A DNA stretch of 64,000 bases from Pseudomonadota bacterium (GTDB taxonomy: Bacteria; Pseudomonadota; Alphaproteobacteria; Micavibrionales; CSBR16-224): assembly GCA_013285465.1 (NCBI GenBank), contig CP053449.1, forward strand, positions 1,239,540 through 1,303,539. Reading direction: 5' to 3'. Shown here in pieces: positions 1-64,000 of this stretch. The notes below the pieces were generated by a model, which was given only the letters and a program-made list of their open reading frames with translations, was not told where the DNA came from and did not search any database. Both the position numbers and the translations under genes were made by a program. Numbering within the stretch: the stretch's first letter is position 1; every line of letters starts with the position of its first letter.

Positions 1-270
1 TTGGCGGTGCTGACGGCGTTTTCGGTCTTGTTCCTTGTCGGGCGCAGTATGAATTTCCAAAAAAGCCCGCGTGTTTCATGGGCTTTCGGGCTGGCGGGTT
101 TTCTGGTGATTGTGCAATTTACGCTTGGCATGACAACATTGCTGACGCAGCTGATGCTGCCGGTCGCCGTGCTGCATCAGGCCGTGGCGGTCATGCTGCT
201 GGGGTCGCTGATCTGGGTGCTGCATGAATTGCCGCCGGAAGATTACTCGCTGGATAAGAACGACAAATGA
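1..270 (+). CDS. ctaA: Heme A synthase (COX15/CtaA family), C-terminal fragment
   Basis: The reading frame is open at the first base, so this is the 3' end of a gene that starts outside the window. The 89 visible residues are mostly hydrophobic, with two or three membrane helices. They carry a family-like end: QFTLGMTTLLTQLMLPVAVL followed by a helix starting LHQAVAV, whose His matches a heme-ligand position of COX15/CtaA. The family oxidises heme O to heme A in the inner membrane for aa3 oxidase. The aa3 subunit IV at about 17 kb fits such an oxidase. The stop lies five bases before the aat start. Identification rests on the C-terminal quarter only. Confidence 0.75.
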   Translation: MAVLTAFSVLFLVGRSMNFQKSPRVSWAFGLAGFLVIVQFTLGMTTLLTQLMLPVAVLHQAVAVMLLGSLIWVLHELPPEDYSLDKNDK

Positions 271-274
271 TGAC

Positions 275-1033
275 ATGTCCCATAATTTAGACGATATCAC
301 ACCCGAATTACTGCTTTACGCCTATACGGAAGGCTTGTTTCCGATGGCGGAGGGGGCGGAGAGCAGCAAGATCTACTGGTTTGATCCCGAAATGCGCGGC
401 CAGCTTTCCATCTCCGGTCTGCATGTGCCGAAAAGACTGCAAAAAACCATCCGGCATTACCCTTATGATATACGCGTCAATACGGATTTTGCCGCTGTCA
501 TCAAATCTTGCGGCGTGTCAGGGCGCTATCGGCCGGAAAGCTGGATCAATAAGACCATCATTGATCTTTATACGCAGCTGCATGATCTGGGCTTTGCCCA
601 TTCCGTCGAGGCATGGGACAGGGAAACGGAGGAGCTGGTCGGCGGTGTTTACGGCGTGGCGCTTGGCGGCGCGTTTTTCGGGGAAAGCATGTTCCACCGC
701 GCCACGGATGCCAGCAAAATCGCTCTGGTTCACCTGACGGCAAGGCTGTGGCGGCAGGGTTACCGGATTTTTGATACGCAATTTGTGAATGATCATCTCG
801 AACAATTCGGCGTTTACGAATTGCCGCGCGCGGAATATAAGGCGCAGCTCGCCGAAGCGCTTAAAAAGCCCTGCGTGTTTTATTCGGATTTAGGCTCTGA
901 CGGCGCGGGCGGTTCTTCATCGCTGGCGGAATCGCCTGCGGAATCATCACCGGAGACAACAACCGCGCCTGCGGAGCTGGCTTTGGTATCGGATTTTTTG
1001 CAGTCAATCACCCAGACATCAAAGACCGGATGA
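275..1033 (+). CDS. aat: Leucyl/phenylalanyl-tRNA--protein transferase
   Basis: Aat transfers Leu or Phe from tRNA to N-terminal Arg or Lys of proteins, marking them for ClpS/ClpAP. The start is ATG 275 (MSHNLDDITPELLLYAY), just after the ctaA stop. A longer in-frame start at 224 would lie inside ctaA. Family features include YTEGLFPMAE, WFDPEMRG, GFAHSVEAWD and GVALGGAFFGESMF. The conserved core ends near residue 200. About 50 more Ser/Ala/Glu/Pro-rich residues follow, and these are encoded opposite the 3' end of the DUF2155 gene. The protein is 252 aa, longer than the usual 200-230. The tail is probably dispensable, which is an inference. Confidence 0.92.
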   Translation: MSHNLDDITPELLLYAYTEGLFPMAEGAESSKIYWFDPEMRGQLSISGLHVPKRLQKTIRHYPYDIRVNTDFAAVIKSCGVSGRYRPESWINKTIIDLYTQLHDLGFAHSVEAWDRETEELVGGVYGVALGGAFFGESMFHRATDASKIALVHLTARLWRQGYRIFDTQFVNDHLEQFGVYELPRAEYKAQLAEALKKPCVFYSDLGSDGAGGSSSLAESPAESSPETTTAPAELALVSDFLQSITQTSKTG

Positions 1034-1506
1034 TCCATTGCCGACAGGGCAGGGCTTGAGGCGAACATCCAGCCGCTGAAAACCCAGCGCGTGTTCTTTT
1101 TATCATCGCTTTCTTTCGGCTTCTTTTTTGCCGCATCAGGCAGCACATGTTCCCAGATTTGCAAGAAAGCGGCGCTTTCCGGCTGCTTGGTCGGCGGAGT
1201 CTTGCGGCAGGCCTGCGGACGGATGAACAATGTTTCCCCGAATTTGACCGTCTGGCCGACAGGCACTTCAAAGGTCGAGGTGCGGGCATAGGTCTTATCA
1301 AGGCTGCGCAATACGGCGACATCCATATCCGTCATTTCAACGGGCTGCGGCTGTGCCGGCTGAATTTGCGGCGGCGCGATCCGGTCCTGTTGCTGTGCAA
1401 AGACAGGCGCGGCTGTCAGAAACGGCACGGTCAGACACAAAACAGCAAACCATGATGCTTTGCGGTGATTATTCTCCGTCTTCCGGCGCATCATCTGCTG
1501 CATCAT
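880..1506 (-). CDS. DUF2155 periplasmic protein
   Basis: This is an exported protein of unknown function that often lies beside aat and mlaD in alphaproteobacteria. It has an N-terminal signal peptide (hydrophobic run ending APVFAQQQ). The DUF2155 core includes VAVLRSLDKTYARTSTFEVP, VGQTVKFG, ACRKTPPTKQPESAAFL and FSGWMFASSPALSAMDHPVF, ending VWVIDCK. Two Cys (in ACRK and IDCK) could pair in the periplasm. The last 35 or so residues are low-complexity and overlap aat antisense by 154 bp. Starts at 1506, 1503, 1494 and 1491 are possible. An AAAGG touches ATG 1506, so 1494 or 1491 may be the true start. The 5' end overlaps mlaD. Confidence 0.88.
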   Translation of the reverse strand: MMQQMMRRKTENNHRKASWFAVLCLTVPFLTAAPVFAQQQDRIAPPQIQPAQPQPVEMTDMDVAVLRSLDKTYARTSTFEVPVGQTVKFGETLFIRPQACRKTPPTKQPESAAFLQIWEHVLPDAAKKKPKESDDKKNTRWVFSGWMFASSPALSAMDHPVFDVWVIDCKKSDTKASSAGAVVVSGDDSAGDSASDEEPPAPSEPKSE

Positions 1507-1957
1507 CCTTTGTTTTGGTCATGCTGAAAATAACCTGCCCAAGCATTTGCTCCAGCCCCGGCGGCGATTGCGTGTATTCGATACGGTCACCTGTTTCCAG
1601 ATATTCCTCATCGGCGCCGATTTCCAGCGCAACATATTTGCCCCCCATCAGCCCTTCGCTGGACAATGTGGCAGAGGTATCGAGCGGTAGTTTAATACCG
1701 TTATCAATGTCCATCTGGACAATCGCTTCATAGCTGTCATTGTCCAGATAAAACCCGGCAACGCGTCCGACTTTGACACCGCTGATTTTGACAAGATTGC
1801 CGACATTCAAACCGTCAATCCGTGAAAAACGCGCTTCCACCGCGTATCCTTCCACCGGCGCAAGATCAATGACTTTATAGGCAAAGGTTAAAAACGCCCC
1901 TGTGACAGCAAGGACGAGCGCTCCCAAAACGGTTTCAACAAGGTTGTTATTATGCAT
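1469..1957 (-). CDS. mlaD: Mla phospholipid transport protein MlaD
   Basis: This is the substrate-binding MCE subunit of the Mla system, which moves phospholipids between the outer and inner membranes. The 162-residue protein has one N-terminal membrane anchor (about residues 8-30). One MCE domain follows, with FSRIDGLNVGNLVKISGVKV, GRVAGFYLD and LSSEGLMGGKYVALEIG. The acidic C-terminus ends DDAPEDGE. The permease and ATPase partners are at 22931-24503, so the system is split between two loci, as is common in alphaproteobacteria. The 3' end overlaps the DUF2155 start. Confidence 0.92.
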   Translation of the reverse strand: MHNNNLVETVLGALVLAVTGAFLTFAYKVIDLAPVEGYAVEARFSRIDGLNVGNLVKISGVKVGRVAGFYLDNDSYEAIVQMDIDNGIKLPLDTSATLSSEGLMGGKYVALEIGADEEYLETGDRIEYTQSPPGLEQMLGQVIFSMTKTKDDAADDAPEDGE

Positions 1958-1990
1958 ATTTTTCTCTTCTGCTTTTTAAAATCTTAAAAA

Positions 1991-2386
1991 TTATTTCGGC
2001 GGCACCCACGCCGTGTAATCCCCTGTGGCGGCGGCGCGCTTGCTGCCTGTGGCTTCACCTGGCGGCAGATAGGCGTTTTCCGTTCCCGTCCGGTTTTCAT
2101 GGTGCTTTTGCTGCCATTTTTGACGGTAAGCTGTTTTTTTACGCGGTGCGGGCGGAACTTCATCCGTTTGATGATGCATCCAGCCATGCCATTCGGGCGG
2201 GATACTGCTGGCTTCGGGCGTGCCTTTGTAGATGACCCAGCGGCGTTCACGCTTGGTGCCGCGACGCGGTTTACCACGGTAATAAATATTGCCGTGCTGG
2301 TCTTCGCCGACACGTTTTCCGCGCCGAAGCGTAAAGAATAAAATCTGTATATTCGACAATACGCTGAAAACAGAAAATTTTGCCAT
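1991..2386 (-). CDS. NDUFA12 family protein (complex I 17.2 kDa subunit homologue)
   Basis: This homologue of the mitochondrial complex I accessory subunit NDUFA12 occurs in alphaproteobacteria. The start chosen is ATG 2386 (MAKFSVFSVL), giving 131 aa. An open frame continues upstream to 2530, but those residues are unlike the family and run into murI. Family features are RRGKRVGEDQHGNIYY, RRWVIYKGTPEASSIPPEWH and GWMHHQTDEVPP. The C-terminus is basic and ends DYTAWVPPK, as in the family. It lies downstream of murI with a 58 bp gap and upstream of mlaD on the same strand. Confidence 0.9.
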   Translation of the reverse strand: MAKFSVFSVLSNIQILFFTLRRGKRVGEDQHGNIYYRGKPRRGTKRERRWVIYKGTPEASSIPPEWHGWMHHQTDEVPPAPRKKTAYRQKWQQKHHENRTGTENAYLPPGEATGSKRAAATGDYTAWVPPK

Positions 2387-2444
2387 TACTCTTACCCGAG
2401 AATCCTTATTTATTGCAGCGTCTATTCTTGCACAACACGCCGCG

Positions 2445-3248
2445 CTACAAAACTGTTTTTTCAAGCTTTGGCGCTGTGCCGTATATTTCCGTTGCGGTTC
2501 TGATATAGTTGTTTGTGATGTCTGTGACAAGAAATTTCGTCATGCCGTCCCGGCCGATGGCTGAATCGATTTCCGGATGGCGTTGAAGATAGTCGACCAG
2601 TTTGGCCGGAATGATTTCATCCTGTGAGATTACATGCACATGCGGCGGCAGCAGTTCTTTCAAGTAGGGGCGCAGGAAAGGATAGTGCGTACAGCCCAGT
2701 ATAAGCGCCTCTATGCCGTGTTCCAGCAGCGGGGCGATGTAATCCGCCAGAATGGATGGAAGCCACTTCTGGCCGTTATTTTCGATCAGCGGCACCAAAA
2801 GCGGCGCGGCGGCGGCAAAGATTTCTATTTCAGGGTCAAGTTTCTGCAATTCCATCTGATAGATCTGCGACTGCACCAGCCGTTCGGTAGCCAGAAGGCC
2901 GATTTTTTTACAGCCATATTCCAGCGTTGCCTCCAATGTCGGAATCACAACCCCCAATACACGGCGGTCGGGAAAGTTTTCGGCCAGATAACCCTGCTGC
3001 AGCCGCCGCAAAGCCGCAGCGCTGGCGGTGTTGCAGGCGACAATCACCAGATTGCAGTCTTCCTTGCGCAGCAGGTGATCAATGGCCTGTTCCGTATAAT
3101 CATAGATGGCATCATTCGAGCGTCCGCCATAAGGCAGATGCAGTGTATCGCCGAAATATACGAAGTCGTGCCGCGGCAGAACTTGCCGCGCCGCTTTCAA
3201 AATCATCAGGCCGCCAAGCCCGGAATCAAAAAAACCGATACGCATCAT
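2445..3248 (-). CDS. murI: Glutamate racemase
   Basis: MurI interconverts L- and D-glutamate in the cytoplasm and supplies D-Glu for peptidoglycan. It shows IGFFDSGLGGL at the N-terminus, FGDTLHLPYG, the first catalytic Cys in ACNTASAAAL (Cys72) and the second in GCTHYP (Cys186). The length of 267 aa is normal. The start is ATG 3248 or the next codon, ATG 3245; no strong ribosome binding site separates them. A minus-strand terminator at 3284-3310 isolates it from the gene upstream. Confidence 0.95.
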   Translation of the reverse strand: MMRIGFFDSGLGGLMILKAARQVLPRHDFVYFGDTLHLPYGGRSNDAIYDYTEQAIDHLLRKEDCNLVIVACNTASAAALRRLQQGYLAENFPDRRVLGVVIPTLEATLEYGCKKIGLLATERLVQSQIYQMELQKLDPEIEIFAAAAPLLVPLIENNGQKWLPSILADYIAPLLEHGIEALILGCTHYPFLRPYLKELLPPHVHVISQDEIIPAKLVDYLQRHPEIDSAIGRDGMTKFLVTDITNNYIRTATEIYGTAPKLEKTVL

Positions 3249-3283
3249 AACGGGATGATACTAATTGCGGCGAAGCAAAAAGA

Positions 3284-3310
3284 GAAGGCCTGTTTTTAAA
3301 ACAGGCCTTC
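3284..3310 (-). terminator. Rho-independent terminator of the 3351-4220 gene
   Basis: A perfect stem (GAAGGCCTG / CAGGCCTTC) with an AT loop is followed on the minus strand by TCTTTTTG. It lies about 40 bp past the stop of the membrane-protein gene and before murI. Confidence 0.8.
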
Positions 3311-3350
3311 TGATTTCTCTCCAACTTTTAAAGTCGTATATCTTGCTTTT

Positions 3351-4220
3351 TTATTTTGAATAACTTTTTGTTTTTGCTGCTTTGGCGCGATTTTGAATGT
3401 CGTCTGCAGCTTTTTTAACCTGTTTTTGTGCAGCCGTGTTGAACACATCTGCGGCCAGGCCGACAAACATGCGGCGGCTTTTATCCATGATATTGTGGAT
3501 GAAACCCGAGGTTTCTTGCTTGCCGGTTTCGCTAAGCTGCATGGAGTTTTTCAGTTTTTCACCCCATTTGCGGACGGTTGCTTTCCCTTTCCATGCCACG
3601 CCTGTACCGACAGCGGCGGAGGCAACACCTGCAACCATCAGAGCGATCGGATTGACAACGCCGATAGCGGCGGCTGTAACACCAACGATTTGTGTGGCAA
3701 CGCCCAGAACGGCTGTTCCGGCCAAAGCCGCGCCGCCAAAGGCCGCGACACCGGCAGCTGCGGCAACCGTTACACCTGCGGCAGCGGCAACGCCGCCTGC
3801 AATGGCAAGGCCGTTCAGACCCCAGCGCAGGCCGGTTCCGATAACTTTTCCGACAAAGGAGCGACGGTCAGGATTTTTGCGCCATTCTTCGATTTTGCGC
3901 TCCATAACCTTGTCCATTTTTTCATTGTAAAGGGCGCGTTTGAAATGCCGGAAGGCGAAAAACGCCGGGATAGCCGTCGGCGCGAACAGCGCCAAGGCAA
4001 AGAAACCTGTGAAAATTTGTGTGATGGCGGTGCCGACCATAAAGGGGGCTTTCATCAAAAGGGAGGTACCAAAGCCGATAGCTGTTGCCAGACCGCCCAT
4101 TTTCGCACCGTCTGTGACTGAATCTTTCACGATCGGATTTTTGCGGTTTTTCCATGCAACTTTTACGCGTTGCTCAAGCTCCCACATAAAGCTCGGATAT
4201 TCTTTTTTCTCCAGTGCCAT
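3351..4220 (-). CDS. Uncharacterised Ala/Gly-rich membrane protein
   Basis: I do not recognise this protein (289 aa). The start is ATG 4220 (MALEKKEYPSF), which has GGGAG nine bases upstream; an ATG 18 bases earlier lacks a site. The N-terminus is basic and soluble. A hydrophobic pair lies at about residues 45-90 (KMGGLATAIGFG, then FTGFFALALFAPTAIPAFFA). A charged helical stretch follows, then a long Ala/Gly/Val-rich hydrophobic region (about 125-210) with glycine-zipper-like spacing. The C-terminus is a charged Lys/Ala-rich tail. A TTAA-N7-TTAAC box lies about 120 bp upstream, so CtrA control is possible. It has its own terminator. Confidence 0.75.
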   Translation of the reverse strand: MALEKKEYPSFMWELEQRVKVAWKNRKNPIVKDSVTDGAKMGGLATAIGFGTSLLMKAPFMVGTAITQIFTGFFALALFAPTAIPAFFAFRHFKRALYNEKMDKVMERKIEEWRKNPDRRSFVGKVIGTGLRWGLNGLAIAGGVAAAAGVTVAAAAGVAAFGGAALAGTAVLGVATQIVGVTAAAIGVVNPIALMVAGVASAAVGTGVAWKGKATVRKWGEKLKNSMQLSETGKQETSGFIHNIMDKSRRMFVGLAADVFNTAAQKQVKKAADDIQNRAKAAKTKSYSK

Positions 4221-4341
4221 GAGTCTAAACTCCCTCATTCAAAATAAGATTACACGCCTTTGTATTCCATCAGCCCGCTTAAATCAACGGATTTCGGTAC
4301 CTTTTCCGCAATATGACTCACCCTTTTGCAGAATCGGTGCG

Positions 4342-4357
4342 TTAACTAGTTATTAAC
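4342..4357. promoter_or_regulatory. CtrA-like box (TTAA-N7-TTAAC)
   Basis: The sequence GTTAACTAGTTATTAAC contains TTAA, seven bases, then TTAAC, which is the spacing of CtrA sites in Caulobacter and relatives. It lies about 120 bp upstream of the minus-strand start at 4220. CckA, the top kinase of that pathway, is encoded in the window. Assignment is by pattern only. Confidence 0.5.
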
Positions 4358-4448
4358 ATATACAGATATTTCCATAATTTGTCAAGTATTATGGAGGATT
4401 GCATGCTTTATCGGAGACACGACAGCTATGAAATAAAGCGTAATTGGC

Positions 4449-4472
4449 GCAAATGGCATGGCAAATGGCATG
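4449..4472. repeat. Exact tandem duplication, 2 x 12 bp
   Basis: GCAAATGGCATG occurs twice in direct succession, just left of the AT-rich islet. No function is apparent; it may mark slippage or an insertion edge. Confidence 0.8.
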
Positions 4473-4492
4473 ATGGTTAACTCTTAAAAATT

Positions 4493-4568
4493 AAATGGAG
4501 GAGTTAGGTATTGTGTCCCCAGCTTTTTCCAAATGGAGGAGTTAGGTATTGTGTCCCCAGCTTTTTCC
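4493..4568. repeat. Exact tandem duplication, 2 x 38 bp, with a GTGTCCCC motif
   Basis: Positions 4493-4530 and 4531-4568 are identical. Each copy contains TATTGTGTCCCCAG. A degenerate inverted counterpart (CTGGGGACA, CTGGGGGCACAG) lies at 5944-5970, so the motif brackets the AT-rich gene between them. GTGTCCCC-type motifs of this kind are familiar to me beside REP-associated (RAYT/Y1) transposases; that link is from memory and no transposase is visible here. Confidence 0.85.
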
Positions 4569-4679
4569 CTCAGATTTTTCCCCGATTTTTAAAAACAGGA
4601 TTATTTTCAATATTGCGTTTTTAGGATAAATAAACTAGGTTGAAAACATTCAAAGTAGTAATAATTTCAAGGATGTACC

Positions 4680-5984
4680 ATGCCAGATCCATTGCCAAAT
4701 CTTCTTTATAATCAAGATAATAACGCCGTTTTTGTTCCCGATCACTTACCTTTAGTTTGTCTAACTTTTTACCTTTTCCTTGATTTTGACGATGAAGAGA
4801 CGAGAGCAACACAGCTTCAAGATCTTTTTTATAAATACGAAAACTCTGACTTTTTTCAAAAATTGCAATCTGCTCTTGAAGAAGACCCCCAAGCAAAAGA
4901 ATGTTTAGCTATGGCTCAAGAGGCCATTAAAAAAAAGGAAATTGAGCCTTATGAAAGAGATACAGATTTCCAAAACTACGAAAATGACAATAAGATAAAT
5001 TTACCAGAGTTTTATACCATTAGCTTTTTAATTTGGGCTGAGAAAACGGGCTTCAATATTCCACAACTTATACTTAAAGAATTACAAAACAAGATTGAAA
5101 TATACGCCCATAATAGGAGCTATCGCGAAGAGTACAAACTAAACTTCCCCTATATAACTCAAGAAGAGTTCAATTTCAGGGTAAAAGAACCCTTGTGGAA
5201 CATGACGGATGCCTTACTTTACGTACTTGGATATAAAAGCAACAGAAATGACGATCAGAAAGTTGATTTTTTAAAATATAAAAAACGTGTAAAAAGGCTA
5301 ACAAAGTATATCTTAGACGCTCGTCAGACAGGTGATTTAAAACTCCACGGATTTGACGATCATTTATACGACCATGATCAAAAAGATATTGAAGAAAAAA
5401 GATTAAAGTCTTTCTATAAAAGCCGTGTAAAACCTAAAGAATTTATCACGTTTTTAAGCGGGTTATCTTTGGATTTACCGATTATTGAACAATACATATA
5501 TCCTGATGAACCCACGGTAGAAGAAGCTTCTCTCCCTAAGCCCTTAGAATTTGAAGCTATACTTCACCCTATTATCATAAAAGGAGCATATAAACAGTAT
5601 CAAAATGAACACTTCCGAGATGCGGCTCTAAATTCTATTGTGGCTGTTTTCGACTACCTTCGAGAAAAAACAGGGCTTAGGGATGATGGAGACCGACTTG
5701 TTAGCAAAGCCTTTGCGTTAGAAAATCCATTTATTATTCTAAGCAATATAGCGACAGAGTCAGGAAGAAACGATCAAAAAGGATTTATGAATATCTTCAA
5801 AGGGGCTTATCTAGGGATACGCAATCCAAAGGCGCATACATTAGAAACTAATTTAACAAAAGAAAAAACCGCTCAATACCTTATTTTTGCGAGTTTACTT
5901 GCTAGAAGAATTGATGAAGCGACTTTTCCAAAGCAGAATGGAAATCTGGGGACAAAATCTGGGGGCACAGTACTCATTAAATAA
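4680..5984 (+). CDS. Ymh (TIGR02391)-type protein with N-terminal module
   Basis: This 434-residue protein is strongly AT-rich and unlike its neighbours in codon use. The C-terminal third (about 296-415) matches the Ymh family: HPIIIKGAYKQYQNEHFRDA, LENPFIILSNIATESGRNDQ, GFMNIFKGAYLGIRNPKAH. The central part (about 170-275) resembles a helical module with a lead helix (EPLWNMTDALLYVLGYKSN) and a VKPKEFITFLSG segment, seen in other accessory-gene proteins. The N-terminal 160 residues are not recognised. Ymh proteins are often found in defence or mobile loci, but their biochemistry is not settled. AAGGA lies six bases before ATG 4680. The last 15 residues are encoded within the inverted repeat motif. 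Confidence 0.8.
   Translation: MPDPLPNLLYNQDNNAVFVPDHLPLVCLTFYLFLDFDDEETRATQLQDLFYKYENSDFFQKLQSALEEDPQAKECLAMAQEAIKKKEIEPYERDTDFQNYENDNKINLPEFYTISFLIWAEKTGFNIPQLILKELQNKIEIYAHNRSYREEYKLNFPYITQEEFNFRVKEPLWNMTDALLYVLGYKSNRNDDQKVDFLKYKKRVKRLTKYILDARQTGDLKLHGFDDHLYDHDQKDIEEKRLKSFYKSRVKPKEFITFLSGLSLDLPIIEQYIYPDEPTVEEASLPKPLEFEAILHPIIIKGAYKQYQNEHFRDAALNSIVAVFDYLREKTGLRDDGDRLVSKAFALENPFIILSNIATESGRNDQKGFMNIFKGAYLGIRNPKAHTLETNLTKEKTAQYLIFASLLARRIDEATFPKQNGNLGTKSGGTVLIK
5944..5970. repeat. Inverted counterpart of the GTGTCCCC repeat
   Basis: ATCTGGGGACA and ATCTGGGGGCACA occur 13 bases apart. They are imperfect inverted matches to the TGTGTCCCCAG core of the left-hand tandem repeat. They fall inside the last codons of the Ymh-type gene. 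Confidence 0.6.
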
Positions 5985-6075
5985 AGTGGAAAGTTGTGGT
6001 GCTACCGGATTTTGGATTGTCACATCGGGGGCTGTCTAACCCGCAAGAACGGAGGAGGTGTCTTTCAGCAAAATT

Positions 6076-9000
6076 CTAGGCGGCGATATAGCCCTGCAAA
6101 AGTTCCGGCGACAACGGCATCAGGAAAGGGCCGTCCGTCCAGAGCAGGGCGCAGCGTACCGTTTTCCCCGGATAAATATGCTGCAATGTTGTGTAATACA
6201 TACCCATCTGGCGTAAATAGATTTCCGGCACATGTTTTTCGATTGCCGGCGGCGGACGGTTGGTTTTGTAATCAATCGCGTAAACTTCGCTTTCCGTGAC
6301 AAACAATCTGTCAATCACCCCCGAGACCGCGAAAAACGCGTCCTGATGGTCTTTGCGGCGCACACGGCCATGGAAGGGAACCTCGGCTTCGGAGCCGGGG
6401 CCGAAAATCGGTGCAAATTCGGTATGCTGCAATACGGCCATCACTTCGCGGCAGATATCCGCCTGTTCTGCATCATCCAGATCATGCACGCGGCGCGAAA
6501 GGTAACTGCGGGCGGCATTTTCACGCGCCTCACCATCCTGCGGCAAAGCGGGCAGCATTTCCAGTAATTTGTGGGTAATCAAACCGCGGCGAAAGCGGCT
6601 TTTATCTTCTTTACCCAGTAAAGGCGAACGCGCGGCGGGTTCATTATCCAATATCCGTGACGGTGCCAGCGGTTTTGACGGCACGGGGTCATCCTCCGGT
6701 TTTGTCCGGCACCAATCCGGCACAGTTGTGATCTTGGCAATCCGCGCCTTTTCCGGCGGCGCGGCGGCATCTTCCACAACGGCACTCACATCCCGGTGTT
6801 GCAGACGTAAAGCCGGAGACGGCAGGCCGTCAGGCGTTTCCTGCACGGCGGCACCTTTGACATCAAAATCGATTTCCTGTGCAACCGGCTGCAGGGAACG
6901 GTAAAGTGCGCTGTACCAGCAATCTTCCGGCAATTTACTCGAGGGTTTCTTTTTATAGCCGCAGATATAGAGTCTGTCCTCGGCGCGGGTCAGGGCAACA
7001 TAAAGCAGGCGGCGGTATTCTTCTTCCTCCTTGCGGCGCAGCTCGCTGACGCGGGCGGTATAGGTCGGGTCTTCCATTTCCTGACGCGGCGCCCAAAGCG
7101 GCAGTGCCGTTTTATGCGGCGGTGCGTGCCACAGCAAGCGGTCACGGTTCTGGGTATTATCTTTGGGATGCGACAGCGTATCGGGCAGGAAAACAACCGG
7201 TGCCTGCAGACCTTTCGAGCCGTGCACCGTCATAATCCGCACCTGATCGGCATTTTCATCCTGCTCCTGCTGGCGTTTGATTTCCGTCTTGCCTTTTGAA
7301 AACCAGTTCAGAAAGTCCTGCAAGGAAACGATGCGCTGCTGTGCATATTGGAAACAGGCATTCAGCAATTCCTCCATCGGGTCCAGCGCATCATGCCCCA
7401 ACCGTCCCAGTACCGCATGGCGTCCGCTGACGGGGCTGGCTGGGCAGGGGGCATTCAGCAATCCGGCGAAAAAACCGTAAGGCGGCAATGTTTGCGCCTT
7501 GTCGATGCAACGCGCCAGATAACGCGCCACCGTCTCATAATCCGGATGGGTTCTGACGGCCTCGTAAAGCGAGGTTTCGCGGTTGCGGCATAATCTATAC
7601 AGGTCATCCTCGTCCAGCCCGACCAGCGGTGTTTTCAGAAACGTTGCGAGCGTCAGATCGTCTTCGGGCATCAGACCGAAAGCGGCGGCGGCGATCAAAT
7701 CCGTCACGGCGAGCTGTTCGTTCAAGACCATACGGTCAACCCCTGCCACAGGAATATTGCGTGATTTCAACGCGCGGACGCATTGATCAACAAAGACGTT
7801 CCGCGTGCGCACAAGGATCATCACATCGCCGGGGGTAATCGGACGGCCGCGTGCCGCCAGAATTTCACCATTATCAATCCAGCCGCGCAGCGTATCGGCG
7901 ATTTTCTCGGCAAGGCGCATGCCCGCATCTTCGGTCTGGCGAATGGCAAGCGGCAACACCCAGCCGTTTTCCGGCGCGGCGGCGTCCTCATCGGCGGAGG
8001 TGATGACGGGCCACATTTCAACAAGGCCGGGATGTGCCGCGCGGTGCGGAATGTGACGGATTTCCGCGCCTGTCTGCGTCACAAGACCGCTGCGGTTTTC
8101 AGGCAGGGCGAAGAGGGTATCGACGAAATGCAACACTTCCGGTGTGGAGCGGAAAGAGACTTGCAGATCGATCAAGCGCCAATCCTTGTCGGAGGCTTTG
8201 GTGCGGTCGCGGAAATAGTCGCGCATCCGTGCAAATTCGGCAGGGTCGGCACGTTGGAAACTGAAAATCGACTGTTTTTCATCTCCGACGACAAATAAGG
8301 TGCGCAGACGGTCAGTTTCGGCATCACGTCCTTGCCCCGCGAAAAATTCCTCGGTCAGAGCGGTAATGACCTGCCATTGCTCGGGATTGGTGTCCTGCGC
8401 CTCGTCAATCAGGATATGGTCAATGCCGCCATCCAGTTTGAACAAGACCCATGCAGCATCGGATTTTTCGCTGAGCAGGTCACGGGTACGGTAAATCAAA
8501 TCATCATAATCCAGCAGAGCCAGATCATCTTTTGTCTGCTGATACAGTGCCAGAATATGCGCACCGATCCTGAGAACATCCGCCGTGGCCTGTACCAGTC
8601 CGATGGCCTGCAGACGGTGATGCACCTCCAGCACTTTTTCAGCCTCGCGCAGCATGACATCGCCGATATTATCCATTTGCTTCTGCGCGGCCTGTGTACC
8701 CATGCGTTTACGGATTTCATGCTTGCCGGTCAAAAACGCGCCCTTATATATATTAAAAGCGCGCCGTGCAGGTTGCGGATTATTGGCGGCAAGCCAGTCC
8801 TGCATTTTTTCTGCGGCGTCCAGATCGGATTTGCCGCCGTGAGAGAGTGCGTCACAGGCGGCGCGCAGATCGGGAAGATGCACGGATTGCGCCTGCGCAA
8901 AATCGGCCAGAACGGTTTTTTCCGTTTCCCCGGGCGTCAGATCGAGCGCGGCATAGATTTTTTCAATCACGCCGTCATAGCCGCCTTCATGGGTCAGCAG

Positions 9001-9705
9001 ATAAGTCAGGCGGCTGCGATTGCCTGTCAGTTCGGTCAGCAGAGTTTCCATCTGTTCGGCATTCAGAAGCCGCGTTAAATGCGTGAAAGCAGTGGCAAGA
9101 GGGCTATCGGGCTCCTGCCGGACGTCGCGGATCATAGCGGATTGACATTTGGCGAGGTAATCCTGCGCCTTTCTTTCATCCATGACTTCAAAATGCGGGG
9201 AAAGCTCGGCCTCGATCGGGAAGCGGCTTAAAACCGACTGGCAGAAAGAGTGAATGGTCATGATTTTCATGCCGCCTGCCGTATCCACGACACGGGCGAA
9301 CAGGCGGCGGGCCACACGTACCATTTCCGGCGACGGCGCATCACCTGTTAATTCCGTCAGTTTCGTTTTCAGCTTTTCCTCTTCCATCACCGCCCATTTT
9401 GACAGCACGTCATGGATGCGCAGTGCCATTTCCGCAGCTGCGGCTTTTGTAAATGTGATGCACAGGATTTTCTCGGGCGGCGTCGGGGCGGCAGGATTTT
9501 CACCCGTACCGGGCAGCATCAGGCGCAAGACGCGGTCTGTCAGGATTTTGGTTTTGCCGGTTCCGGCAGAGGCGCCGACCCAGACGGTTGCGCCCGGATC
9601 GGATGCGGCACGCTGCGGCACATTCGGATCTGTGGCAGCAATGCCGGAATCGCTTGCGGGCAGGGGAGAATGATTCGTATCATGCCGCGCATGGTCGTTT
9701 GCCAT
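6076..9705 (-). CDS. addA: Double-strand break repair helicase-nuclease AddA
   Basis: AddA is the helicase and nuclease subunit of the AddAB complex that resects double-strand breaks for RecA loading. Motifs in order are Walker A GASAGTGKT (44-52), ITFTKAAAAEMALRI, DYDDLIYRTRDLL, LIDEAQDTNPEQW, VGDEKQSIFSFQRADP, VSFRSTPEVLHF, MTVHGSKGLQAPVVFLPDT and LYVALTRAEDRLYI. The C-terminal RecB-type nuclease motif YAIDYKTNRPPP follows. The length of 1209 aa is normal. Its partner addB is at 49834-52842 on the other strand, which is unusual. The stop lies 91 bp from the islet. Confidence 0.96.
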   Translation of the reverse strand: MANDHARHDTNHSPLPASDSGIAATDPNVPQRAASDPGATVWVGASAGTGKTKILTDRVLRLMLPGTGENPAAPTPPEKILCITFTKAAAAEMALRIHDVLSKWAVMEEEKLKTKLTELTGDAPSPEMVRVARRLFARVVDTAGGMKIMTIHSFCQSVLSRFPIEAELSPHFEVMDERKAQDYLAKCQSAMIRDVRQEPDSPLATAFTHLTRLLNAEQMETLLTELTGNRSRLTYLLTHEGGYDGVIEKIYAALDLTPGETEKTVLADFAQAQSVHLPDLRAACDALSHGGKSDLDAAEKMQDWLAANNPQPARRAFNIYKGAFLTGKHEIRKRMGTQAAQKQMDNIGDVMLREAEKVLEVHHRLQAIGLVQATADVLRIGAHILALYQQTKDDLALLDYDDLIYRTRDLLSEKSDAAWVLFKLDGGIDHILIDEAQDTNPEQWQVITALTEEFFAGQGRDAETDRLRTLFVVGDEKQSIFSFQRADPAEFARMRDYFRDRTKASDKDWRLIDLQVSFRSTPEVLHFVDTLFALPENRSGLVTQTGAEIRHIPHRAAHPGLVEMWPVITSADEDAAAPENGWVLPLAIRQTEDAGMRLAEKIADTLRGWIDNGEILAARGRPITPGDVMILVRTRNVFVDQCVRALKSRNIPVAGVDRMVLNEQLAVTDLIAAAAFGLMPEDDLTLATFLKTPLVGLDEDDLYRLCRNRETSLYEAVRTHPDYETVARYLARCIDKAQTLPPYGFFAGLLNAPCPASPVSGRHAVLGRLGHDALDPMEELLNACFQYAQQRIVSLQDFLNWFSKGKTEIKRQQEQDENADQVRIMTVHGSKGLQAPVVFLPDTLSHPKDNTQNRDRLLWHAPPHKTALPLWAPRQEMEDPTYTARVSELRRKEEEEYRRLLYVALTRAEDRLYICGYKKKPSSKLPEDCWYSALYRSLQPVAQEIDFDVKGAAVQETPDGLPSPALRLQHRDVSAVVEDAAAPPEKARIAKITTVPDWCRTKPEDDPVPSKPLAPSRILDNEPAARSPLLGKEDKSRFRRGLITHKLLEMLPALPQDGEARENAARSYLSRRVHDLDDAEQADICREVMAVLQHTEFAPIFGPGSEAEVPFHGRVRRKDHQDAFFAVSGVIDRLFVTESEVYAIDYKTNRPPPAIEKHVPEIYLRQMGMYYTTLQHIYPGKTVRCALLWTDGPFLMPLSPELLQGYIAA

Positions 9706-10012
9706 AATTTATTAGCCTTTTTAAGGATTTACCTTGCAAACAGCATAGCAAAGAACCTGCCTGTTGGGGAGCGGTTTTTCAAAATTCTCCCCTTGCATGG
9801 AAAATGGCAGGGCAGAAAAAAATAACGGCTACTCCATTGATAATTATAACGATTATACCCTCATGGAAACATTTTACATATTTTTGTTTGACAATTATTA
9901 CGGAAAATGGTTAACTGAATATTAAGGGATATGTAACAAATCGTTAACCAAGTTTAACAAAAAGTTACAAGACAGGGTTTGGAGTTAATTCAAGTAATAG
10001 GGGAATAAAACA
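9706..10012. other. AT-rich divergent control region between addA and the CpdR-like gene
   Basis: This gene-free stretch drives addA leftward and the receiver gene rightward. It holds one TTAA-N7-TTAA box (9911-9925) and a near-match with six-base spacing (9944-9957). A ribosome binding site AGGGGA lies upstream of ATG 10013. I saw no small gene. Confidence 0.6.
9911..9925. promoter_or_regulatory. CtrA-like box upstream of the CpdR-like gene
   Basis: TTAACTGAATATTAA is TTAA, seven bases, TTAA. It lies about 90 bp upstream of the start at 10013. A second TTAA pair at 9944-9957 has six-base spacing and may be a weak companion. In Caulobacter relatives CpdR belongs to the CtrA/CckA circuit, so a CtrA site here would make sense. 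Confidence 0.5.
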
Positions 10013-10465
10013 ATGGCACGCATCTTGGTCGCAGAACATAATGAAGAAATCGCAGCTTACCTGGCATCATCTTTGAAGGACGGCGGACATAACGTCATCC
10101 TGACAGATAATTCGCTGGACGCGTGGAGAACATCAGGCCAATTCGAATTTGACGTGCTGATTGTCGATATCGTTATGCCGGGCATGGACGGTTTTGTGCT
10201 GGCGCAAAAAGCGCTGCAAGCCAATCCTTACCTGCATGTTATCTTCATCACGGGATTTGCAGCTGTTGCAATGGATACATATAACTCACCGGATTACTCG
10301 CCGCAGCCGGTTACGACGGCACCCTTCCACCTGAAGGATATCTCGGCACGGGTCCGTTACCTGATGGGCGATCTGACGGCACTGCCGAAAGCCGATCCGG
10401 AAATGTACGCGAGCGGCACGGAAAATATCGTTTACGCAGACTTTAAAAGCAGAAAGCGCTCGTAA
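10013..10465 (+). CDS. CpdR-like single-domain receiver with degenerate active site
   Basis: CpdR is a free-standing receiver that, when unphosphorylated, directs ClpXP to polar substrates; phosphate comes from CckA-ChpT. This protein keeps the phosphoacceptor Asp52 (VDIVMPGMDG) and the CpdR hallmark FITGFAAVAM. Two active-site positions are altered: the acidic pair reads E8-H9 in VAEHNEE, and the invariant Lys is Ala103 in TTAPFHLKD. A C-terminal tail of about 30 residues extends past the receiver fold. It could be constitutive or a sensor of another state. A second, intact CpdR-like receiver lies at 28119. A strong terminator follows. Confidence 0.8.
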   Translation: MARILVAEHNEEIAAYLASSLKDGGHNVILTDNSLDAWRTSGQFEFDVLIVDIVMPGMDGFVLAQKALQANPYLHVIFITGFAAVAMDTYNSPDYSPQPVTTAPFHLKDISARVRYLMGDLTALPKADPEMYASGTENIVYADFKSRKRS

Positions 10466-10546
10466 ATCAGGCAAAAGTTTTTTTAAGGCAAACCTGCTAC
10501 GGAACAATAGCGATTGAAGTAGTGGTTTAGTACTCCAAAACTCTGG

Positions 10547-10578
10547 AAAAGGTGTCAGGAAACTGACACCTTTTTTTT
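10547..10578 (+). terminator. Rho-independent terminator after the CpdR-like gene
   Basis: AAAAGGTGTCAG, a GAAA tetraloop and CTGACACC are followed by a run of eight T. Confidence 0.92.
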
Positions 10579-10648
10579 CTGTGCCCTTGTTTCATGCCTG
10601 TTCTGCGCGGTAAACTGAAACCGTAATCTGGTCAAAGGATGCACGGTT

Positions 10649-11650
10649 TTGAAATATTTTCTGCTTTGTGCCGTTTTCATCACGGCTTTGTGTCTGCAAA
10701 TAGCGCCTGCTGCGGCTTTTGGCGGCAAAAAGGATGAGGGGGCGCTGGAACAGGCTGTGATCGAACATGGCGGCTATCAGCGCATATACTGGATATACGA
10801 TCCGCGTAGCGGAAAAGAGCGGGCGGCGGCAGGCAAGCGTCCGCTCATCCTTGCGCTGCATGGCGGCGGCGGGAAAGCAGAGAAGTTTCATACCTCTTTT
10901 GGTGATGCGACGTCTATGCGGACGCTTGCTGACCGCGAGGATGTCCTGATCGTCTATCCGCAGGGCTATAAGCGTCAATGGAATGACGGGCGCGGAGTCG
11001 ACCAGATTCCGGCGCAGAAGTTGCAAATGGATGATATCGGATTCCTGTCTGCCTTGATCGACCTGATGATCGCAAATCGCGATGCTGATCCGTTGCGCGT
11101 CTATGCGACAGGGATTTCCAATGGCGGCTTCATGTCCAACCGCGCAGCCTGCGAATTATCCAAAAAAATAGCTGCGGTCGGTATTGTGACAGCGGGGATG
11201 CCTATCAGGCTGGCGCCGTTGTGTAAGCCGGAAGCTCCGGTGGCCGTCTTGATTATGAATGGCACACAAGATCCTTTTTGTCCTTTTAACGGTGGCATGG
11301 TCGGTCGCAAAAAAAAGCCGCGGGGAGAGATGATGTCAACGCTGGACAGTTTTTATTTCTGGCTGAAACAGGCGGGATACAAGGAGGCTGCGCCGTTGAT
11401 CCGTCCGAAAGCATTGCCGGATAAAGATAAAACAGACGACACCCGTGTGTTTAAACAAAGTTTTCGTGGTGATGCGGGACAGGAGGTTATGCTGTATACG
11501 GTTGAAGGTGGCGGGCATACGTGGCCGGGCGGCAAGCAATATTTGCCGAAATTCCTGATCGGCAAAGTGAACCGCGATATTGACGGTATAAATGAAATCT
11601 GGGATTTCTTTGCCCGCAATCCGAAGAAAGCGATCAAAAAGAAGGATTAG
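10649..11650 (+). CDS. Secreted alpha/beta-hydrolase of the PHB depolymerase/LpqC family
   Basis: This is a predicted exported esterase of 333 aa. A signal peptide (to about residue 23, ending APAAAF) precedes an alpha/beta-hydrolase fold. The oxyanion region is LILALHGGGGKAEKF, the nucleophile is Ser157 in TGISNGG, the likely acid is the Asp in NGTQDPFCPF, and the His lies in GGGHTWPGG. The TWPGG ending is typical of family members such as polyhydroxybutyrate depolymerases and feruloyl esterases, so the substrate cannot be told from sequence. The start is TTG 10649 with AAAGGA nine bases upstream. Confidence 0.85.
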   Translation: MKYFLLCAVFITALCLQIAPAAAFGGKKDEGALEQAVIEHGGYQRIYWIYDPRSGKERAAAGKRPLILALHGGGGKAEKFHTSFGDATSMRTLADREDVLIVYPQGYKRQWNDGRGVDQIPAQKLQMDDIGFLSALIDLMIANRDADPLRVYATGISNGGFMSNRAACELSKKIAAVGIVTAGMPIRLAPLCKPEAPVAVLIMNGTQDPFCPFNGGMVGRKKKPRGEMMSTLDSFYFWLKQAGYKEAAPLIRPKALPDKDKTDDTRVFKQSFRGDAGQEVMLYTVEGGGHTWPGGKQYLPKFLIGKVNRDIDGINEIWDFFARNPKKAIKKKD

Positions 11651-11826
11651 CGCTGAATCTGGATCAGCATGCCGGAGGTGTTTTTCCCTGCGCCGAATCC
11701 GCCGTAGCGGTACATGCTGCAACGCCAATTTGTTGCGGGATATTCTGCAATCATTGCTTGGGAAATTTTGAGGGTTTTGTGAAGTGATTGTTTTTTATTG
11801 TTTTTTACGGGAAAAATTTTCTGCAT
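11647..11826 (-). CDS. Possible small basic protein
   Basis: This 59-residue frame starts at ATG 11826 (MQKIFPVKNNKKQSLHKT) with a purine-rich AAAGAGAA upstream. It ends four bases inside the converging esterase stop. The C-terminal half (YPATNWRCSMYRYGGFGAG) is Gly/Tyr/Arg-rich. The frame is also open further upstream to 12042, overlapping nusB, but that part looks like noise. I recognise no family. It may be a genuine small protein or a chance frame. Confidence 0.35.
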   Translation of the reverse strand: MQKIFPVKNNKKQSLHKTLKISQAMIAEYPATNWRCSMYRYGGFGAGKNTSGMLIQIQR

Positions 11827-11977
11827 CAGGTTCTCTTTCGTTTTTCTGCGGCGGCTTCTGCCTTCTATCCGCTTTTCCTTTGATGATGCGTTTATACACA
11901 ATCCTGCCCCGCAAGTCAAGACATAATGTAAATACATATTAACCGGATGCGACTTAAGCCTGCGTTTAGGCCGGAGC

Positions 11978-12442
11978 TTAACGAAGTGTTTTGGCAAGCC
12001 GGTCAAGCACGGCATTGACAAGTTTTTTCTCGCTTTTGTCAAAGAAGGCTTCGGTTACATTCAGGTAATCGGAAATGATGATACCGACATCAATATCGTG
12101 ATGCGCCAATATCTCGTAAGTTCCTGCACACAGGATGTGCAGCAGCAGCTTATCCAGCTTTTCCGGTGTTTTGCCGTCCAATGCGCCTGCGACCATATTG
12201 TCAATATCTGCGCGGCGTTCCGCATAGCCTGTTACGATGGATTCCAGCAGTTCCTGATCGGCAGGGACGAAGAGATCCTCATCCATCTTATAGCCGAGCC
12301 GATGGGTGTTATATTCGCTTAAAACGGCTTTGATATCCTGTTCCTGATGGAATGCCTGATACAAAACCTGTACAGCGGCGAGCCGTGCTGCGGAACGGCG
12401 GGCTTTCTTCGAGCCCTCATTTAATTTGACGTCACGTTTCAC
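11978..12442 (-). CDS. nusB: Transcription antitermination factor NusB
   Basis: NusB binds boxA RNA with NusE (S10) and supports antitermination of rRNA operons. The 154-residue all-helical protein shows [32 protein letters not shown] and [20 protein letters not shown], ending [13 protein letters not shown]. The start is GTG 12442, overlapping the nrdR stop by 4 nt (GTGA), so the two genes are translationally coupled. Relatives often carry rib genes between nrdR and nusB; none are here. Confidence 0.95.
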
Positions 12443-12912
12443 GACGCATTCGCTTTCTGAAGTTTTTCATTAAGATTACTGACAAAGGTATTGAAATCAG
12501 AGACTTCTCTGAAATCCTTGTAGATCGAAGCATAGCGGACATAAGCAACGGAATCAAGCTGCGCGAGTTCGGCCATGACCTGTTCGCCGATCATCAGGCT
12601 GGTGACATCAGATTCACCGGATTCTTCCAGACGACGGACGATATTGCTGACTGCGCATTCGATTTCGATACTGCCGACAGGGCGTTTTTGCAGCGGCAGA
12701 CGCAAGGAGCGGATCAGCTTGTCGCGGTCAAAACTCTCGCGGCGTCCGTCCTGTTTTGAAACCGTCAATTCGCGCAACTGCACACGTTCAAAGGTCGTGA
12801 AACGTGTGTTGCATTCACCGCAGGTGCGGCGGCGGCGGATGGCGGCGCTTTCTTCGGCCGGTCGTGAATCCTTGACCTGTGTATCATTATGTCCGCAGAA
12901 GGGGCATTTCAT
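12439..12912 (-). CDS. nrdR: Transcriptional repressor NrdR
   Basis: NrdR represses ribonucleotide reductase genes in response to ATP/dATP. The N-terminal zinc ribbon has Cys3, Cys6, Cys31 and Cys34 ([15 protein letters not shown]). An ATP-cone follows ([16 protein letters not shown] onward). The length of 157 aa is normal. AGAGGA precedes ATG 12912. It lies 21 bp downstream of glyA and overlaps nusB by 4 nt. Confidence 0.96.
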
Positions 12913-12933
12913 GGTGCTTATCCTCTTTGTTGT

Positions 12934-14253
12934 TTATACCAGATCCTGATAAATCGGGAAGCGTGCGCAGAGCTCCGTCACGCGGGCAGCAACGGATTTT
13001 TCAACCGCTTCATTACCGTCAAGGCCGTTTTTGGCAAGGCCGTCGAGTACTTCCAGAATCATCTCGCCGACAAGGCGGAATTCGGCAATGCCGAAGCCGC
13101 GTGTGGTTGCCGCCGGGCTGCCCAGACGGATACCGGAGGTCACCATCGGCTTTTGTGGGTCATTCGGCACGGCGTTTTTGTTACAGGTCAGATGGGCGCG
13201 TTCAAGGCTGATTTCCGCATCGCGGCCTGTCAGGCCTTTCGGACGCATATCCACCAGAACCATATGGCAGTCGGTACCGCCCGAGACGATATCGAGACCG
13301 CCGCTTTTCAGCGTTTCCGCCAGAATACGGGCATTATCCAAAACGGCTTGCGCGTAATCCTTGAAGGCAGGTTGCAAAGCCTCAAAGAAGGCGACGGCCT
13401 TTGCGGCAATCACATGTTCCAACGGGCCGCCTTGCAGACCGGGGAAGACTGCGGAGTTGATTTTTTTGCCGATGGCCTCGTCTTGCGACAGGATAATGCC
13501 GCCGCGCGGGCCGCGCAGGGTTTTATGCGTGGTCGAGGTTACGACATGGGCATGCGGCACCGGATTCGGATAGAGCCCTGCGGCAATCAGACCCGCGTAA
13601 TGCGCCATATCCACCATCAGATAAGCGCCGACTTCATCAGCGATTTCGCGCATGCGTTTAAAATCAATCACGCGCGGATAAGCCGAAGCGCCTGCAATAA
13701 TCATTTTCGGCTGATGTTCCAGTGCCTGTGCGTGCAGCGCATCGTAATCAATCAGATGATCATCATCGCGCACGCCGTATTGAACGGCTTTGAACCATTT
13801 TCCCGACATATTCGGTGCCGCGCCATGTGTCAGATGGCCGCCGCAGGCCAGCGACATGCCCAGAATGGTATCTCCGGGGGACAGCAGCGCCAGCATCACG
13901 GCCTGATTGGCCTGTGCGCCGGAATGCGGCTGTACATTGGCGAAATTGGCACCGAAGAGTTCACAGATACGCTCAATCGCCAGCGTTTCGGTTTCATCAA
14001 CAAATTCACAGCCGCCGTAATAGCGCTTGCCGGGATAGCCTTCGGCATATTTATTGGTCAACACGCTGCCTTGTGCTTCCAGCACGGCGCGGGAGACGAT
14101 GTTTTCAGAGGCGATCAGCTCAATCTGGTTTTGCTGGCGGTGCAGCTCATGTGCGATGGCTTTGTGAACGGCAGGATCCGTTTGTTCCAGTTTGCTTGCA
14201 AAAAACATGTGTTTCTCCTGTTCTGCGCTGTGTTGCGGCTTTGTCATGGACAT
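12934..14253 (-). CDS. glyA: Serine hydroxymethyltransferase
   Basis: GlyA is a PLP enzyme converting serine and tetrahydrofolate to glycine and methylene-tetrahydrofolate. The 439-residue protein contains [46 protein letters not shown] and the PLP lysine Lys244 in [20 protein letters not shown] lies eight bases before ATG 14253; an internal ATG two codons later is possible. It follows rpiB by 27 bp and leads into nrdR-nusB. Confidence 0.97.
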
Positions 14254-14280
14254 ATGGATGGCTCCTTCTATTCCCGTGGT

Positions 14281-14724
14281 TTAAGACATTTTTGCAACGC
14301 GCCCTGCATGGCGGCCGCCTTCAAATTCCGTATTCAGAAAAACGCGGGTAATATCTTCCGCCGTAATCGTTCCTGTGACGCGCTCGCCCAGCGCCAGAAT
14401 ATTCGCATTATTGTGTTCGCGGGCAAGGCGGGCGGTGGTCGTATCGTGGCAGAGCGCCGCGCGCACAGCCTTATTACGGTTGGCGGCGATACTGATACCG
14501 ATTCCGGTGCCGCAAACAATGATGCCGTAATCCGCATCGCCGCCCGTGACAGCTTCCGCAGCCTTACTGCCGAAGTCGGGATAGTCGACGGAGGTTTCGG
14601 CATCATGCGTACCAAGATCGGACACGTCATAGCCGTCCTTTTGCAAAAATGCGATAAGGTGGGTTTTTAATTGAAAACCGCCATGGTCTGAGGCGATTGC
14701 AATACGCGGTTTTGGATGCGACAC
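14281..14724 (-). CDS. rpiB: Ribose-5-phosphate isomerase B
   Basis: RpiB interconverts ribose 5-phosphate and ribulose 5-phosphate. The 147-residue protein shows IAIASDHGGFQLK at the N-terminus, SVDYPDFG and the active-site Cys in IVCGTGIGISIAANR. The RARL-type stretch reads TTARLAREHNNANILALGER. The start is GTG 14724, with GGGAG six bases upstream. It lies between hdaA and glyA on the same strand. Confidence 0.96.
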   Translation of the reverse strand: MSHPKPRIAIASDHGGFQLKTHLIAFLQKDGYDVSDLGTHDAETSVDYPDFGSKAAEAVTGGDADYGIIVCGTGIGISIAANRNKAVRAALCHDTTTARLAREHNNANILALGERVTGTITAEDITRVFLNTEFEGGRHAGRVAKMS

Positions 14725-14783
14725 GTTCTGCTCCCATCAATAAATAGAGTAATGCGTCTGTGTTGCATACTAGATATAGTGTT

Positions 14784-15479
14784 TTATAAGGGAAGTTCAA
14801 TCGTTTTTTTGCCTTCATCGAGAATTTCCCGCGCCAGCGGGATCGAAACAGGGCGTTTTTGCGCCAAAGCGGCGGTATCAAGCGCGGCGGCAAGGCTTTG
14901 GACGGCGCTGCAGTTGCGTTCCGTCCTTTTCAGAACATATTCCGTGACCTCGGGGGAAATTTTTGTCTGACGGTCGGAGAAATATTTCACAAACAGCGTT
15001 TTTAAAAGTGAATCATCCGGCGGCAGCAGATTGACCGCGGCAAAGGTTTTTAGGCGTGACAACAGATCGGGCAGGGGGCAGTCCCATCCGGCGATATCCG
15101 TTGTCGCCGTGAGGAAAAAGCGTCCCTTTTCAATGCCGTGGATATTATAAAGATGAAACAGCGCCTTGGCACAGTCATCATCCTGCAAGGCCGTATCGGC
15201 ATTATCCAGCGCGAAACAGCGGGCCGGTTCTGCGGCAGTGCTGAAAATCTCGTCCTTGTGCAAAATGGCGGGGGTTAACAATACGGCATTGGTTTGCGCC
15301 GCCCAGAGAGACAGCAAATGACTTTTGCCGGAGGATTCGGGGCCGTAGAGAATCGCGCCTGCGGCCTCCCAATCCGGCCAGCGGGCCAGATAGTCCAGCG
15401 CCGTACGGTTGCAGTCCGACGGCAGCAAAGCGCCGCTTTCTTCCGTTCCGGCAAGATCAAAGAAAAGTTGCTGTTTCAT
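14784..15479 (-). CDS. hdaA: DnaA-related replication regulator HdaA
   Basis: HdaA with the beta sliding clamp stimulates ATP hydrolysis by DnaA and prevents re-initiation. The 231-residue protein starts at ATG 15479 with MKQQLFFDL, where QLFFDL fits the clamp-binding hexapeptide. A P-loop GPESSGKSH (46-54) and a Walker-B-like CFALDNADTA follow, then DnaA-like FLTATTDIAGWDCPLPDLLS and a helical lid. The frame continues open upstream to 16136 but lies antisense-free inside the DUF2066 gene and is not coding there. The DUF2066 gene is 22 bp upstream, a common alphaproteobacterial pair. Confidence 0.85.
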   Translation of the reverse strand: MKQQLFFDLAGTEESGALLPSDCNRTALDYLARWPDWEAAGAILYGPESSGKSHLLSLWAAQTNAVLLTPAILHKDEIFSTAAEPARCFALDNADTALQDDDCAKALFHLYNIHGIEKGRFFLTATTDIAGWDCPLPDLLSRLKTFAAVNLLPPDDSLLKTLFVKYFSDRQTKISPEVTEYVLKRTERNCSAVQSLAAALDTAALAQKRPVSIPLAREILDEGKKTIELPL

Positions 15480-15501
15480 ACCCGTCACACCGGTTCCGGT
15501 A

Positions 15502-16818
15502 TTATTGTTGAGGAACAAGCTGATAGGGCGGCACGTTTTCCACCGGCATCTGCTGCGGAACGGTTTCCGGCTGTACAGGCGGCGCATAGAATTGCGGTGT
15601 GACATGCAGCCCGTAGACGCGTTCTTCGGCGCGGTCGTAAGGAGAGCTGACAGGGACGGCAAGCTCCAGCCCTTGTTGGACAAAGGCGCGGCGCAGCTGG
15701 TCTTCCGATCCGCGGAAACTGATTTTTGTTCGTGCCGAATTGCGTCCGAGTGACAGGACTTCAATATCCTCGACGCTAAAGGTTTCTTCAACACGTTTCT
15801 GGATGGCCAGCCATTCCCCCATATTGGTAAAGGCGATATCGGCAACAATCGGCTCCTTGCCTCCGGTTTTCTGCACAGGTTCCGCCGGTGTTCCGCTATG
15901 AAAAAATCCGGCAAGACCCGTTTGCGGCGCAACAGGTTTCGCCGCGGCTGTTTTGGCTGTCTGTTGCCAGCGGTCTTCCAGATAGAAAACGGTTTTTGCA
16001 ATACCGTCGGTGAAGAGAGCGCCTTCCAAATTTTCGCCGTTATCCAGATTAACGGTGCGCTTATGCGCCATTTCGTCACCGTCCAGCGCGTAAAGATGCA
16101 GCAATCCGTAGCGGAAAGAGGGGTCTTCGACTTCAAAAATCGCCATCACCGCATCGGTTGCCTGATAGCGCTGCATCAGCCTGTCAATCGCATCACGGTT
16201 ATGGCGGACCATATCGGATTCTGCGGCAAGGCGGAGATCCGTGCTGTCGCCTGCAGGAACCCGCACAGGTACAAAGCTGCGGCTGTGATCATGTGTCTGC
16301 CACGCTGTCAGCCAGGGATTGCGCGCACCCCAGAAAACGCTGCCGGTTGTGATATCGCTGTAACGGATGACAGGCAGAATCAGAACCGTGTCAGGCATGC
16401 TGGTTACCAATTCGCCGTAAACACGGGACTGGAAAAACTTTTTGGTGATCTCGGGACGGAAATAGAAAGTCAGTGTTGCGATATAGCGCACATCGGACAC
16501 GGCCTCCTCATTTATTTCGAAAGATTCAATCAATGTGCTGATTGTTTGTTCATCCGCATCATCCAGCACAGCCTTGCGCCGTGTCTGATCAGGAACCAGC
16601 CTTTCGCTGAGCATTTCAAAAGCCGTCTTTCGCGCATTGCGCAGGGCGGCGGCGCGGGCGGCGGCGGCATCCTCTGCCGTTTCATCAACGGCAACGCCGG
16701 TTACGGCAAAAACACCGGCTTCCGCGTCCGTATCGCGGGCGGCGGCATGCGATGCTGTCATCAAAAGCGCGGCGGCCATAAAAATGGCGGCGAAAAATAA
16801 ATAACGGAAAGAGAACAT
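15502..16818 (-). CDS. DUF2066 domain periplasmic protein
   Basis: This is a secreted 438-residue protein of unknown function. The signal peptide runs to about residue 27 (LLMTASHAAARD). The DUF2066 region includes VTGVAVDETAEDAAAARAAA, KTAFEMLSERLVPDQ and YIATLTFYFRPEITKKFF, then LILPVIRYSD. The C-terminal half (VADIAFTNMGEWLAIQKRVE onward) is less conserved and ends in a Pro/Gln-rich tail. The family commonly lies upstream of hdaA, which is the case here. AAAGG precedes ATG 16818. Confidence 0.85.
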   Translation of the reverse strand: MFSFRYLFFAAIFMAAALLMTASHAAARDTDAEAGVFAVTGVAVDETAEDAAAARAAALRNARKTAFEMLSERLVPDQTRRKAVLDDADEQTISTLIESFEINEEAVSDVRYIATLTFYFRPEITKKFFQSRVYGELVTSMPDTVLILPVIRYSDITTGSVFWGARNPWLTAWQTHDHSRSFVPVRVPAGDSTDLRLAAESDMVRHNRDAIDRLMQRYQATDAVMAIFEVEDPSFRYGLLHLYALDGDEMAHKRTVNLDNGENLEGALFTDGIAKTVFYLEDRWQQTAKTAAAKPVAPQTGLAGFFHSGTPAEPVQKTGGKEPIVADIAFTNMGEWLAIQKRVEETFSVEDIEVLSLGRNSARTKISFRGSEDQLRRAFVQQGLELAVPVSSPYDRAEERVYGLHVTPQFYAPPVQPETVPQQMPVENVPPYQLVPQQ

Positions 16819-16987
16819 CGTTCAAACTTACCTTTCATCCTGCTGATACAGTTCCGGCGGAATGAATTAATACGTGACATTCCTGCCTGTACAATAATAA
16901 AATGTTTCTTGAAGGTATCACAACCTTAATTCGGCAGAGCCTGTCTCTGCTGCTTGAGGACTATACAAGAGGGAAAGGGCAAAAACA

Positions 16988-17119
16988 ATGCACATCAAGA
17001 AAACAGATAAAGCGGCACAGCAAGCCTGGCAGGGATGGGTGAGCTTTACCAAAGCCATGACCATCGCGACCGGCGGTTCGGTTCTGCTGCTTATTCTTTT
17101 GGCGCTTATTTTCACTTAA
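16988..17119 (+). CDS. aa3-type cytochrome c oxidase subunit IV-like small protein
   Basis: This is a 43-residue gene. The protein begins MHIKKTDKAAQQAWQGWVSF and has one C-terminal membrane helix (SVLLLILLALIFT). That short cytoplasmic head plus a single helix matches the bacterial aa3 oxidase subunit IV family, which packs beside subunits I and III. A good ribosome binding site (GAGGGAAAGGG) precedes ATG 16988. The main oxidase genes are not in the window; ctaA at the left edge is for the same enzyme type. Assignment rests on size, topology and the W-x-x-F/TK pattern. Confidence 0.7.
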   Translation: MHIKKTDKAAQQAWQGWVSFTKAMTIATGGSVLLLILLALIFT

Positions 17120-17199
17120 AAAAACATTTGTCCGGTCAGCCCTTATGGGGCGGTGCGGGGAATTCCCACTTTATTTCCATCAGGTTTCAGTAATAATCA

Positions 17200-20100
17200 A
17201 TGCGTTTTTGGACCGTTTACATTTTTGCAGTTTTACTCTTTGGCGCGGCGGCCATTTTTAATGCCGCGCCCGCTGTCGCGCAGGGCCTGCCGAAAATGCT
17301 GATTATTAACGGCAATGCAACCTCCTATAAGATCATGCCCTTTATTTATCATGCGGAAGGGGTGGAAGGGCAAGCGCCTGACTTCAAGAAAATATCTGAC
17401 CTTTACCTGCACGGGAATACGCAGGCGCTTAATTTTGAGCGTTTTTTGCATTTCGGTTATGAAGAAAAGCCGTACTGGCTTCTGTTCCGCATCTCCAATC
17501 TTGCGTCAAATAAAAAGAACTGGATACTGGATCTTGGACGGCACAGTAGCGGCGCCTACGGTTTTGCTGACCGCATCATGTTTTTTGCACAGGACGAAAC
17601 CTCCCCTGTCGTGCAGGACGGACGCATTTCTGGTTTCAAAATACAGCATGAGTTGCAGCGCAAAAACGCTGTGCCTGTGACCGTGCTACCGGGGCAACAG
17701 CGTATATTCGCCTTTTATATTGAACCCGCGCCGGGCATCCCGGCTGTGATGACGCCGGTACTCTATGAGGCTGACATTTGGGCCGAAAAGGTTGAAACAA
17801 AGCTTGGGCGGTCTCTGAATTTTGTGCATTTCGGCATTCTGGGATTGATCTTCTGCTTTTTCGGCGTTTTCTATTTTCACCGCAATATCTCATTGCTGAT
17901 TTTCCCGGGCTATCTTGTCAGTAATTATCTGCTGTTTATCTCCACCGACCAGTTGATTTCTTTTGATCATGCGATTGATATCGGGCTGGTGCCGCTGTTC
18001 CATATGTTAACGCTGTGCTGTGCCTTGATGCTGTCTTTGACATGCCTTTTGCGGCGGGATAAGCAAATTCAGCGTGTTTTGTTCAGTCTGGTCGTCTGTT
18101 TTGCCTTGCTCAGCGGGTTGTTCTTTTTCTTTCCCGCCGTGCGCGATTTACTGTTTGGCGGGTTGATGCTGCGCTATATGGGGATTGCCAGCATTCTGCT
18201 GATTATCGGCTTGTCGGTTCTGGCGCGGCTGCGCAGCGGGCAGGGCCATCATTCCGCCTATATTCTGGCATGGCTTATTCTGCTGTTCGGGGCGATATAT
18301 CAGGATATGGCGCTGGCGCGCGCCATTCCCGCGACGCCGCTGAACATGAACGGTTATTGGATTGCTTTTGTGCCGCATCTGCTGCTGCTCTCCTTTGCGG
18401 CCGTGCGCAGCTATTACATTTCCGCCGTCGTGCAGAAACAGCTTGATTACGAGGAAGAGCATGAAAAGAAAATGTATGAGGAGCTGCGCCGTGCCAAAGA
18501 AAGCGCCGATCAGGAGCGTCTGATCAATGTTCTGAGTAAAGAGCGTGAAATGCTGGCCGAGCTGCGGGAGAGGGAAGCGGAACAAAAGCTGGAACTGCAG
18601 CAGGCAAAAGAAACCGCGGATCATGCCAATAATGCCAAATCGGCCTTTCTCGCCATTGTCAGCCATGAAATCCGCACGCCGATGACCGGCATTATGGGGA
18701 TGCTGAAGCTGCTGTTGGACACGCCGCTGGATAAAAAGCAGAAGGAATATGCCGAGACCATCCAGTATTCCGGCGAGACACTGCTGGCGCTGCTGAACGA
18801 TGTTCTCGACTTCTCCAAAATTGAAGAAGGGCGTATGGAAATCGAACGGGTTGATTTCGACCTGCATAAACTGATTAAAAGCGCGGTGATGCTGATGGCC
18901 GGGCGCGCGGATGAGAAAAATATCAAGCTGGAATATAATATCTCCCCGAATGTGTCGCCCGCCTTGCGCGGTGATCCGACCCGCATTCGTCAGGTGCTGT
19001 TGAATCTGATCGGGAATGCCGTCAAATTCACCGAGAAAGGCGGCATTACCGTTACCGTGCGTATGGCGGAGAACTCCATACCCAACAAGCCGCAAGTCTA
19101 TTTTGCCGTGCAGGATACCGGTATCGGTATTTCAAAAGAAGGCAAGAAGAAGCTCTTTACGCCCTTTGTGCAAGCCGATAACAGTATTGCGCGGCGCTTT
19201 GGCGGAACGGGTCTGGGGCTGACCATTTGTAAAAAGCTGGTTGATGCCATGGGCGGTGAAATTCATGTTGATAGTGAGCTGGGCAAAGGTACGGTCTTCC
19301 ATTTCACACTTATTCTGCCGCCCGCACATGACCAAAGCATCGCCGCACCGGAGCGGGAGGAAGAAGATCAGAAGGCCGCCGCCGCACGTCCGCTGAATAT
19401 TATGGTTGTTGATGATAACGCCGTGAACCAGAAGGTCGTGAAAGGGCTGCTGGATAAATACGGGCATAATGTCCGCACTTTCTCGCAGGCACAGAAAGCC
19501 ATTGATGTGCTGACCAATCAGCCCGATATTCATATCGTCTTTATGGATATGCAGATGCCGGAAATGGACGGGGTCACGGCAACGCAGAAAATCCGCGCCA
19601 TGAGTGAGGCGCATATGAAATCCGTGCCGATCATTGCCATGACAGGGAATGTCATGGATGAAGACATCCAGCGCTGTAAAGCGGCGGGTATGAACGGCTA
19701 TCTGGCCAAGCCGATTGACGAAGAGAAAATGAATAAGCTGATCGCCCAGATCGCCCAGAAAGTGTACAGCAATGGTGCACCGAATGTGACACCATCTGCG
19801 CCCGCATCTGCGGCTCCGCCACAAGCGGCCCCCGCACCCAAATCGGCTGAAAAACCTGCGACTGCGCCGCAGCAGGCACAACAGCCGCCTGCTCAAGCTG
19901 CTCCGCAACCCGTGGTAGCGCCGCAAGAACCGCCGAAACCGGCAGAGGCTCCTGCGCCTGCTCAACCGGCTGCACAGCCCGCGCCGGCGGCTCCGGCAGC
20001 AGAAGAAGCCGCACCAAGCGGTGCCGCCCTGCCGGACAAGCCTGACCTTTATGATAAGGCCATGATGGAAAGCCTGCGCAGCGCGTTAGATGCGGGTGAT

Positions 20101-20391
20101 TTTGAATCCATGATGAAAGATCTGTACGACAAATCAGATGAACTGATCGTCAGCCTCAATAAGGCGCTGGCGGATAAAGACGCGAAAGCGCTGTTTGGTT
20201 TCGGTCATGATTTAAAGGGTATGACGGCCAATTTCGGTATGAGCGGGCTGTCTAAAATCGCCGCTGCCATCGAGGCGGGCGGACGCGCCGAAGAGCCGAA
20301 TATGGAAGAGCTGGCCAAGCTGGTCGCACAGCTGGAGCCGCAATATAAAGAGCTGCGCAGCATTCTTGATAAATGGCTGCCGATTGGCTAA
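17200..20391 (+). CDS. Hybrid sensor histidine kinase with 7TM-DISM sensor, receiver and HPt
   Basis: The 1063-residue protein has these parts in order: signal peptide (1-27); extracytoplasmic DISM-type domain (about 30-190); seven membrane helices (about 205-410); coiled coil (about 415-475). Next come HisKA with His489 in [15 protein letters not shown] and a HATPase with [23 protein letters not shown] and [11 protein letters not shown] receiver with Asp738/Asp739 and phosphoacceptor Asp783 ([10 protein letters not shown]) follows, then a Pro/Ala/Gln-rich linker (about 860-945) and an HPt domain with His1003 ([12 protein letters not shown]). All phosphorelay residues are present. The signal and the final response regulator are unknown; no regulator gene adjoins it. 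Confidence 0.93.
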
Positions 20392-20406
20392 ACCCTGAAG
20401 GGTTTT
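20390..20406 (+). terminator. Weak hairpin after the hybrid kinase
   Basis: AAACCC-TGAA-GGGTTTT overlaps the kinase stop. The stem is only six pairs and the T run is short, so it is doubtful as a terminator between the convergent genes. Confidence 0.3.
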
Positions 20407-20443
20407 CAGCCGCTCAATCTCTTGTAAAAAAAATCTCGTGATA

Positions 20444-22876
20444 TTAATAAAGGCCGCCGGTGCCGGTGCTGATGCTGGAACTTTCATCCTGCGCTTCGAT
20501 CGGCACAAGTTTTTCACCATCAAAAATGACGGGGCGGCTGGACGGCTCGGTGCCGTGCAGGAATGCCTCCCAGATCACATGTTCATCTTCCGCCTCGGCA
20601 CGGGTGCCATCCGCACGGTTGATCTGGACAAGGCGGATACCTTGCGGTACGCGGAACGGTACGGCAGGTTTGTCTTTGAGTGCCGTTTCCATGAATTCCT
20701 TGAAAACCGGAACGGCGACACGCGATCCTGTTTCTTCACGCCCCATCGGACGGGGGGTGTCAAAACCGATATAAACCCCGACGACCAGATCAGGCGTATA
20801 GCCGATAAACCATGTATCCTTGGCTTCATTTGTCGTGCCTGTTTTTCCGGCCATCGGGCGGTTCATGCTTTTCAGGCGGATGGCCGTACCGCGCTGAACC
20901 GTGCCTTCCATGATCGATACGATCTGATAGGCGTGGCGCGGGTCGAGAATCTGTTCGCGGATATCGGGCAGGGCGGGAACATCCTGTGCATTCCAAGGAA
21001 TCAGCGGACCGCAACCTTCACAGGGGCGGGCATCGTTTTTCGCAATCGTGTGGCCTGTTCTGTCCTGAATACGGTCAATGATACTGGGATAAATGCGTTT
21101 GCCGCCGTTCACAAAGCTGGAATAGCCGCGCACCATGCGCAAAAGCGTTGTCTCGCCTGCGCCAAGTGCCATGGACAGGACAGGATCAAGATCATCAATG
21201 ATGCCCAGACGGTGTGACATTTCCGCAATTTTTTCCATACCCAGCTGATGCGCAAGCCGTACCGTCATCAGGTTTCGGGATTTTTCAATCCCGACGCGTA
21301 GCGGGGTCGGGCCGTAAAATTCATGGCTGTAATTGCTGGGGCGCCATTTGCCCAGCCCTGCACCCTGATCCAGTACGAAAGGCGCATCCAGTACCAGCGT
21401 GGCAGGTGTATAGCCTGTTTCCAGCGCCGTTGTGTACACAACAGGTTTGAACGCACTGCCGGGTTGACGCTGCGCCTGTGTGGCGCGGTTGAATTCGCTG
21501 ATTTCATAGCTGAAGCCGCCCACCATTGCCAGCACACGGCCCGTATGCGGGTCAATCGCCACCAAAGCGCCTTGCACTTCGGGAATCTGGCGGTAATGAT
21601 GGATTTTGCCGTCTTTATCATCCGCAGGCTCGGTCAGAATGACATCGCCGGGCTTTAAAACCTGCGTGACGGAAGTGATTTCCGGCCCGCGTGAGAAGCT
21701 GGATAAACGCTCGCGCGCCCAGGTCACATTTTCAAGCGGAATGGTGCCTTTTGTACCGTCACTAAAGCCGATCTGTGCGCGGCTTTTATTGGAATCCAGC
21801 ACGACAGCCAGACGCCAGTCTTCTGCGCCGACGGGCTGCGTGATTTCCATCAATTGCTGTTGCCAGTTTTCCAGCGAAGCCATTTTTGCAATATGCTCGC
21901 GATGGCGGCCATGTCTGCGGTCATAGGCAACAAGGCCGTGCCGCAGTGCTTGTGATGCGGCTTTCTGTAATTCAGGTATCAGGGAGGTATGCACGACCAG
22001 ACCGCCTTTATACAGCGTATCTTCACCATATGTTTCGATCAGGTGGCGGCGGGCTTCCTCGGCAAAGTAAGAGGCGTTGGTATAAATTTCCTCATTTTCC
22101 TGTGCGACGGTTTTCAGCGGTTTTTCCTGCAATGCCGTCAATTCTTCCGGCGGGATATGGCCGTCCTCGCTCATCCGTGACATGACCCAGTTCCGCCGCT
22201 CGAAGGCGGCATCATAATGGCGTGTGGGGTGGTAGTTATTCGGGGCTTTCGGGAGCGTGGCAAGATAGGCCGCTTCCTCGATTGTGACCTTGTCGATGGT
22301 TTTGCCGAAATAATACAGAGCAGCAGCGGCAACGCCGTAAGTGCCGGCGCCCATATAGATTTCATTCAGATAGAGTTCGAGAATCTGTTCTTTGCTAAAG
22401 GCGCGTTCAATCCGGAAGGAGAGGATCATTTCCTTGATTTTGCGTTCATAAGAGACTTCATTGGTCAGCAAAAAGTTTTTGGCAACCTGCTGCGTAATTG
22501 TCGAGGCACCGACGGGGCGGCGCTTGCCGTGATTGCGTATATTGGTGTGAATGGCGCGGGCAATGCCCAGCGCGTCAATACCGGGATGGGTATAAAAATT
22601 CTTGTCCTCGGCAGAGATAAATGCCTGTTTGACATGATCGGGGATTTCGCGCAGCGGCAGAAAAATCCGCTTTTCTTCGGAAAATTCCGCCATTAAACGC
22701 CCGTCGGACGTATGGACGCGCGTGATGATCGGCGGTTCGTAATTGGCCAACTGGTCAAAATCGGGCAGGTCGCCACCGTAATAAAACAGAACCCAGACAA
22801 AAATACCGATGCCGCCGATCAGTGCAATCAGGCCAAGCGAAAAAAGAGCAATTAAACCGCGAAAGAACAGCGACAT
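20444..22876 (-). CDS. mrcA: Bifunctional penicillin-binding protein 1A
   Basis: This class A PBP polymerises glycan strands and crosslinks them in the periplasm. The 810-residue protein has one N-terminal membrane anchor (about 8-33). The GT51 glycosyltransferase has catalytic Glu90 (SAEDKNFYTHPG), GASTITQQVAKN and LELYLNEIYMGAGTYG. The transpeptidase has nucleophile Ser474 in PGSAFKP, an SRN motif in EKSRNLMTVRL, and KTGTTNEAKDTWFIG. The C-terminus is a Ser/Gly-rich tail. Relatives often place it next to amiC and rne; here those are 15 kb away. It is 54 bp downstream of mlaF. Confidence 0.95.
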   Translation of the reverse strand: MSLFFRGLIALFSLGLIALIGGIGIFVWVLFYYGGDLPDFDQLANYEPPIITRVHTSDGRLMAEFSEEKRIFLPLREIPDHVKQAFISAEDKNFYTHPGIDALGIARAIHTNIRNHGKRRPVGASTITQQVAKNFLLTNEVSYERKIKEMILSFRIERAFSKEQILELYLNEIYMGAGTYGVAAAALYYFGKTIDKVTIEEAAYLATLPKAPNNYHPTRHYDAAFERRNWVMSRMSEDGHIPPEELTALQEKPLKTVAQENEEIYTNASYFAEEARRHLIETYGEDTLYKGGLVVHTSLIPELQKAASQALRHGLVAYDRRHGRHREHIAKMASLENWQQQLMEITQPVGAEDWRLAVVLDSNKSRAQIGFSDGTKGTIPLENVTWARERLSSFSRGPEITSVTQVLKPGDVILTEPADDKDGKIHHYRQIPEVQGALVAIDPHTGRVLAMVGGFSYEISEFNRATQAQRQPGSAFKPVVYTTALETGYTPATLVLDAPFVLDQGAGLGKWRPSNYSHEFYGPTPLRVGIEKSRNLMTVRLAHQLGMEKIAEMSHRLGIIDDLDPVLSMALGAGETTLLRMVRGYSSFVNGGKRIYPSIIDRIQDRTGHTIAKNDARPCEGCGPLIPWNAQDVPALPDIREQILDPRHAYQIVSIMEGTVQRGTAIRLKSMNRPMAGKTGTTNEAKDTWFIGYTPDLVVGVYIGFDTPRPMGREETGSRVAVPVFKEFMETALKDKPAVPFRVPQGIRLVQINRADGTRAEAEDEHVIWEAFLHGTEPSSRPVIFDGEKLVPIEAQDESSSISTGTGGLY

Positions 22877-22930
22877 TTTTAAAACCGTTATTTTTATTTT
22901 GTATTCGCCCTACCGGAAGGCGAAGCGTTC

Positions 22931-23695
22931 TTAAACCGCCAGCTGGATCGGCCCTTCGGCGCGGCCGTTGATAAACTGGTCTACATATTCATTGCCGGAA
23001 TGTTCGATATCGTCCGCTGCGCCGCGCCAGATAATGCTGCCCTCATAGATCATGGCGATATCATCGGCAATTTTGCGGGCACTGGCCATATCATGGGTGA
23101 TTGTCAGGGTTGTTGCCCCCAGTTCCTTGGTGGCTTTGACAATCAGCTCATTAATGACATCGGCCATAATCGGATCAAGCCCTGTGGTCGGCTCGTCAAA
23201 AAAGATAATTTCGGGATTGGTCGCAACGGCACGCGCCAGCGAAACGCGTTTCTGCATACCGCCGGATAATTCCGCAGGGAATAGCGGCGCAATGCGCTCC
23301 CCCAGTCCGACGGAGCGCAATTTTTCAATCGCGATGTCATAAGCTTCTTTTTTGGAATATTTGCCGGATTGCAACAGGCCGAAGGCGACATTGTGCCAGA
23401 CGGGCAGACTGTCAAACAACGCGCCGCCCTGAAACAGCATACCGAATTTATTCATCAGATGATCGCGCTTATGCACCGGCATGAAGGTAATGTTCTGGCC
23501 ATCGACACTGATTTCGCCGCGGTCAGGCATAATCAGCCCCAGAATACATTTTAGCAGCACGGATTTACCGGAACCGGAACCGCCGATAATCACAATGGAT
23601 TCACCTTTTTTCACATCCAGCGATGCGCCGCGCAGCACTCGGTTGCTTCCGAATGCTTTATGCACGTTCTTCAATCGCAGTTTGTAATGATCCAT
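22931..23695 (-). CDS. mlaF: Mla ABC transporter ATP-binding protein MlaF
   Basis: MlaF powers the inner-membrane MlaFEDB complex for phospholipid traffic. It has Walker A GGSGSGKS (38-45), a Q-loop in GMLFQGGALFDSLPVWHN, the ABC signature LSGGMQKRVSLARA, Walker B IIFFDEPTTGLDP and a switch His in TITHDMASA. The SGGMQKR and DSLPVWHNV segments are typical of MlaF. It lies 22 bp downstream of mlaE; mlaD is at 1469-1957. Confidence 0.94.
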   Translation of the reverse strand: MDHYKLRLKNVHKAFGSNRVLRGASLDVKKGESIVIIGGSGSGKSVLLKCILGLIMPDRGEISVDGQNITFMPVHKRDHLMNKFGMLFQGGALFDSLPVWHNVAFGLLQSGKYSKKEAYDIAIEKLRSVGLGERIAPLFPAELSGGMQKRVSLARAVATNPEIIFFDEPTTGLDPIMADVINELIVKATKELGATTLTITHDMASARKIADDIAMIYEGSIIWRGAADDIEHSGNEYVDQFINGRAEGPIQLAV

Positions 23696-23717
23696 CTGTC
23701 AGCTTTGCCTTTTATTT

Positions 23718-24503
23718 CTACGAGAAGAACAGTTTTGTCAGTACGAAGTTGAAAATCAAAATCAGGATCGAGGAGGAGACGACCGCATTCGTCGTCGCGC
23801 TACCGACGCCTTGTGCGCCGCGTCCTGAATTAAACCCGTGGTAGCAGCCCATCAGCGTCACAATAAAACCGAAAACCGAGGATTTAATCAGACCGGAGAT
23901 CACATCCATCGATTCAAGATATTCCCATGTATTGCGCAGATAGTTCTCGGGCCCGAAATCCAGAGAATACACCCCGACGACATAGCCGCCGAAAACGCCG
24001 ATCACATCGCCGATCAGCACCAGTGCGGGCAGGGTTAGCACACCTGCGACAAGGCGGGGGGCGATCAGATATTTATAGGGATTGGTGGACAGCGTTGTCA
24101 GCGCATCAATCTGCTCGGTCACGCGCATCGTGCCGATCTCTGCCGCAATCGCCGCACCGACACGGCCTGCCACCATTAATCCGGCCAGAACAGGCGCAAG
24201 CTCCCGCGTCATGGACAGAACCACGACCGTCGCAACAGCGCTTTCCGCATTAAAACGGGAAAATCCGGTATAGCTTTGCAGTGCCAGCACCATCCCCGTA
24301 AACAGGGCGGTCATGCCGACAACAGGCAGGGAATAATAGCCGATTTGTACCAGCTGCCTGAGCCAGAGCCGCAGATAGAACGGTGCGGCAAAGGAATGGT
24401 ATGTTCCCTTACCGGCAAAAGAGGACAGACGCCCGACGGCGCTTAAAAACGCCATTGTCGTTTGTCCGACAGTCCTGAACGGTTTAAAAAGAGTTGCCAG
24501 CAT
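23718..24503 (-). CDS. mlaE: Mla ABC transporter permease MlaE
   Basis: This is the inner-membrane permease of the Mla lipid transport system. The 261-residue protein shows the family pattern: FLSAVGRLSSFAGKGTYHSF, VGMTALFTGMVLALQSY, TRELAPVLAGLMVAGRVGAA, IAAEIGTMRVTEQIDAL and the C-terminal IVTLMGCYHGFNSGRGAQGV, GSATTNAVVSS. Five or so membrane helices are expected. It lies 22 bp upstream of mlaF and about 108 bp downstream of alr. Confidence 0.94.
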   Translation of the reverse strand: MLATLFKPFRTVGQTTMAFLSAVGRLSSFAGKGTYHSFAAPFYLRLWLRQLVQIGYYSLPVVGMTALFTGMVLALQSYTGFSRFNAESAVATVVVLSMTRELAPVLAGLMVAGRVGAAIAAEIGTMRVTEQIDALTTLSTNPYKYLIAPRLVAGVLTLPALVLIGDVIGVFGGYVVGVYSLDFGPENYLRNTWEYLESMDVISGLIKSSVFGFIVTLMGCYHGFNSGRGAQGVGSATTNAVVSSSILILIFNFVLTKLFFS

Positions 24504-24611
24504 ACTGCTTCCCGTATTTTCTTCTGCTTGTTTTGTTTTGGCTCAATAGTTCTTTTTAAGGGGCTTCACTCTGTTTTTCCAGCGTTTTTTTTGAAAAACG
24601 GCAGATAAAAA

Positions 24612-25733
24612 TTATATTTCATTATAGCGGCGCGGCGCAATCTTGCCGAGCCCTGTTAAAATCTCGTAACCGATGGTTCCCGCATCCGCCGCCAGCGCGT
24701 CTGCTGTCTGGTGACGCCCCAAGATTTCAACCCTATCGCCGCACTTGGTTTGCTCTGCTGCGGCGCTGATATCCACCGTGACAAGATCCATGGACACACG
24801 CCCGACAACCGGAGATTTGATCCCGTGGCAATAGACAAAGGCGTTGCCGTCCTGTTCACGGCTGCTGAAGCTGCGCAGATAACCATGCGCATAGCCCAGC
24901 GGAATGGTGGCGAGAATGGTCTCATCCTTTGCGCTGTGCCATGTCGCGCCGTAACCGACGGCATCGCCTTTTTTCAGCGTTTGAATCTGCAGGATCGGCG
25001 CGGTCAGAAAGAGGCAAGGCTGCATTTCCGGCTGGCGGGGGCTGACTTGCAGCCCGTAAAGCGCCGCACCGGGACGCACCAGATCGCAATGGAATTTCGG
25101 ATCATAAAATATGCCTGCGGAATTGGCGAAGCAGCCGGGCAAATCGCGCAACTGCGTTTTGGCGTGATAGAAATTCTGCCACTGCACTTCATTCATCGCG
25201 TGATCGGGGGTGTCGGCGCAGGCCAGATGGCTCATCACATACAGAAAGCGGATGGCGGAAAAACCTGCACGTTGCTGCTGGAACTGCCGGAATTCTTCGG
25301 GCGAAAGGCCAAGACGGTGCATGCCCGTATCCACATGCAGAATTGCAGGCTGCAGACTATCCGTTTCCGCTGCGGCGCTTTGCCACAAATGCACCTCATG
25401 CAGCGTATTAAGAACGGGGATTAAATTATTATGAATATAGGGTTTTAATGCGCTAGATGTCTGTGCGCCGCCAAAGCCGTGCAGCACGGCAACCGGCCAG
25501 TCAGGGAAAGCCTGACGGAATTCCAGCGCCTCATCCAATGTGGCGACAAAAAAGAAGCGGCAGCCTTCCTGATGAAAAGCGCGGCTGCATTCCAGCATGC
25601 CAAGTCCGTAGGCATCATCTTTTACCACGGCGGCGGCGGTTGCTCCTTCGGCCAGATGGCTGCTGATGATGCGGTAATTCGCGGCAACGGCTTTCATATC
25701 TATGTTGAGAGAAAGGGCAGGATTCTCCGTCAT
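24612..25733 (-). CDS. alr: Alanine racemase
   Basis: Alr is a PLP enzyme making D-alanine for peptidoglycan. The start chosen is ATG 25733, with GGAGG five bases upstream; the preceding GTG is too close. The PLP lysine is Lys38 in VVKDDAYGLG, where most members have KADAYG. Other features are LHVDTGMHRLGL, MSHLACADTPDH, NSAGIF, RPGAALYGL and the catalytic Tyr region in GDAVGYGATW. The length of 373 aa is normal. It starts 10 bp after dnaB, with which it is often paired in alphaproteobacteria. Confidence 0.95.
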   Translation of the reverse strand: MTENPALSLNIDMKAVAANYRIISSHLAEGATAAAVVKDDAYGLGMLECSRAFHQEGCRFFFVATLDEALEFRQAFPDWPVAVLHGFGGAQTSSALKPYIHNNLIPVLNTLHEVHLWQSAAAETDSLQPAILHVDTGMHRLGLSPEEFRQFQQQRAGFSAIRFLYVMSHLACADTPDHAMNEVQWQNFYHAKTQLRDLPGCFANSAGIFYDPKFHCDLVRPGAALYGLQVSPRQPEMQPCLFLTAPILQIQTLKKGDAVGYGATWHSAKDETILATIPLGYAHGYLRSFSSREQDGNAFVYCHGIKSPVVGRVSMDLVTVDISAAAEQTKCGDRVEILGRHQTADALAADAGTIGYEILTGLGKIAPRRYNEI

Positions 25734-25742
25734 CACGGCCTC

Positions 25743-27251
25743 CTAGCGGGACGAATCATGGACTGTGTCGAGATCCGAGAAACGGGTATATTGACCTTCA
25801 AAGAACAGCCTGACTGTGCCGATCGGACCATGACGCTGTTTGGCGACGATACATTCGGCAATATTGTGCATTTCCGTGCAGCGCGCCATCCAATCATCGT
25901 GGCGGTCATTGAATTTTTCATCGCTTTCTTCCGGCCGGCGGGCAGGCTGGTCCCGTTCCAGATAATATTCTTCACGGTAAAGGAACATGACGACATCGGC
26001 ATCCTGCTCGATTGAGCCTGATTCGCGCAGATCGGAGAGCTGCGGGCGTTTATTTTCACGCGATTCGACCGCACGGCTTAACTGCGACAGGGCCACAACG
26101 GGCACATGCAGTTCTTTGGCAATCGCTTTCAGCCCGCGGGTGATTTCGGAAACTTCCTGTACGCGGTTGTCTCCGCCGCGCCCGCTGCCGGACAATAACT
26201 GCAGATAATCAATGATAATCAGACCGAGATTTTCCGTCCGTTTCAAACGTCGCGCCCGCGTGCGCACCGCGCTGATGGTCAGGGCAGGGGTGTCGTCAAC
26301 AAAAAGCGGCACGGTCGAGAGCAACCGGCTGGCTTCGATAAATTTCTGGAAATCGCTATCCATCAAATCGCCGCGGCGGATTTTATCCGAGGGTACTTCG
26401 GCAATATCGGCAAGAATACGTGCCGCCAGCTGTTCGGCTGACATCTCAAGCGAGAAAACGGCGGCGACGGCGCCTTCCTGACCATTGGTCTCCAGATAGC
26501 GGCGGGCGGCGTTAAAGGCGATATTCACGCCCATCACGGTTTTCCCCATTGAAGGACGTCCGGCGACAATCAGCAGATCCGAATTGTGTAATCCGCCCAG
26601 CTTGGCATCAATATCGCTCAAACCCGTTGTCACACCGGTGATTTTACCCTGATTTTTATAGGCTTTTTCCGCCGATTTGATCGCCTCGGTCAAAGAGGTG
26701 GAAAATTTCACAAATCCGCCGCGCGCTTCACCTTCCGCTGCCAGATTGAAAAGCTGCTGCTCTGCCTGTTCGATCTGGGTGGAAGCGGGGAGGTCGATAT
26801 TCGGGCTCATCGCCTGATCGGACACTTCTTCGCCAAGCGCAATCAAGGCGCGGCGCAGATGCAGTTCGTAAATCGTGCGGCCGTAATCCCAGACATTGAC
26901 GACATTGACGACGTTCCGCGCCAGTTCCGCCAGATAATCGCCGCCGCCGACATGTTCCAGCTCTTCATCTTTGTGGAAATATTCCTTCAGCGTGACAGGG
27001 CTTGCTTCCTGTCCGCGATCGGTCATTTTGCCAATAACCTCATAAATGCGGCCATGGGCGGGATTGTAGAAATGTTCGGGATGCAGAAAGTCGCTGACTT
27101 TCTCAAGAGCGCTGTTATTAACCAGCAACGCGCCGAGCAATGCCTGCTCGGCCTCCATATTATGCGGCATGACGCGGTAACCGCCACTGGCTTGTTCGCC
27201 TGCGGGCCCCGTATCTCTTTCGCTTTCGATCGGTTGAATCTGTCCTGTCAT
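25743..27251 (-). CDS. dnaB: Replicative DNA helicase DnaB
   Basis: DnaB is the hexameric 5'-3' helicase of the replication fork. The start is ATG 27251 (MTGQIQPIESERD), giving 502 aa. The open frame runs upstream to 27467, but those residues are not DnaB-like and overlap the divergent gene. The N-terminal domain begins MPHNMEAEQALLGALLVNNS. The RecA-like core has Walker A GRPSMGKT, FSLEMSAEQLAARILA, LIIIDYLQLL and KELHVPVVALSQLSRAVESR, with the arginine-finger end SDLRESGSIEQDADVV. No clear ribosome binding site is seen. It leads into alr. Confidence 0.96.
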   Translation of the reverse strand: MTGQIQPIESERDTGPAGEQASGGYRVMPHNMEAEQALLGALLVNNSALEKVSDFLHPEHFYNPAHGRIYEVIGKMTDRGQEASPVTLKEYFHKDEELEHVGGGDYLAELARNVVNVVNVWDYGRTIYELHLRRALIALGEEVSDQAMSPNIDLPASTQIEQAEQQLFNLAAEGEARGGFVKFSTSLTEAIKSAEKAYKNQGKITGVTTGLSDIDAKLGGLHNSDLLIVAGRPSMGKTVMGVNIAFNAARRYLETNGQEGAVAAVFSLEMSAEQLAARILADIAEVPSDKIRRGDLMDSDFQKFIEASRLLSTVPLFVDDTPALTISAVRTRARRLKRTENLGLIIIDYLQLLSGSGRGGDNRVQEVSEITRGLKAIAKELHVPVVALSQLSRAVESRENKRPQLSDLRESGSIEQDADVVMFLYREEYYLERDQPARRPEESDEKFNDRHDDWMARCTEMHNIAECIVAKQRHGPIGTVRLFFEGQYTRFSDLDTVHDSSR

Positions 27252-27346
27252 AGCGAAGGAGAGTAACAAATCTTGGAAACAAACGAAAGAGTTTTGTCCG
27301 CCTTCGCAGTCGTGATAAACTGCTTTTTGAAAGGATTTGAAAACGC

Positions 27347-28129
27347 ATGATCGTTCAATGCCCTGAATGTCATACAAAATACCGTCTGTCGGCCTATTTG
27401 CTGGGCCGCAAAGGGCGTGATGTGCGTTGCAGCAGCTGCCGTCATGTCTGGTTTCGTGCGGCGACAAAAGCCGAGCTTGATGCCGAGGCGGAGGAGGCCG
27501 TTCTGGTTTTCGAGGAAGCTGACCGTCACCTGACGGTGCAGGAACTGGAAGAAGAGATTGCCAGCCACCATGAGGATGAGCCGGAAGGGGCGGAAACTGA
27601 TGAGGCCCCGCCGGAAGAGACGGAAGGCGCGAATGACAATGCCATGGAATGGCGCTTTATCGCCGCATCTTTTGCCGCATTTCTGTTTTTGACCCTGCTG
27701 ATCGGCCTTGTCTTTCCCGAACGGGTTATCCAGCATTTTCCGCAGACATTCCCTGTGTACCGGGCCATAGGCTTTGTCGGTTTTCCGCTGGCATTGCAGG
27801 CAAAGGAAGCATCTTACCGGGAGGGGCCGGGGGGGCGGAACATGCTGTTCGTCGCGCTGGAAATGACGAATACGGCAGATGAGGAACAGATGGAGCCGCC
27901 CTTGGCTGTGACTCTGCTGGATCAGGACAGGCGCGTATTAAAAATATGGGAGGTCCCCGCGCGCGGACAGGCTGTTGCGCCCGAGAGCGCAAAGACGGAA
28001 CTGAAATTTTCGCTGGCTGATGCACCGCCTGGCGGTAAAACCGTGGTGATCCGTCGCGATTTACATCATTTATACGGCATCCTTGATAAAAGCCGACCGG
28101 AAGAAAAGGCGGATAATCATGGCCACTGA
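27347..28129 (+). CDS. Zinc-ribbon (MJ0042-type) single-pass membrane protein
   Basis: The N-terminal zinc ribbon has Cys5, Cys8, Cys28 and Cys31 (CPECHTKYRL, RCSSCRHVWF). An acidic linker (about 40-100) and one membrane helix (about 105-123, AASFAAFLFLTLLIGLVFP) follow. The extracytoplasmic C-terminal part resembles DUF3426 (VALEMTNTADEEQ, PLAVTLLDQDRRVL). The function of the family is unknown. It overlaps the receiver gene by 11 nt, so the two are probably translated together. AAAGGA lies upstream of ATG 27347. Confidence 0.82.
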   Translation: MIVQCPECHTKYRLSAYLLGRKGRDVRCSSCRHVWFRAATKAELDAEAEEAVLVFEEADRHLTVQELEEEIASHHEDEPEGAETDEAPPEETEGANDNAMEWRFIAASFAAFLFLTLLIGLVFPERVIQHFPQTFPVYRAIGFVGFPLALQAKEASYREGPGGRNMLFVALEMTNTADEEQMEPPLAVTLLDQDRRVLKIWEVPARGQAVAPESAKTELKFSLADAPPGGKTVVIRRDLHHLYGILDKSRPEEKADNHGH

Positions 28130-28517
28130 CGGTAAAGATGCGCGCATACTGGTGGTGGATGATGAGCCTTCGGTGCGGGAATTTGTCGAGCGCGCCTTGC
28201 GCCATTACGGCTATGACGTGACGTCAGCCGCCGATGGCAATGCCGCCATCGCCGCCTTGTCGGACGGCACGGTTTTTGACATGCTGCTGACCGATATTGT
28301 CATGCCCGATCTGGACGGTGTGGCGCTTGCGTTGAAGGTCGCCAATGACTGGCCGGACACCAAAATCGTGATGATGAGCGGCTATACCCAACAAAGGCAG
28401 CGCGCCCATAATCTGGAAGAGCTGGTCGAGGCCATTATCAGCAAACCGTTCAGTATCGAGGATTTATGCGAGCAGATTGATGATGTCCTCAGCGGAAAAA
28501 GCAAAAATCCCGCCTGA
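28119..28517 (+). CDS. CpdR-like single-domain response regulator
   Basis: The 132-residue receiver has no output domain. It has the full active site: Asp14/Asp15 (LVVDDEPS), phosphoacceptor Asp59 (LLTDIVMPDLDG) and Lys109 (IISKPFSIEDL). The MMSGYTQQRQRAHNLEELV segment resembles the CpdR-like receivers found beside zinc-ribbon genes in Rhodospirillales. It may receive phosphate from the CckA relay, which is an inference. Its start overlaps the upstream gene by 11 nt. Compare the degenerate paralogue at 10013. Confidence 0.82.
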   Translation: MATDGKDARILVVDDEPSVREFVERALRHYGYDVTSAADGNAAIAALSDGTVFDMLLTDIVMPDLDGVALALKVANDWPDTKIVMMSGYTQQRQRAHNLEELVEAIISKPFSIEDLCEQIDDVLSGKSKNPA

Positions 28518-28581
28518 CAAAGCCGAAAAAATGTGATATTCCTGCCTGACCTTATAAGGAAAACAGGCAAGCAGCAAAGAA

Positions 28582-29361
28582 GTGACGCCCGAAATCATGC
28601 AGCAGCAGGACAGTCAAAATCCGCAAACACATGCCGTTCCCCGCCATGTCGCCTTTATCATGGATGGTAACGGACGCTGGGCTAAAGCCCGCGGCCTGCC
28701 GCGCGTGGAAGGTCACCGCCGCGGTTCCAATGCTGCGCGCGATACGGTGAAGGCGGCGCATAAGCGCGGCATCCGCTATGTGACCTTTTTTGCCTTTTCG
28801 GCGGAAAACTGGTCCCGCCCCGCGGCGGAAGTCAAAGAACTGATGAATATGATGCGCCATTATCTGAAACATGATGTGGAAGAGCTGCAAAAATACAATG
28901 CCCGCCTGCATGTGATCGGTGACCGCACCCGTTTGCCGCAGGATATCGTGGCGGAAATCGAAAAATGGGAAGAAACCACCAAAGACAATAACGAGATTGA
29001 TGTCATCATGGCACTTAGCTATGGCGGGCGGCAAGAGCTGATCCGTGCCGTTCATAATATTGCCCAAGCTGCGCAGCAAGGCGAAATATCTCTTGAAGAA
29101 ATAGATGAGGAATTGATATCCAAACATCTGATGACAAAAGATATTCCTGATCCTGATCTTCTTATTCGTACCAGCGGTGAGCAGCGTATCAGTAACTTCC
29201 TGCTGTGGCAGATTGCCTATACGGAATTCTATTTCACCGAAACGGCCTGGCCGGATTTTGCGGAAAAGGAGCTGGATAAAGCCCTTGAATCCTATGCCGG
29301 ACGCGACCGCCGCTATGGCGGGTTGCCTGATGCAGAGCCGCGTCAGGCTTCAGGGGGCTGA
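28582..29361 (+). CDS. uppS: Isoprenyl transferase (undecaprenyl diphosphate synthase)
   Basis: UppS makes the undecaprenyl diphosphate carrier for peptidoglycan. The 259-residue protein has HVAFIMDGNGRWAK with the Mg-binding Asp, GHRRGSNAARD, TFFAFSAENWSRP, MALSYGGRQEL, and PDPDLLIRTSGEQRISNFLL with the C-terminal substrate motif. The start could be GTG 28582 or ATG 28597; neither has a clean ribosome binding site. It heads the uppS-cdsA-dxr-rseP run. The usual upstream frr and pyrH are absent. Confidence 0.95.
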   Translation: MTPEIMQQQDSQNPQTHAVPRHVAFIMDGNGRWAKARGLPRVEGHRRGSNAARDTVKAAHKRGIRYVTFFAFSAENWSRPAAEVKELMNMMRHYLKHDVEELQKYNARLHVIGDRTRLPQDIVAEIEKWEETTKDNNEIDVIMALSYGGRQELIRAVHNIAQAAQQGEISLEEIDEELISKHLMTKDIPDPDLLIRTSGEQRISNFLLWQIAYTEFYFTETAWPDFAEKELDKALESYAGRDRRYGGLPDAEPRQASGG

Positions 29362-29368
29362 TTTATCC

Positions 29369-30037
29369 ATGAGCAGCCTTGCAAAACGCGTCATTTCAGC
29401 ATGTGTCATGCTTCCCCTCGTTCTTGCCGCGATGTGGTATGGCGGTTGGGGATTTCTGATTTTTATCTTTGTGCTGACTGTGGCCGCTGTTTTTGAATGG
29501 GGGCGGATGGCACTGTCGGGAGATAAAAAAGCAAAGGATTTTGTTATTTTATCAGCGGGTTATCTGTACATTCTTTTTGCAGCCAGTGCGATGATTTTCC
29601 TGCGCCTGAAGAATGAAAACGGTTTTGCGCTGACTTTGCTGGTCTTTGGCATGATCTGGGCAACGGATATTTGCGCCTATTTCTCCGGAAAAACCATCGG
29701 CGGGCCGAAAATGGCACCGAAAATCAGCCCCAATAAAACATGGGCGGGGATGATCGGCGGTATGCTCGGTTCTGCCGGCGTGGCGGCACTGTTTACGCTG
29801 GATGCCTACAGACCCGCGGCTTTGGATGATTGGAGCCTGTTATGCATGTTAATTCTGGGCGCCTGTTTTGCCGTGATCGGGCAGGCGGGTGATTTACTGG
29901 TATCCGCGATGAAACGCAAATACGGCGTAAAGGATACCGGGCATTTGATTCCCGGACATGGCGGTGTGCTTGACAGGATTGACGCGCTGCTGCTGGCCGC
30001 ACCTGTATTTTCGGCCATTTTGATCTTTGGGGGGTAA
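29369..30037 (+). CDS. cdsA: Phosphatidate cytidylyltransferase
   Basis: CdsA makes CDP-diacylglycerol in the inner membrane. The start is ATG 29369 (MSSLAKRVISACVML) behind a GGGGG site. The protein is 222 aa with several hydrophobic helices and the family signature MKRKYGVKDTGHLIPGHGGV followed by LDRID. KISPNKTWAGMIGG is also typical. It is shorter than Escherichia coli CdsA, but all signature regions are present. It lies 7 bp after uppS and 2 bp before dxr. Confidence 0.93.
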   Translation: MSSLAKRVISACVMLPLVLAAMWYGGWGFLIFIFVLTVAAVFEWGRMALSGDKKAKDFVILSAGYLYILFAASAMIFLRLKNENGFALTLLVFGMIWATDICAYFSGKTIGGPKMAPKISPNKTWAGMIGGMLGSAGVAALFTLDAYRPAALDDWSLLCMLILGACFAVIGQAGDLLVSAMKRKYGVKDTGHLIPGHGGVLDRIDALLLAAPVFSAILIFGG

Positions 30038-30039
30038 CC

Positions 30040-31263
30040 ATGCCGCAGCTACAGCAAAACAGGCGACCGGCAGCGCAACCCGTACCGGCACACAGAAAAA
30101 TAACGGTTCTTGGTGCCACGGGCTCGGTCGGTACAAATACACTTGACCTACTGGCTTCCGATAAAGAGAGTTTCAGCATCTGCGCATTGACGGGCGGGGG
30201 CAATGCCGCGCTTTTGGCTGCGCAGGCGCGGCAATTCCGTCCGGATTTTGTCGCTCTGGCAGATGCCGGCGGATACGAAACATTGAAAGATGCGCTGGCA
30301 GGAACAGGTATTGCCTGCGGTGCAGGCGAAAATGCCGTGATGGAAGCCGCCGCGATGGCAGCGGATGTGACGGTTGCGGCGATTTCAGGATTTGCAGGGC
30401 TGAAACCGGCACTGGCGGCAATAGAGCAGGGCAATATTCTGGCACTGGCAAATAAAGAGTCCCTCGTTTGTGCGGGGGCCTATATGACCGTTGCGGCGCA
30501 AAAAGCCGGCTGCGATATTCTGCCGGTGGATAGCGAGCATAATGCGATTTTCCAGGTTCTGGACAGCAAGACTCCCGAAAGCGTCAAAAGGCTGATTTTA
30601 ACGGCCTCCGGCGGGCCTTTCTTGCATAAGAGCCGCGCGGAAATTACAGATGTTACCCCCGCCGAAGCTGTGGCGCATCCGAACTGGTCAATGGGGGCGA
30701 AAATCTCCGTTGATAGCGCAACGATGATGAATAAAGCGCTGGAAGTCATTGAAGCGCATTATCTTTTTAATGTTCCGCAAGAAAAAATAGATGTGCTGAT
30801 GCATCCGCAATCCATCGTCCATTCCATGGTTGAATATATTGACGGCTCTATTCTGGCGCAGCTGGGAGCCTCGGATATGCGTACGCCGATTGCCTATGCG
30901 CTGGCATGGCCGGAACGCATGACAACGACAGGGGAGAGCCTTGATTTGACAAAACCGCAAAATTTGGAATTTTTACCGCCCGATGTTGCGCGTTTCCCCG
31001 CATTGGCTCTGGTGCGGGAGGTTTTGCAGGCCGGCGGCGCAATGCCGACAGTGTTTAACAGTGCAAATGAAGTGGCCGTTGCCGCATTTTTGGATGGCGC
31101 AATCGGCTTTACCGCGATAGAGTCTCTTGTCTCCGCAGCTGTTGAAAATGCTGCAGGCCGGATTCCAAGCCCGGAAAATCTGGATGATATTTTCGCTGTA
31201 GACCAAGAAATCCGTGCCTTTACGCGTGAGCGGATTGCGCAGATGCCCAAAACACGGTTATAA
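30040..31263 (+). CDS. dxr: 1-deoxy-D-xylulose 5-phosphate reductoisomerase
   Basis: Dxr performs the second step of the MEP isoprenoid pathway with NADPH. The 407-residue protein has the NADPH motif ITVLGATGSVGTNTLDLLA, ALANKESLVCAGAYM, PVDSEHNAIFQ, LTASGGPF, HPNWSMGAKISVDSATMMNK and LMHPQSIVHSMVEY. GGGGGG of the cdsA end serves as its ribosome binding site before ATG 30040. Paired with uppS it supplies and uses isoprenoid precursors. Confidence 0.97.
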   Translation: MPQLQQNRRPAAQPVPAHRKITVLGATGSVGTNTLDLLASDKESFSICALTGGGNAALLAAQARQFRPDFVALADAGGYETLKDALAGTGIACGAGENAVMEAAAMAADVTVAAISGFAGLKPALAAIEQGNILALANKESLVCAGAYMTVAAQKAGCDILPVDSEHNAIFQVLDSKTPESVKRLILTASGGPFLHKSRAEITDVTPAEAVAHPNWSMGAKISVDSATMMNKALEVIEAHYLFNVPQEKIDVLMHPQSIVHSMVEYIDGSILAQLGASDMRTPIAYALAWPERMTTTGESLDLTKPQNLEFLPPDVARFPALALVREVLQAGGAMPTVFNSANEVAVAAFLDGAIGFTAIESLVSAAVENAAGRIPSPENLDDIFAVDQEIRAFTRERIAQMPKTRL

Positions 31264-31307
31264 TAAAAGTATAAAGATACAACAGAAGAACAAGGATAAG
31301 AATCGCT

Positions 31308-32522
31308 ATGGATATGCTGACAAACCTGCTGGAAACGCCTTACGCGTTTTTAAGAGATTACGGGGGACCGTTCGTTCTGGTCATTAGTATTCTTGTCTTT
31401 GTGCATGAATGGGGCCATTACATCATCGCCCGCTGGTGCGGTGTAAGGATCGAAAAATTTTCCATCGGCTTCGGACCGGAGATTTTCGGCTGGACCGACC
31501 GTCATGGTACGCGCTGGAAGTTCAGCTGGATTCCGCTTGGCGGCTATGTCCAGATGTTCGGCGATTCAGACCCTGCCAGCAGCCACCATGATGACGAAGT
31601 CTATGATGAAAACGGCAAAACCCGCAAAATGACCAAAGCGGAGAAGAAGGTCGCTTTCTATACGCAGGATCTCTGGAAACGCGCGGCGATTGTGTTCGCA
31701 GGCCCTGCGATTAACTATATTTTCGCGATTATTCTGCTGACCGGATTGTTTATGTTTCATGGCCAGCCTTACACGCCGCCGATTGCCGCAACACTGGTTG
31801 AGGGCGCACCGGCCGAGATCGCGGGCGTGCAGCCGGATGACAAGATCATCGCCTTGAATGGCGAGAAAATGCAGCGTTTTGAGGATCTGGTACGCGTGAC
31901 ATCCGTCAATCTTGATACGCCGATGGATGTGACATTGCTGCGCTCCAACGGTGACGGTACATGGAATGAAGACTCGCCGGTGACGCTGAAAATAACGCCG
32001 ACCGTCTATGAAGTGGAAGATAATTTCGGCTTCCGTCACGAAATCGGGCGCATCGGTATTTTCAGCCCGACCGGGCAAAGCGGCCTTGAAAAGCACAATG
32101 TCTTTACGGCTTTTGGCGCATCGGTTTATGAAAGCTGGCGCTTGACCGCGCTGACGCTGAAAGGCGTGTGGCAAATGATCTCAGGCACAAGGAATGCCGA
32201 AGAGCTTGGCGGTATTTTGCGCATGGGTGCTTATGCGGGTGAATTCGCGCAGGCGGGAATTGTCTCATTCATTACCTTTGCCGCATTGCTGTCGATTAAT
32301 CTGGGCTTGATCAATCTGTTCCCGATCCCGCTTTTGGATGGCGGCCACCTTGTTTTTTATGCCTTCGAGGCTGTGAAAGGCAAACCGCTTTCCGCCAAAG
32401 TGCAGGAATATGCGCTGAGAACGGGGCTGGTGATGGTGCTGGGGATTATGCTTTTCGCCACATGGAATGATTTATCGCAGCTCAAGTTCTTTGAATATAT
32501 CGGAAGTTTTCTTTCTTCTTGA
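31308..32522 (+). CDS. rseP: Site-2 protease RseP
   Basis: RseP is an intramembrane zinc protease that cleaves anti-sigma factors and signal peptide remnants. The 404-residue protein has the zinc site HEWGH (33-37), a single PDZ domain around LVEGAPAEIAGVQPDDKII, and the LDG motif in FPIPLLDGGHLVFYAFE. Four membrane segments are expected. AAGGA precedes ATG 31308. The usual next gene bamA is replaced by an OmpA-type lipoprotein. Confidence 0.94.
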   Translation: MDMLTNLLETPYAFLRDYGGPFVLVISILVFVHEWGHYIIARWCGVRIEKFSIGFGPEIFGWTDRHGTRWKFSWIPLGGYVQMFGDSDPASSHHDDEVYDENGKTRKMTKAEKKVAFYTQDLWKRAAIVFAGPAINYIFAIILLTGLFMFHGQPYTPPIAATLVEGAPAEIAGVQPDDKIIALNGEKMQRFEDLVRVTSVNLDTPMDVTLLRSNGDGTWNEDSPVTLKITPTVYEVEDNFGFRHEIGRIGIFSPTGQSGLEKHNVFTAFGASVYESWRLTALTLKGVWQMISGTRNAEELGGILRMGAYAGEFAQAGIVSFITFAALLSINLGLINLFPIPLLDGGHLVFYAFEAVKGKPLSAKVQEYALRTGLVMVLGIMLFATWNDLSQLKFFEYIGSFLSS

Positions 32523-32583
32523 CAATTCAAAGCGATAATGCTCTTTTTTAAGAAACGCCCTTATATGGCGAAGGGGGAGGAGC

Positions 32584-33453
32584 ATGCATATTGTGTCAGG
32601 ATTATCATCCGTAAAAACTGCCGTTATCACTGTTTTGGCTGTGTTTATCATAGCCGGATGTGCCGCGCAGGGGACACGTTATCTGAGTGTTGAGAAGATG
32701 ACGCCGCCGGAAAATACTTATCAGCGCACATTATTTCAGCAATATCTGGATTTGGCACGTGAGCAGGCCGCACGCGCCGATTATGCGGATTCCGATGCCT
32801 TTGCCCGCCGCGCCGCCGCTGTTGTGGACGGTATGACCGTGCTGCCGGAAGAGATTTCCGCCCGTCAACTGCCGGAAAAAAGCGTCAAAGTACTGACATC
32901 CGCCCGCAAACGGCTGATGCGTGCCTTCGGCCATCCCGATGGCCGTGTGCGTGTGCCTTATGCCTTGGCGACGGCACAGACGCAGTTTGACTGCTGGATG
33001 GAATTGCAGGAAGAAGGTTACACGCCCGACGAGATTGCCGTCTGCCGCAATCACTTCTTTGCCGCGCTCAGCAGCGTAGAGTGCGATCTGTTTCCTTCTT
33101 TTGGCCGCAGAGAATGGGTGATTTATTTCGGCGATAAAAAGGACAATCTGGATGATGCCGCTTTCACAACTATCGCCGTTATTCAGCAATTGGCACAAAT
33201 TTACGAAGACACGACATTCATCATCAACGCCCATGCAGACGATATGGCCGGAAACTATGACAGCAATCAGCAGCTATCGCAGCGACGCGCCGATACGGTG
33301 ATTAATACGCTGGTTGACGGCGGTCTGCATGAAAACCGTATCGTAACCGTCAAAAGCTGGGGGAAAGGGCGTCCTGCAATCATGACCGAAGACGGTACTG
33401 CACGTCCGGAAAATGACCGCGTGACCGTGCTGATGGCCGATCCGATGGAATAA
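32584..33453 (+). CDS. OmpA-family outer-membrane lipoprotein
   Basis: The 289-residue precursor has a lipoprotein signal peptide with Cys26 in the lipobox (IIAGCAAQG). A helical region (about 30-190) of unknown role is followed by a C-terminal OmpA-like peptidoglycan-binding domain: FIINAHADDMAGNYDSNQQL, SQRRADTVINTLVDGGL, VKSWGKGRP and ENDRVTVLM. It probably anchors the outer membrane to the wall. GGAGG is just upstream of ATG 32584. A terminator follows. Confidence 0.85.
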   Translation: MHIVSGLSSVKTAVITVLAVFIIAGCAAQGTRYLSVEKMTPPENTYQRTLFQQYLDLAREQAARADYADSDAFARRAAAVVDGMTVLPEEISARQLPEKSVKVLTSARKRLMRAFGHPDGRVRVPYALATAQTQFDCWMELQEEGYTPDEIAVCRNHFFAALSSVECDLFPSFGRREWVIYFGDKKDNLDDAAFTTIAVIQQLAQIYEDTTFIINAHADDMAGNYDSNQQLSQRRADTVINTLVDGGLHENRIVTVKSWGKGRPAIMTEDGTARPENDRVTVLMADPME

Positions 33454-33501
33454 TTTTCCATCAAACCGTTTTTTGCCCTTATTTTTATCAAAAACATGTA
33501 A

Positions 33502-33527
33502 AAAACCGCGGAAATCCGCGGTTTTCT
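33502..33527 (+). terminator. Rho-independent terminator after the OmpA lipoprotein
   Basis: AAAACCGCGGAAATCCGCGGTTTTC has a strong GC stem closed by an A/T flank, about 50 bp after the stop. It ends the uppS to lipoprotein transcription unit. Confidence 0.88.
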
Positions 33528-33598
33528 TCACAGAATCTTTATCTTCGGGTGCTATACTGGAAAGATAAGTACCATTTCCAGAAGAAGGGCGCTCCAAC

Positions 33599-34054
33599 AT
33601 GCCGCATTTGCGCAAATTCCGCAATTGTTTCTGTGCTTTGCTGTTGCTTGCAATGGCATCGGTCAGTACGGTTGCGCGCGCAGAGGGAATGAAGGCTGCC
33701 AAAATCAATGATACGGCGTGGACGACGGAAGATGACAGCATTTCCGTTGTGTTTAAGCCCTGCCGTGAAAATGCGGAAATGCTGTGCGGTTATCTGAAAA
33801 CGGCCTCACCGGAAGCGGTCAAGCGCTTTGGTCTTTCAGCGCCGCCGGAAAAGCTGGGCGGGTTGTGCATTATTGAAGGATTGCGCCCGGAAAGCGGCAG
33901 CCGGTTCAGCGGCGGACGTTTCGTCAATACGCAGGATGACAATGTGCGGGCGGCGCGTGTTTCTCTGCAACATGCCCCCGGGGCGAGCTTGAAGGTCGTC
34001 GCGGCGCGCTGGATCTTCTCGCGCACACTGCTCTTTAAACCCAATCCCTATTAA
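33599..34054 (+). CDS. DUF2147-like secreted protein
   Basis: The 151-residue precursor has a signal peptide (to about residue 28, SVSTVARAEG). The mature part shows the DUF2147 pattern: AWTTEDDSISVVFKPC, LCGYLKTAS, CIIEGLRPESGSRFSGGRFV and a C-terminal LQHAPGASLKVVAARWIFSR. The family is probably beta-barrel-like or lipocalin-like but has no known function. The match is weaker than for clear members. It converges with eno, 12 bp between stops. Confidence 0.6.
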   Translation: MPHLRKFRNCFCALLLLAMASVSTVARAEGMKAAKINDTAWTTEDDSISVVFKPCRENAEMLCGYLKTASPEAVKRFGLSAPPEKLGGLCIIEGLRPESGSRFSGGRFVNTQDDNVRAARVSLQHAPGASLKVVAARWIFSRTLLFKPNPY

Positions 34055-34066
34055 AAGCTTTTACGC

Positions 34067-35347
<1,281 letters not shown>

Positions 35348-35455
35348 TTAAAATAGCTGAAACCATCTGTTAGCAACATATCTCCGGAAGGGGGCAGGAA
35401 ACAAGTCTATTTTTAGGGCTCGGCGGAAAAAAACAAAAAAGACTTAAGCATTTGT

Positions 35456-35485
35456 TTGCACTTTTAATGTTAATCTGGCTAAATA
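35456..35485 (+). promoter_or_regulatory. Possible sigma-70-type promoter
   Basis: TTGCAC at 35456, an 18-base spacer and TAAATA at 35480 lie 40 bp upstream of the secreted protein gene at 35525. The match is partial. Confidence 0.4.
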
Positions 35486-35524
35486 GAACTGTGGAGTGAA
35501 TATACGCGTAGGAGCAATGATCAC

Positions 35525-36238
35525 ATGTTCAAGTCAAGTTTTTCCCGTTTTTTCAGCATGATCGGCATAGGCACTTGCCTGCTGGCAGCTGCCCCGACAG
35601 CCGCAAAAGCGGATGTTTACGTCTATACCGACCCCGATTACAAATACATGTTCTCGGTTCCCGATAGCTGGGCAATGACAACGCCGCGTACGCCGCATAC
35701 GCGTGTGCGCTTTACAGGCCCCGTGCCGGATGATCTTGCTTATTGTGAAATTGCCGCCCAGCGGGACGGGCGTTTCCAGATTTATCCGAAACGCCATATG
35801 GGAACGGCTGTGAACGAGAATTTTGACGCGGCTTTCTGGACGGACGAGGTCCGCCGCCGTTTTGACAATCCGCATATTCTTCATGTCCGCTATCCGGCGG
35901 GAATCGATAAAGCCGATTCCTCGATGGCGCAACTCGCTTATGACTGGCCGGTTACGGAAAGAACGCCCTCTGCCGCAGGCAATGGCGATGAAGAGACAAT
36001 CCGTATGCGCGGCATTATCCTGACAGGCGTTTACGGCGATACCCGCTATACGATGACATGCGGCGCACGTCTTGAAAAATACCACCGCTGGAGCAAGCTG
36101 TTCGGCAGTATCGTGTCCTCCGTTACATTGGATGACCGTTACAATATGTTCCCGACAGGTTATTACCGCGACTTCCTGAGTGATAAATACAAGAAAATCA
36201 TTCCGCATCCGGGCCTCGGAACTTCCGTCCGGCGCTAA
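35525..36238 (+). CDS. Uncharacterised secreted protein
   Basis: The 237-residue precursor has a signal peptide (to about residue 30, LLAAAPTAAKADV). The mature part begins YVYTDPDYKYMFSVPDSWAM, a pattern reminiscent of PsbP/DUF1795-like folds, but I do not assign a family. Two Cys (AYCEIAAQ, TMTCGARL) could form a disulphide. A GTAGGAG site precedes ATG 35525. It ends 10 bp before the NDUFAF6-like gene on the same strand. Confidence 0.75.
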   Translation: MFKSSFSRFFSMIGIGTCLLAAAPTAAKADVYVYTDPDYKYMFSVPDSWAMTTPRTPHTRVRFTGPVPDDLAYCEIAAQRDGRFQIYPKRHMGTAVNENFDAAFWTDEVRRRFDNPHILHVRYPAGIDKADSSMAQLAYDWPVTERTPSAAGNGDEETIRMRGIILTGVYGDTRYTMTCGARLEKYHRWSKLFGSIVSSVTLDDRYNMFPTGYYRDFLSDKYKKIIPHPGLGTSVRR

Positions 36239-36248
36239 CGGAAAAAAG

Positions 36249-37019
36249 ATGTTCAAATTTTCTTATTGTGCAGATTTACTGCGCCGGAGCGATCCGGCGC
36301 AGTTTTCTCTGTGTTTGTTTACGCCCTTTCCCGGACGGGAAGGGCTGTTTAACCTTTATGCACTGCTGCATGAAATCCGGCGCATTCCGCATCAGGCAAC
36401 AGATCCCGCTGCTGCACAAATCCGTTTGAAATGGTGGCATGACCGGATTGATGATCTTTACAACGAGACTGTTCCGGCAGGGCATCCTGTGCTGGAGGCT
36501 TTTCTCCTGACCAAGCCGCGGCAGGGAAAAGAGGCTTTGCAAAATTATATCATGGCCGTGCAGGAGATGCTTTTTACGGAAGATGCTCCAGCGCTGTTTC
36601 AAACGGCGGAAGAGTTGAAACGCCTGTCCGACAGGCTCGCCTGTTACATTCTCGATATTCCCGTTGACGAGCGTGCTGATCCGGCGGTCTTTGCGGCGGC
36701 AGATCTGTTGCTGGGGGTGACGCGCCGCCTTGCCGAACAGAAAGAACCTGAGCTGCCGCCGGAATTCTGGCAGGATAAAGATGCGGTCAGAAAAAAAATA
36801 CAGGACGTAAAGCAATCCGCGGGCACCGCCCGCAATGCACAGAAAAAAATATCCCGCAGCAAAAAAGGGCGCGCGGTTTATTTGTCACAAGCGCTTGCCA
36901 TGCAGCAATTGCAGCAAATCGAAAAAACGGGATATGATTTGCGGGATAACCGTTTGACGGCTTTGCCGCCTTTTAGCACATTACGCTTGCTGCTGCGGGT
37001 CGGATTAGGGCAATTTTAG
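36249..37019 (+). CDS. Squalene/phytoene synthase-family protein (NDUFAF6-like)
   Basis: The 256-residue protein belongs to the squalene/phytoene synthase superfamily. It matches the NDUFAF6-type branch linked to complex I assembly: YALLHEIRRIPHQATDPAAA then QIRLKWWHDRIDDLYN. The paired Asp-rich motifs of true synthases are not evident, so it is probably not a terpenoid enzyme. The start ATG 36249 lies 10 bp after the secreted-protein stop; the frame is open further upstream but overlaps that gene. Its stop is 5 bp from the converging amiC stop. Confidence 0.75.
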   Translation: MFKFSYCADLLRRSDPAQFSLCLFTPFPGREGLFNLYALLHEIRRIPHQATDPAAAQIRLKWWHDRIDDLYNETVPAGHPVLEAFLLTKPRQGKEALQNYIMAVQEMLFTEDAPALFQTAEELKRLSDRLACYILDIPVDERADPAVFAAADLLLGVTRRLAEQKEPELPPEFWQDKDAVRKKIQDVKQSAGTARNAQKKISRSKKGRAVYLSQALAMQQLQQIEKTGYDLRDNRLTALPPFSTLRLLLRVGLGQF

Positions 37020-37024
37020 CCGGA

Positions 37025-38404
37025 TCAATGTAAAGCCGCTTTTTCAAGTTTTTGGAAATAGCTGTCCACACCGTCAAGAATGGCGGTAGCGATTTTTTGC
37101 TGATGCGCGGCGGAACTCAGTAATATGGCCTCGCCGCGGTTGCTGACAAAACCGGCTTCCAAAAGGACGGAAGGGGTATCGGGCGCTGTCAGCACAGCAA
37201 AACCGGCAGAGCGGTGCGGTCGGCCCAGCAGGCGAATCTTGCTTTTGCGGAACCCTTTTAGCAGCGTTTCCGCCAAGACATTGGAATGGTTCATCGTATC
37301 GCGCATCGCCAGATCAATCAGAATATTGGCGATATCCTTATCCTGCTGCGATAAGTCAATTCCGGCAATTCGCTCGGAAAAGTTGGCATTTTCGGCCAGT
37401 TTTGCGGTTTCCTTATCCGATGCCTGACGGGACAGCGTATAAAGAGAACTGCCGCGCACATCCCTGCGGCCGATCTTATCGGCATGGATGGAGATAAAAA
37501 GCTCTGCGCCTGCTTTACGGGCAATGCTGACGCGTTCGCGCAAGGGGACAAACACATCACGGTTGCGCGTCAAATGGACTTGATAACGTCCGGTACTCTC
37601 GAGTGTTTTTTTGATCTGCCGCGCCAGTGACAGCGTAATATGTTTCTCGTAAATCTTGCCGTTCACGGCACCGGGATCCTTGCCGCCGTGTCCGGGGTCA
37701 ATCACGATCGTGTAACGCCGGATGACCGGTTTGCGGCTGGGCAGGGCGATGATCGCAATCTCCGCATGTTCTTCCGGCGGCGGATTATCGGCGATGATTT
37801 CTGCGATGCTTTCAGGGGGCGGTTCCGCAAGAGGCGTTGCGGGCGTCGCCTGCGGGCGCGGCGCCATTGCTTTTTCCATACCCGCATCAGCGGCCGGTGG
37901 TGAGGCGCGCAGTATAAAAGCCGTATTACCCCCCGTTTTCCGGCGTTGCCAGACGGCACCGATATTTTCAGAAAAAACCGCGGGAGAGGCATCAATCACA
38001 TCCACGACAATCCGGGCGGGGAGGCCGTCCTTACCCGGCAGAAAAAAAGCCTGCTTGATCGTCAGGCGCTTTTTTAGCTCGAAAACAATGCGGCCGGTGC
38101 CTTCTTCGGGCGTGCCGAAACGAAAGGCTGATACGGGAGCACGGTTTTCCGGCTTGAAGGCATCCGTTTTGAAAGCTGCGCCGGGAATATCAAGGACAAG
38201 CCGTTTCGGGTCATCTAAAAAGAACGCGTCAAAATCGCTGTCCGCAGCCAGTTCGGTCACGATCCGGAAACTGGCGGGATCGGGTTTGCCAAAGCGGATG
38301 TTATCAACATCCACAGCCTGCGCGGTTGCGGGCATAAAACCCGTTAAAACCGCGCAGAAAGCGCAAAATACCAAGAATATGCCATATGTCCCCAAGTGTC
38401 GCAT
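37025..38404 (-). CDS. amiC: N-acetylmuramoyl-L-alanine amidase (AmiC type)
   Basis: This periplasmic amidase cleaves the glycan-peptide bond in peptidoglycan during cell separation. The 459-residue precursor has a signal peptide (to about residue 30). An AMIN domain follows (about 35-140), then a Pro/Ala-rich linker. The Amidase_3 domain shows VIDPGHGGKDPGAVNG, ARKAGAELFISIHADKIG, NSNVLAE-like NHSNVLAETLLKG and the catalytic Glu region SVLLEAGFVSN. It is divergent from rne, a typical alphaproteobacterial arrangement. Confidence 0.94.
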   Translation of the reverse strand: MRHLGTYGIFLVFCAFCAVLTGFMPATAQAVDVDNIRFGKPDPASFRIVTELAADSDFDAFFLDDPKRLVLDIPGAAFKTDAFKPENRAPVSAFRFGTPEEGTGRIVFELKKRLTIKQAFFLPGKDGLPARIVVDVIDASPAVFSENIGAVWQRRKTGGNTAFILRASPPAADAGMEKAMAPRPQATPATPLAEPPPESIAEIIADNPPPEEHAEIAIIALPSRKPVIRRYTIVIDPGHGGKDPGAVNGKIYEKHITLSLARQIKKTLESTGRYQVHLTRNRDVFVPLRERVSIARKAGAELFISIHADKIGRRDVRGSSLYTLSRQASDKETAKLAENANFSERIAGIDLSQQDKDIANILIDLAMRDTMNHSNVLAETLLKGFRKSKIRLLGRPHRSAGFAVLTAPDTPSVLLEAGFVSNRGEAILLSSAAHQQKIATAILDGVDSYFQKLEKAALH

Positions 38405-38927
38405 TTTTGCATTATAGGAGATATTTTGATTGTATCAAAGGCGGAATTCATGTATTCTGCCCGATAGGATTTAAGGCTGTCTCTTTTATCCGCGTCCCCC
38501 CGCCAACAGCAATGCAAGCAGGGTTCCGCGAAAGAGTTATATCTATAAAAGCGACAGTAAACAGGCCATATTTGAACATATGGCAAAAGTAAGTAGGTTC
38601 AGGCTGGCTGGAAACAGTGTTTTGAAAGTTTTTTCAAATGAACATCTCCGGCCCAGAAAGTTTTTAGGATTTTGCGTATCATGGTTCAACATCAACACCT
38701 TACAAGCGAACGGCGAATGCAGACGCAGACAAGGTGCCTTGCGAACATCATCGAACAGCAATATGTGCCGGAAAGGACAATTTCCGGGGCTTCCGCCAAC
38801 TTTATGTCAAGCCTGAAAATGTAAATAACCGAAGCCTTTTAAAGAGTGTCTTTAAAGCCGGTTTCGCGTCTGCGGGAACATGTCCGTTCCGTAAAAGCAG
38901 GCGTACACATTATAAGGATTGACGCCC
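38405..38927. other. Long divergent region, probable rne leader
   Basis: There are 523 bp between amiC and rne. I see no convincing gene; short frames here lack family features. Part is probably a long 5' leader of rne, as RNase E genes often autoregulate through their leader, which is an inference. Purine-rich stretches and several short inverted repeats are visible, but I cannot fold it by eye. Confidence 0.45.
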
Positions 38928-41339
38928 ATGACAAGACGTATGCTGATAGATGCGACCCACAAAGAAGAAACGCGGGTCGCGATCGTTGCCGGCGATAACC
39001 GGCTGGAAGATTTTGATTACGAAAGCGCATCGCGCAAACAGCTCAAAGGAAATATTTATCTGGTGAAAGTAACGCGGGTTGAACCCTCGTTGCAGGCCGC
39101 TTTCGTCGATTTTGGCGGAAACCGTCACGGTTTTCTGCCGTTTCCCGAAATTCATCCCGATTATTACCGTATTCCGATTGAAGACCGTCAGGAACTTCTG
39201 GAAGAAGAAAAACGGATTACGGAAGAACATGCGGCGGAAATAGACGCCCAGGCCGAAGCGGAGGCCGAAGAGCAGGAACGCCGCGCCAGTAAAAAATCCG
39301 GCAAAAAAGGTGATGATAACGACCATGACGAGGAAACCGGCCGCGGCGTGCAAACCGTCGGCGGCGAGGATGACGAGGCCGAAGAGGAGGAGATCATCCC
39401 CTCGCAAATGAAAATCAATATCAAACGCCGCTATAAGATTCAGGAAGTGATTAAACGCGGTCAGGTGATGCTGATCCAGATCAACAAAGAAGAGCGCGGC
39501 AATAAAGGCGCGGCGGTATCCACCTATATCTCGCTGCCCGGACGTTACTGCGTGCTGATGCCTAATTCGCCGCGCGGCGGCGGAGTCAGCCGTAAGGTCG
39601 GTAATATGAAGGACCGCAAAAAACTGAAAAAGATTCTCGGCGATCTGGACATTCCGGAAGGCATGTCGGTTATTCTGCGGACGGCGGGAGTCGAGCGCAG
39701 CAAGGCCGAAATCAAACGCGATCTGGATTACCTGCTGAAGCTGTGGAACGATATCCGCGAATTGACACTGCAATCTACGGCGCCCGCAATGGTGCATGAG
39801 GAAGGCAATCTGATCAAGCGCGCCGTACGCGATTTGTACAAACGCGATCTGGATGAAATTCTGGTCGCGGGTGAAGAGGCCTATGAAACAGCGAAAAAGC
39901 TGATGAAATCCCTGATACCCAGCCATGCGCGCCGCGTAAAACTGGATAAGGAAGAAACACCGCTTTTCGCCCGTTACAATGTCGAACACCAGATTGATGA
40001 AACCTATGGCACGACTGTGCGTTTGCGCTCGGGCGGCTATCTTGTCATTAATCCGACAGAGGCGCTTGTCTCCATTGATATTAACTCCGGTAAAGCGACA
40101 AAAGGCCGCCATATCGAAGAAACCGCGCTGAAAACCAATCTTGAAGCCGCCGAAGAAATCGCACGCCAATTGCGTTTGCGCGATCTGGGTGGGCTGGTTG
40201 TGATTGACTTCATTGATATGGAAGAAAACCGCAACAACCGTACGGTCGAGCGTAAATTGAAAGAATCAATGCAAGGTGACCGCGCCCGCATCCAGATCAG
40301 CCGTATTTCGGCCTTTGGATTGCTGGAACTGTCGCGTCAGCGTTTGCGCCCGTCACTGGTGGAAAGCAACTTTATGACCTGTCCGCATTGCGCGGGCAGT
40401 GCCGTTGTCCGTACGGTGGAAAGTGCCTCTGTGATGGTTTTGCGCCATCTGGAAGAAGCATTGCTGCGCGGCAAACCGAAAGACATGGTTGTTCGTGTGA
40501 CGCCGGATGTGGCCTTGTATCTACTGAACCAGAAACGCGCCCGTCTTTATGATCTTGAAACGCGTTACGGCATTAATGTCACGATCGAATCCGACCATGA
40601 AGTCGCATCGCATCAGGACTTTACGCTGGAGGTTATTGCAGCATCCGGTAAACGTCTTGAAGTGCAAATGCCGCAGCATGCGCCGTTGCCGCCGCCGCCG
40701 CAAAATGACCGGCAGCAAGGAAATAATAACCGCCGTGGTGACGGCGATTCCTCCTCTCAGGATGAAGAAGGCGGCGGACGTAAACGCAGCCGCGGCGGCC
40801 GTCGGGGAGGGCGTAGACGCCGTGGTGGCCGTGGTCGTGACAATGCGCAGCAGCAAAATGAAAACGGGCAGGAAGAGAACGTAAAAGAAGACAATAATAA
40901 CCAGCCTGGCAAAGAAGCTGAAACCGCGCAAGACACGCCGGAAACAACGGAAAAGCCGCAGAAAAAAGCGCCGGCAAGACGCAGAAAACCCGCCGCCAAA
41001 AAAGCGGAGAGTGAAAACACTGCGGCAGAAGTAAAAGACGCACCGGAGTCCCAAACCGCAGACAAAGAAGCGGAGAAGGCACCGGCGGAAGAAAAGCCGA
41101 AAACAGCTGCCAAAGCGGCGCCGAAAAAACGTGCGCCGCGTAAAAAAGCCGCACCGAAACAGACAGCCGCTGAAAAGAAAGCCGATACGGAAGAGAAAGC
41201 CACCGGCAGCAATAACGATAATATCGTTGTACCGCTTGAAAAACCGGAAGCTGCCGCACCGGCAAAAGAGGAGGCGCAACAAGGCGATACGCCTCCTGAA
41301 AAAAAGAAAAAAGGCTGGTGGCAAAAGCTGAAGGAATAG
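38928..41339 (+). CDS. rne: Ribonuclease E/G
   Basis: RNase E is the main endonuclease for mRNA decay and rRNA processing. The start is ATG 38928 (MTRRMLIDATH) with AAGGA nine bases upstream; a TTG nine bases earlier touches the AAGGA. The 803-residue protein has an S1 domain (AAFVDFGGNRHGFLPFPEIH) interrupted by an acidic insert (about 95-165). The catalytic Asp384 (VSIDINSG) and Asp427 (VVIDFIDME) have the 43-residue spacing of E. coli. The zinc-link CPHC begins at Cys485. The C-terminal third is a basic Arg/Gly then Lys/Ala/Glu-rich scaffold. Confidence 0.96.
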   Translation: MTRRMLIDATHKEETRVAIVAGDNRLEDFDYESASRKQLKGNIYLVKVTRVEPSLQAAFVDFGGNRHGFLPFPEIHPDYYRIPIEDRQELLEEEKRITEEHAAEIDAQAEAEAEEQERRASKKSGKKGDDNDHDEETGRGVQTVGGEDDEAEEEEIIPSQMKINIKRRYKIQEVIKRGQVMLIQINKEERGNKGAAVSTYISLPGRYCVLMPNSPRGGGVSRKVGNMKDRKKLKKILGDLDIPEGMSVILRTAGVERSKAEIKRDLDYLLKLWNDIRELTLQSTAPAMVHEEGNLIKRAVRDLYKRDLDEILVAGEEAYETAKKLMKSLIPSHARRVKLDKEETPLFARYNVEHQIDETYGTTVRLRSGGYLVINPTEALVSIDINSGKATKGRHIEETALKTNLEAAEEIARQLRLRDLGGLVVIDFIDMEENRNNRTVERKLKESMQGDRARIQISRISAFGLLELSRQRLRPSLVESNFMTCPHCAGSAVVRTVESASVMVLRHLEEALLRGKPKDMVVRVTPDVALYLLNQKRARLYDLETRYGINVTIESDHEVASHQDFTLEVIAASGKRLEVQMPQHAPLPPPPQNDRQQGNNNRRGDGDSSSQDEEGGGRKRSRGGRRGGRRRRGGRGRDNAQQQNENGQEENVKEDNNNQPGKEAETAQDTPETTEKPQKKAPARRRKPAAKKAESENTAAEVKDAPESQTADKEAEKAPAEEKPKTAAKAAPKKRAPRKKAAPKQTAAEKKADTEEKATGSNNDNIVVPLEKPEAAAPAKEEAQQGDTPPEKKKKGWWQKLKE

Positions 41340-41370
41340 CTGCGTCTCCCGCCAAGTAAAGACAAAATGA

Positions 41371-41399
41371 AAGCCGCTCCGGTTTGGGGCGGCTTTTTC
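41371..41399 (+). terminator. Rho-independent terminator after rne
   Basis: AAGCCGCTCC-GGTTT-GGGGCGGCTTTTT lies 31 bp after the rne stop. It could also serve the converging gene at 41439. Confidence 0.9.
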
Positions 41400-41438
41400 G
41401 TGATAATCCTATACCGTTTTATCTGATTTTGTTAGTTA

Positions 41439-42137
41439 TTAATTTTTATGGAAATAGCAGAAAGCGCAATAGGCTAGAAACAGGTAGGCCTTAAAGAAAA
41501 AGACGATCGCCCCCACATACGCGATACTACCGAGTAAATAAATTACGAAAACGATTGCTGTCTGGGCAACAAAGCTTTGGGCCGCTCTGTAAATATCACC
41601 GAACCCACCTATGAGTATCACATCAGGACTAACCATCAACCAAAACATGATGCCCATCAGTATGAAGTATCTACACACATCAGTTAAGGTGATATCTTGA
41701 TATAATGTTTGTTTTTTTTTAGGCTGGCCGAAGTGTCTAATATAATTGTTCTGGCTGAAATCCATATTCCAACCAAACCAAAAGAAATAAAACGGCAAAG
41801 CCAATAGAAGCGGTAATACGCCAAAATTAAAACAATACTGAAAAGTCTCCAGCAGATTTTCATCAAAATCACTTTCCATTAAAAACGGGAATAGATGGTA
41901 TTTGACGTGCCAAAAACTTATAACGAAAGCAATACCATTAAATGCGAGAGCCATTATCAGCATATGCACGCAAAGTTTATACGCCATGTAGACATCAGGT
42001 GACTTGATTTCAGATCGGGATAAATTCGCGGGGTAAGCGATCTCATCCAACAGAGTGCCTGTAAGTTGCCGCTCTTCTTCGGGAGGCAAAGTTAATATTT
42101 TGCTACACAGTTTGTAAATCAAAGTTTTTTTGCTCAA
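41439..42137 (-). CDS. Uncharacterised multi-pass membrane protein
   Basis: I do not recognise this 232-residue protein. The N-terminal 45 residues are soluble (SKILTLPPEEERQLTGTLLD). Four hydrophobic helices follow, near residues 52-75, 100-122, 155-178 and 190-225 (AIVFVIYLLGSIAYVGAIVF). The region is visibly more AT-rich than rne or flgE, so it may have been acquired. It is isolated between the rne terminator and the flgE terminator. Confidence 0.7.
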   Translation of the reverse strand: MSKKTLIYKLCSKILTLPPEEERQLTGTLLDEIAYPANLSRSEIKSPDVYMAYKLCVHMLIMALAFNGIAFVISFWHVKYHLFPFLMESDFDENLLETFQYCFNFGVLPLLLALPFYFFWFGWNMDFSQNNYIRHFGQPKKKQTLYQDITLTDVCRYFILMGIMFWLMVSPDVILIGGFGDIYRAAQSFVAQTAIVFVIYLLGSIAYVGAIVFFFKAYLFLAYCAFCYFHKN

Positions 42138-42212
42138 AATTAATCAATGAAGCCAGTATTATATAATTATAGCCCATAATTTCTTTATTCTAGCCCCATT
42201 GCAGACTTAATA

Positions 42213-42248
42213 AAGAAAAAACACCCCGGACATTCTTGCCCGGGGTGC
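42213..42248 (-). terminator. Rho-independent terminator of the hook operon
   Basis: On the minus strand AGCACCCCGG, a 10-base loop and CCGGGGTGTTTTTTC follow flgE by about 53 bp. The stem is strong with a T run on both sides, so it may work in either direction. Confidence 0.9.
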
Positions 42249-42300
42249 TTTTTTCTCGTCGTCTATATATGTTGCCTTTATTTATTACCTTTTATAGGTC

Positions 42301-43941
42301 TTATCTAAGGCGCAACAGTTCCTCTGTCATCTGGTCGGTTGTCGAGATCACCCGCGTATTTGCGGAATAAGCCCGCTGCGTGACGATCATCTTGGAAAAT
42401 TCTTCCGCGATATCGACATTGGAGGCTTCCAGTGCGCCGCCTTCAACATCACCCGCGCCGCCCGTTCCGGCTTCGCGGAGGTTGAAGCCGCCGGAGATAT
42501 CCGATTCACGGAAAGCCGTTCCGGTGACTTCCTGCAAGCCGTTCGGGTTCGGGAAAGTTGCCAGCGGCAGTTTGTAAACCTGGCGGCTTTGGCCGTTGCT
42601 GAACTGGATGGAGACGATGCCTTCGTCATCAATGCTGACACCGGAACGCAAGCCCAGCTCCGACCCGTTCTGCTGTGCAAAGCGCACATCATAAGGGCTG
42701 GAGAATTGCGTCATTGTTGCAATATCCAGATCAATATCCTGCAAGGCCGAACCGTTTCCAAAATCGATCCCCGTCATCGACAGCAGTACCTCGCCATTTG
42801 CATCCGGCGTCGCGTTTAGCTGACCGGCACCGTCGAAATTGATGGAACCGCTGGTCAGGGTCAACCCGCCCGGTGTCTGGATTTCCACATGCCACCAGCC
42901 TTCGGTATTCGGTGTGGTGGCCGTCGCAGCCAGAGCCGTCGGCGCAGCAGGAGCGGCTGTTGCACCGATGGCGCCTGCAAGGCCAAGCCCGTCAGTCAGC
43001 GGTGTACCTGCGCCCTCAGCCAGCGTCAGCGTATCACCGATATTGCGGGCTTTGATCTGCAGCTGTCCGTTGGCATCCAATGTTGCGAAGGCGACAGGGT
43101 TACCGCCGACATCCGTAATGCTGTTGATATCGGACAGCAGTTTGGCCAGATTTCCATCCAGAGTGATTGTGACCGGACCGGTGGCGCCAACGGTAATGTC
43201 AAACTGATCGGTTGCCAGAATGTTGGGGTCGTTGGACAAGTCACCGGCAATGGCGGTCAGGTCAACGGTGCCTGTGACATTCGCTGTGGGTGTTATATGT
43301 TTCTGCATATTGATAACCAGATCCTGCGGTGTGCCGAGGCTGTCAAAGACCCTGATGCTGCGGGAGAAGTCAGGCGTGAAGCCCGGTGCCACCGGATAGG
43401 CTGACTGCGTTTCGGTCGCATCAAGGTTAACGCCAAGCGCTGCCTGCGTGGTCGGGTTGGCAACGCTGCCGACCGAGGCAACATCGACCGGAACCAGCGA
43501 GGTAATATTTGCCTGACCGGCGGGCAAAGCGCCGTTCTGATCCAGCGGCCAGCCCATCAGGAAAAAGCCGGAAGAGTTTTGCAAAATGCCGTTTTCATCT
43601 TCTGAAAAAGACCCTGCGCGGGTAAAGAGCGTTTCGCCTGTTGCCGCAAGCGAGTCCTGCACCACGAAAAAGCCGTTGCCGGAAATCGCCACATCGGTTG
43701 TCGAGTTGCTTTGTTGCAGAATACCCTGCTGATCGACCCGTGCCGTTTGCACTGCGCGTACCGAGCCCGGCGTATAAGCCGTTGAGCGGCCCGTCGTTGT
43801 CACAAGGCTGGAAAACAGCGCATCGGTCCGCTTGTAACCGGTGGTGCTGACATTGGCGATATTGTTCGAGATCATCGAGATTGACTGCCCTTGTGCCGCC
43901 AGTCCCGAAACTGCTGTAAATAACGATCCGAAAATACTCAT
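42301..43941 (-). CDS. flgE: Flagellar hook protein FlgE
   Basis: FlgE polymerises into the flagellar hook outside the cell. The 546-residue protein has the N-terminal axial motif SGLAAQGQSISMISNNIANV then STTGYKR, and the central VAISGNGFFVVQDS. The C-terminal coiled region ends EASNVDIAEEFSKMIVTQRA then YSANTRVISTTDQM. The Ala/Thr-rich middle (about 290-350) is the variable outer domain. It is the last gene of fliK-flgD-flgE and is followed by a terminator. Confidence 0.95.
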   Translation of the reverse strand: MSIFGSLFTAVSGLAAQGQSISMISNNIANVSTTGYKRTDALFSSLVTTTGRSTAYTPGSVRAVQTARVDQQGILQQSNSTTDVAISGNGFFVVQDSLAATGETLFTRAGSFSEDENGILQNSSGFFLMGWPLDQNGALPAGQANITSLVPVDVASVGSVANPTTQAALGVNLDATETQSAYPVAPGFTPDFSRSIRVFDSLGTPQDLVINMQKHITPTANVTGTVDLTAIAGDLSNDPNILATDQFDITVGATGPVTITLDGNLAKLLSDINSITDVGGNPVAFATLDANGQLQIKARNIGDTLTLAEGAGTPLTDGLGLAGAIGATAAPAAPTALAATATTPNTEGWWHVEIQTPGGLTLTSGSINFDGAGQLNATPDANGEVLLSMTGIDFGNGSALQDIDLDIATMTQFSSPYDVRFAQQNGSELGLRSGVSIDDEGIVSIQFSNGQSRQVYKLPLATFPNPNGLQEVTGTAFRESDISGGFNLREAGTGGAGDVEGGALEASNVDIAEEFSKMIVTQRAYSANTRVISTTDQMTEELLRLR

Positions 43942-43984
43942 TTTTACTCTCCTTCTTCTGATGTTCTAATGCTTTGTTATCCGT

Positions 43985-44671
43985 TTAAATTGATGTGCCG
44001 GGCTGCGTTGCTTTCCGCACATCGGTAATCGAGACTTTTTCACCGCCCGCAACAATCAGGATGACATCTCCGTTCACACCGGATTCAATCCCTGTCACAC
44101 GGCTGGGAACGGTTGTCGTCACGTCCACCGGCTTGCCTTCCGCATCCGTAGAGGTAACGCTGATACGGTATTTTCCTGCGGGCAGGGGCGTTCCGTCAGG
44201 TGCAAGGCCGTTCCATGTATAGTCATGTTTGCCGAATTCGCTTTCCCCCGAGACACTTAGAACCGTGTCGCCATCCTCGTTCAGGATGTTGATCTGCGTG
44301 CTGACGGCATTCTCGCCGACGGCATAGCCCAGCGTTGTGGCATTCTCGCCATCAAACATGAAATTTTCGCCCAGTCTTTCAACGTCAAGACCGATAAAGC
44401 CCAAGCCGATACTGGTAATGTTCAAGACATTCAGCGCCAGCATCTGTTCCATCATTTCATTGGCTTTGATCTGCTGTTCCACGCCTGAAAAGGCAACCAG
44501 CTGATTGGTAAATTCCGCAGAATCCATCGGATCCAGCGGGTCCTGATTTTGCAGCTGTGTTGTCAAAAGCAACAGAAACTGGTCAAAATCCTTATTCAGG
44601 GTCGCAGCATCGGCTTTTGCGGCTGATGCCGCCGCTGCCCCTGCTGTTGCTCCGCTTACACTGTCCACCAT
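43985..44671 (-). CDS. flgD: Flagellar hook assembly protein FlgD
   Basis: FlgD caps the growing hook and directs FlgE assembly. The 228-residue protein has the N-terminal signature DFDQFLLLLTTQLQNQDPLD then PMDSAEFTNQLVAFSGVEQQ. The C-terminal half holds the FlgD Ig-like/tudor-like region with YTWNGLAPDGTPLPAGKYRI. It sits between fliK (17 bp) and flgE (43 bp) on the same strand. Confidence 0.95.
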   Translation of the reverse strand: MVDSVSGATAGAAAASAAKADAATLNKDFDQFLLLLTTQLQNQDPLDPMDSAEFTNQLVAFSGVEQQIKANEMMEQMLALNVLNITSIGLGFIGLDVERLGENFMFDGENATTLGYAVGENAVSTQINILNEDGDTVLSVSGESEFGKHDYTWNGLAPDGTPLPAGKYRISVTSTDAEGKPVDVTTTVPSRVTGIESGVNGDVILIVAGGEKVSITDVRKATQPGTSI

Positions 44672-44688
44672 ACTCTCATCTCCTTTTT

Positions 44689-46068
44689 TTATATAAGTAT
44701 GTTTACGCTGTCCTTTTTCAGGACATAGTCATTTGCATGCGCGGCGTTCATCATGCCTGCGGCCTGTTCTGCCGCCGTCATGTCACCGTCTTCTCCCTGC
44801 ATGTAAAAATGGAATTTCTGTCCGCTGTCACGCTCCGCCTCCGCTTTTTCAAACTGATCCTGCCCGGAGGCGAGGTCAAAGCTGAGGGCGTTATCGCCAA
44901 GGTCGATACCGGCCTCTTTCAGGGCTTTTTCCAGCGCCTGTGAATCCTTGCTGAGCATCTGATAGGTTTCCGGTTTTTCCACCAGCAGATGCGCCTTCAT
45001 CGCGCCTTCTTTCCCGAAGATCATTGTCACGGCAACACGCCCCATGGCGGCAGGCTCCAATTGCAGGGTCATTTGCTGGATACGGTCCGCCGCATTGCGC
45101 TGCATCGTCAAAAAGACCTTATGCATGGCAGGAGACTGAAAACTTCCGGCAGCCTTTGCCGTGGCGAATTGCGGTAGGCCGGATTGCTGTGCGAGTTTGC
45201 CGTCCTGCCCCAGCAAAGATTGGCCATCGGGACCTGCCTGCGTTCCTGCGCCTTGTTGCGGGAAGCCGCCATCAGGGCTGTCACCCGCAAAGCCGCTGCC
45301 GTCACCAAAAGCGTTCGTGCCTGTCTGCCCTGCATTGGCGGCTTGCTGCTGTGCTGGTGTTTGTTGTTGTACCTGCTGCTGTTGCGGCTGTGCCTGTTGT
45401 TGCGCATTTATTTGCTGCGCCGGAGCGGGGCGGGGCTGTTCTTTTGCCGCATCACCGTCTTTTGCTTGAACCGCCTGCTGTGTTTGCGGGGTTTGCTGTT
45501 CCTCTTGCGCCAACAGCAAAGCCGCAGGCTGTGACAACTGGATACCTGTCGGAGGTGTTTGTGCCGCCGGTGTTTGGGGGCGGGCGTTCTGTGCCTGCAG
45601 TAATTGCGCCAATGCGGCAACAATCTGTCCCTGAGGATCGTTTGCGGCAATATTTTCCAGTCCCAGCCCCTCTGTCTCGATCCCAAGGGAGAGCAGGATC
45701 TCTTTCAAAGCATCCGTATCGCCGGCCTGTGCTTGTTCCAGCAGGGCAGGATCAATCTCCGTGCCTTGTGCCAGCTTTTCCAGCAAGGCTTCAATGGCTG
45801 TACCTTTAACATCCGTGTCTTTGACAACAATGTCTTGTGCTGTGTCCTGAGGATGCTCCGGTTTTGCCGTCTCGGCTGTTTTGGCGGCTTGCTCCGTTTT
45901 GACCGGAGGTTCTTCTTTCTGCCGCGGCGTTTCGGTCAGGGCGGCAGTAAATTCCTTTTTATTGCAGGCAGCGTTTTCCGCACATGCCTCTCCCTTCCGA
46001 CCGGCGCCGAAATTCTGCGGCGCTCTGGCCTGCGGGGGAAGGTTAATGATGCTGTCTACTGCGGTCAT
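44689..46068 (-). CDS. fliK: Flagellar hook-length control protein FliK
   Basis: FliK measures hook length and switches export specificity. The 459-residue protein has a disordered Gln/Ala/Pro-rich centre (about 195-290). The conserved C-terminal domain is MTLQLEPAAMGRVAVTMIFG, HLLVEKPETYQMLSKDSQAL then EKALKEAGIDLGDN. This is the usual FliK architecture. It is the first gene of the hook operon and lies about 70 bp downstream of a sigma-54 promoter. Confidence 0.88.
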   Translation of the reverse strand: MTAVDSIINLPPQARAPQNFGAGRKGEACAENAACNKKEFTAALTETPRQKEEPPVKTEQAAKTAETAKPEHPQDTAQDIVVKDTDVKGTAIEALLEKLAQGTEIDPALLEQAQAGDTDALKEILLSLGIETEGLGLENIAANDPQGQIVAALAQLLQAQNARPQTPAAQTPPTGIQLSQPAALLLAQEEQQTPQTQQAVQAKDGDAAKEQPRPAPAQQINAQQQAQPQQQQVQQQTPAQQQAANAGQTGTNAFGDGSGFAGDSPDGGFPQQGAGTQAGPDGQSLLGQDGKLAQQSGLPQFATAKAAGSFQSPAMHKVFLTMQRNAADRIQQMTLQLEPAAMGRVAVTMIFGKEGAMKAHLLVEKPETYQMLSKDSQALEKALKEAGIDLGDNALSFDLASGQDQFEKAEAERDSGQKFHFYMQGEDGDMTAAEQAAGMMNAAHANDYVLKKDSVNILI

Positions 46069-46138
46069 TGTCTCTGTCCTGTTTCAACTGATCCGCCATG
46101 TAAAAATACGCATGACGGTTTTTTCCACAGAAATACTC

Positions 46139-46155
46139 TGCAAGCAGCGTGCCAG
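46139..46155 (-). promoter_or_regulatory. Sigma-54 (RpoN) promoter of the fliK-flgD-flgE operon
   Basis: The minus strand reads CTGGCACGCTGCTTGCA. TGGCAC (-24, 46154-46149) and TTGCA (-12, 46143-46139) have the exact five-base gap. It lies about 70 bp upstream of the fliK start and matches the known RpoN consensus. Alphaproteobacterial hook genes are often RpoN-dependent. Confidence 0.85.
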
Positions 46156-46161
46156 TTTATT

Positions 46162-46174
46162 TAAGATATTGATT
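46162..46174 (-). promoter_or_regulatory. IHF-type site beside the sigma-54 promoter
   Basis: The minus strand reads AATCAATATCTTA, an exact match to the IHF consensus WATCAANNNNTTR, in an AT-rich stretch seven bases upstream of the -24 element. IHF commonly bends DNA between enhancer and RpoN promoter. Confidence 0.55.
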
Positions 46175-46319
46175 AATAATGATATTTATTTCGGGATGGA
46201 GAGGGAAAACCGCCGAAAAGATGACTTTCCAGCAAAAAGGCAAAAATGCGCCAAAGACTCTTCCACCGCGGGCGGCAAAAGATTCCGCATCTTTTCGATA
46301 AGACTCGGATTTAGGGATT

Positions 46320-46721
46320 TTAGTGACGAGGCGGCAACCGTTCTTCGACACGGCGCACATTGCTGCGCGGACGTGATGTTTCTCCCCGTTTTTCCACGGT
46401 TTCACGGTCACGGGCGCGTAAAAAGACCAAAGCCTTGTTCAAAGAAACACCTGCTTTCAGCTTTAGTTCTGCCCGGTCTGTTATGCCGTAGCGACTGCTG
46501 ACATTCGTTTTCATGGCACTAATATGGAGGTAAAGGTCATATTGGTTATCTTTCACGCGTTTTGCGTAATACTGGCAATAATAGCTCTCCTTTTCAAAGG
46601 CCGCGACTTTGCGTCCGCAACGTGCATTCAGCTCTTTTGCTTCCATGTAATCCGGCAAGGCCGTGATTTTACGCGGATAGTCGCTGTTTTCGTTAAAAAG
46701 GTCTTTAATAAAGCCGAACAT
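46320..46721 (-). CDS. Tandem family protein, copy 5 (uncharacterised)
   Basis: This is the last and most divergent of five tandem paralogues (133 aa). It keeps the start MFGFIKDLFN, PRKITALPD, the CG pair in NARCGRKV, the YYAKRVKDNQYDLY strand, and a C-terminal NVRRVEERLPPRH ending in His. The usual LTxSNP is lost here. No signal peptide or membrane span is seen. GGAAGG lies six bases before ATG 46721. It follows copy 4 by 15 bp, and 251 bp separate its stop from fliK. Function unknown. Confidence 0.8.
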   Translation of the reverse strand: MFGFIKDLFNENSDYPRKITALPDYMEAKELNARCGRKVAAFEKESYYCQYYAKRVKDNQYDLYLHISAMKTNVSSRYGITDRAELKLKAGVSLNKALVFLRARDRETVEKRGETSRPRSNVRRVEERLPPRH

Positions 46722-46736
46722 TTTTTACCTTCCGGT

Positions 46737-47195
46737 TTAATGAATAAAAGGGTTTGAGATTGATAGTCTTTTTTGCGCATAATGCACATTATTACGCCCG
46801 CGTTTGCGTGCAATTTTCTTTTCACATTTCTTTTGCGGCAGTTTTTCCAGTTTTTTTCTCAGGCGTTCCTCAGCTTCCGCATCATATTTCTTAATGATAT
46901 CGACAGCATCCGCAAAGCCGACACGGCTTTGCAATACAACTTCTCCGACATCGGTTATTTCACCATCCATGATCGTCGCCGTCCCGCAGTAAGAAAACTT
47001 GATATCGTAGTAATGCCCGTCTGTCCGGGCAGCATAAAACTGCGTTTTGTAGCTGTCGCGTCCCGTAAACCATGTCGCAACATTTTGACCGCAGAGCCGG
47101 TTGACCTGATAAGCGCCGTCACAGCTTTCTTCGATTGCCGTGAATTTTCGCGGATAGCTTTTTTTATTAAACAGCGATTTGATATAACCGAACAT
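46737..47195 (-). CDS. Tandem family protein, copy 4 (uncharacterised)
   Basis: The 152-residue protein begins MFGYIKSLFNKKSYPRKFTA and has the conserved CG in NRLCGQNVATW. Next come QFYAARTDGHYYDIKFSY and a Lys/Glu-rich helix (about 108-135). It ends NNVHYAQKRLSISNPFIH. It is the longest copy because of the basic helix insert. AGGAAGAG precedes ATG 47195. It follows copy 3 by 11 bp. No family is recognised. Confidence 0.8.
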   Translation of the reverse strand: MFGYIKSLFNKKSYPRKFTAIEESCDGAYQVNRLCGQNVATWFTGRDSYKTQFYAARTDGHYYDIKFSYCGTATIMDGEITDVGEVVLQSRVGFADAVDIIKKYDAEAEERLRKKLEKLPQKKCEKKIARKRGRNNVHYAQKRLSISNPFIH

Positions 47196-47206
47196 TACGT
47201 CTCTTC

Positions 47207-47629
47207 CTAATGCCGCATCGGATTTGATGCGGTCAGGCGGTTCTGCACAAGACGCACATTATCATCGCTCCGCGCTTTTTCAATTTGCTGCTGCCGCGCA
47301 CTGTATTCCAGATGTTTGTTATCATGCATGCGGCGGTCGGTTTCTTTATTGTCGTATTTGCGGAGATCGGCTATCGCCTCGGCAAGGCTGAGGCGGCCGC
47401 GCACCGTAATCGTATTGCCGTCCATATCTTCGCGATGATAGGCGCATTTTAAGCTATAGCTTTTATCTTTATTACGCTCGGCATAAAATTTGACCGTATA
47501 TTCCATGCTTTCCCAGCGGACATAAGCCCCCATATCACTAATCTCATGACCTTTCATCCTTTGCGGCAAAGCCGTAATTTTTTCCGGCTCCGCTTTTTTG
47601 TTGAACATTTTTTTGACAAAACCAAACAT
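47207..47629 (-). CDS. Tandem family protein, copy 3 (uncharacterised)
   Basis: The 140-residue protein starts MFGFVKKMFNKKAEPEKITA and shows KFYAERNKDKSYSLKCAYH, LSLAEAIADLRKYDNKETDR and the C-terminal NVRLVQNRLTASNPMRH. The CG pair of the other copies is replaced (SDMGAYV). GAGGAAAA precedes ATG 47629. It lies 23 bp downstream of copy 2. No family is recognised. Confidence 0.8.
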   Translation of the reverse strand: MFGFVKKMFNKKAEPEKITALPQRMKGHEISDMGAYVRWESMEYTVKFYAERNKDKSYSLKCAYHREDMDGNTITVRGRLSLAEAIADLRKYDNKETDRRMHDNKHLEYSARQQQIEKARSDDNVRLVQNRLTASNPMRH

Positions 47630-47652
47630 GTTTTTTCCTCTGCTTAAAAAAA

Positions 47653-48081
47653 TTAATGCCCCATCGGGTTGGCAAGTGTCAGGCGCTGCTGTACGCGCCG
47701 GACGTTGTTTTTGCCCCGTTTGGGTGCGATATAGCTTTTTTCAAATGCCGCATGATCGCTTGCCGGCAAATGCCCCAGACGGTTTTGTGTTTCGCGGTCA
47801 TCATGCGCTCTGACAACGCCGATCGCCTCGCTTAGCGGGATTTCACAGCGCAGCATCGCTTTGCCGCTGTCACCGTCATGGTCATTATACTTCACATAGA
47901 CGTTATATTTCTTGTTTTCAACGCGGCGCGCATAAAGCTGATAGCTATAGGAAAAAGTACTGTAGCGTGTAACATCACGACCGCATAATTCATTGACCTT
48001 GTATCCCGGCCCTTTGGAGGGAAGGGAGACAATCGTGCGCGGTGTCGCGTTGCAGTTAAAGATGTCTTTCAAAAAATTCAC
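47653..48081 (-). CDS. Tandem family protein, copy 2 (uncharacterised)
   Basis: The 142-residue protein starts at GTG 48081 (MNFLKDIFNCNATPRTIVSL) and ends NNVRRVQQRLTLANPMGH. It has NELCGRDVTRYS, YQLYARRVENKKYNVYVKY and IPLSEAIGVVRAHDDRETQN. By an ungapped hand count about 78 of 142 positions are identical to copy 1, so this pair is a recent duplication. It follows copy 1 by 24 bp. Confidence 0.82.
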   Translation of the reverse strand: MNFLKDIFNCNATPRTIVSLPSKGPGYKVNELCGRDVTRYSTFSYSYQLYARRVENKKYNVYVKYNDHDGDSGKAMLRCEIPLSEAIGVVRAHDDRETQNRLGHLPASDHAAFEKSYIAPKRGKNNVRRVQQRLTLANPMGH

Positions 48082-48105
48082 AATCTTGCTTTCATCTGTT
48101 TTAAA

Positions 48106-48534
48106 TCAATGCCCGCGCGGGTTGGAAACCGTCAGTCTTTGCTGGACGCGGCGAACATTATTGCGTTGGCGCGCGGGGTCCACAAACCGTTTTTCAAAAG
48201 CGGGATGATCGCTTTTCGGCATATGCCGCACCCGGCGGTAGGTTTCTTTATCATCATAGCTACGGATAATTTCCATTGCCTCGGCAAGCGGCACACTGCA
48301 GCGGATCATGGCTTTGCCTTCATCCGATGAGCCGTACCAATATTTGACCATGATGTCGTAATCCATATCCTTTGTGCGTTTGGCATAGATTTGGCAATTA
48401 TAATCCAAAAAGGAATATGCCGTCACACTCTGCCCGCAGATCTGATTAATATGCCGTCCCTCTACTTGCTGGGGAAGGGATGCAATCGTGCGCGGCATCG
48501 CATTGCAGTTAAAGATGTCTTTAAGCCAATTCAT
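48106..48534 (-). CDS. Tandem family protein, copy 1 (uncharacterised)
   Basis: This is the first gene of the five-gene run (142 aa). It begins MNWLKDIFNCNAMPRTIASL. NQICGQSVTAYS, CQIYAKRTKDMDYDIMVKYW and VPLAEAMEIIRSYDDKETYR follow, and it ends NNVRRVQQRLTVSNPRGH. No export signal is seen. It is divergent from tsaE, with 71 bp between the two starts, where the shared control region must lie. No family is recognised, so I assign no function. Confidence 0.82.
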   Translation of the reverse strand: MNWLKDIFNCNAMPRTIASLPQQVEGRHINQICGQSVTAYSFLDYNCQIYAKRTKDMDYDIMVKYWYGSSDEGKAMIRCSVPLAEAMEIIRSYDDKETYRRVRHMPKSDHPAFEKRFVDPARQRNNVRRVQQRLTVSNPRGH

Positions 48535-48605
48535 AAAGCATTCCGTTTCGGCCGTGTCTCATGTATATTTGTTGTGTTACCATACTATAGAAAGACAGGG
48601 CTATT

Positions 48606-49088
48606 ATGTCAATAAAAAACGGGGCTATTTACACCGATTTATCCTTGGACGCACTTGGCGGAATTGCCGCAGCACTGGCGGATTTTGTGCAAAAAGGAGA
48701 TGTTATTTTACTGGAAGGTAATCTGGGCGTAGGCAAAACGGAATTTGCCCGGATTTTTCTGCGTCATTTGACCGGAAATGACGGGCTGGCCGTGCCAAGC
48801 CCGACCTTTACGCTGGTGCAGCAATATGACACGCCGAAAGGCGAAGTGTGGCATTTTGACCTTTACCGGCTGGAAGACCCTCTGGAAGTCGAGGAAATCG
48901 GCTGGAATGAGGCTTTAACCCATGGTATTTCCCTGATAGAATGGCCCGACCGCCTTGGCCCTTACTTGCCGGAGGATTATTTGCGTCTGCGCCTTGATTT
49001 TTCGGACAAAGGGGAGGATTTGCGCGATATCAGTGTCACGCCCTGCGGCGTATATAAAGACCGCCTAGCAACCAACTGGAAAATATAG
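48606..49088 (+). CDS. tsaE: tRNA threonylcarbamoyladenosine biosynthesis ATPase TsaE
   Basis: TsaE is the ATPase of the t6A complex that modifies A37 of ANN-reading tRNAs. The 160-residue protein has Walker A GNLGVGKTEFAR (38-49), SPTFTLVQQYDTP, VWHFDLYRLEDPLEVEEIGW and ISLIEWPDRLG. It heads the tsaE, MurU-like, addB run. In relatives amgK usually lies between tsaE and the nucleotidyltransferase; it is absent here. Confidence 0.95.
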   Translation: MSIKNGAIYTDLSLDALGGIAAALADFVQKGDVILLEGNLGVGKTEFARIFLRHLTGNDGLAVPSPTFTLVQQYDTPKGEVWHFDLYRLEDPLEVEEIGWNEALTHGISLIEWPDRLGPYLPEDYLRLRLDFSDKGEDLRDISVTPCGVYKDRLATNWKI

Positions 49089-49093
49089 TAAAA

Positions 49094-49837
49094 ATGTCAA
49101 AAACATCCGATCATATGCCGACACAAGCCGTTATTCTTGCGGCAGGTTTCGGCAAGCGCATGCGCCCTTTAACGGAACACTGCCCGAAACCGCTGCTGGA
49201 AGTGGATGGCAGGACGATGCTGGATCGTATCTTCGATGCGCTGGTTGAAGCGGATGTGCGTGATGTGATCGTTAACACGCATTACCTTGCAGAACAGGTA
49301 GAAGATTGCTGCCGACGCCGCAAGGATGTGAATATTCGTACCTCCTATGAAACGGAGATACTTGAAACGGGCGGCGGCGTTAAGAAAGTTTTGCAACATA
49401 TTGATAAAAATCCGTTTTATGTTTTGAACGGCGATGTCATCTGGCAGGATTTTCCCGGTCATGCACCCGCTTTGCAAGGGCTGGCCGGCACATGGAATCC
49501 GGAAAAAATGGATCTGCTGTTGATGGTGTATCCGCGTGAAAAGCTACCGGAAGGCAGCGGTTTGCAAGGTGATTACGAGATAGATGATGCGGGCAGGCTG
49601 CAGCACAAAATCGGCGGGCCGTATGTATTCGCAGGACCGCGCATTGTTTCCCCGGCATTATTTGACAATACGCCGGAGGGCGCTTTTTCCTTCCTTGACC
49701 TGTTTCACAAGGCGCAGAATGCGGGCAGGCTTTACGGTTTTATTCATCAAGGCGCATGGCATCATGCCGGAACACCGGAAGACCTCGCCGCGATCAACGC
49801 AATTTACCGCAACCCGCGAAAGATGGCGGCGACATGA
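49094..49837 (+). CDS. murU: Sugar-phosphate nucleotidyltransferase (MurU-like)
   Basis: This nucleotidyltransferase probably transfers UMP to N-acetylmuramate 1-phosphate in cell-wall recycling. The substrate assignment comes from family and position between tsaE and addB. The 247-residue protein has ILAAGFGKRMRPLTEHCPKP (14-33), VIVNTHYLAEQVE, ETGGGVKKVLQ, FYVLNGDVIWQD and WHHAGTPEDLAAIN. Its usual kinase partner AmgK is missing here. The stop overlaps addB by 4 nt (ATGA). Confidence 0.82.
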   Translation: MSKTSDHMPTQAVILAAGFGKRMRPLTEHCPKPLLEVDGRTMLDRIFDALVEADVRDVIVNTHYLAEQVEDCCRRRKDVNIRTSYETEILETGGGVKKVLQHIDKNPFYVLNGDVIWQDFPGHAPALQGLAGTWNPEKMDLLLMVYPREKLPEGSGLQGDYEIDDAGRLQHKIGGPYVFAGPRIVSPALFDNTPEGAFSFLDLFHKAQNAGRLYGFIHQGAWHHAGTPEDLAAINAIYRNPRKMAAT

Positions 49838-52800
49838 GCACAGCCTCCTTCCACGCGATGATTGATATGCAGCGCGGGGCAGGGCGTCTGCCTGTCTTTA
49901 ACATTCCCGCAGGTGTGTCTTTTGTCGATAGGCTGGCACAAACCATGCTGGACTGGGCGCAGGATGATGCCTTATCCCTGTCGCAATATCTGGTGCTATT
50001 GCCCAGCCGCCGCGCCTGCCGCAGTCTGCGCGAGGCTTTTCTGCGCCTGACGGATGGCGCGCCGCTGATCCTGCCGCGCATGCAGCCGATCGGCGATGTC
50101 GATGATGAAGGGCTGGATGTCCTGCTATCCGCAACATTGGCCGAACAGCCAGATGCGCCCGCTGATTTTCTGGATATTCCGCCTGCGATTACCCCTTTGC
50201 ACCGTCAGATATTGCTGGCACGCACCATTCACGCCGCCAAAGGCGGGGCAGGCGGCATCGTACCGTCCTATGAACAGGCGCTTTCCCTTGCGGACGAGCT
50301 GGGAAAACTGCTGGATGAGGTGCAGACGGAACATCTCAGCTTTGACGGGTTGCAGGATCTGGTTCAGGAAGAAAAATTCGCGCAGCATTGGCAGTCCACC
50401 CTGACATTTCTCAGCATCCTGACCGAACACTGGCCGGATATTCTGGCCGAGCGGGAAATGATCGATCCCGCCGCACGCAGAAACCGTTTGCTGGAGGCAC
50501 AGGCACAGCTGTGGCAGCAACAGCCGCCGCAGCAAAAACTGGTGATCGCCGGTGTCACGGGCTCCATTCCCGCCGTGCGCGATTTGATCAAAACCGCTGT
50601 GGCGCTGCCGGATGCGCTTATGGTTCTGCCCGGATTTGATCCTTTAATGTCCGCAGAAGACTGGCAGCATGTCACGGATGAACATCCGCAATTTTATCTG
50701 AAATTATTGCTGGAACATCTGGGTATGCCGGGCAGTGATGTTGCACTTTGGCCCGGAACGGCAGCGGATACGCCGACGGCGCGGCTGATTTCCGAAACAA
50801 TGCGTCCCGCCGTCACGACAGACCGCTGGCGCGGGCTATCCAATCGCGATATCGATGAAAACGCGCTGGCCCATATCCGCAAAATCGACTGTAAAACCGC
50901 GCAGGACGAGGCGCTCGTCATTGCACTTGCCATGCGCGGCGCATTGGAAACGCCGGAGAAAACCGCCGTTCTGATTACGCCTGACCGCAATCTGTCACAG
51001 CGCGTCTTGGCCTGTCTGGAGCGCTGGGATATTGCCTGTGACGATTCCGGCGGAACACCGCTGTCGGAAACGCAGGTCGGGCGTTTTTTGCTGCTGGTTG
51101 CCGCCGCCGCGCAGGAAAAAGACAGCCCTGTCGCCTTGCTGGCCTGCCTGCGCCACAAGCTGACACATGCCGGTTTAACGCAAGAGGAGATAGATCTCTG
51201 GCGCAATTTGCTGGACAGGGAACTGCGCAAACACACGCTGCTGAATATCACAACGCGGCTGGAAGAGCTGGGAGATCACGGTGATCTGCCTTTGCGCGGC
51301 TGGCAGCATGTACATGATTGTCTGGAACATTTGCGTCTTCTGACCGGTGGCACGGCACACAGTCTGCCCGCATGGTTTGACGCGCATCTGGCGGCTGCCG
51401 AGCAGCTTGCCGCAACGCCGGAGGAGGCGGGAGCGGAGATTTTGTGGCGCGGCGAAGACGGCGAGGCTGCCGCAAGATTTTTGCAGGAAATCGCGGAGTT
51501 ATCCGGTGACGTGCCGGATTTGAATGATGCGCAATATGTCGCATTGCTGCAAAATTTGATGAAAAACACCGTCATACGCCCGCGCTATAATCTGCATCCG
51601 CGTCTTGCTATTCTGGGACAGATGGAGGCACGCCTCTACAGCGCCGATCTGGTCATATTGGGCGGATTGAATGAAGGCGTCTGGCCGCATGACCCCGGCC
51701 ATGACCCGTGGATGTCGCGCCCGATGCGCAAACAATACGGCTTGCCGCCCGCCGAACGCCGCACGGGAATGGAGGCACATGATTTCGCGCAGGCCGTTTC
51801 CGCGCGGGAGGTTATCATTACCCGCGCCCAGAATATCGAAGGCACACCGACCGTGCCTGCACGCTGGCTGCTGCGGATGGAAACCGTCTTGAATGCCGTC
51901 GGATTATCATGGCCGGTTCAGCGCGATATTGCGGGATATGCCGAAATTCTCGACAGACCGGAGCAAACGCTGCCTTGTGCGCGTCCCGCGCCGTCGCCGC
52001 CGGTTGCCGACAGACCGCGTAAACTATCCGTCACCAAGGTCGAGGCATGGATGCGTGACCCTTACAGCATTTATGCGCGTTACGTTTTAGGTCTGGAGGC
52101 ACTCGATCCTTTGGAGCGCGACCCCGGTGCCGCGGAACGCGGGCAGATCATGCATAAAATTCTGGAGGATTTCGTGCGTGACCATTGCATGACAGGCGTG
52201 CCGGACAATGCTTATGATCTGCTGCTGGAATACGGGCAGCGGGAATTTGAAAATATGCGCCTGCCTGATGATATTTACGTGTTCTGGTGGCCGCGCTTTG
52301 AAAGATTGGCCGATGCGCTGGTCCGGCATGAACGCAAATGGCAGCGTGAAGCCGTTCCCGCATTGGTCGAAGCCTATGGCGGGCGTGATTTTGATGCGCC
52401 TGCCGGCGTTTTCAGACTTTCGGCACGTGCCGACAGAATCGATACCATGCGTGACGGCAGCGGCGCGGCGATTATCGACTATAAAACCGGTACGGCACCA
52501 CAGATCGGCGATATCGTCGCCGGATTTTCACCGCAATTGCCGCTGGAGGCTTTACTGGTTGCCGGCACGGCCTTTTCAGGGCTACCGTTATCGGAAACGG
52601 CGGAATTGTTGGTCTGGCAGGTTTCAGGCGGGCATCCGCCGTTTCAGGCAAAGAACTATAAGGCTGACGATATTCGCCGCGCCATTGATAATGCCGCGAT
52701 CGGTTTCCCCGCATTGGTGGCGGCTTTTGATAACCCCGACACACCTTATTACGCCGTGCCTGATCTGGATAAAGCGCCTGCCTATAACGACTATGCGCAT

Positions 52801-52842
52801 CTGGAGCGTCTGGGCGAATGGGGATATGTTGAGAAACTGTAA
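49834..52842 (+). CDS. addB: Double-strand break repair protein AddB
   Basis: AddB is the nuclease partner of AddA in alphaproteobacterial break repair. The start is ATG 49834 (MSTASFHAMIDM), overlapping the MurU-like stop by 4 nt. The 1002-residue protein shows FNIPAGVSFVDRLAQTML, YLVLLPSRRACRSLREAFL, VILGGLNEGVWPHDPGHDPW and SVTKVEAWMRDPYSIYARYV. The C-terminal nuclease motif AAIIDYKTGT has Asp882. addA is at 6076-9705 on the other strand; in relatives the two genes are usually adjacent. Confidence 0.94.
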   Translation: MSTASFHAMIDMQRGAGRLPVFNIPAGVSFVDRLAQTMLDWAQDDALSLSQYLVLLPSRRACRSLREAFLRLTDGAPLILPRMQPIGDVDDEGLDVLLSATLAEQPDAPADFLDIPPAITPLHRQILLARTIHAAKGGAGGIVPSYEQALSLADELGKLLDEVQTEHLSFDGLQDLVQEEKFAQHWQSTLTFLSILTEHWPDILAEREMIDPAARRNRLLEAQAQLWQQQPPQQKLVIAGVTGSIPAVRDLIKTAVALPDALMVLPGFDPLMSAEDWQHVTDEHPQFYLKLLLEHLGMPGSDVALWPGTAADTPTARLISETMRPAVTTDRWRGLSNRDIDENALAHIRKIDCKTAQDEALVIALAMRGALETPEKTAVLITPDRNLSQRVLACLERWDIACDDSGGTPLSETQVGRFLLLVAAAAQEKDSPVALLACLRHKLTHAGLTQEEIDLWRNLLDRELRKHTLLNITTRLEELGDHGDLPLRGWQHVHDCLEHLRLLTGGTAHSLPAWFDAHLAAAEQLAATPEEAGAEILWRGEDGEAAARFLQEIAELSGDVPDLNDAQYVALLQNLMKNTVIRPRYNLHPRLAILGQMEARLYSADLVILGGLNEGVWPHDPGHDPWMSRPMRKQYGLPPAERRTGMEAHDFAQAVSAREVIITRAQNIEGTPTVPARWLLRMETVLNAVGLSWPVQRDIAGYAEILDRPEQTLPCARPAPSPPVADRPRKLSVTKVEAWMRDPYSIYARYVLGLEALDPLERDPGAAERGQIMHKILEDFVRDHCMTGVPDNAYDLLLEYGQREFENMRLPDDIYVFWWPRFERLADALVRHERKWQREAVPALVEAYGGRDFDAPAGVFRLSARADRIDTMRDGSGAAIIDYKTGTAPQIGDIVAGFSPQLPLEALLVAGTAFSGLPLSETAELLVWQVSGGHPPFQAKNYKADDIRRAIDNAAIGFPALVAAFDNPDTPYYAVPDLDKAPAYNDYAHLERLGEWGYVEKL

Positions 52843-52905
52843 AAAAAAGTGTAGATTGTACTGATTCTGTAAAAAATAGAGACGGATATCGGAAAGACTT
52901 AAGAC

Positions 52906-55674
52906 GTGGCTGGCAAAGACGAGAATAAGAAAAAACCGAAGGATGCCGAAAAAAAGCATGCCGCCAAAGCTTTTGGGGAATCCCATACGCCTCATGACGA
53001 GACTTTGGAAGAACAGGCTGCAAAAACCGGCAGCGCCGTCAGCCTTGAACAGTTTAAAAAACGCGCCCGCGACGAGAAAATCCGTCAGGATCACTTTGAA
53101 AACCTGTCCGCCTTTATCCAAAACAAGGCGGCACAGATTTCCGCGCATTTTCTGCTGCCCGCCGGATCAAAAGTTGCTGATATGGGCTGCGGTACGGGAG
53201 AGATCACCTATGCGCTGGCGCTGCTGAATCCGCGTGTGGAGTTTCTGGGGATTGACCGCGACCCGAAATCCATCGAAACCGCAAAAAAGAATTATGATCT
53301 GTCCAATCTGGCCTTCCGCTGCGAAGCCATTGATGTCTCCAGCTTCCGTGACGAAGGGCTGGATGGCATCATCAATTCCAATATTCTGCATCAGGTCTAT
53401 TCCGAACACGGCTACAGCATGCAATCGGTGACCCAAACGCTGGAAGCGCAGATTAAAAAGCTGAAACCGGGCGGTACGATGCTGATCCGTGATTACATGA
53501 TGCCGCCGGCAAACGAATTTGCATTGCTGGAATTCCCGTTATCACATAAAAACGGCAAAAACGCCGTCGACATGTCCGATGCGGATTTGCTGATCCGCTT
53601 TGCGCAAACGGCACGCCCCTTCGATTCCGCCGGCTGCGAAGGCTTCTTTCTGGAAGAGCTGCATGAATTGCTGCGTGAAGATACGCGTTTGTTCCGTCTG
53701 CCGCGCAAATGGGCAATGGAATTCCTGTACCGTAAGGATGAGCGCGTACGCTGGGAAAAAGAGCTGGGACAGGAATATACTTTTTTCACCTATCAGGATT
53801 ACCGCCGCGAATTTGCCCGCCTTGGCATGCGCATGGTCTATTCCGCGCCTTACTGGAACCCCTGGGTAATGGAGAACCGTTATAACGGTAAATTCCAGCT
53901 TTATACCGAAGACGGTAACCCGCTGCCGCCGCCCGCCACCAATTATTTTATTATCGCGCAAAAAGCGGGCGAAAAAGGCAGTCTGCTGTTGGAAGAACGC
54001 CGCCCGCTACAGGACAAGCCGTCCCATCTGGATATTGTCACCGTGCGCGATACGCGTAGCGGTGAATTGCATGAAATGGTGCGTGAGCCCGACGCCTATG
54101 CCGATATTATTCCCTACCGCCTTACCGAGGACGGGCGGTTGTTGATTTACGTTATCAATGGCGCGCCACGGCCTGTCGTGAATGCCGTGACCCGCGGCAA
54201 TACCAATCTGGATGGCAAAACATGGTCCGGACATTTAATCGAGCCCATCACCATGTCCGTTGACGAGTTCGGCAGCAATGCCGCCGCTAATAAGCTTGCC
54301 ATTCTGAAATTTGTGGAAAAACAGATTAACCTGAATCCCCGACCGCATGGCGAGGTCGAAGTCGGCCTGCCGTATTTCCCGTCACCCGACCGCATTGATG
54401 AGGCCATTGAGCCCGTCTATGTCGAAGTGCGCGCACCGAAAAAGTCGAGCTGGCGTTATCTGCCGCCGCTACAGGAAGGGGACCCTTCCTATAGCGCCTG
54501 GGGAAGGATTTGCGAACTTGAGGCAACGGATATTCTGCATGCCGCACAGGTCGGCGTGCTACCTGATCCGCGGCTTGAAATCCGTGTTTTTGAACTTATG
54601 ATGCGCCTTGGCCTGCCATTCCCGAAATGGGTCGGCGAGCAAATGCCGACCAGGGGGAAAAAGCGCAGCACAATCATCGCAGAAGACGGCGTCGCAATTC
54701 TGGACGCCATCGACAAAAAAACATTCGTGGAAAGCGATGCCGCCGCCGAACATTTGCGGGCGATCCGCTCCGTATTTGTGGAGGAGGGACATACGCAGGG
54801 CACAACACGCGGACTGACCTCGCAAAATGTCGAATTCATCGTGACCGATGACGGTATTGAAAATATCGCCATCGTCCTGCCCTTGACTCATAACTGGGAT
54901 GACGGCTTGCTGGTGGCGCTGGACCCGCAAATGCTGCCCGCACCGCAGCGGATGGGAGCCTCCGGCGCGATGCTGACCGCCCCGAGCTTTGTCCTGCCGA
55001 AAGATGTGCGCAATGTGCAGGAAGCCAAAGCCTTTATTGCCAAGAAATTCAATCTGGAACCTGCAGATGTCAAACAACTGGGACAAAGTTACTTCACCCA
55101 TACCGGTGTAACACCGCAAAGAGTTTACCCTTTTGCCATCATGGCGGATGCCCAAGCCAGCTTACCGCCCCGCTGGAAATATTGCGCCGCAAAACGGGTG
55201 TGGATTTTGATGTATTGCTTCGGTTGTTTCAGCGGTGATTTGCTCAAAGGGCTTGCCCGCACACATATGCTGCTGGATCAAGGGCATGGTCTTGCGCCCA
55301 CCCGCCGTGCGGAACTTGGAAAAACCCGTGATTTCCGTCTGTCGCTGGAAAAAGAAGAGCTCTATCAGGCCGGCATTAACAGCCCGCACCGTATTCCCTC
55401 GCGCATTTTGGGTGAAAAAAGCTATCAAGGACATATTCATCTGGATAAAACCAAAACCGTCAATTTGTCGCAGGAGCTGATCAATGCCAGTATTCGCGTT
55501 GATGTCGGCGAAAGCCTGACGGCAATTCGCGATGCTTTTGTCTCGCTGACGGAAACAAAAGATGTTCGTGCGCTGGATAAAGATATTCACGGCGTGAAAG
55601 AACAGCTGCTGAAAAACAAACCGCTGGCTGCCCCGAAACGCAACGAGCCCGGCAGCGGGCCAAGCGGCGGGTAA
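52906..55674 (+). CDS. Large methyltransferase fusion protein with a NUDIX-like section
   Basis: The 922-residue protein has a Lys-rich start, then a class I methyltransferase domain (about 50-350). That domain contains motif I VADMGCGTGEITYALAL (90-106), GIDRDPKSIETAKKNY and LKPGGTMLIRDYMMP. A second section (about 365-520) looks NUDIX-like: HLDIVTVRDTRSGELHEMV, YADIIPYRLTEDGRLLIYV, GKTWSGHLIEPITMS. The remaining 400 residues are unassigned; they include an Ala/Cys-rich stretch near 770-790. The start is GTG 52906 behind GGAAAG. It precedes the NDUFAF5-like gene. The substrate is unknown, and NUDIX is an inference from pattern. Confidence 0.75.
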   Translation: MAGKDENKKKPKDAEKKHAAKAFGESHTPHDETLEEQAAKTGSAVSLEQFKKRARDEKIRQDHFENLSAFIQNKAAQISAHFLLPAGSKVADMGCGTGEITYALALLNPRVEFLGIDRDPKSIETAKKNYDLSNLAFRCEAIDVSSFRDEGLDGIINSNILHQVYSEHGYSMQSVTQTLEAQIKKLKPGGTMLIRDYMMPPANEFALLEFPLSHKNGKNAVDMSDADLLIRFAQTARPFDSAGCEGFFLEELHELLREDTRLFRLPRKWAMEFLYRKDERVRWEKELGQEYTFFTYQDYRREFARLGMRMVYSAPYWNPWVMENRYNGKFQLYTEDGNPLPPPATNYFIIAQKAGEKGSLLLEERRPLQDKPSHLDIVTVRDTRSGELHEMVREPDAYADIIPYRLTEDGRLLIYVINGAPRPVVNAVTRGNTNLDGKTWSGHLIEPITMSVDEFGSNAAANKLAILKFVEKQINLNPRPHGEVEVGLPYFPSPDRIDEAIEPVYVEVRAPKKSSWRYLPPLQEGDPSYSAWGRICELEATDILHAAQVGVLPDPRLEIRVFELMMRLGLPFPKWVGEQMPTRGKKRSTIIAEDGVAILDAIDKKTFVESDAAAEHLRAIRSVFVEEGHTQGTTRGLTSQNVEFIVTDDGIENIAIVLPLTHNWDDGLLVALDPQMLPAPQRMGASGAMLTAPSFVLPKDVRNVQEAKAFIAKKFNLEPADVKQLGQSYFTHTGVTPQRVYPFAIMADAQASLPPRWKYCAAKRVWILMYCFGCFSGDLLKGLARTHMLLDQGHGLAPTRRAELGKTRDFRLSLEKEELYQAGINSPHRIPSRILGEKSYQGHIHLDKTKTVNLSQELINASIRVDVGESLTAIRDAFVSLTETKDVRALDKDIHGVKEQLLKNKPLAAPKRNEPGSGPSGG

Positions 55675-55685
55675 GGAGCTGATTG

Positions 55686-56519
55686 ATGACGGCGCAGGGT
55701 GTTCCGCAAATTTTTGACCGCAAAACATTGCGCACAAAACGTGACCGTGCTGCGGCACAAGCCGGCGCGCACGACTTCCTGCACCGGCAGACCGCCGAAG
55801 CACTTTATGAAAGACTGCTGCCTGTCAAAACGCCGCTGGCCGATCTGTTGGTATGGGGCGGTCATTCCGGCAGGCTGTGCCGGATGCTGGCGGAGAAAGC
55901 TGATACCAAAAATATCATCTGGGCCGATTTATCACGAAAATTGCTGCAAAGCCATAATCCGGAAAATTTGCCGCAAAACTGCCGGATTGTTGCGGCGGAT
56001 GAGGAGTGCGTTCCTTTTCCGCAGCATTGTTTTGATGCCGTTCTCAGCAATCTGACCCTGCACAGCGTCAATGATCTGAAAGGCGCGCTTATTCAAGCGC
56101 AGCGTATTTTAAAACCTTCCCGTCCGTTTATGGCGGCGGTTTTCGGCGGCGTAACGCTGGCTGCCTTGCGTCAGGATCTGTTACGTGTTGAAACGGAGCA
56201 TAACGGCGGTGCCGCACCGCGCATCTTCCCCTTTGCCGATATCCGTGCGATGGGCAATATGATCAAGGCGCTCGGCTTTGCCGAACCTGTGATGGATAGC
56301 GAGCGTTTTGACATCAGTTACAGCAGTCTGGAAGATGCTTTGGCCGATCTGCGCGGCATGGGTGAGGGCAATATCCTGACAAACCGCCTGAAAAAGCCGC
56401 TGACGCGCAATATGCGCGATATTCTGGCGCAGGATCTGCTGCGCCAAGGCTCTCTCACCGTCGAAGTCGAGATTGTCTATATGATCGGCTGGTCGCCGAG
56501 CAGGAAAGGCACTGCCTGA
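55686..56519 (+). CDS. SAM-dependent methyltransferase-like protein (NDUFAF5/BioC type)
   Basis: The 277-residue protein opens with IFDRKTLRTKRDRAAAQAGA and FLHRQTAEALYERL, typical of NDUFAF5-type proteins that help assemble complex I. Motif I, normally D-L-G-C-G-x-G, reads LLVWGGHSGRLCRM, so cofactor binding may be altered. A post-I acidic residue (IWADLSRKLLQ) and SNLTLHSVNDLKGAL, QRILKPSRPFMAAVFG follow. ATG 55686 is preceded by AAGGAG at seven bases; a TTG one codon earlier is less likely. It follows the 922-residue gene by 11 bp. Confidence 0.75.
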   Translation: MTAQGVPQIFDRKTLRTKRDRAAAQAGAHDFLHRQTAEALYERLLPVKTPLADLLVWGGHSGRLCRMLAEKADTKNIIWADLSRKLLQSHNPENLPQNCRIVAADEECVPFPQHCFDAVLSNLTLHSVNDLKGALIQAQRILKPSRPFMAAVFGGVTLAALRQDLLRVETEHNGGAAPRIFPFADIRAMGNMIKALGFAEPVMDSERFDISYSSLEDALADLRGMGEGNILTNRLKKPLTRNMRDILAQDLLRQGSLTVEVEIVYMIGWSPSRKGTA

Positions 56520-56527
56520 AAGAAGGA

Positions 56528-56791
56528 CTAGTGCAGTCTGAATTCAGCATCGGAGAAAGCAAATTCCTCCGGCTTGATCAGCTCTTTATGTGCCACCACG
56601 ACAGAATGCAGTTTTCCCTCAATTTCACGCGCCCAGAAATCCAAAAAACGCTTTAATTCGGGAAAACGGGGCGCCAGATCATATTCCTGCCAGATATAAC
56701 TTTGCAGCAGCATCGGATGATCAGGCAGGTGATACAGAATTTCTGCCGTTGTCAGGCGGTAATCTTGCAATTGGAGCTCAAGGCTTGTCAT
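56528..56791 (-). CDS. Usg family protein
   Basis: This 87-residue protein matches the alphaproteobacterial Usg family: LQLQDYRLTTAEILYHLPDH, PMLLQSYIWQEYDLAPRFPE, LKRFLDFWAREIEGKLHSV. The name comes from its position next to trpF in other genomes; its function is not established. The start is ATG 56791 (MTSLELQL) with AGGGAG about ten bases upstream; the upstream open frame to 56875 is noise. It converges with the methyltransferase gene, 8 bp between stops. Confidence 0.88.
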   Translation of the reverse strand: MTSLELQLQDYRLTTAEILYHLPDHPMLLQSYIWQEYDLAPRFPELKRFLDFWAREIEGKLHSVVVAHKELIKPEEFAFSDAEFRLH

Positions 56792-56960
56792 ATTCTTATA
56801 ACTCCCTATATATTTATCCGTAATTCTTATTATATTCGATTGCTTTTCTATCAATCCTACTAACAATATTACCAAAAAAAACTTTAGAAATCATCTATTT
56901 TATGCAGGGAAGGGAGGCAAGAGACTGTTTTTGCAAGAAACTTTTTTAAGGCCAAATATA

Positions 56961-56988
56961 AAAAAACAGGGCATAAAGCCCTGTTTTT
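56961..56988 (-). terminator. Rho-independent terminator of the 57018-57335 gene
   Basis: On the minus strand AAAACAGGGC-TTTAT-GCCCTGTTTTTTT follows the stop by about 30 bp. Confidence 0.9.
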
Positions 56989-57017
56989 CCTGTACTGTGC
57001 CTATATTTTTGTGGGTC

Positions 57018-57335
57018 TTACTGGCCACGCATTTTGCGTTGAACTTTCATCATCAGACCCGGCATTTTCTTGGCCATGGTCATTTTTCCTTTGATGCCGC
57101 CGTCATTGGCTGCGGCTTGAAGCTCTTTCATATCCGCACGGATTTCCTCATCACTGCAAATAGCAACGAAAGCTTTCTTCTGGCCTTCCGGCAGTTTTTC
57201 ATTCGCCTGTACGATTGCGGCAAAACCATCCATCTGCTCATCAAATGATTTGTCCTGCAATGCGGCAATCTGTGCCTGCTCTTCTTTGCTGAACAGGTTA
57301 TTTACCATCTCGGACAGTTGTTTCGGATCAAACAT
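57018..57335 (-). CDS. Uncharacterised small protein, paralogue A
   Basis: The 105-residue soluble protein starts at ATG 57335 (MFDPKQLSEMVNNLFSKEEQ) with GAGGGAA upstream. It shares the pattern LFSKEEQxxxxxLxxKxFxE followed by xMDG with the gene at 57523, so the two are paralogues. The middle is acidic and the C-terminus basic with Met-rich repeats (MTMAKKMPGLMMKVQRKMRG). No family is recognised. A TTAA-N7-TTAA box lies about 75 bp upstream. It has its own terminator. Confidence 0.8.
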   Translation of the reverse strand: MFDPKQLSEMVNNLFSKEEQAQIAALQDKSFDEQMDGFAAIVQANEKLPEGQKKAFVAICSDEEIRADMKELQAAANDGGIKGKMTMAKKMPGLMMKVQRKMRGQ

Positions 57336-57405
57336 GTTTTTATTCCCTCTCATCGTAAAATATTTATGCGAGCCTTTAATCTGTAGCTCCTCTAAAAACC
57401 TGAAG

Positions 57406-57420
57406 TTAACATATCATTAA
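57406..57420. promoter_or_regulatory. CtrA-like box upstream of paralogue A
   Basis: TTAACATATCATTAA is TTAA, seven bases, TTAA. It lies about 75 bp upstream of the minus-strand start at 57335. This is the third canonical-spacing box in the window. Confidence 0.5.
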
Positions 57421-57468
57421 TATTTTACTATGTCAAATAAAAAGCACGGAAAGTCCGGGCAAGAAAAA

Positions 57469-57494
57469 GCGGGATGCCCGAAAGCATCCCGCTT
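57469..57494 (-). terminator. Rho-independent terminator of the 57523-57825 gene
   Basis: On the minus strand AGCGGGATGC-TTTCGG-GCATCCCGCTTTTTC lies about 30 bp after the stop. Confidence 0.92.
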
Positions 57495-57522
57495 AATCTG
57501 TTCAATCCTTAGATATTAAGGA

Positions 57523-57825
57523 TTAAAGGCCGAATTTCTGACGCATTTTCATGGCCAGCTGCATGCCTTTTTGCATCAGCTGCGGCTGCGACAGTTTGCC
57601 TTCTTGTGCAGCTTCTTCGATGTCCTTCATATCCTGACGGATTTCGGGGTCGCGAATAGCTTGCGCCATAACTTTACCTTGCGGGATTTTCGCGTTGTTT
57701 TCGAAAATCTCAGCCAGACCGTCCATTTTTTCTTCAAACGGTTTGCTTTCCAGTTCGACGAGTTTTTGTTGCTCTTCTTTGCTGAAAAGCTGGTTAAACA
57801 GTTTTCTCATATCTCCGGGATTCAT
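57523..57825 (-). CDS. Uncharacterised small protein, paralogue B
   Basis: The 100-residue protein (MNPGDMRKLFNQLFSKEEQQ) is a paralogue of the gene at 57018, sharing LFSKEEQ, KPFEEKMDGLAEI and a basic Met/Lys C-terminus (GMQLAMKMRQKFGL). No export signal is seen. AAGGAGGAG precedes ATG 57825. Each copy has its own terminator, so they are separate units despite being neighbours. No family is recognised. Confidence 0.8.
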   Translation of the reverse strand: MNPGDMRKLFNQLFSKEEQQKLVELESKPFEEKMDGLAEIFENNAKIPQGKVMAQAIRDPEIRQDMKDIEEAAQEGKLSQPQLMQKGMQLAMKMRQKFGL

Positions 57826-57955
57826 AGCGGCTCCTCCTTAAAAATGGGCTGTGGTTTCGTTTTATTTTCCTTATTTTGGAGGGCAGATTAGCATATGGCA
57901 TAATCACCCGCAAGGATAAAACATAAAATAATTTGATAAGGAGGGCACAGGAATT

Positions 57956-59047
57956 CTAAGACGCGTTGCTGGCAGCATCGGGAAGGGCGTGAGCGGAAAC
58001 GGTTTCCGCCTCCAGATGGCGGTTTTGCGCCGCGGTTACAAAAAGCTGTGCCGCGCCACTATAGGCCGCATCCGGTGCAAGCGTTTCGGCAACCAGTTTC
58101 TGCACATTGTCACTGTTTTCACCCGCGGCATTATGCGCGATGGCTTTTTTGATATGCACGGTATGTGCAATCAGTTCCGCGCCGCCCATCTCAAGACATT
58201 TTGCCGCATAGACCTGCTTGATCGTCTCTTGTTCGACAATGAAGAAAATATCGTATTTCAGGGCAGGGGGCATATGTTTGGTCAAAGACAGCAAAACATC
58301 CACATCGGCGCAGCGCAGATACTGGGCGCGGTCAGCCTGCAGCCAAGCCTGTAAATACGCACCGGCAGAAGACAGATCCCGGCTTTCCGCCTGCTGCTTG
58401 CCCGAGGCCACGTAATCATCCAGAAAACGGCCGCCGTCAATCACCATCCGGTGTGCGTCCTCCAGCAGTTTATCAAAACGGATATAATTCACGCCGCGGA
58501 AACGGTAGCCGTCGAACTCTTTATAAAAAGGACCACGGTCAAGCGCGATAATATTTCCGAATTGATAACGCGCGGTCTGTTCCGATGTCTTCAGCGCTGC
58601 GCAAAAACGGATATATACACCGGCAATATCTTCCGCAGACAGGTGCTCCAGCATCGGATGTGCCAGTTCTCCCACATCACTTCCCGCACCGTCCATTGCA
58701 GGCTGGGGCAGACCGATTCCCTTAAAGCCTTCCTGAAGCGCCGCAGCAAGCGCTGTATCATCATCCTCCGCCGCCAATAATGCCTTGTCCAGCAGCAACT
58801 CCAGTGACAGGCGGTACATTTGTGTCGCCGTCAAAAAATGCGCCAGCCGTGCCTGTGCCGTTTCACCGGCACCGATATCCCAGATATTGAAATATTTATC
58901 GGAGACCAATATGTCCGCAGCAGAGCCGATAGTGCTCTGAATATTCTGCGCATCCGCATGGACGGGGATGGGCATTGTCAAAGGAGTGCGGTCATGCCGT
59001 CTGCCGCTGCCCTCCAAAAATTCACCAAGTGTAAAATAATAAGACAT
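57956..59047 (-). CDS. Uncharacterised soluble protein divergent from cckA
   Basis: I do not recognise this 363-residue protein. It lacks a signal peptide or membrane span. Features are MSYYFTLGEFLEGSGRRHDR, a helical centre with HPMLEHLSAEDIAGVYIRFC, and FYKEFDGYRFRGVNYIRFDK. The C-terminal half is Ala-rich and helical. The N-terminus faces cckA with 135 bp between the starts, so the two genes may share control. Its stop is 130 bp from paralogue B. Confidence 0.7.
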   Translation of the reverse strand: MSYYFTLGEFLEGSGRRHDRTPLTMPIPVHADAQNIQSTIGSAADILVSDKYFNIWDIGAGETAQARLAHFLTATQMYRLSLELLLDKALLAAEDDDTALAAALQEGFKGIGLPQPAMDGAGSDVGELAHPMLEHLSAEDIAGVYIRFCAALKTSEQTARYQFGNIIALDRGPFYKEFDGYRFRGVNYIRFDKLLEDAHRMVIDGGRFLDDYVASGKQQAESRDLSSAGAYLQAWLQADRAQYLRCADVDVLLSLTKHMPPALKYDIFFIVEQETIKQVYAAKCLEMGGAELIAHTVHIKKAIAHNAAGENSDNVQKLVAETLAPDAAYSGAAQLFVTAAQNRHLEAETVSAHALPDAASNAS

Positions 59048-59182
59048 GTGCTTCTTAAATCTTTTGTTTTGTGGTTTCTTTATCTCCGCACGCCGGTCCT
59101 CATAATATGCTAGGCGAAAGCCTTACGATATTGTACCCTTGAAAATAGAAGAATATCAAACAGAACATCAGTTTTCTAGAAT

Positions 59183-61702
59183 ATGAGCGGTTCCGGCTTT
59201 TTCATCGATAAAACACTGACGGCGGAGACAACAAGCAAATTCTCCACGCGTTCCCGTTTTCTTATTGTTGCGGCAATCAGCATCCTCTATGGCGTGATTG
59301 CTCTTGCGATTGCCGCATTTTTTCTGAATATGAGCAGCCACTCCCTGATGGGGGTGACCGCTGTCTATATTTATGGAATTCTCGGCGGGTTGGCGATTTT
59401 GATGCTGAAACGCATTTTTGCCCGCGCCGAACAAAACCGCCAGATTCTGTTCGATGTTCTTGATCGTAGCCCGGATGCCCAGGCGATCACGGATCGTGAC
59501 GGCAATATTCTTTACGCCAACCAGACATGGAAAAATCTGTACGGGGAAAAAGACGTTCTGGCTTATCAGGATGTTGCGGATATTTTCTTTCGTCCTCACA
59601 AGCTGCGTCAAACCCTGCAGGCCTATTTCACCAAACATGACGGCACACCGCCCGCGCAACAGGATTTTTCCTTTGTCGGGCGTGCAACGGATAATACCCG
59701 CTGGCTGAAGGTGATTGTTCACCCGATTACGGACTGGCCCGATCATAACCAGTGGTTTGTGCATGACGTCACCCATGAATATCAGGAACAGCAGGTTTCC
59801 GAAGAACAGTATCAGGAAATGAAAAGCCTGTTCTCCCATCTGCCTGCGGGGCTGTGCATTACGAATGAAGATGGAATTATTATTCAAATAAACAATAAGT
59901 TAAATGATTTTCTTAATGTTATAGACAAAAAAGTAAAGTTCCATGATCTCTTTGTCACGCCGCCCGAGGATAAAAGCGCACCATATTCTTTGTTTAAAGA
60001 CGGCCGCAAAATCCAGTCCGGCCATTACAAGATAAAATCCGACAGCGGCGCGGAAAAACATGTCTTTTTGCTGCATTGCATTGTGCCGCAGAAAAACGGC
60101 GCCATACGCGGTTATACCGTCTTTTACGACCCGGCAGAGCAGACGGTCGCGCGGAAGCAGGGAAATGCCGAAAAACTGGCCGAGGATATCGGGGGCTATT
60201 TTCAGGAACTGTTTACAGCGGCACCTCTGGGGATGTGTACGGTTACCGCCGATCTGGAAATCACGCATTGCAACAGCGCCTTTACGCATCTGTCCGGGCG
60301 TGAGAACTGTCTGAACATGGCGCTGTCCTCCTTTGTGGTCAAAGATCAGCAGAGCCTGCTGCAGCAATGGATTGGACAGATTGCCGAAACGGACGGACGG
60401 GAGAATGCGCACGCCCTTGAAATCGGCTTTTTGCAGGAGAAGGGGCAATTGCCTGTCTGTGTTTATGCGCATAAAATCACGGAAAACGAGCTGGCGCTCT
60501 GTTTTGTCGATTTGACGCAACAGAAAAATCTGGAGCAGCAATTCAGCCAATCGCAAAAGATGCAGGCTGTCGGCCAGCTTGCCGGCGGTATTGCACATGA
60601 CTTCAACAATCTTTTGACAGCGATGATCGGTTTCTGTGATCTGCTGCTGCTGCGCCATAAACCGGGTGATCCGTCCTTTGCCGATATTATGCAGATCAAA
60701 CAGAATGCCAATCGCGCCTCCAATCTTGTCCGGCAATTGCTGGCGTTTTCGCGCCAGCAGACCCTGCAGCCGAAAGTGCTGGATTTGACGGATGTGCTCA
60801 GCGATTTGTCGCATCTGTTGCAGCGTCTGATCGGTGCCACAATCCAGATGAATATTAAACACGGCCAGAACCTTTGGTCGGTGAAATGTGATGAAGGGCA
60901 GCTGGAGCAGGTCTTGATCAATCTGGCTGTTAATGCGCGCGATGCCATGTCCGGCGGCGGTACGCTGGACATTATCACGGAAAACTACAGCAATGGCAAA
61001 ATGGAAAGCCTGGGCGAGGATGAATTCCTGCCGGTCGGGGACTGGGTGCTGATCAAAGTCCGCGACACCGGTACCGGTATACCGCCTGATGTTATGCGCC
61101 GGATTTTCGAGCCGTTTTTCTCGACCAAGGAAATCGGTTCCGGAACGGGACTGGGACTATCAACGGTTCACGGAATTGTACACCAGACCGGCGGTTACTT
61201 GAGCGTCGACAGCGTTGTCAATGAAGGCACGACCTTCACGATTTATCTGCCGCGCCACCAGATTCAGGACAAAGGCGACAGCGCCGAGAAAGCCGAAGCC
61301 GAGAAACCCGTTAAAGACGAGGCCTCTGAAGATTTGACAGGAAGTGCAGCTATCCTGCTGGTCGAAGATGAAGATGCCGTGCGGACTTTCAGCTCCCGCG
61401 CGCTCAGCAACAAAGGCTATAAAATCGTTGATGCCCCGCATGGCGAAGCCGCGCTGGAGCTGTTGGAAAATATGAAGATCGATATCGAATTGCTGGTGAC
61501 CGATGTCATTATGCCGGAAATGGACGGCCCGACACTGGCGAAACATTTGCGGCGGCTTTATCCGAAGCTGAAAATCATCTTTATGTCCGGCTATTCCGAG
61601 GACCGTTTTAAAGAGGAATTCGGCAAAAATACGCATTTCCTGCAAAAGCCGTTCACGCTGCAGCAGCTGGCGAAAAAGGTAAAAGACGTGCTGGAAGAAT
61701 AG
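59183..61702 (+). CDS. cckA: Cell-cycle hybrid histidine kinase CckA
   Basis: CckA phosphorylates CtrA and CpdR through ChpT and sets the alphaproteobacterial cell cycle. The 839-residue protein has two membrane helices (about 27-50 and 55-75). PAS-like regions follow (about 90-180, 210-320, 340-450). HisKA has His472 in QLAGGIAHDFNNLLTAMIGF; the HATPase shows NLAVNARDAMSGGG, RDTGTGIPPDV, FEPFFSTKEIGSGTGLGLST. The receiver has phosphoacceptor Asp774 (LLVTDVIMPEMDG) and Lys in FLQKPFTL. The QLAGGIAHDFNN box with the C-terminal receiver is characteristic of CckA. chpT and ctrA are not in the window. Confidence 0.92.
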   Translation: MSGSGFFIDKTLTAETTSKFSTRSRFLIVAAISILYGVIALAIAAFFLNMSSHSLMGVTAVYIYGILGGLAILMLKRIFARAEQNRQILFDVLDRSPDAQAITDRDGNILYANQTWKNLYGEKDVLAYQDVADIFFRPHKLRQTLQAYFTKHDGTPPAQQDFSFVGRATDNTRWLKVIVHPITDWPDHNQWFVHDVTHEYQEQQVSEEQYQEMKSLFSHLPAGLCITNEDGIIIQINNKLNDFLNVIDKKVKFHDLFVTPPEDKSAPYSLFKDGRKIQSGHYKIKSDSGAEKHVFLLHCIVPQKNGAIRGYTVFYDPAEQTVARKQGNAEKLAEDIGGYFQELFTAAPLGMCTVTADLEITHCNSAFTHLSGRENCLNMALSSFVVKDQQSLLQQWIGQIAETDGRENAHALEIGFLQEKGQLPVCVYAHKITENELALCFVDLTQQKNLEQQFSQSQKMQAVGQLAGGIAHDFNNLLTAMIGFCDLLLLRHKPGDPSFADIMQIKQNANRASNLVRQLLAFSRQQTLQPKVLDLTDVLSDLSHLLQRLIGATIQMNIKHGQNLWSVKCDEGQLEQVLINLAVNARDAMSGGGTLDIITENYSNGKMESLGEDEFLPVGDWVLIKVRDTGTGIPPDVMRRIFEPFFSTKEIGSGTGLGLSTVHGIVHQTGGYLSVDSVVNEGTTFTIYLPRHQIQDKGDSAEKAEAEKPVKDEASEDLTGSAAILLVEDEDAVRTFSSRALSNKGYKIVDAPHGEAALELLENMKIDIELLVTDVIMPEMDGPTLAKHLRRLYPKLKIIFMSGYSEDRFKEEFGKNTHFLQKPFTLQQLAKKVKDVLEE

Positions 61703-61728
61703 TGCGGCTGCCGCCTTAAAAAAATCCC

Positions 61729-61757
61729 TTGCATTTTTTTGGAAACAGGCGTATTTT
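61729..61757 (+). promoter_or_regulatory. Possible promoter of rimP-nusA
   Basis: TTGCAT at 61729, 17 bases and TATTTT at 61752 fit a sigma-70-type promoter. The -10 overlaps a small AGGCG/CGCCT inverted repeat, so the call is weak. Confidence 0.35.
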
Positions 61758-61820
61758 CGCCTTAAGTTTTATACGTCATGTATAAAGCCTATCTCCTGAA
61801 ATTGACTGCTGGATTTTGGA

Positions 61821-61843
61821 GGTGAGCTTCTCGAAAGCTCGCC
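61821..61843 (+). promoter_or_regulatory. Leader hairpin upstream of rimP
   Basis: GGTGAGCTT, a 5-base loop and AAGCTCGCC form nine pairs (one G-T wobble), about 33 bp before rimP. No T run follows, so it is not a terminator. It may be part of a leader that regulates rimP-nusA, but I know no exact family. Confidence 0.4.
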
Positions 61844-61876
61844 CTTCACGCTTGGCACATTCAGGATTTAAACAAT

Positions 61877-62434
61877 ATGTTTGGAATAAAGATGAAAACG
61901 ACACCGCTTGAAAAACGCATTGCCCGCATCGTTGAGCCCGTTCTGGAAGATATGGGATTTGAACTGGTGCGCGTCCGCCTGATTGGCGGTATGCATAACC
62001 CGACCCTGCAAATCATGGCCGAACCGCAGGCGGAAGACGGTATTATGGGTGTTGAGGATTGCGCGGATATCAGCCATGCGCTCTCCGCCGTACTGGATGT
62101 CGAGGATCCGATTGAAAACCGCTATACGCTGGAAGTCAGCAGTCCGGGGCTGGATCGCCCGCTGACACGCCCGAAAGATTTTCTGCGCAGTACCGGTCTG
62201 GAGGCACGGATCGAGCTTGATCCGCCTTTTGAAGGCCGCAGACGTTTCAAGGGCCGCATTATGGCGGCAAATGACAAGGAATTCACATTGGAAACGGAAG
62301 AGGGCGAAAATCTGGAGATTGATTTTGCCGCCGTTTCCCGCGCAAAACTGGTTCTGACGGATGAATTGCTGGCAATGGCAAAACAGCAGCAGGAAGCCGC
62401 ACAAACAGAAAAACAACAAGACGAAACACAATAA
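61877..62434 (+). CDS. rimP: Ribosome maturation factor RimP
   Basis: RimP assists 30S subunit maturation. The 185-residue protein has [60 protein letters not shown] and the C-terminal Sm-like half ending in a Gln/Glu-rich tail. It precedes nusA by 37 bp, the standard rimP-nusA-infB order. The start ATG 61877 gives [16 protein letters not shown] 61892 (MKTTPLEK) is also possible. Confidence 0.95.
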
Positions 62435-62471
62435 ACAAACCAACGCAAACAATAAGCAAAAGAGGACGAAA

Positions 62472-64000
62472 ATGGAAATATTACAGGTTGCAGACGCCGT
62501 TGCGCGTGAAAAAGGCATTGAGCAGGAAGTTGTTCTGGCCGCAATGGAAGAGGCCATTCAAAAGGCAGGACGTTCCAAATACGGCCATGAATTCGACATT
62601 CGCGTGACCATTGACCGTCAAAACGGCGATATCAAACTGTTCCGTTATCAGGAGGTCATCGAAGATGATGCCGAAATGGAAAGCGAAAGCGCCCAGATTT
62701 TCCTGAAAGACGCTCTTGTTACGCATCCTGACATTAAAGTCGGCGAGTTCATCATCGAACCGCTGCCGCCGCTGGATTTTGGCCGCGTTGCTGCGCAAAC
62801 CGCGCGTCAGGTCATTATGCAGAAAGTCCGCGAAGCAGAGCGCGAGCGTCAGTTCGAAGAATACAAAGACCGTGTTGCCGAAATCGTCAACGGTGTCGTC
62901 AAACGTGTGGAATACGGTAATGTGACCGTTGATCTGGGACGTGCCGAGGGTTATATCCGCCGCGACGAAACCCTCCCGCGCGAACATTTCAAAAACGGTG
63001 ACCGCGTCCGCGCCTATATCTATGAAGTCCGTCAGGAACAGCGCGGCCCGCAGATTTTCCTGTCCCGTACGCATCCGGCTTTCATGGCGAAACTGTTCCA
63101 GCAGGAAGTGCCGGAAATCTATGACGGTGTCATTGAAATCAAAGCCGTTGCCCGTGATCCGGGTAGCCGTGCCAAAATCGCGGTACTGTCCTATGATAAC
63201 TCGATTGACCCGGTCGGTGCCTGCGTCGGTATGCGCGGAAGCCGCGTACAGGCGGTTGTAAACGAGCTGCAAGGTGAAAAAATCGACATCATTCCCTGGA
63301 CGGAAGATGTCGCGTCCTTCGTTGTCAGCGCACTTGCGCCTGCACAGGTCGCAAAAGTCGTTCTGGACGAAGATACCCACCGCATGGATGTGGTTGTTCC
63401 CGATGAACAGCTTAGCCTTGCCATTGGCCGCCGCGGCCAGAATGTCCGTCTTGCCTCCATTCTTAGCGGATGGGACATCGACATTATGACCGAGGCTGAA
63501 GAGTCCGAGCGCCGCAATGCCGAGTTTAAAACACGCTCCGCTCTGTTCATGGAAGCGCTGGATGTGGATGAAGTGATTGCGCATCTGCTGGTTATTGAAG
63601 GCTTCTCGACGATTGAGGAAATAGCGGAAACCGACATTAACGAACTGGCCCGCATTGAAGGCTTTGACGAAGATGTTGCTGCCGAGCTGCAAAACCGTGC
63701 GCAAATCTATATCACGCAGAAAGCGGAAGAGTTTGAAAAGAGCTGCAAAAAGCTGAAAATCGCTGAAGATTTGATCGGCGCACAAGGCTTGACGCGCGAA
63801 ATGATCATCACATTGGCCGAAAACGGGATCAAAACGCTGGAAGATCTGGCAGATCTGGCCTCGGATGAATTCATCGAATATATCGGTGAGGAAAAAACCG
63901 ATCAGGATCATGCGAATACCGTCATCATGGACGCACGGAAAGCTGCCGGATGGTTCGCTGATGAGGAAGAAGAGGCTGCGGCGGAAGAAGGCGAAGACTC
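62472..64000 (+). CDS. nusA: Transcription termination/antitermination factor NusA (3' end outside window)
   Basis: NusA binds RNA polymerase and tunes pausing, termination and antitermination. The start is ATG 62472 ([20 protein letters not shown]) after AGAGGA. About 509 residues are visible: the N-terminal domain (1-125), S1 ([20 protein letters not shown]), KH1/KH2 ([39 protein letters not shown]) and the helix-hairpin repeats ([20 protein letters not shown]). No stop occurs before the window edge; the acidic end ([14 protein letters not shown]) suggests it is near complete. Confidence 0.96.

Follow-up and report, generated by a model that had tools for sequence, protein, structure and literature searches.

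Five tandem paralogues of a clade-restricted family of small basic proteins beside tsaE in a Micavibrionales genome

The window, a stretch of 64,000 nucleotides from contig CP053449.1 of a bacterium of the order Micavibrionales, contains an array of five complete ORFs on the minus strand (46320-48534), all of which encode members of one protein family. The putative operon starts with copy 1 (c1, 48106..48534, 142 aa), which is followed by copy 2 (c2, 47653..48081, 142 aa) with a GTG start, copy 3 (c3, 47207..47629, 140 aa), copy 4 (c4, 46737..47195, 152 aa) with a long basic linker and copy 5 (c5, 46320..46721, 133 aa) with a short linker. The intergenic gaps from c1 to c5 were re-measured as 24, 23, 11 and 15 bp, in agreement with the preliminary description, in which five intact genes of 133-152 codons were reported on the same strand, 11-24 bp apart.

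The genes around the array in the window are tsaE, a nucleotidyltransferase gene and fliK. The tsaE gene (48606..49088, plus strand; PF02367, E 4e-34), encoding the t6A biosynthesis ATPase, is the divergent neighbour of the family. Upstream of c1, a sigma-70-like promoter (TTGACA-17-TATAGT, 11/12; 48584..48612, minus strand) was found, of which both hexamers and the spacing are identical in the related genome G001. A terminator-like hairpin with 11 pairs and a T-rich tail is located between c5 and fliK (46210..46235, minus strand); its fold has a z value of -2.63 and 3 of 200 shuffles were equally good. Promoter-like site and hairpin are no more than a hint of a self-contained operon, as the counts of such sites in the region are no higher than chance. 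A search against Rfam revealed no RNA family within 44000-50000. Elsewhere in the window (4200-6000) there is an AT-rich island with a G + C content of 0.33-0.42, compared to 0.52 for the window, containing an ORF of 434 aa (4680-5984, plus strand) with a Hypoth_Ymh domain (PF09509, E 2.6e-34) and a GC3 of 0.29. This island looks recently acquired.

The relationship of the five proteins was confirmed by local alignment against shuffled sequences, which resulted in z values of 19.5-99.6 for all ten pairs. As described before, c1 and c2 are identical at 78 of 142 positions (54.9%), and the remaining pairs share 29-35% identity. The earlier view that c5 is much more diverged was not clearly borne out: its identity to c1 is 34.7%, compared to 34.3% for c3 and 31.6% for c4, and the protein is mainly shorter, without the linker preceding the C-terminal motif. 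A CG pair had been reported for four copies, but conservation of this pair does not extend to the wider family alignment, and it is therefore unlikely to represent a catalytic or metal site. Concerning the translation of the frames, the changes between the window's genome (G000) and G001 were counted for c1, c2 and c3, with 56, 43 and 31 at the third codon position versus 14, 5 and 5 at the second. This third-position bias supports the translation of c1-c3, the lack of which had been named as an argument against the family.

The family could not be assigned to any described one, which is in line with the preliminary description. Every match of its members in Pfam and NCBIfam was below the curated cut-off, and no Pfam family was common to two members. 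A SPOUT_MTase_2 match of c5 (E 0.0006, below cut-off) was regarded as chance, since no other member matches. Nothing significant was found in PHROGs (best E 0.11) or among the PDB sequences, and PADLOC gave no match. Searches with c1 by tblastn against phages (50,697 records) and plasmids (72,556 records) gave zero matches, and viral contigs, scanned five times, revealed no member.

For the wide-range search a profile of 16 members was used. It matched 5 of the 142 genomes of the order, all of them in two genera of one family, namely g1 (G000, G001 and G002) and g2 (G003 and G006). Among 385 genomes of the class and 398 of the phylum, the query genome was the only credible match; one class-level match (L041, E 0.003) was dropped, as it comprises 38 residues with two stops inside. 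Two neighboring small ORFs of G004 (98 and 128 aa; L060, G004:C1, 5129-5837), located downstream of an sdhA-like gene, have a similar strand pattern. One of them weakly matched a five-row profile (E 0.02), but the 16-row profile matched neither at E values up to 10, and they were rejected as relatives. In a named genome collection only the MAGs M3014 and CSBr16_224 matched, in a scan with the close set that is blind to distant members. For a MAG with the CSBr16 prefix, Cock Soda Lake is given as the source (PMC6704655). A saline-alkaline habitat is likely for G002 and, by extension, may apply to the organism of the window.

The profile search proposed in the preliminary description thus yielded matches in this clade only, and the postulated maintenance of tandem paralogues with varying copy number was found within it. 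Five copies are present in G000, at least four in G001 (three whole copies and the start of a fourth at the contig end), four tandem copies and one orphan on another contig in G002, two in G006 and one in G003. The orphan of G002 (L020, G002:C86, 1-1634) is located at a contig end beside an AbiEii-type nucleotidyltransferase gene (PF08843, E 7e-13) and may reflect a binning error. About 2 kb from the single member of G003, another unrecognised tandem family was observed, consisting of three related proteins of 213-249 aa without a Pfam match (L021, G003:C84, 3268-5424, minus strand).

In all five bearing genomes, tsaE divergently adjoins the family locus. In genomes without the family (G004, G005, G007, G008 and G013), it adjoins the gene of an FAD-dependent reductase. 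The far side of the locus is occupied by fliK-flgD-flgE in G000 and G002, by glmS in G006 and by a lipoprotein-like gene in G003, and in the g2 genomes fliK-flgD-flgE is located elsewhere, without the array. Besides the universal tsaE no co-occurring partner gene was found, and no toxin, nuclease, phage or mobility gene lies beside the arrays, the exception being the orphan of G002 with its AbiEii-type neighbor. A recent horizontal arrival was considered and rejected, the codon GC3 of c1-c3 being ordinary for the window and that of c4 and c5 only slightly low.

For the orthology analysis, c1-c5 of G000 were labeled A1-A5 and the copies of G001 and G002 B and C, respectively. The orthologues of c1 are 83% identical in G001 and 57% in G002, and those of c2 and c3 (B3) in G001 are 92% identical each. 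In the tree, c2 is the sister of c1 and the pairs A3/B3, A2/B2 and A1/B1 (81/100) were recovered. C1 was placed with the A1/A2 group (84/97), and A5, C4 and the G002 orphan (C5) formed a group (support 100/98). The tree does not resolve the pairs A4/C3 and A3/C2, but in the alignment the members of each pair match in position, in length and in C-terminal sequence, and C3 is similar to c4 in length and basic linker. The order c1(/c2)-c3-c4-c5 was most likely in place before the three g1 species separated, and the pair in G006 most likely results from its own separate duplication.

The ratio dN/dS between G000 and G001, as calculated by NG86, was 0.097 for c1, 0.064 for c2 and 0.097 for c3 (0.06-0.11 by YN00), compared to 0.185 for tsaE and 0.10 for its next gene, with some of the synonymous distances near saturation. 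The orthologues of c1-c3 are under strong purifying selection. The ratios measured here between species, no higher than those of the neighbors, and the retained gene order do not support a diversification of the kind expected for conflict or surface-variation systems. A dosage system, which had been considered in the preliminary description as well, is unlikely, given that the copies differ by 45-70% from each other and each one keeps its own orthologues.

All 16 members are basic (pI 9.4-10.2). The family starts with the pattern M-x-x-hh-K-x-hh-F-N, and the first 11 residues are amphipathic, with a mean hydrophobic moment of 0.63 for the 16 members versus 0.33 for shuffles; amphipathicity does not reach significance when c1 and c2 are taken alone (shuffle fraction around 0.11-0.12). 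The invariant core residues are P14, Y45, A51, R53, Y59 and D94, and the basic C-terminal helix ends with a His in 15 members. The fold prediction proposed earlier resulted in a confident small alpha/beta domain. The AlphaFold model of c1 has a pLDDT of 88, with an N-terminal helix of low confidence (pLDDT 46), and the core of a g2 member reached a pLDDT of 92, both models resting on the same shallow family of 16 sequences. The order of elements is the same in both models, in which two short strands come before a helix, followed by three long strands and then by a long helix; the c1 model has two extra helices.

Using Foldseek, nothing was found at E 0.001 in the PDB and a viral library, the best core match having an E value of 0.49. 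With VIA-align, where unmatched models typically reach a best Z of 7-8 and values below 8 represent background, all resemblances stayed at background level. The best core match was the N-terminal domain of the African swine fever virus DNA ligase, AsfvLIG (6imj, 6imn; Z 7.0, rmsd 2.9 Å over 76 residues), which binds DNA, was described as a novel fold and consists of a single sheet, one face of which is covered by a long helix (PMC6344480). A sheet and a long helix are predicted for the family as well, but the identity is 13% and the ligase domains are missing. The N-terminal head of SAS-6 (Z 5.0-5.5, rmsd around 3 Å over 73-77 residues) runs into a long helix as in the family, yet SAS-6 is a eukaryotic centriole protein with 6-12% identity. 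The WGR domain (PF05406), known from PARP2 and bacterial MolR-like proteins, has a long helix after an antiparallel sheet, too, and that of PARP2 was among the best fold matches (Z 5.3, rmsd 4.0 Å over 78 residues). A Foldseek hint of WGR membership (prob 0.82, E 0.14) was rejected due to an hhalign probability of 0.2%; the W-G-R motif is missing from the family alignment and no WGR protein was found in 55 relatives. With the PUR repeat of Pur-alpha and DUF3276 (Z 4.1) the sheet can be superposed at an rmsd of 2.3-2.5 Å, but the overlap is short (47-50 residues); PUR membership was rejected as well, with an hhalign probability of 2.6% over 11 columns. Matches to the DnaK substrate-binding domain (TM <0.3) were dropped. 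Membership of the WGR, PUR, AsfvLIG or SAS-6 folds is not claimed.

What is observed is a clade-restricted, vertically inherited family located beside tsaE in two sister genera, which in one genus was expanded by tandem duplication to an operon of four paralogue lineages (c1/c2, c3, c4 and c5). These paralogues are old and have since diverged, retain a constant order and evolve under purifying selection. Tentatively, c1-c5 may be regarded as subunits that cannot be exchanged for each other within a single peripheral, charge-driven complex, which would be membrane-bound and might touch nucleic acid. In such a complex, the N-terminal amphipathic helix would sit at the cytoplasmic membrane, on its inner face, or between subunits; a rigid alpha/beta core would follow, and the basic C-terminal helix with its near-invariant terminal His would come last. 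The copies would act jointly as distinct subunits rather than as interchangeable variants, because the paralogues retain their own orthologues and seem not to replace one another. As one or two copies are sufficient in g2, a hetero-oligomer of four types would not be essential to the basic function.

The chief rival to this membrane or subunit role is nucleic-acid binding, in which the three-stranded sheet, the following helix and the basic C-terminal helix would bind DNA or RNA and the copies would differ in their target. The high pI of all members and the abundance of DNA binders among the weak fold resemblances (AsfvLIG, PARP2 WGR, Pur-alpha) are consistent with it. However, every Z value and the best core E value are in the background range, the profile comparisons with WGR and PUR fail, and the heads of SAS-6, which are not DNA binders, score about equal to WGR. 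This role is considered rather unlikely. The preliminary description leaned towards a conflict system, in which immunity or anti-phage proteins encoded in tandem would have diversified in response to variable partners. The varying number of tandem paralogues and the position of the orphan copy of G002 near an AbiEii-type gene would fit, but the low dN/dS of the orthologues, the conserved order, the housekeeping neighbor tsaE, the lack of toxin or mobility genes at the arrays, the lack of PADLOC and significant PHROGs matches and the absence from the phage, plasmid and viral collections make it improbable.

Arrays of small paralogues are frequent in secreted proteins, and effectors or adhesins, secreted or located at the surface, that became diverse through duplication would agree with this general frequency. 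Against it, a signal peptide or transmembrane stretch is not apparent by eye, and the sequence conservation of the orthologues is strong; there is little probability for such a function. Equally little is given to an accessory function for the flagellar hook, which is suggested by the location of the array upstream of and co-directional with fliK-flgD-flgE in both G000 and G002. This linkage is confined to g1, a terminator-like hairpin parts c5 from fliK, and flgE is kept in all seven genomes of the bacterial family, including those without the array. Together with the separate location of fliK-flgD-flgE in g2, this indicates that the flagellar neighborhood is probably incidental.

Beyond the subunit reading, the array might encode an undescribed hetero-oligomeric cell structure or regulator with at least four paralogous subunits of a small alpha/beta fold not seen before, unique to two uncultured, probably saline-alkaline genera, although this is unlikely. 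Clade-restricted families are common. A case in which old, differentiated paralogues form an ordered operon, with purifying selection as strong as for housekeeping genes, is well suited to examine how a new protein is integrated into the cell, and the one to five copies found over five species represent a natural series from single-copy to multi-copy states. If the fold is new, the family would extend the known range of alpha/beta domains that are small and basic.
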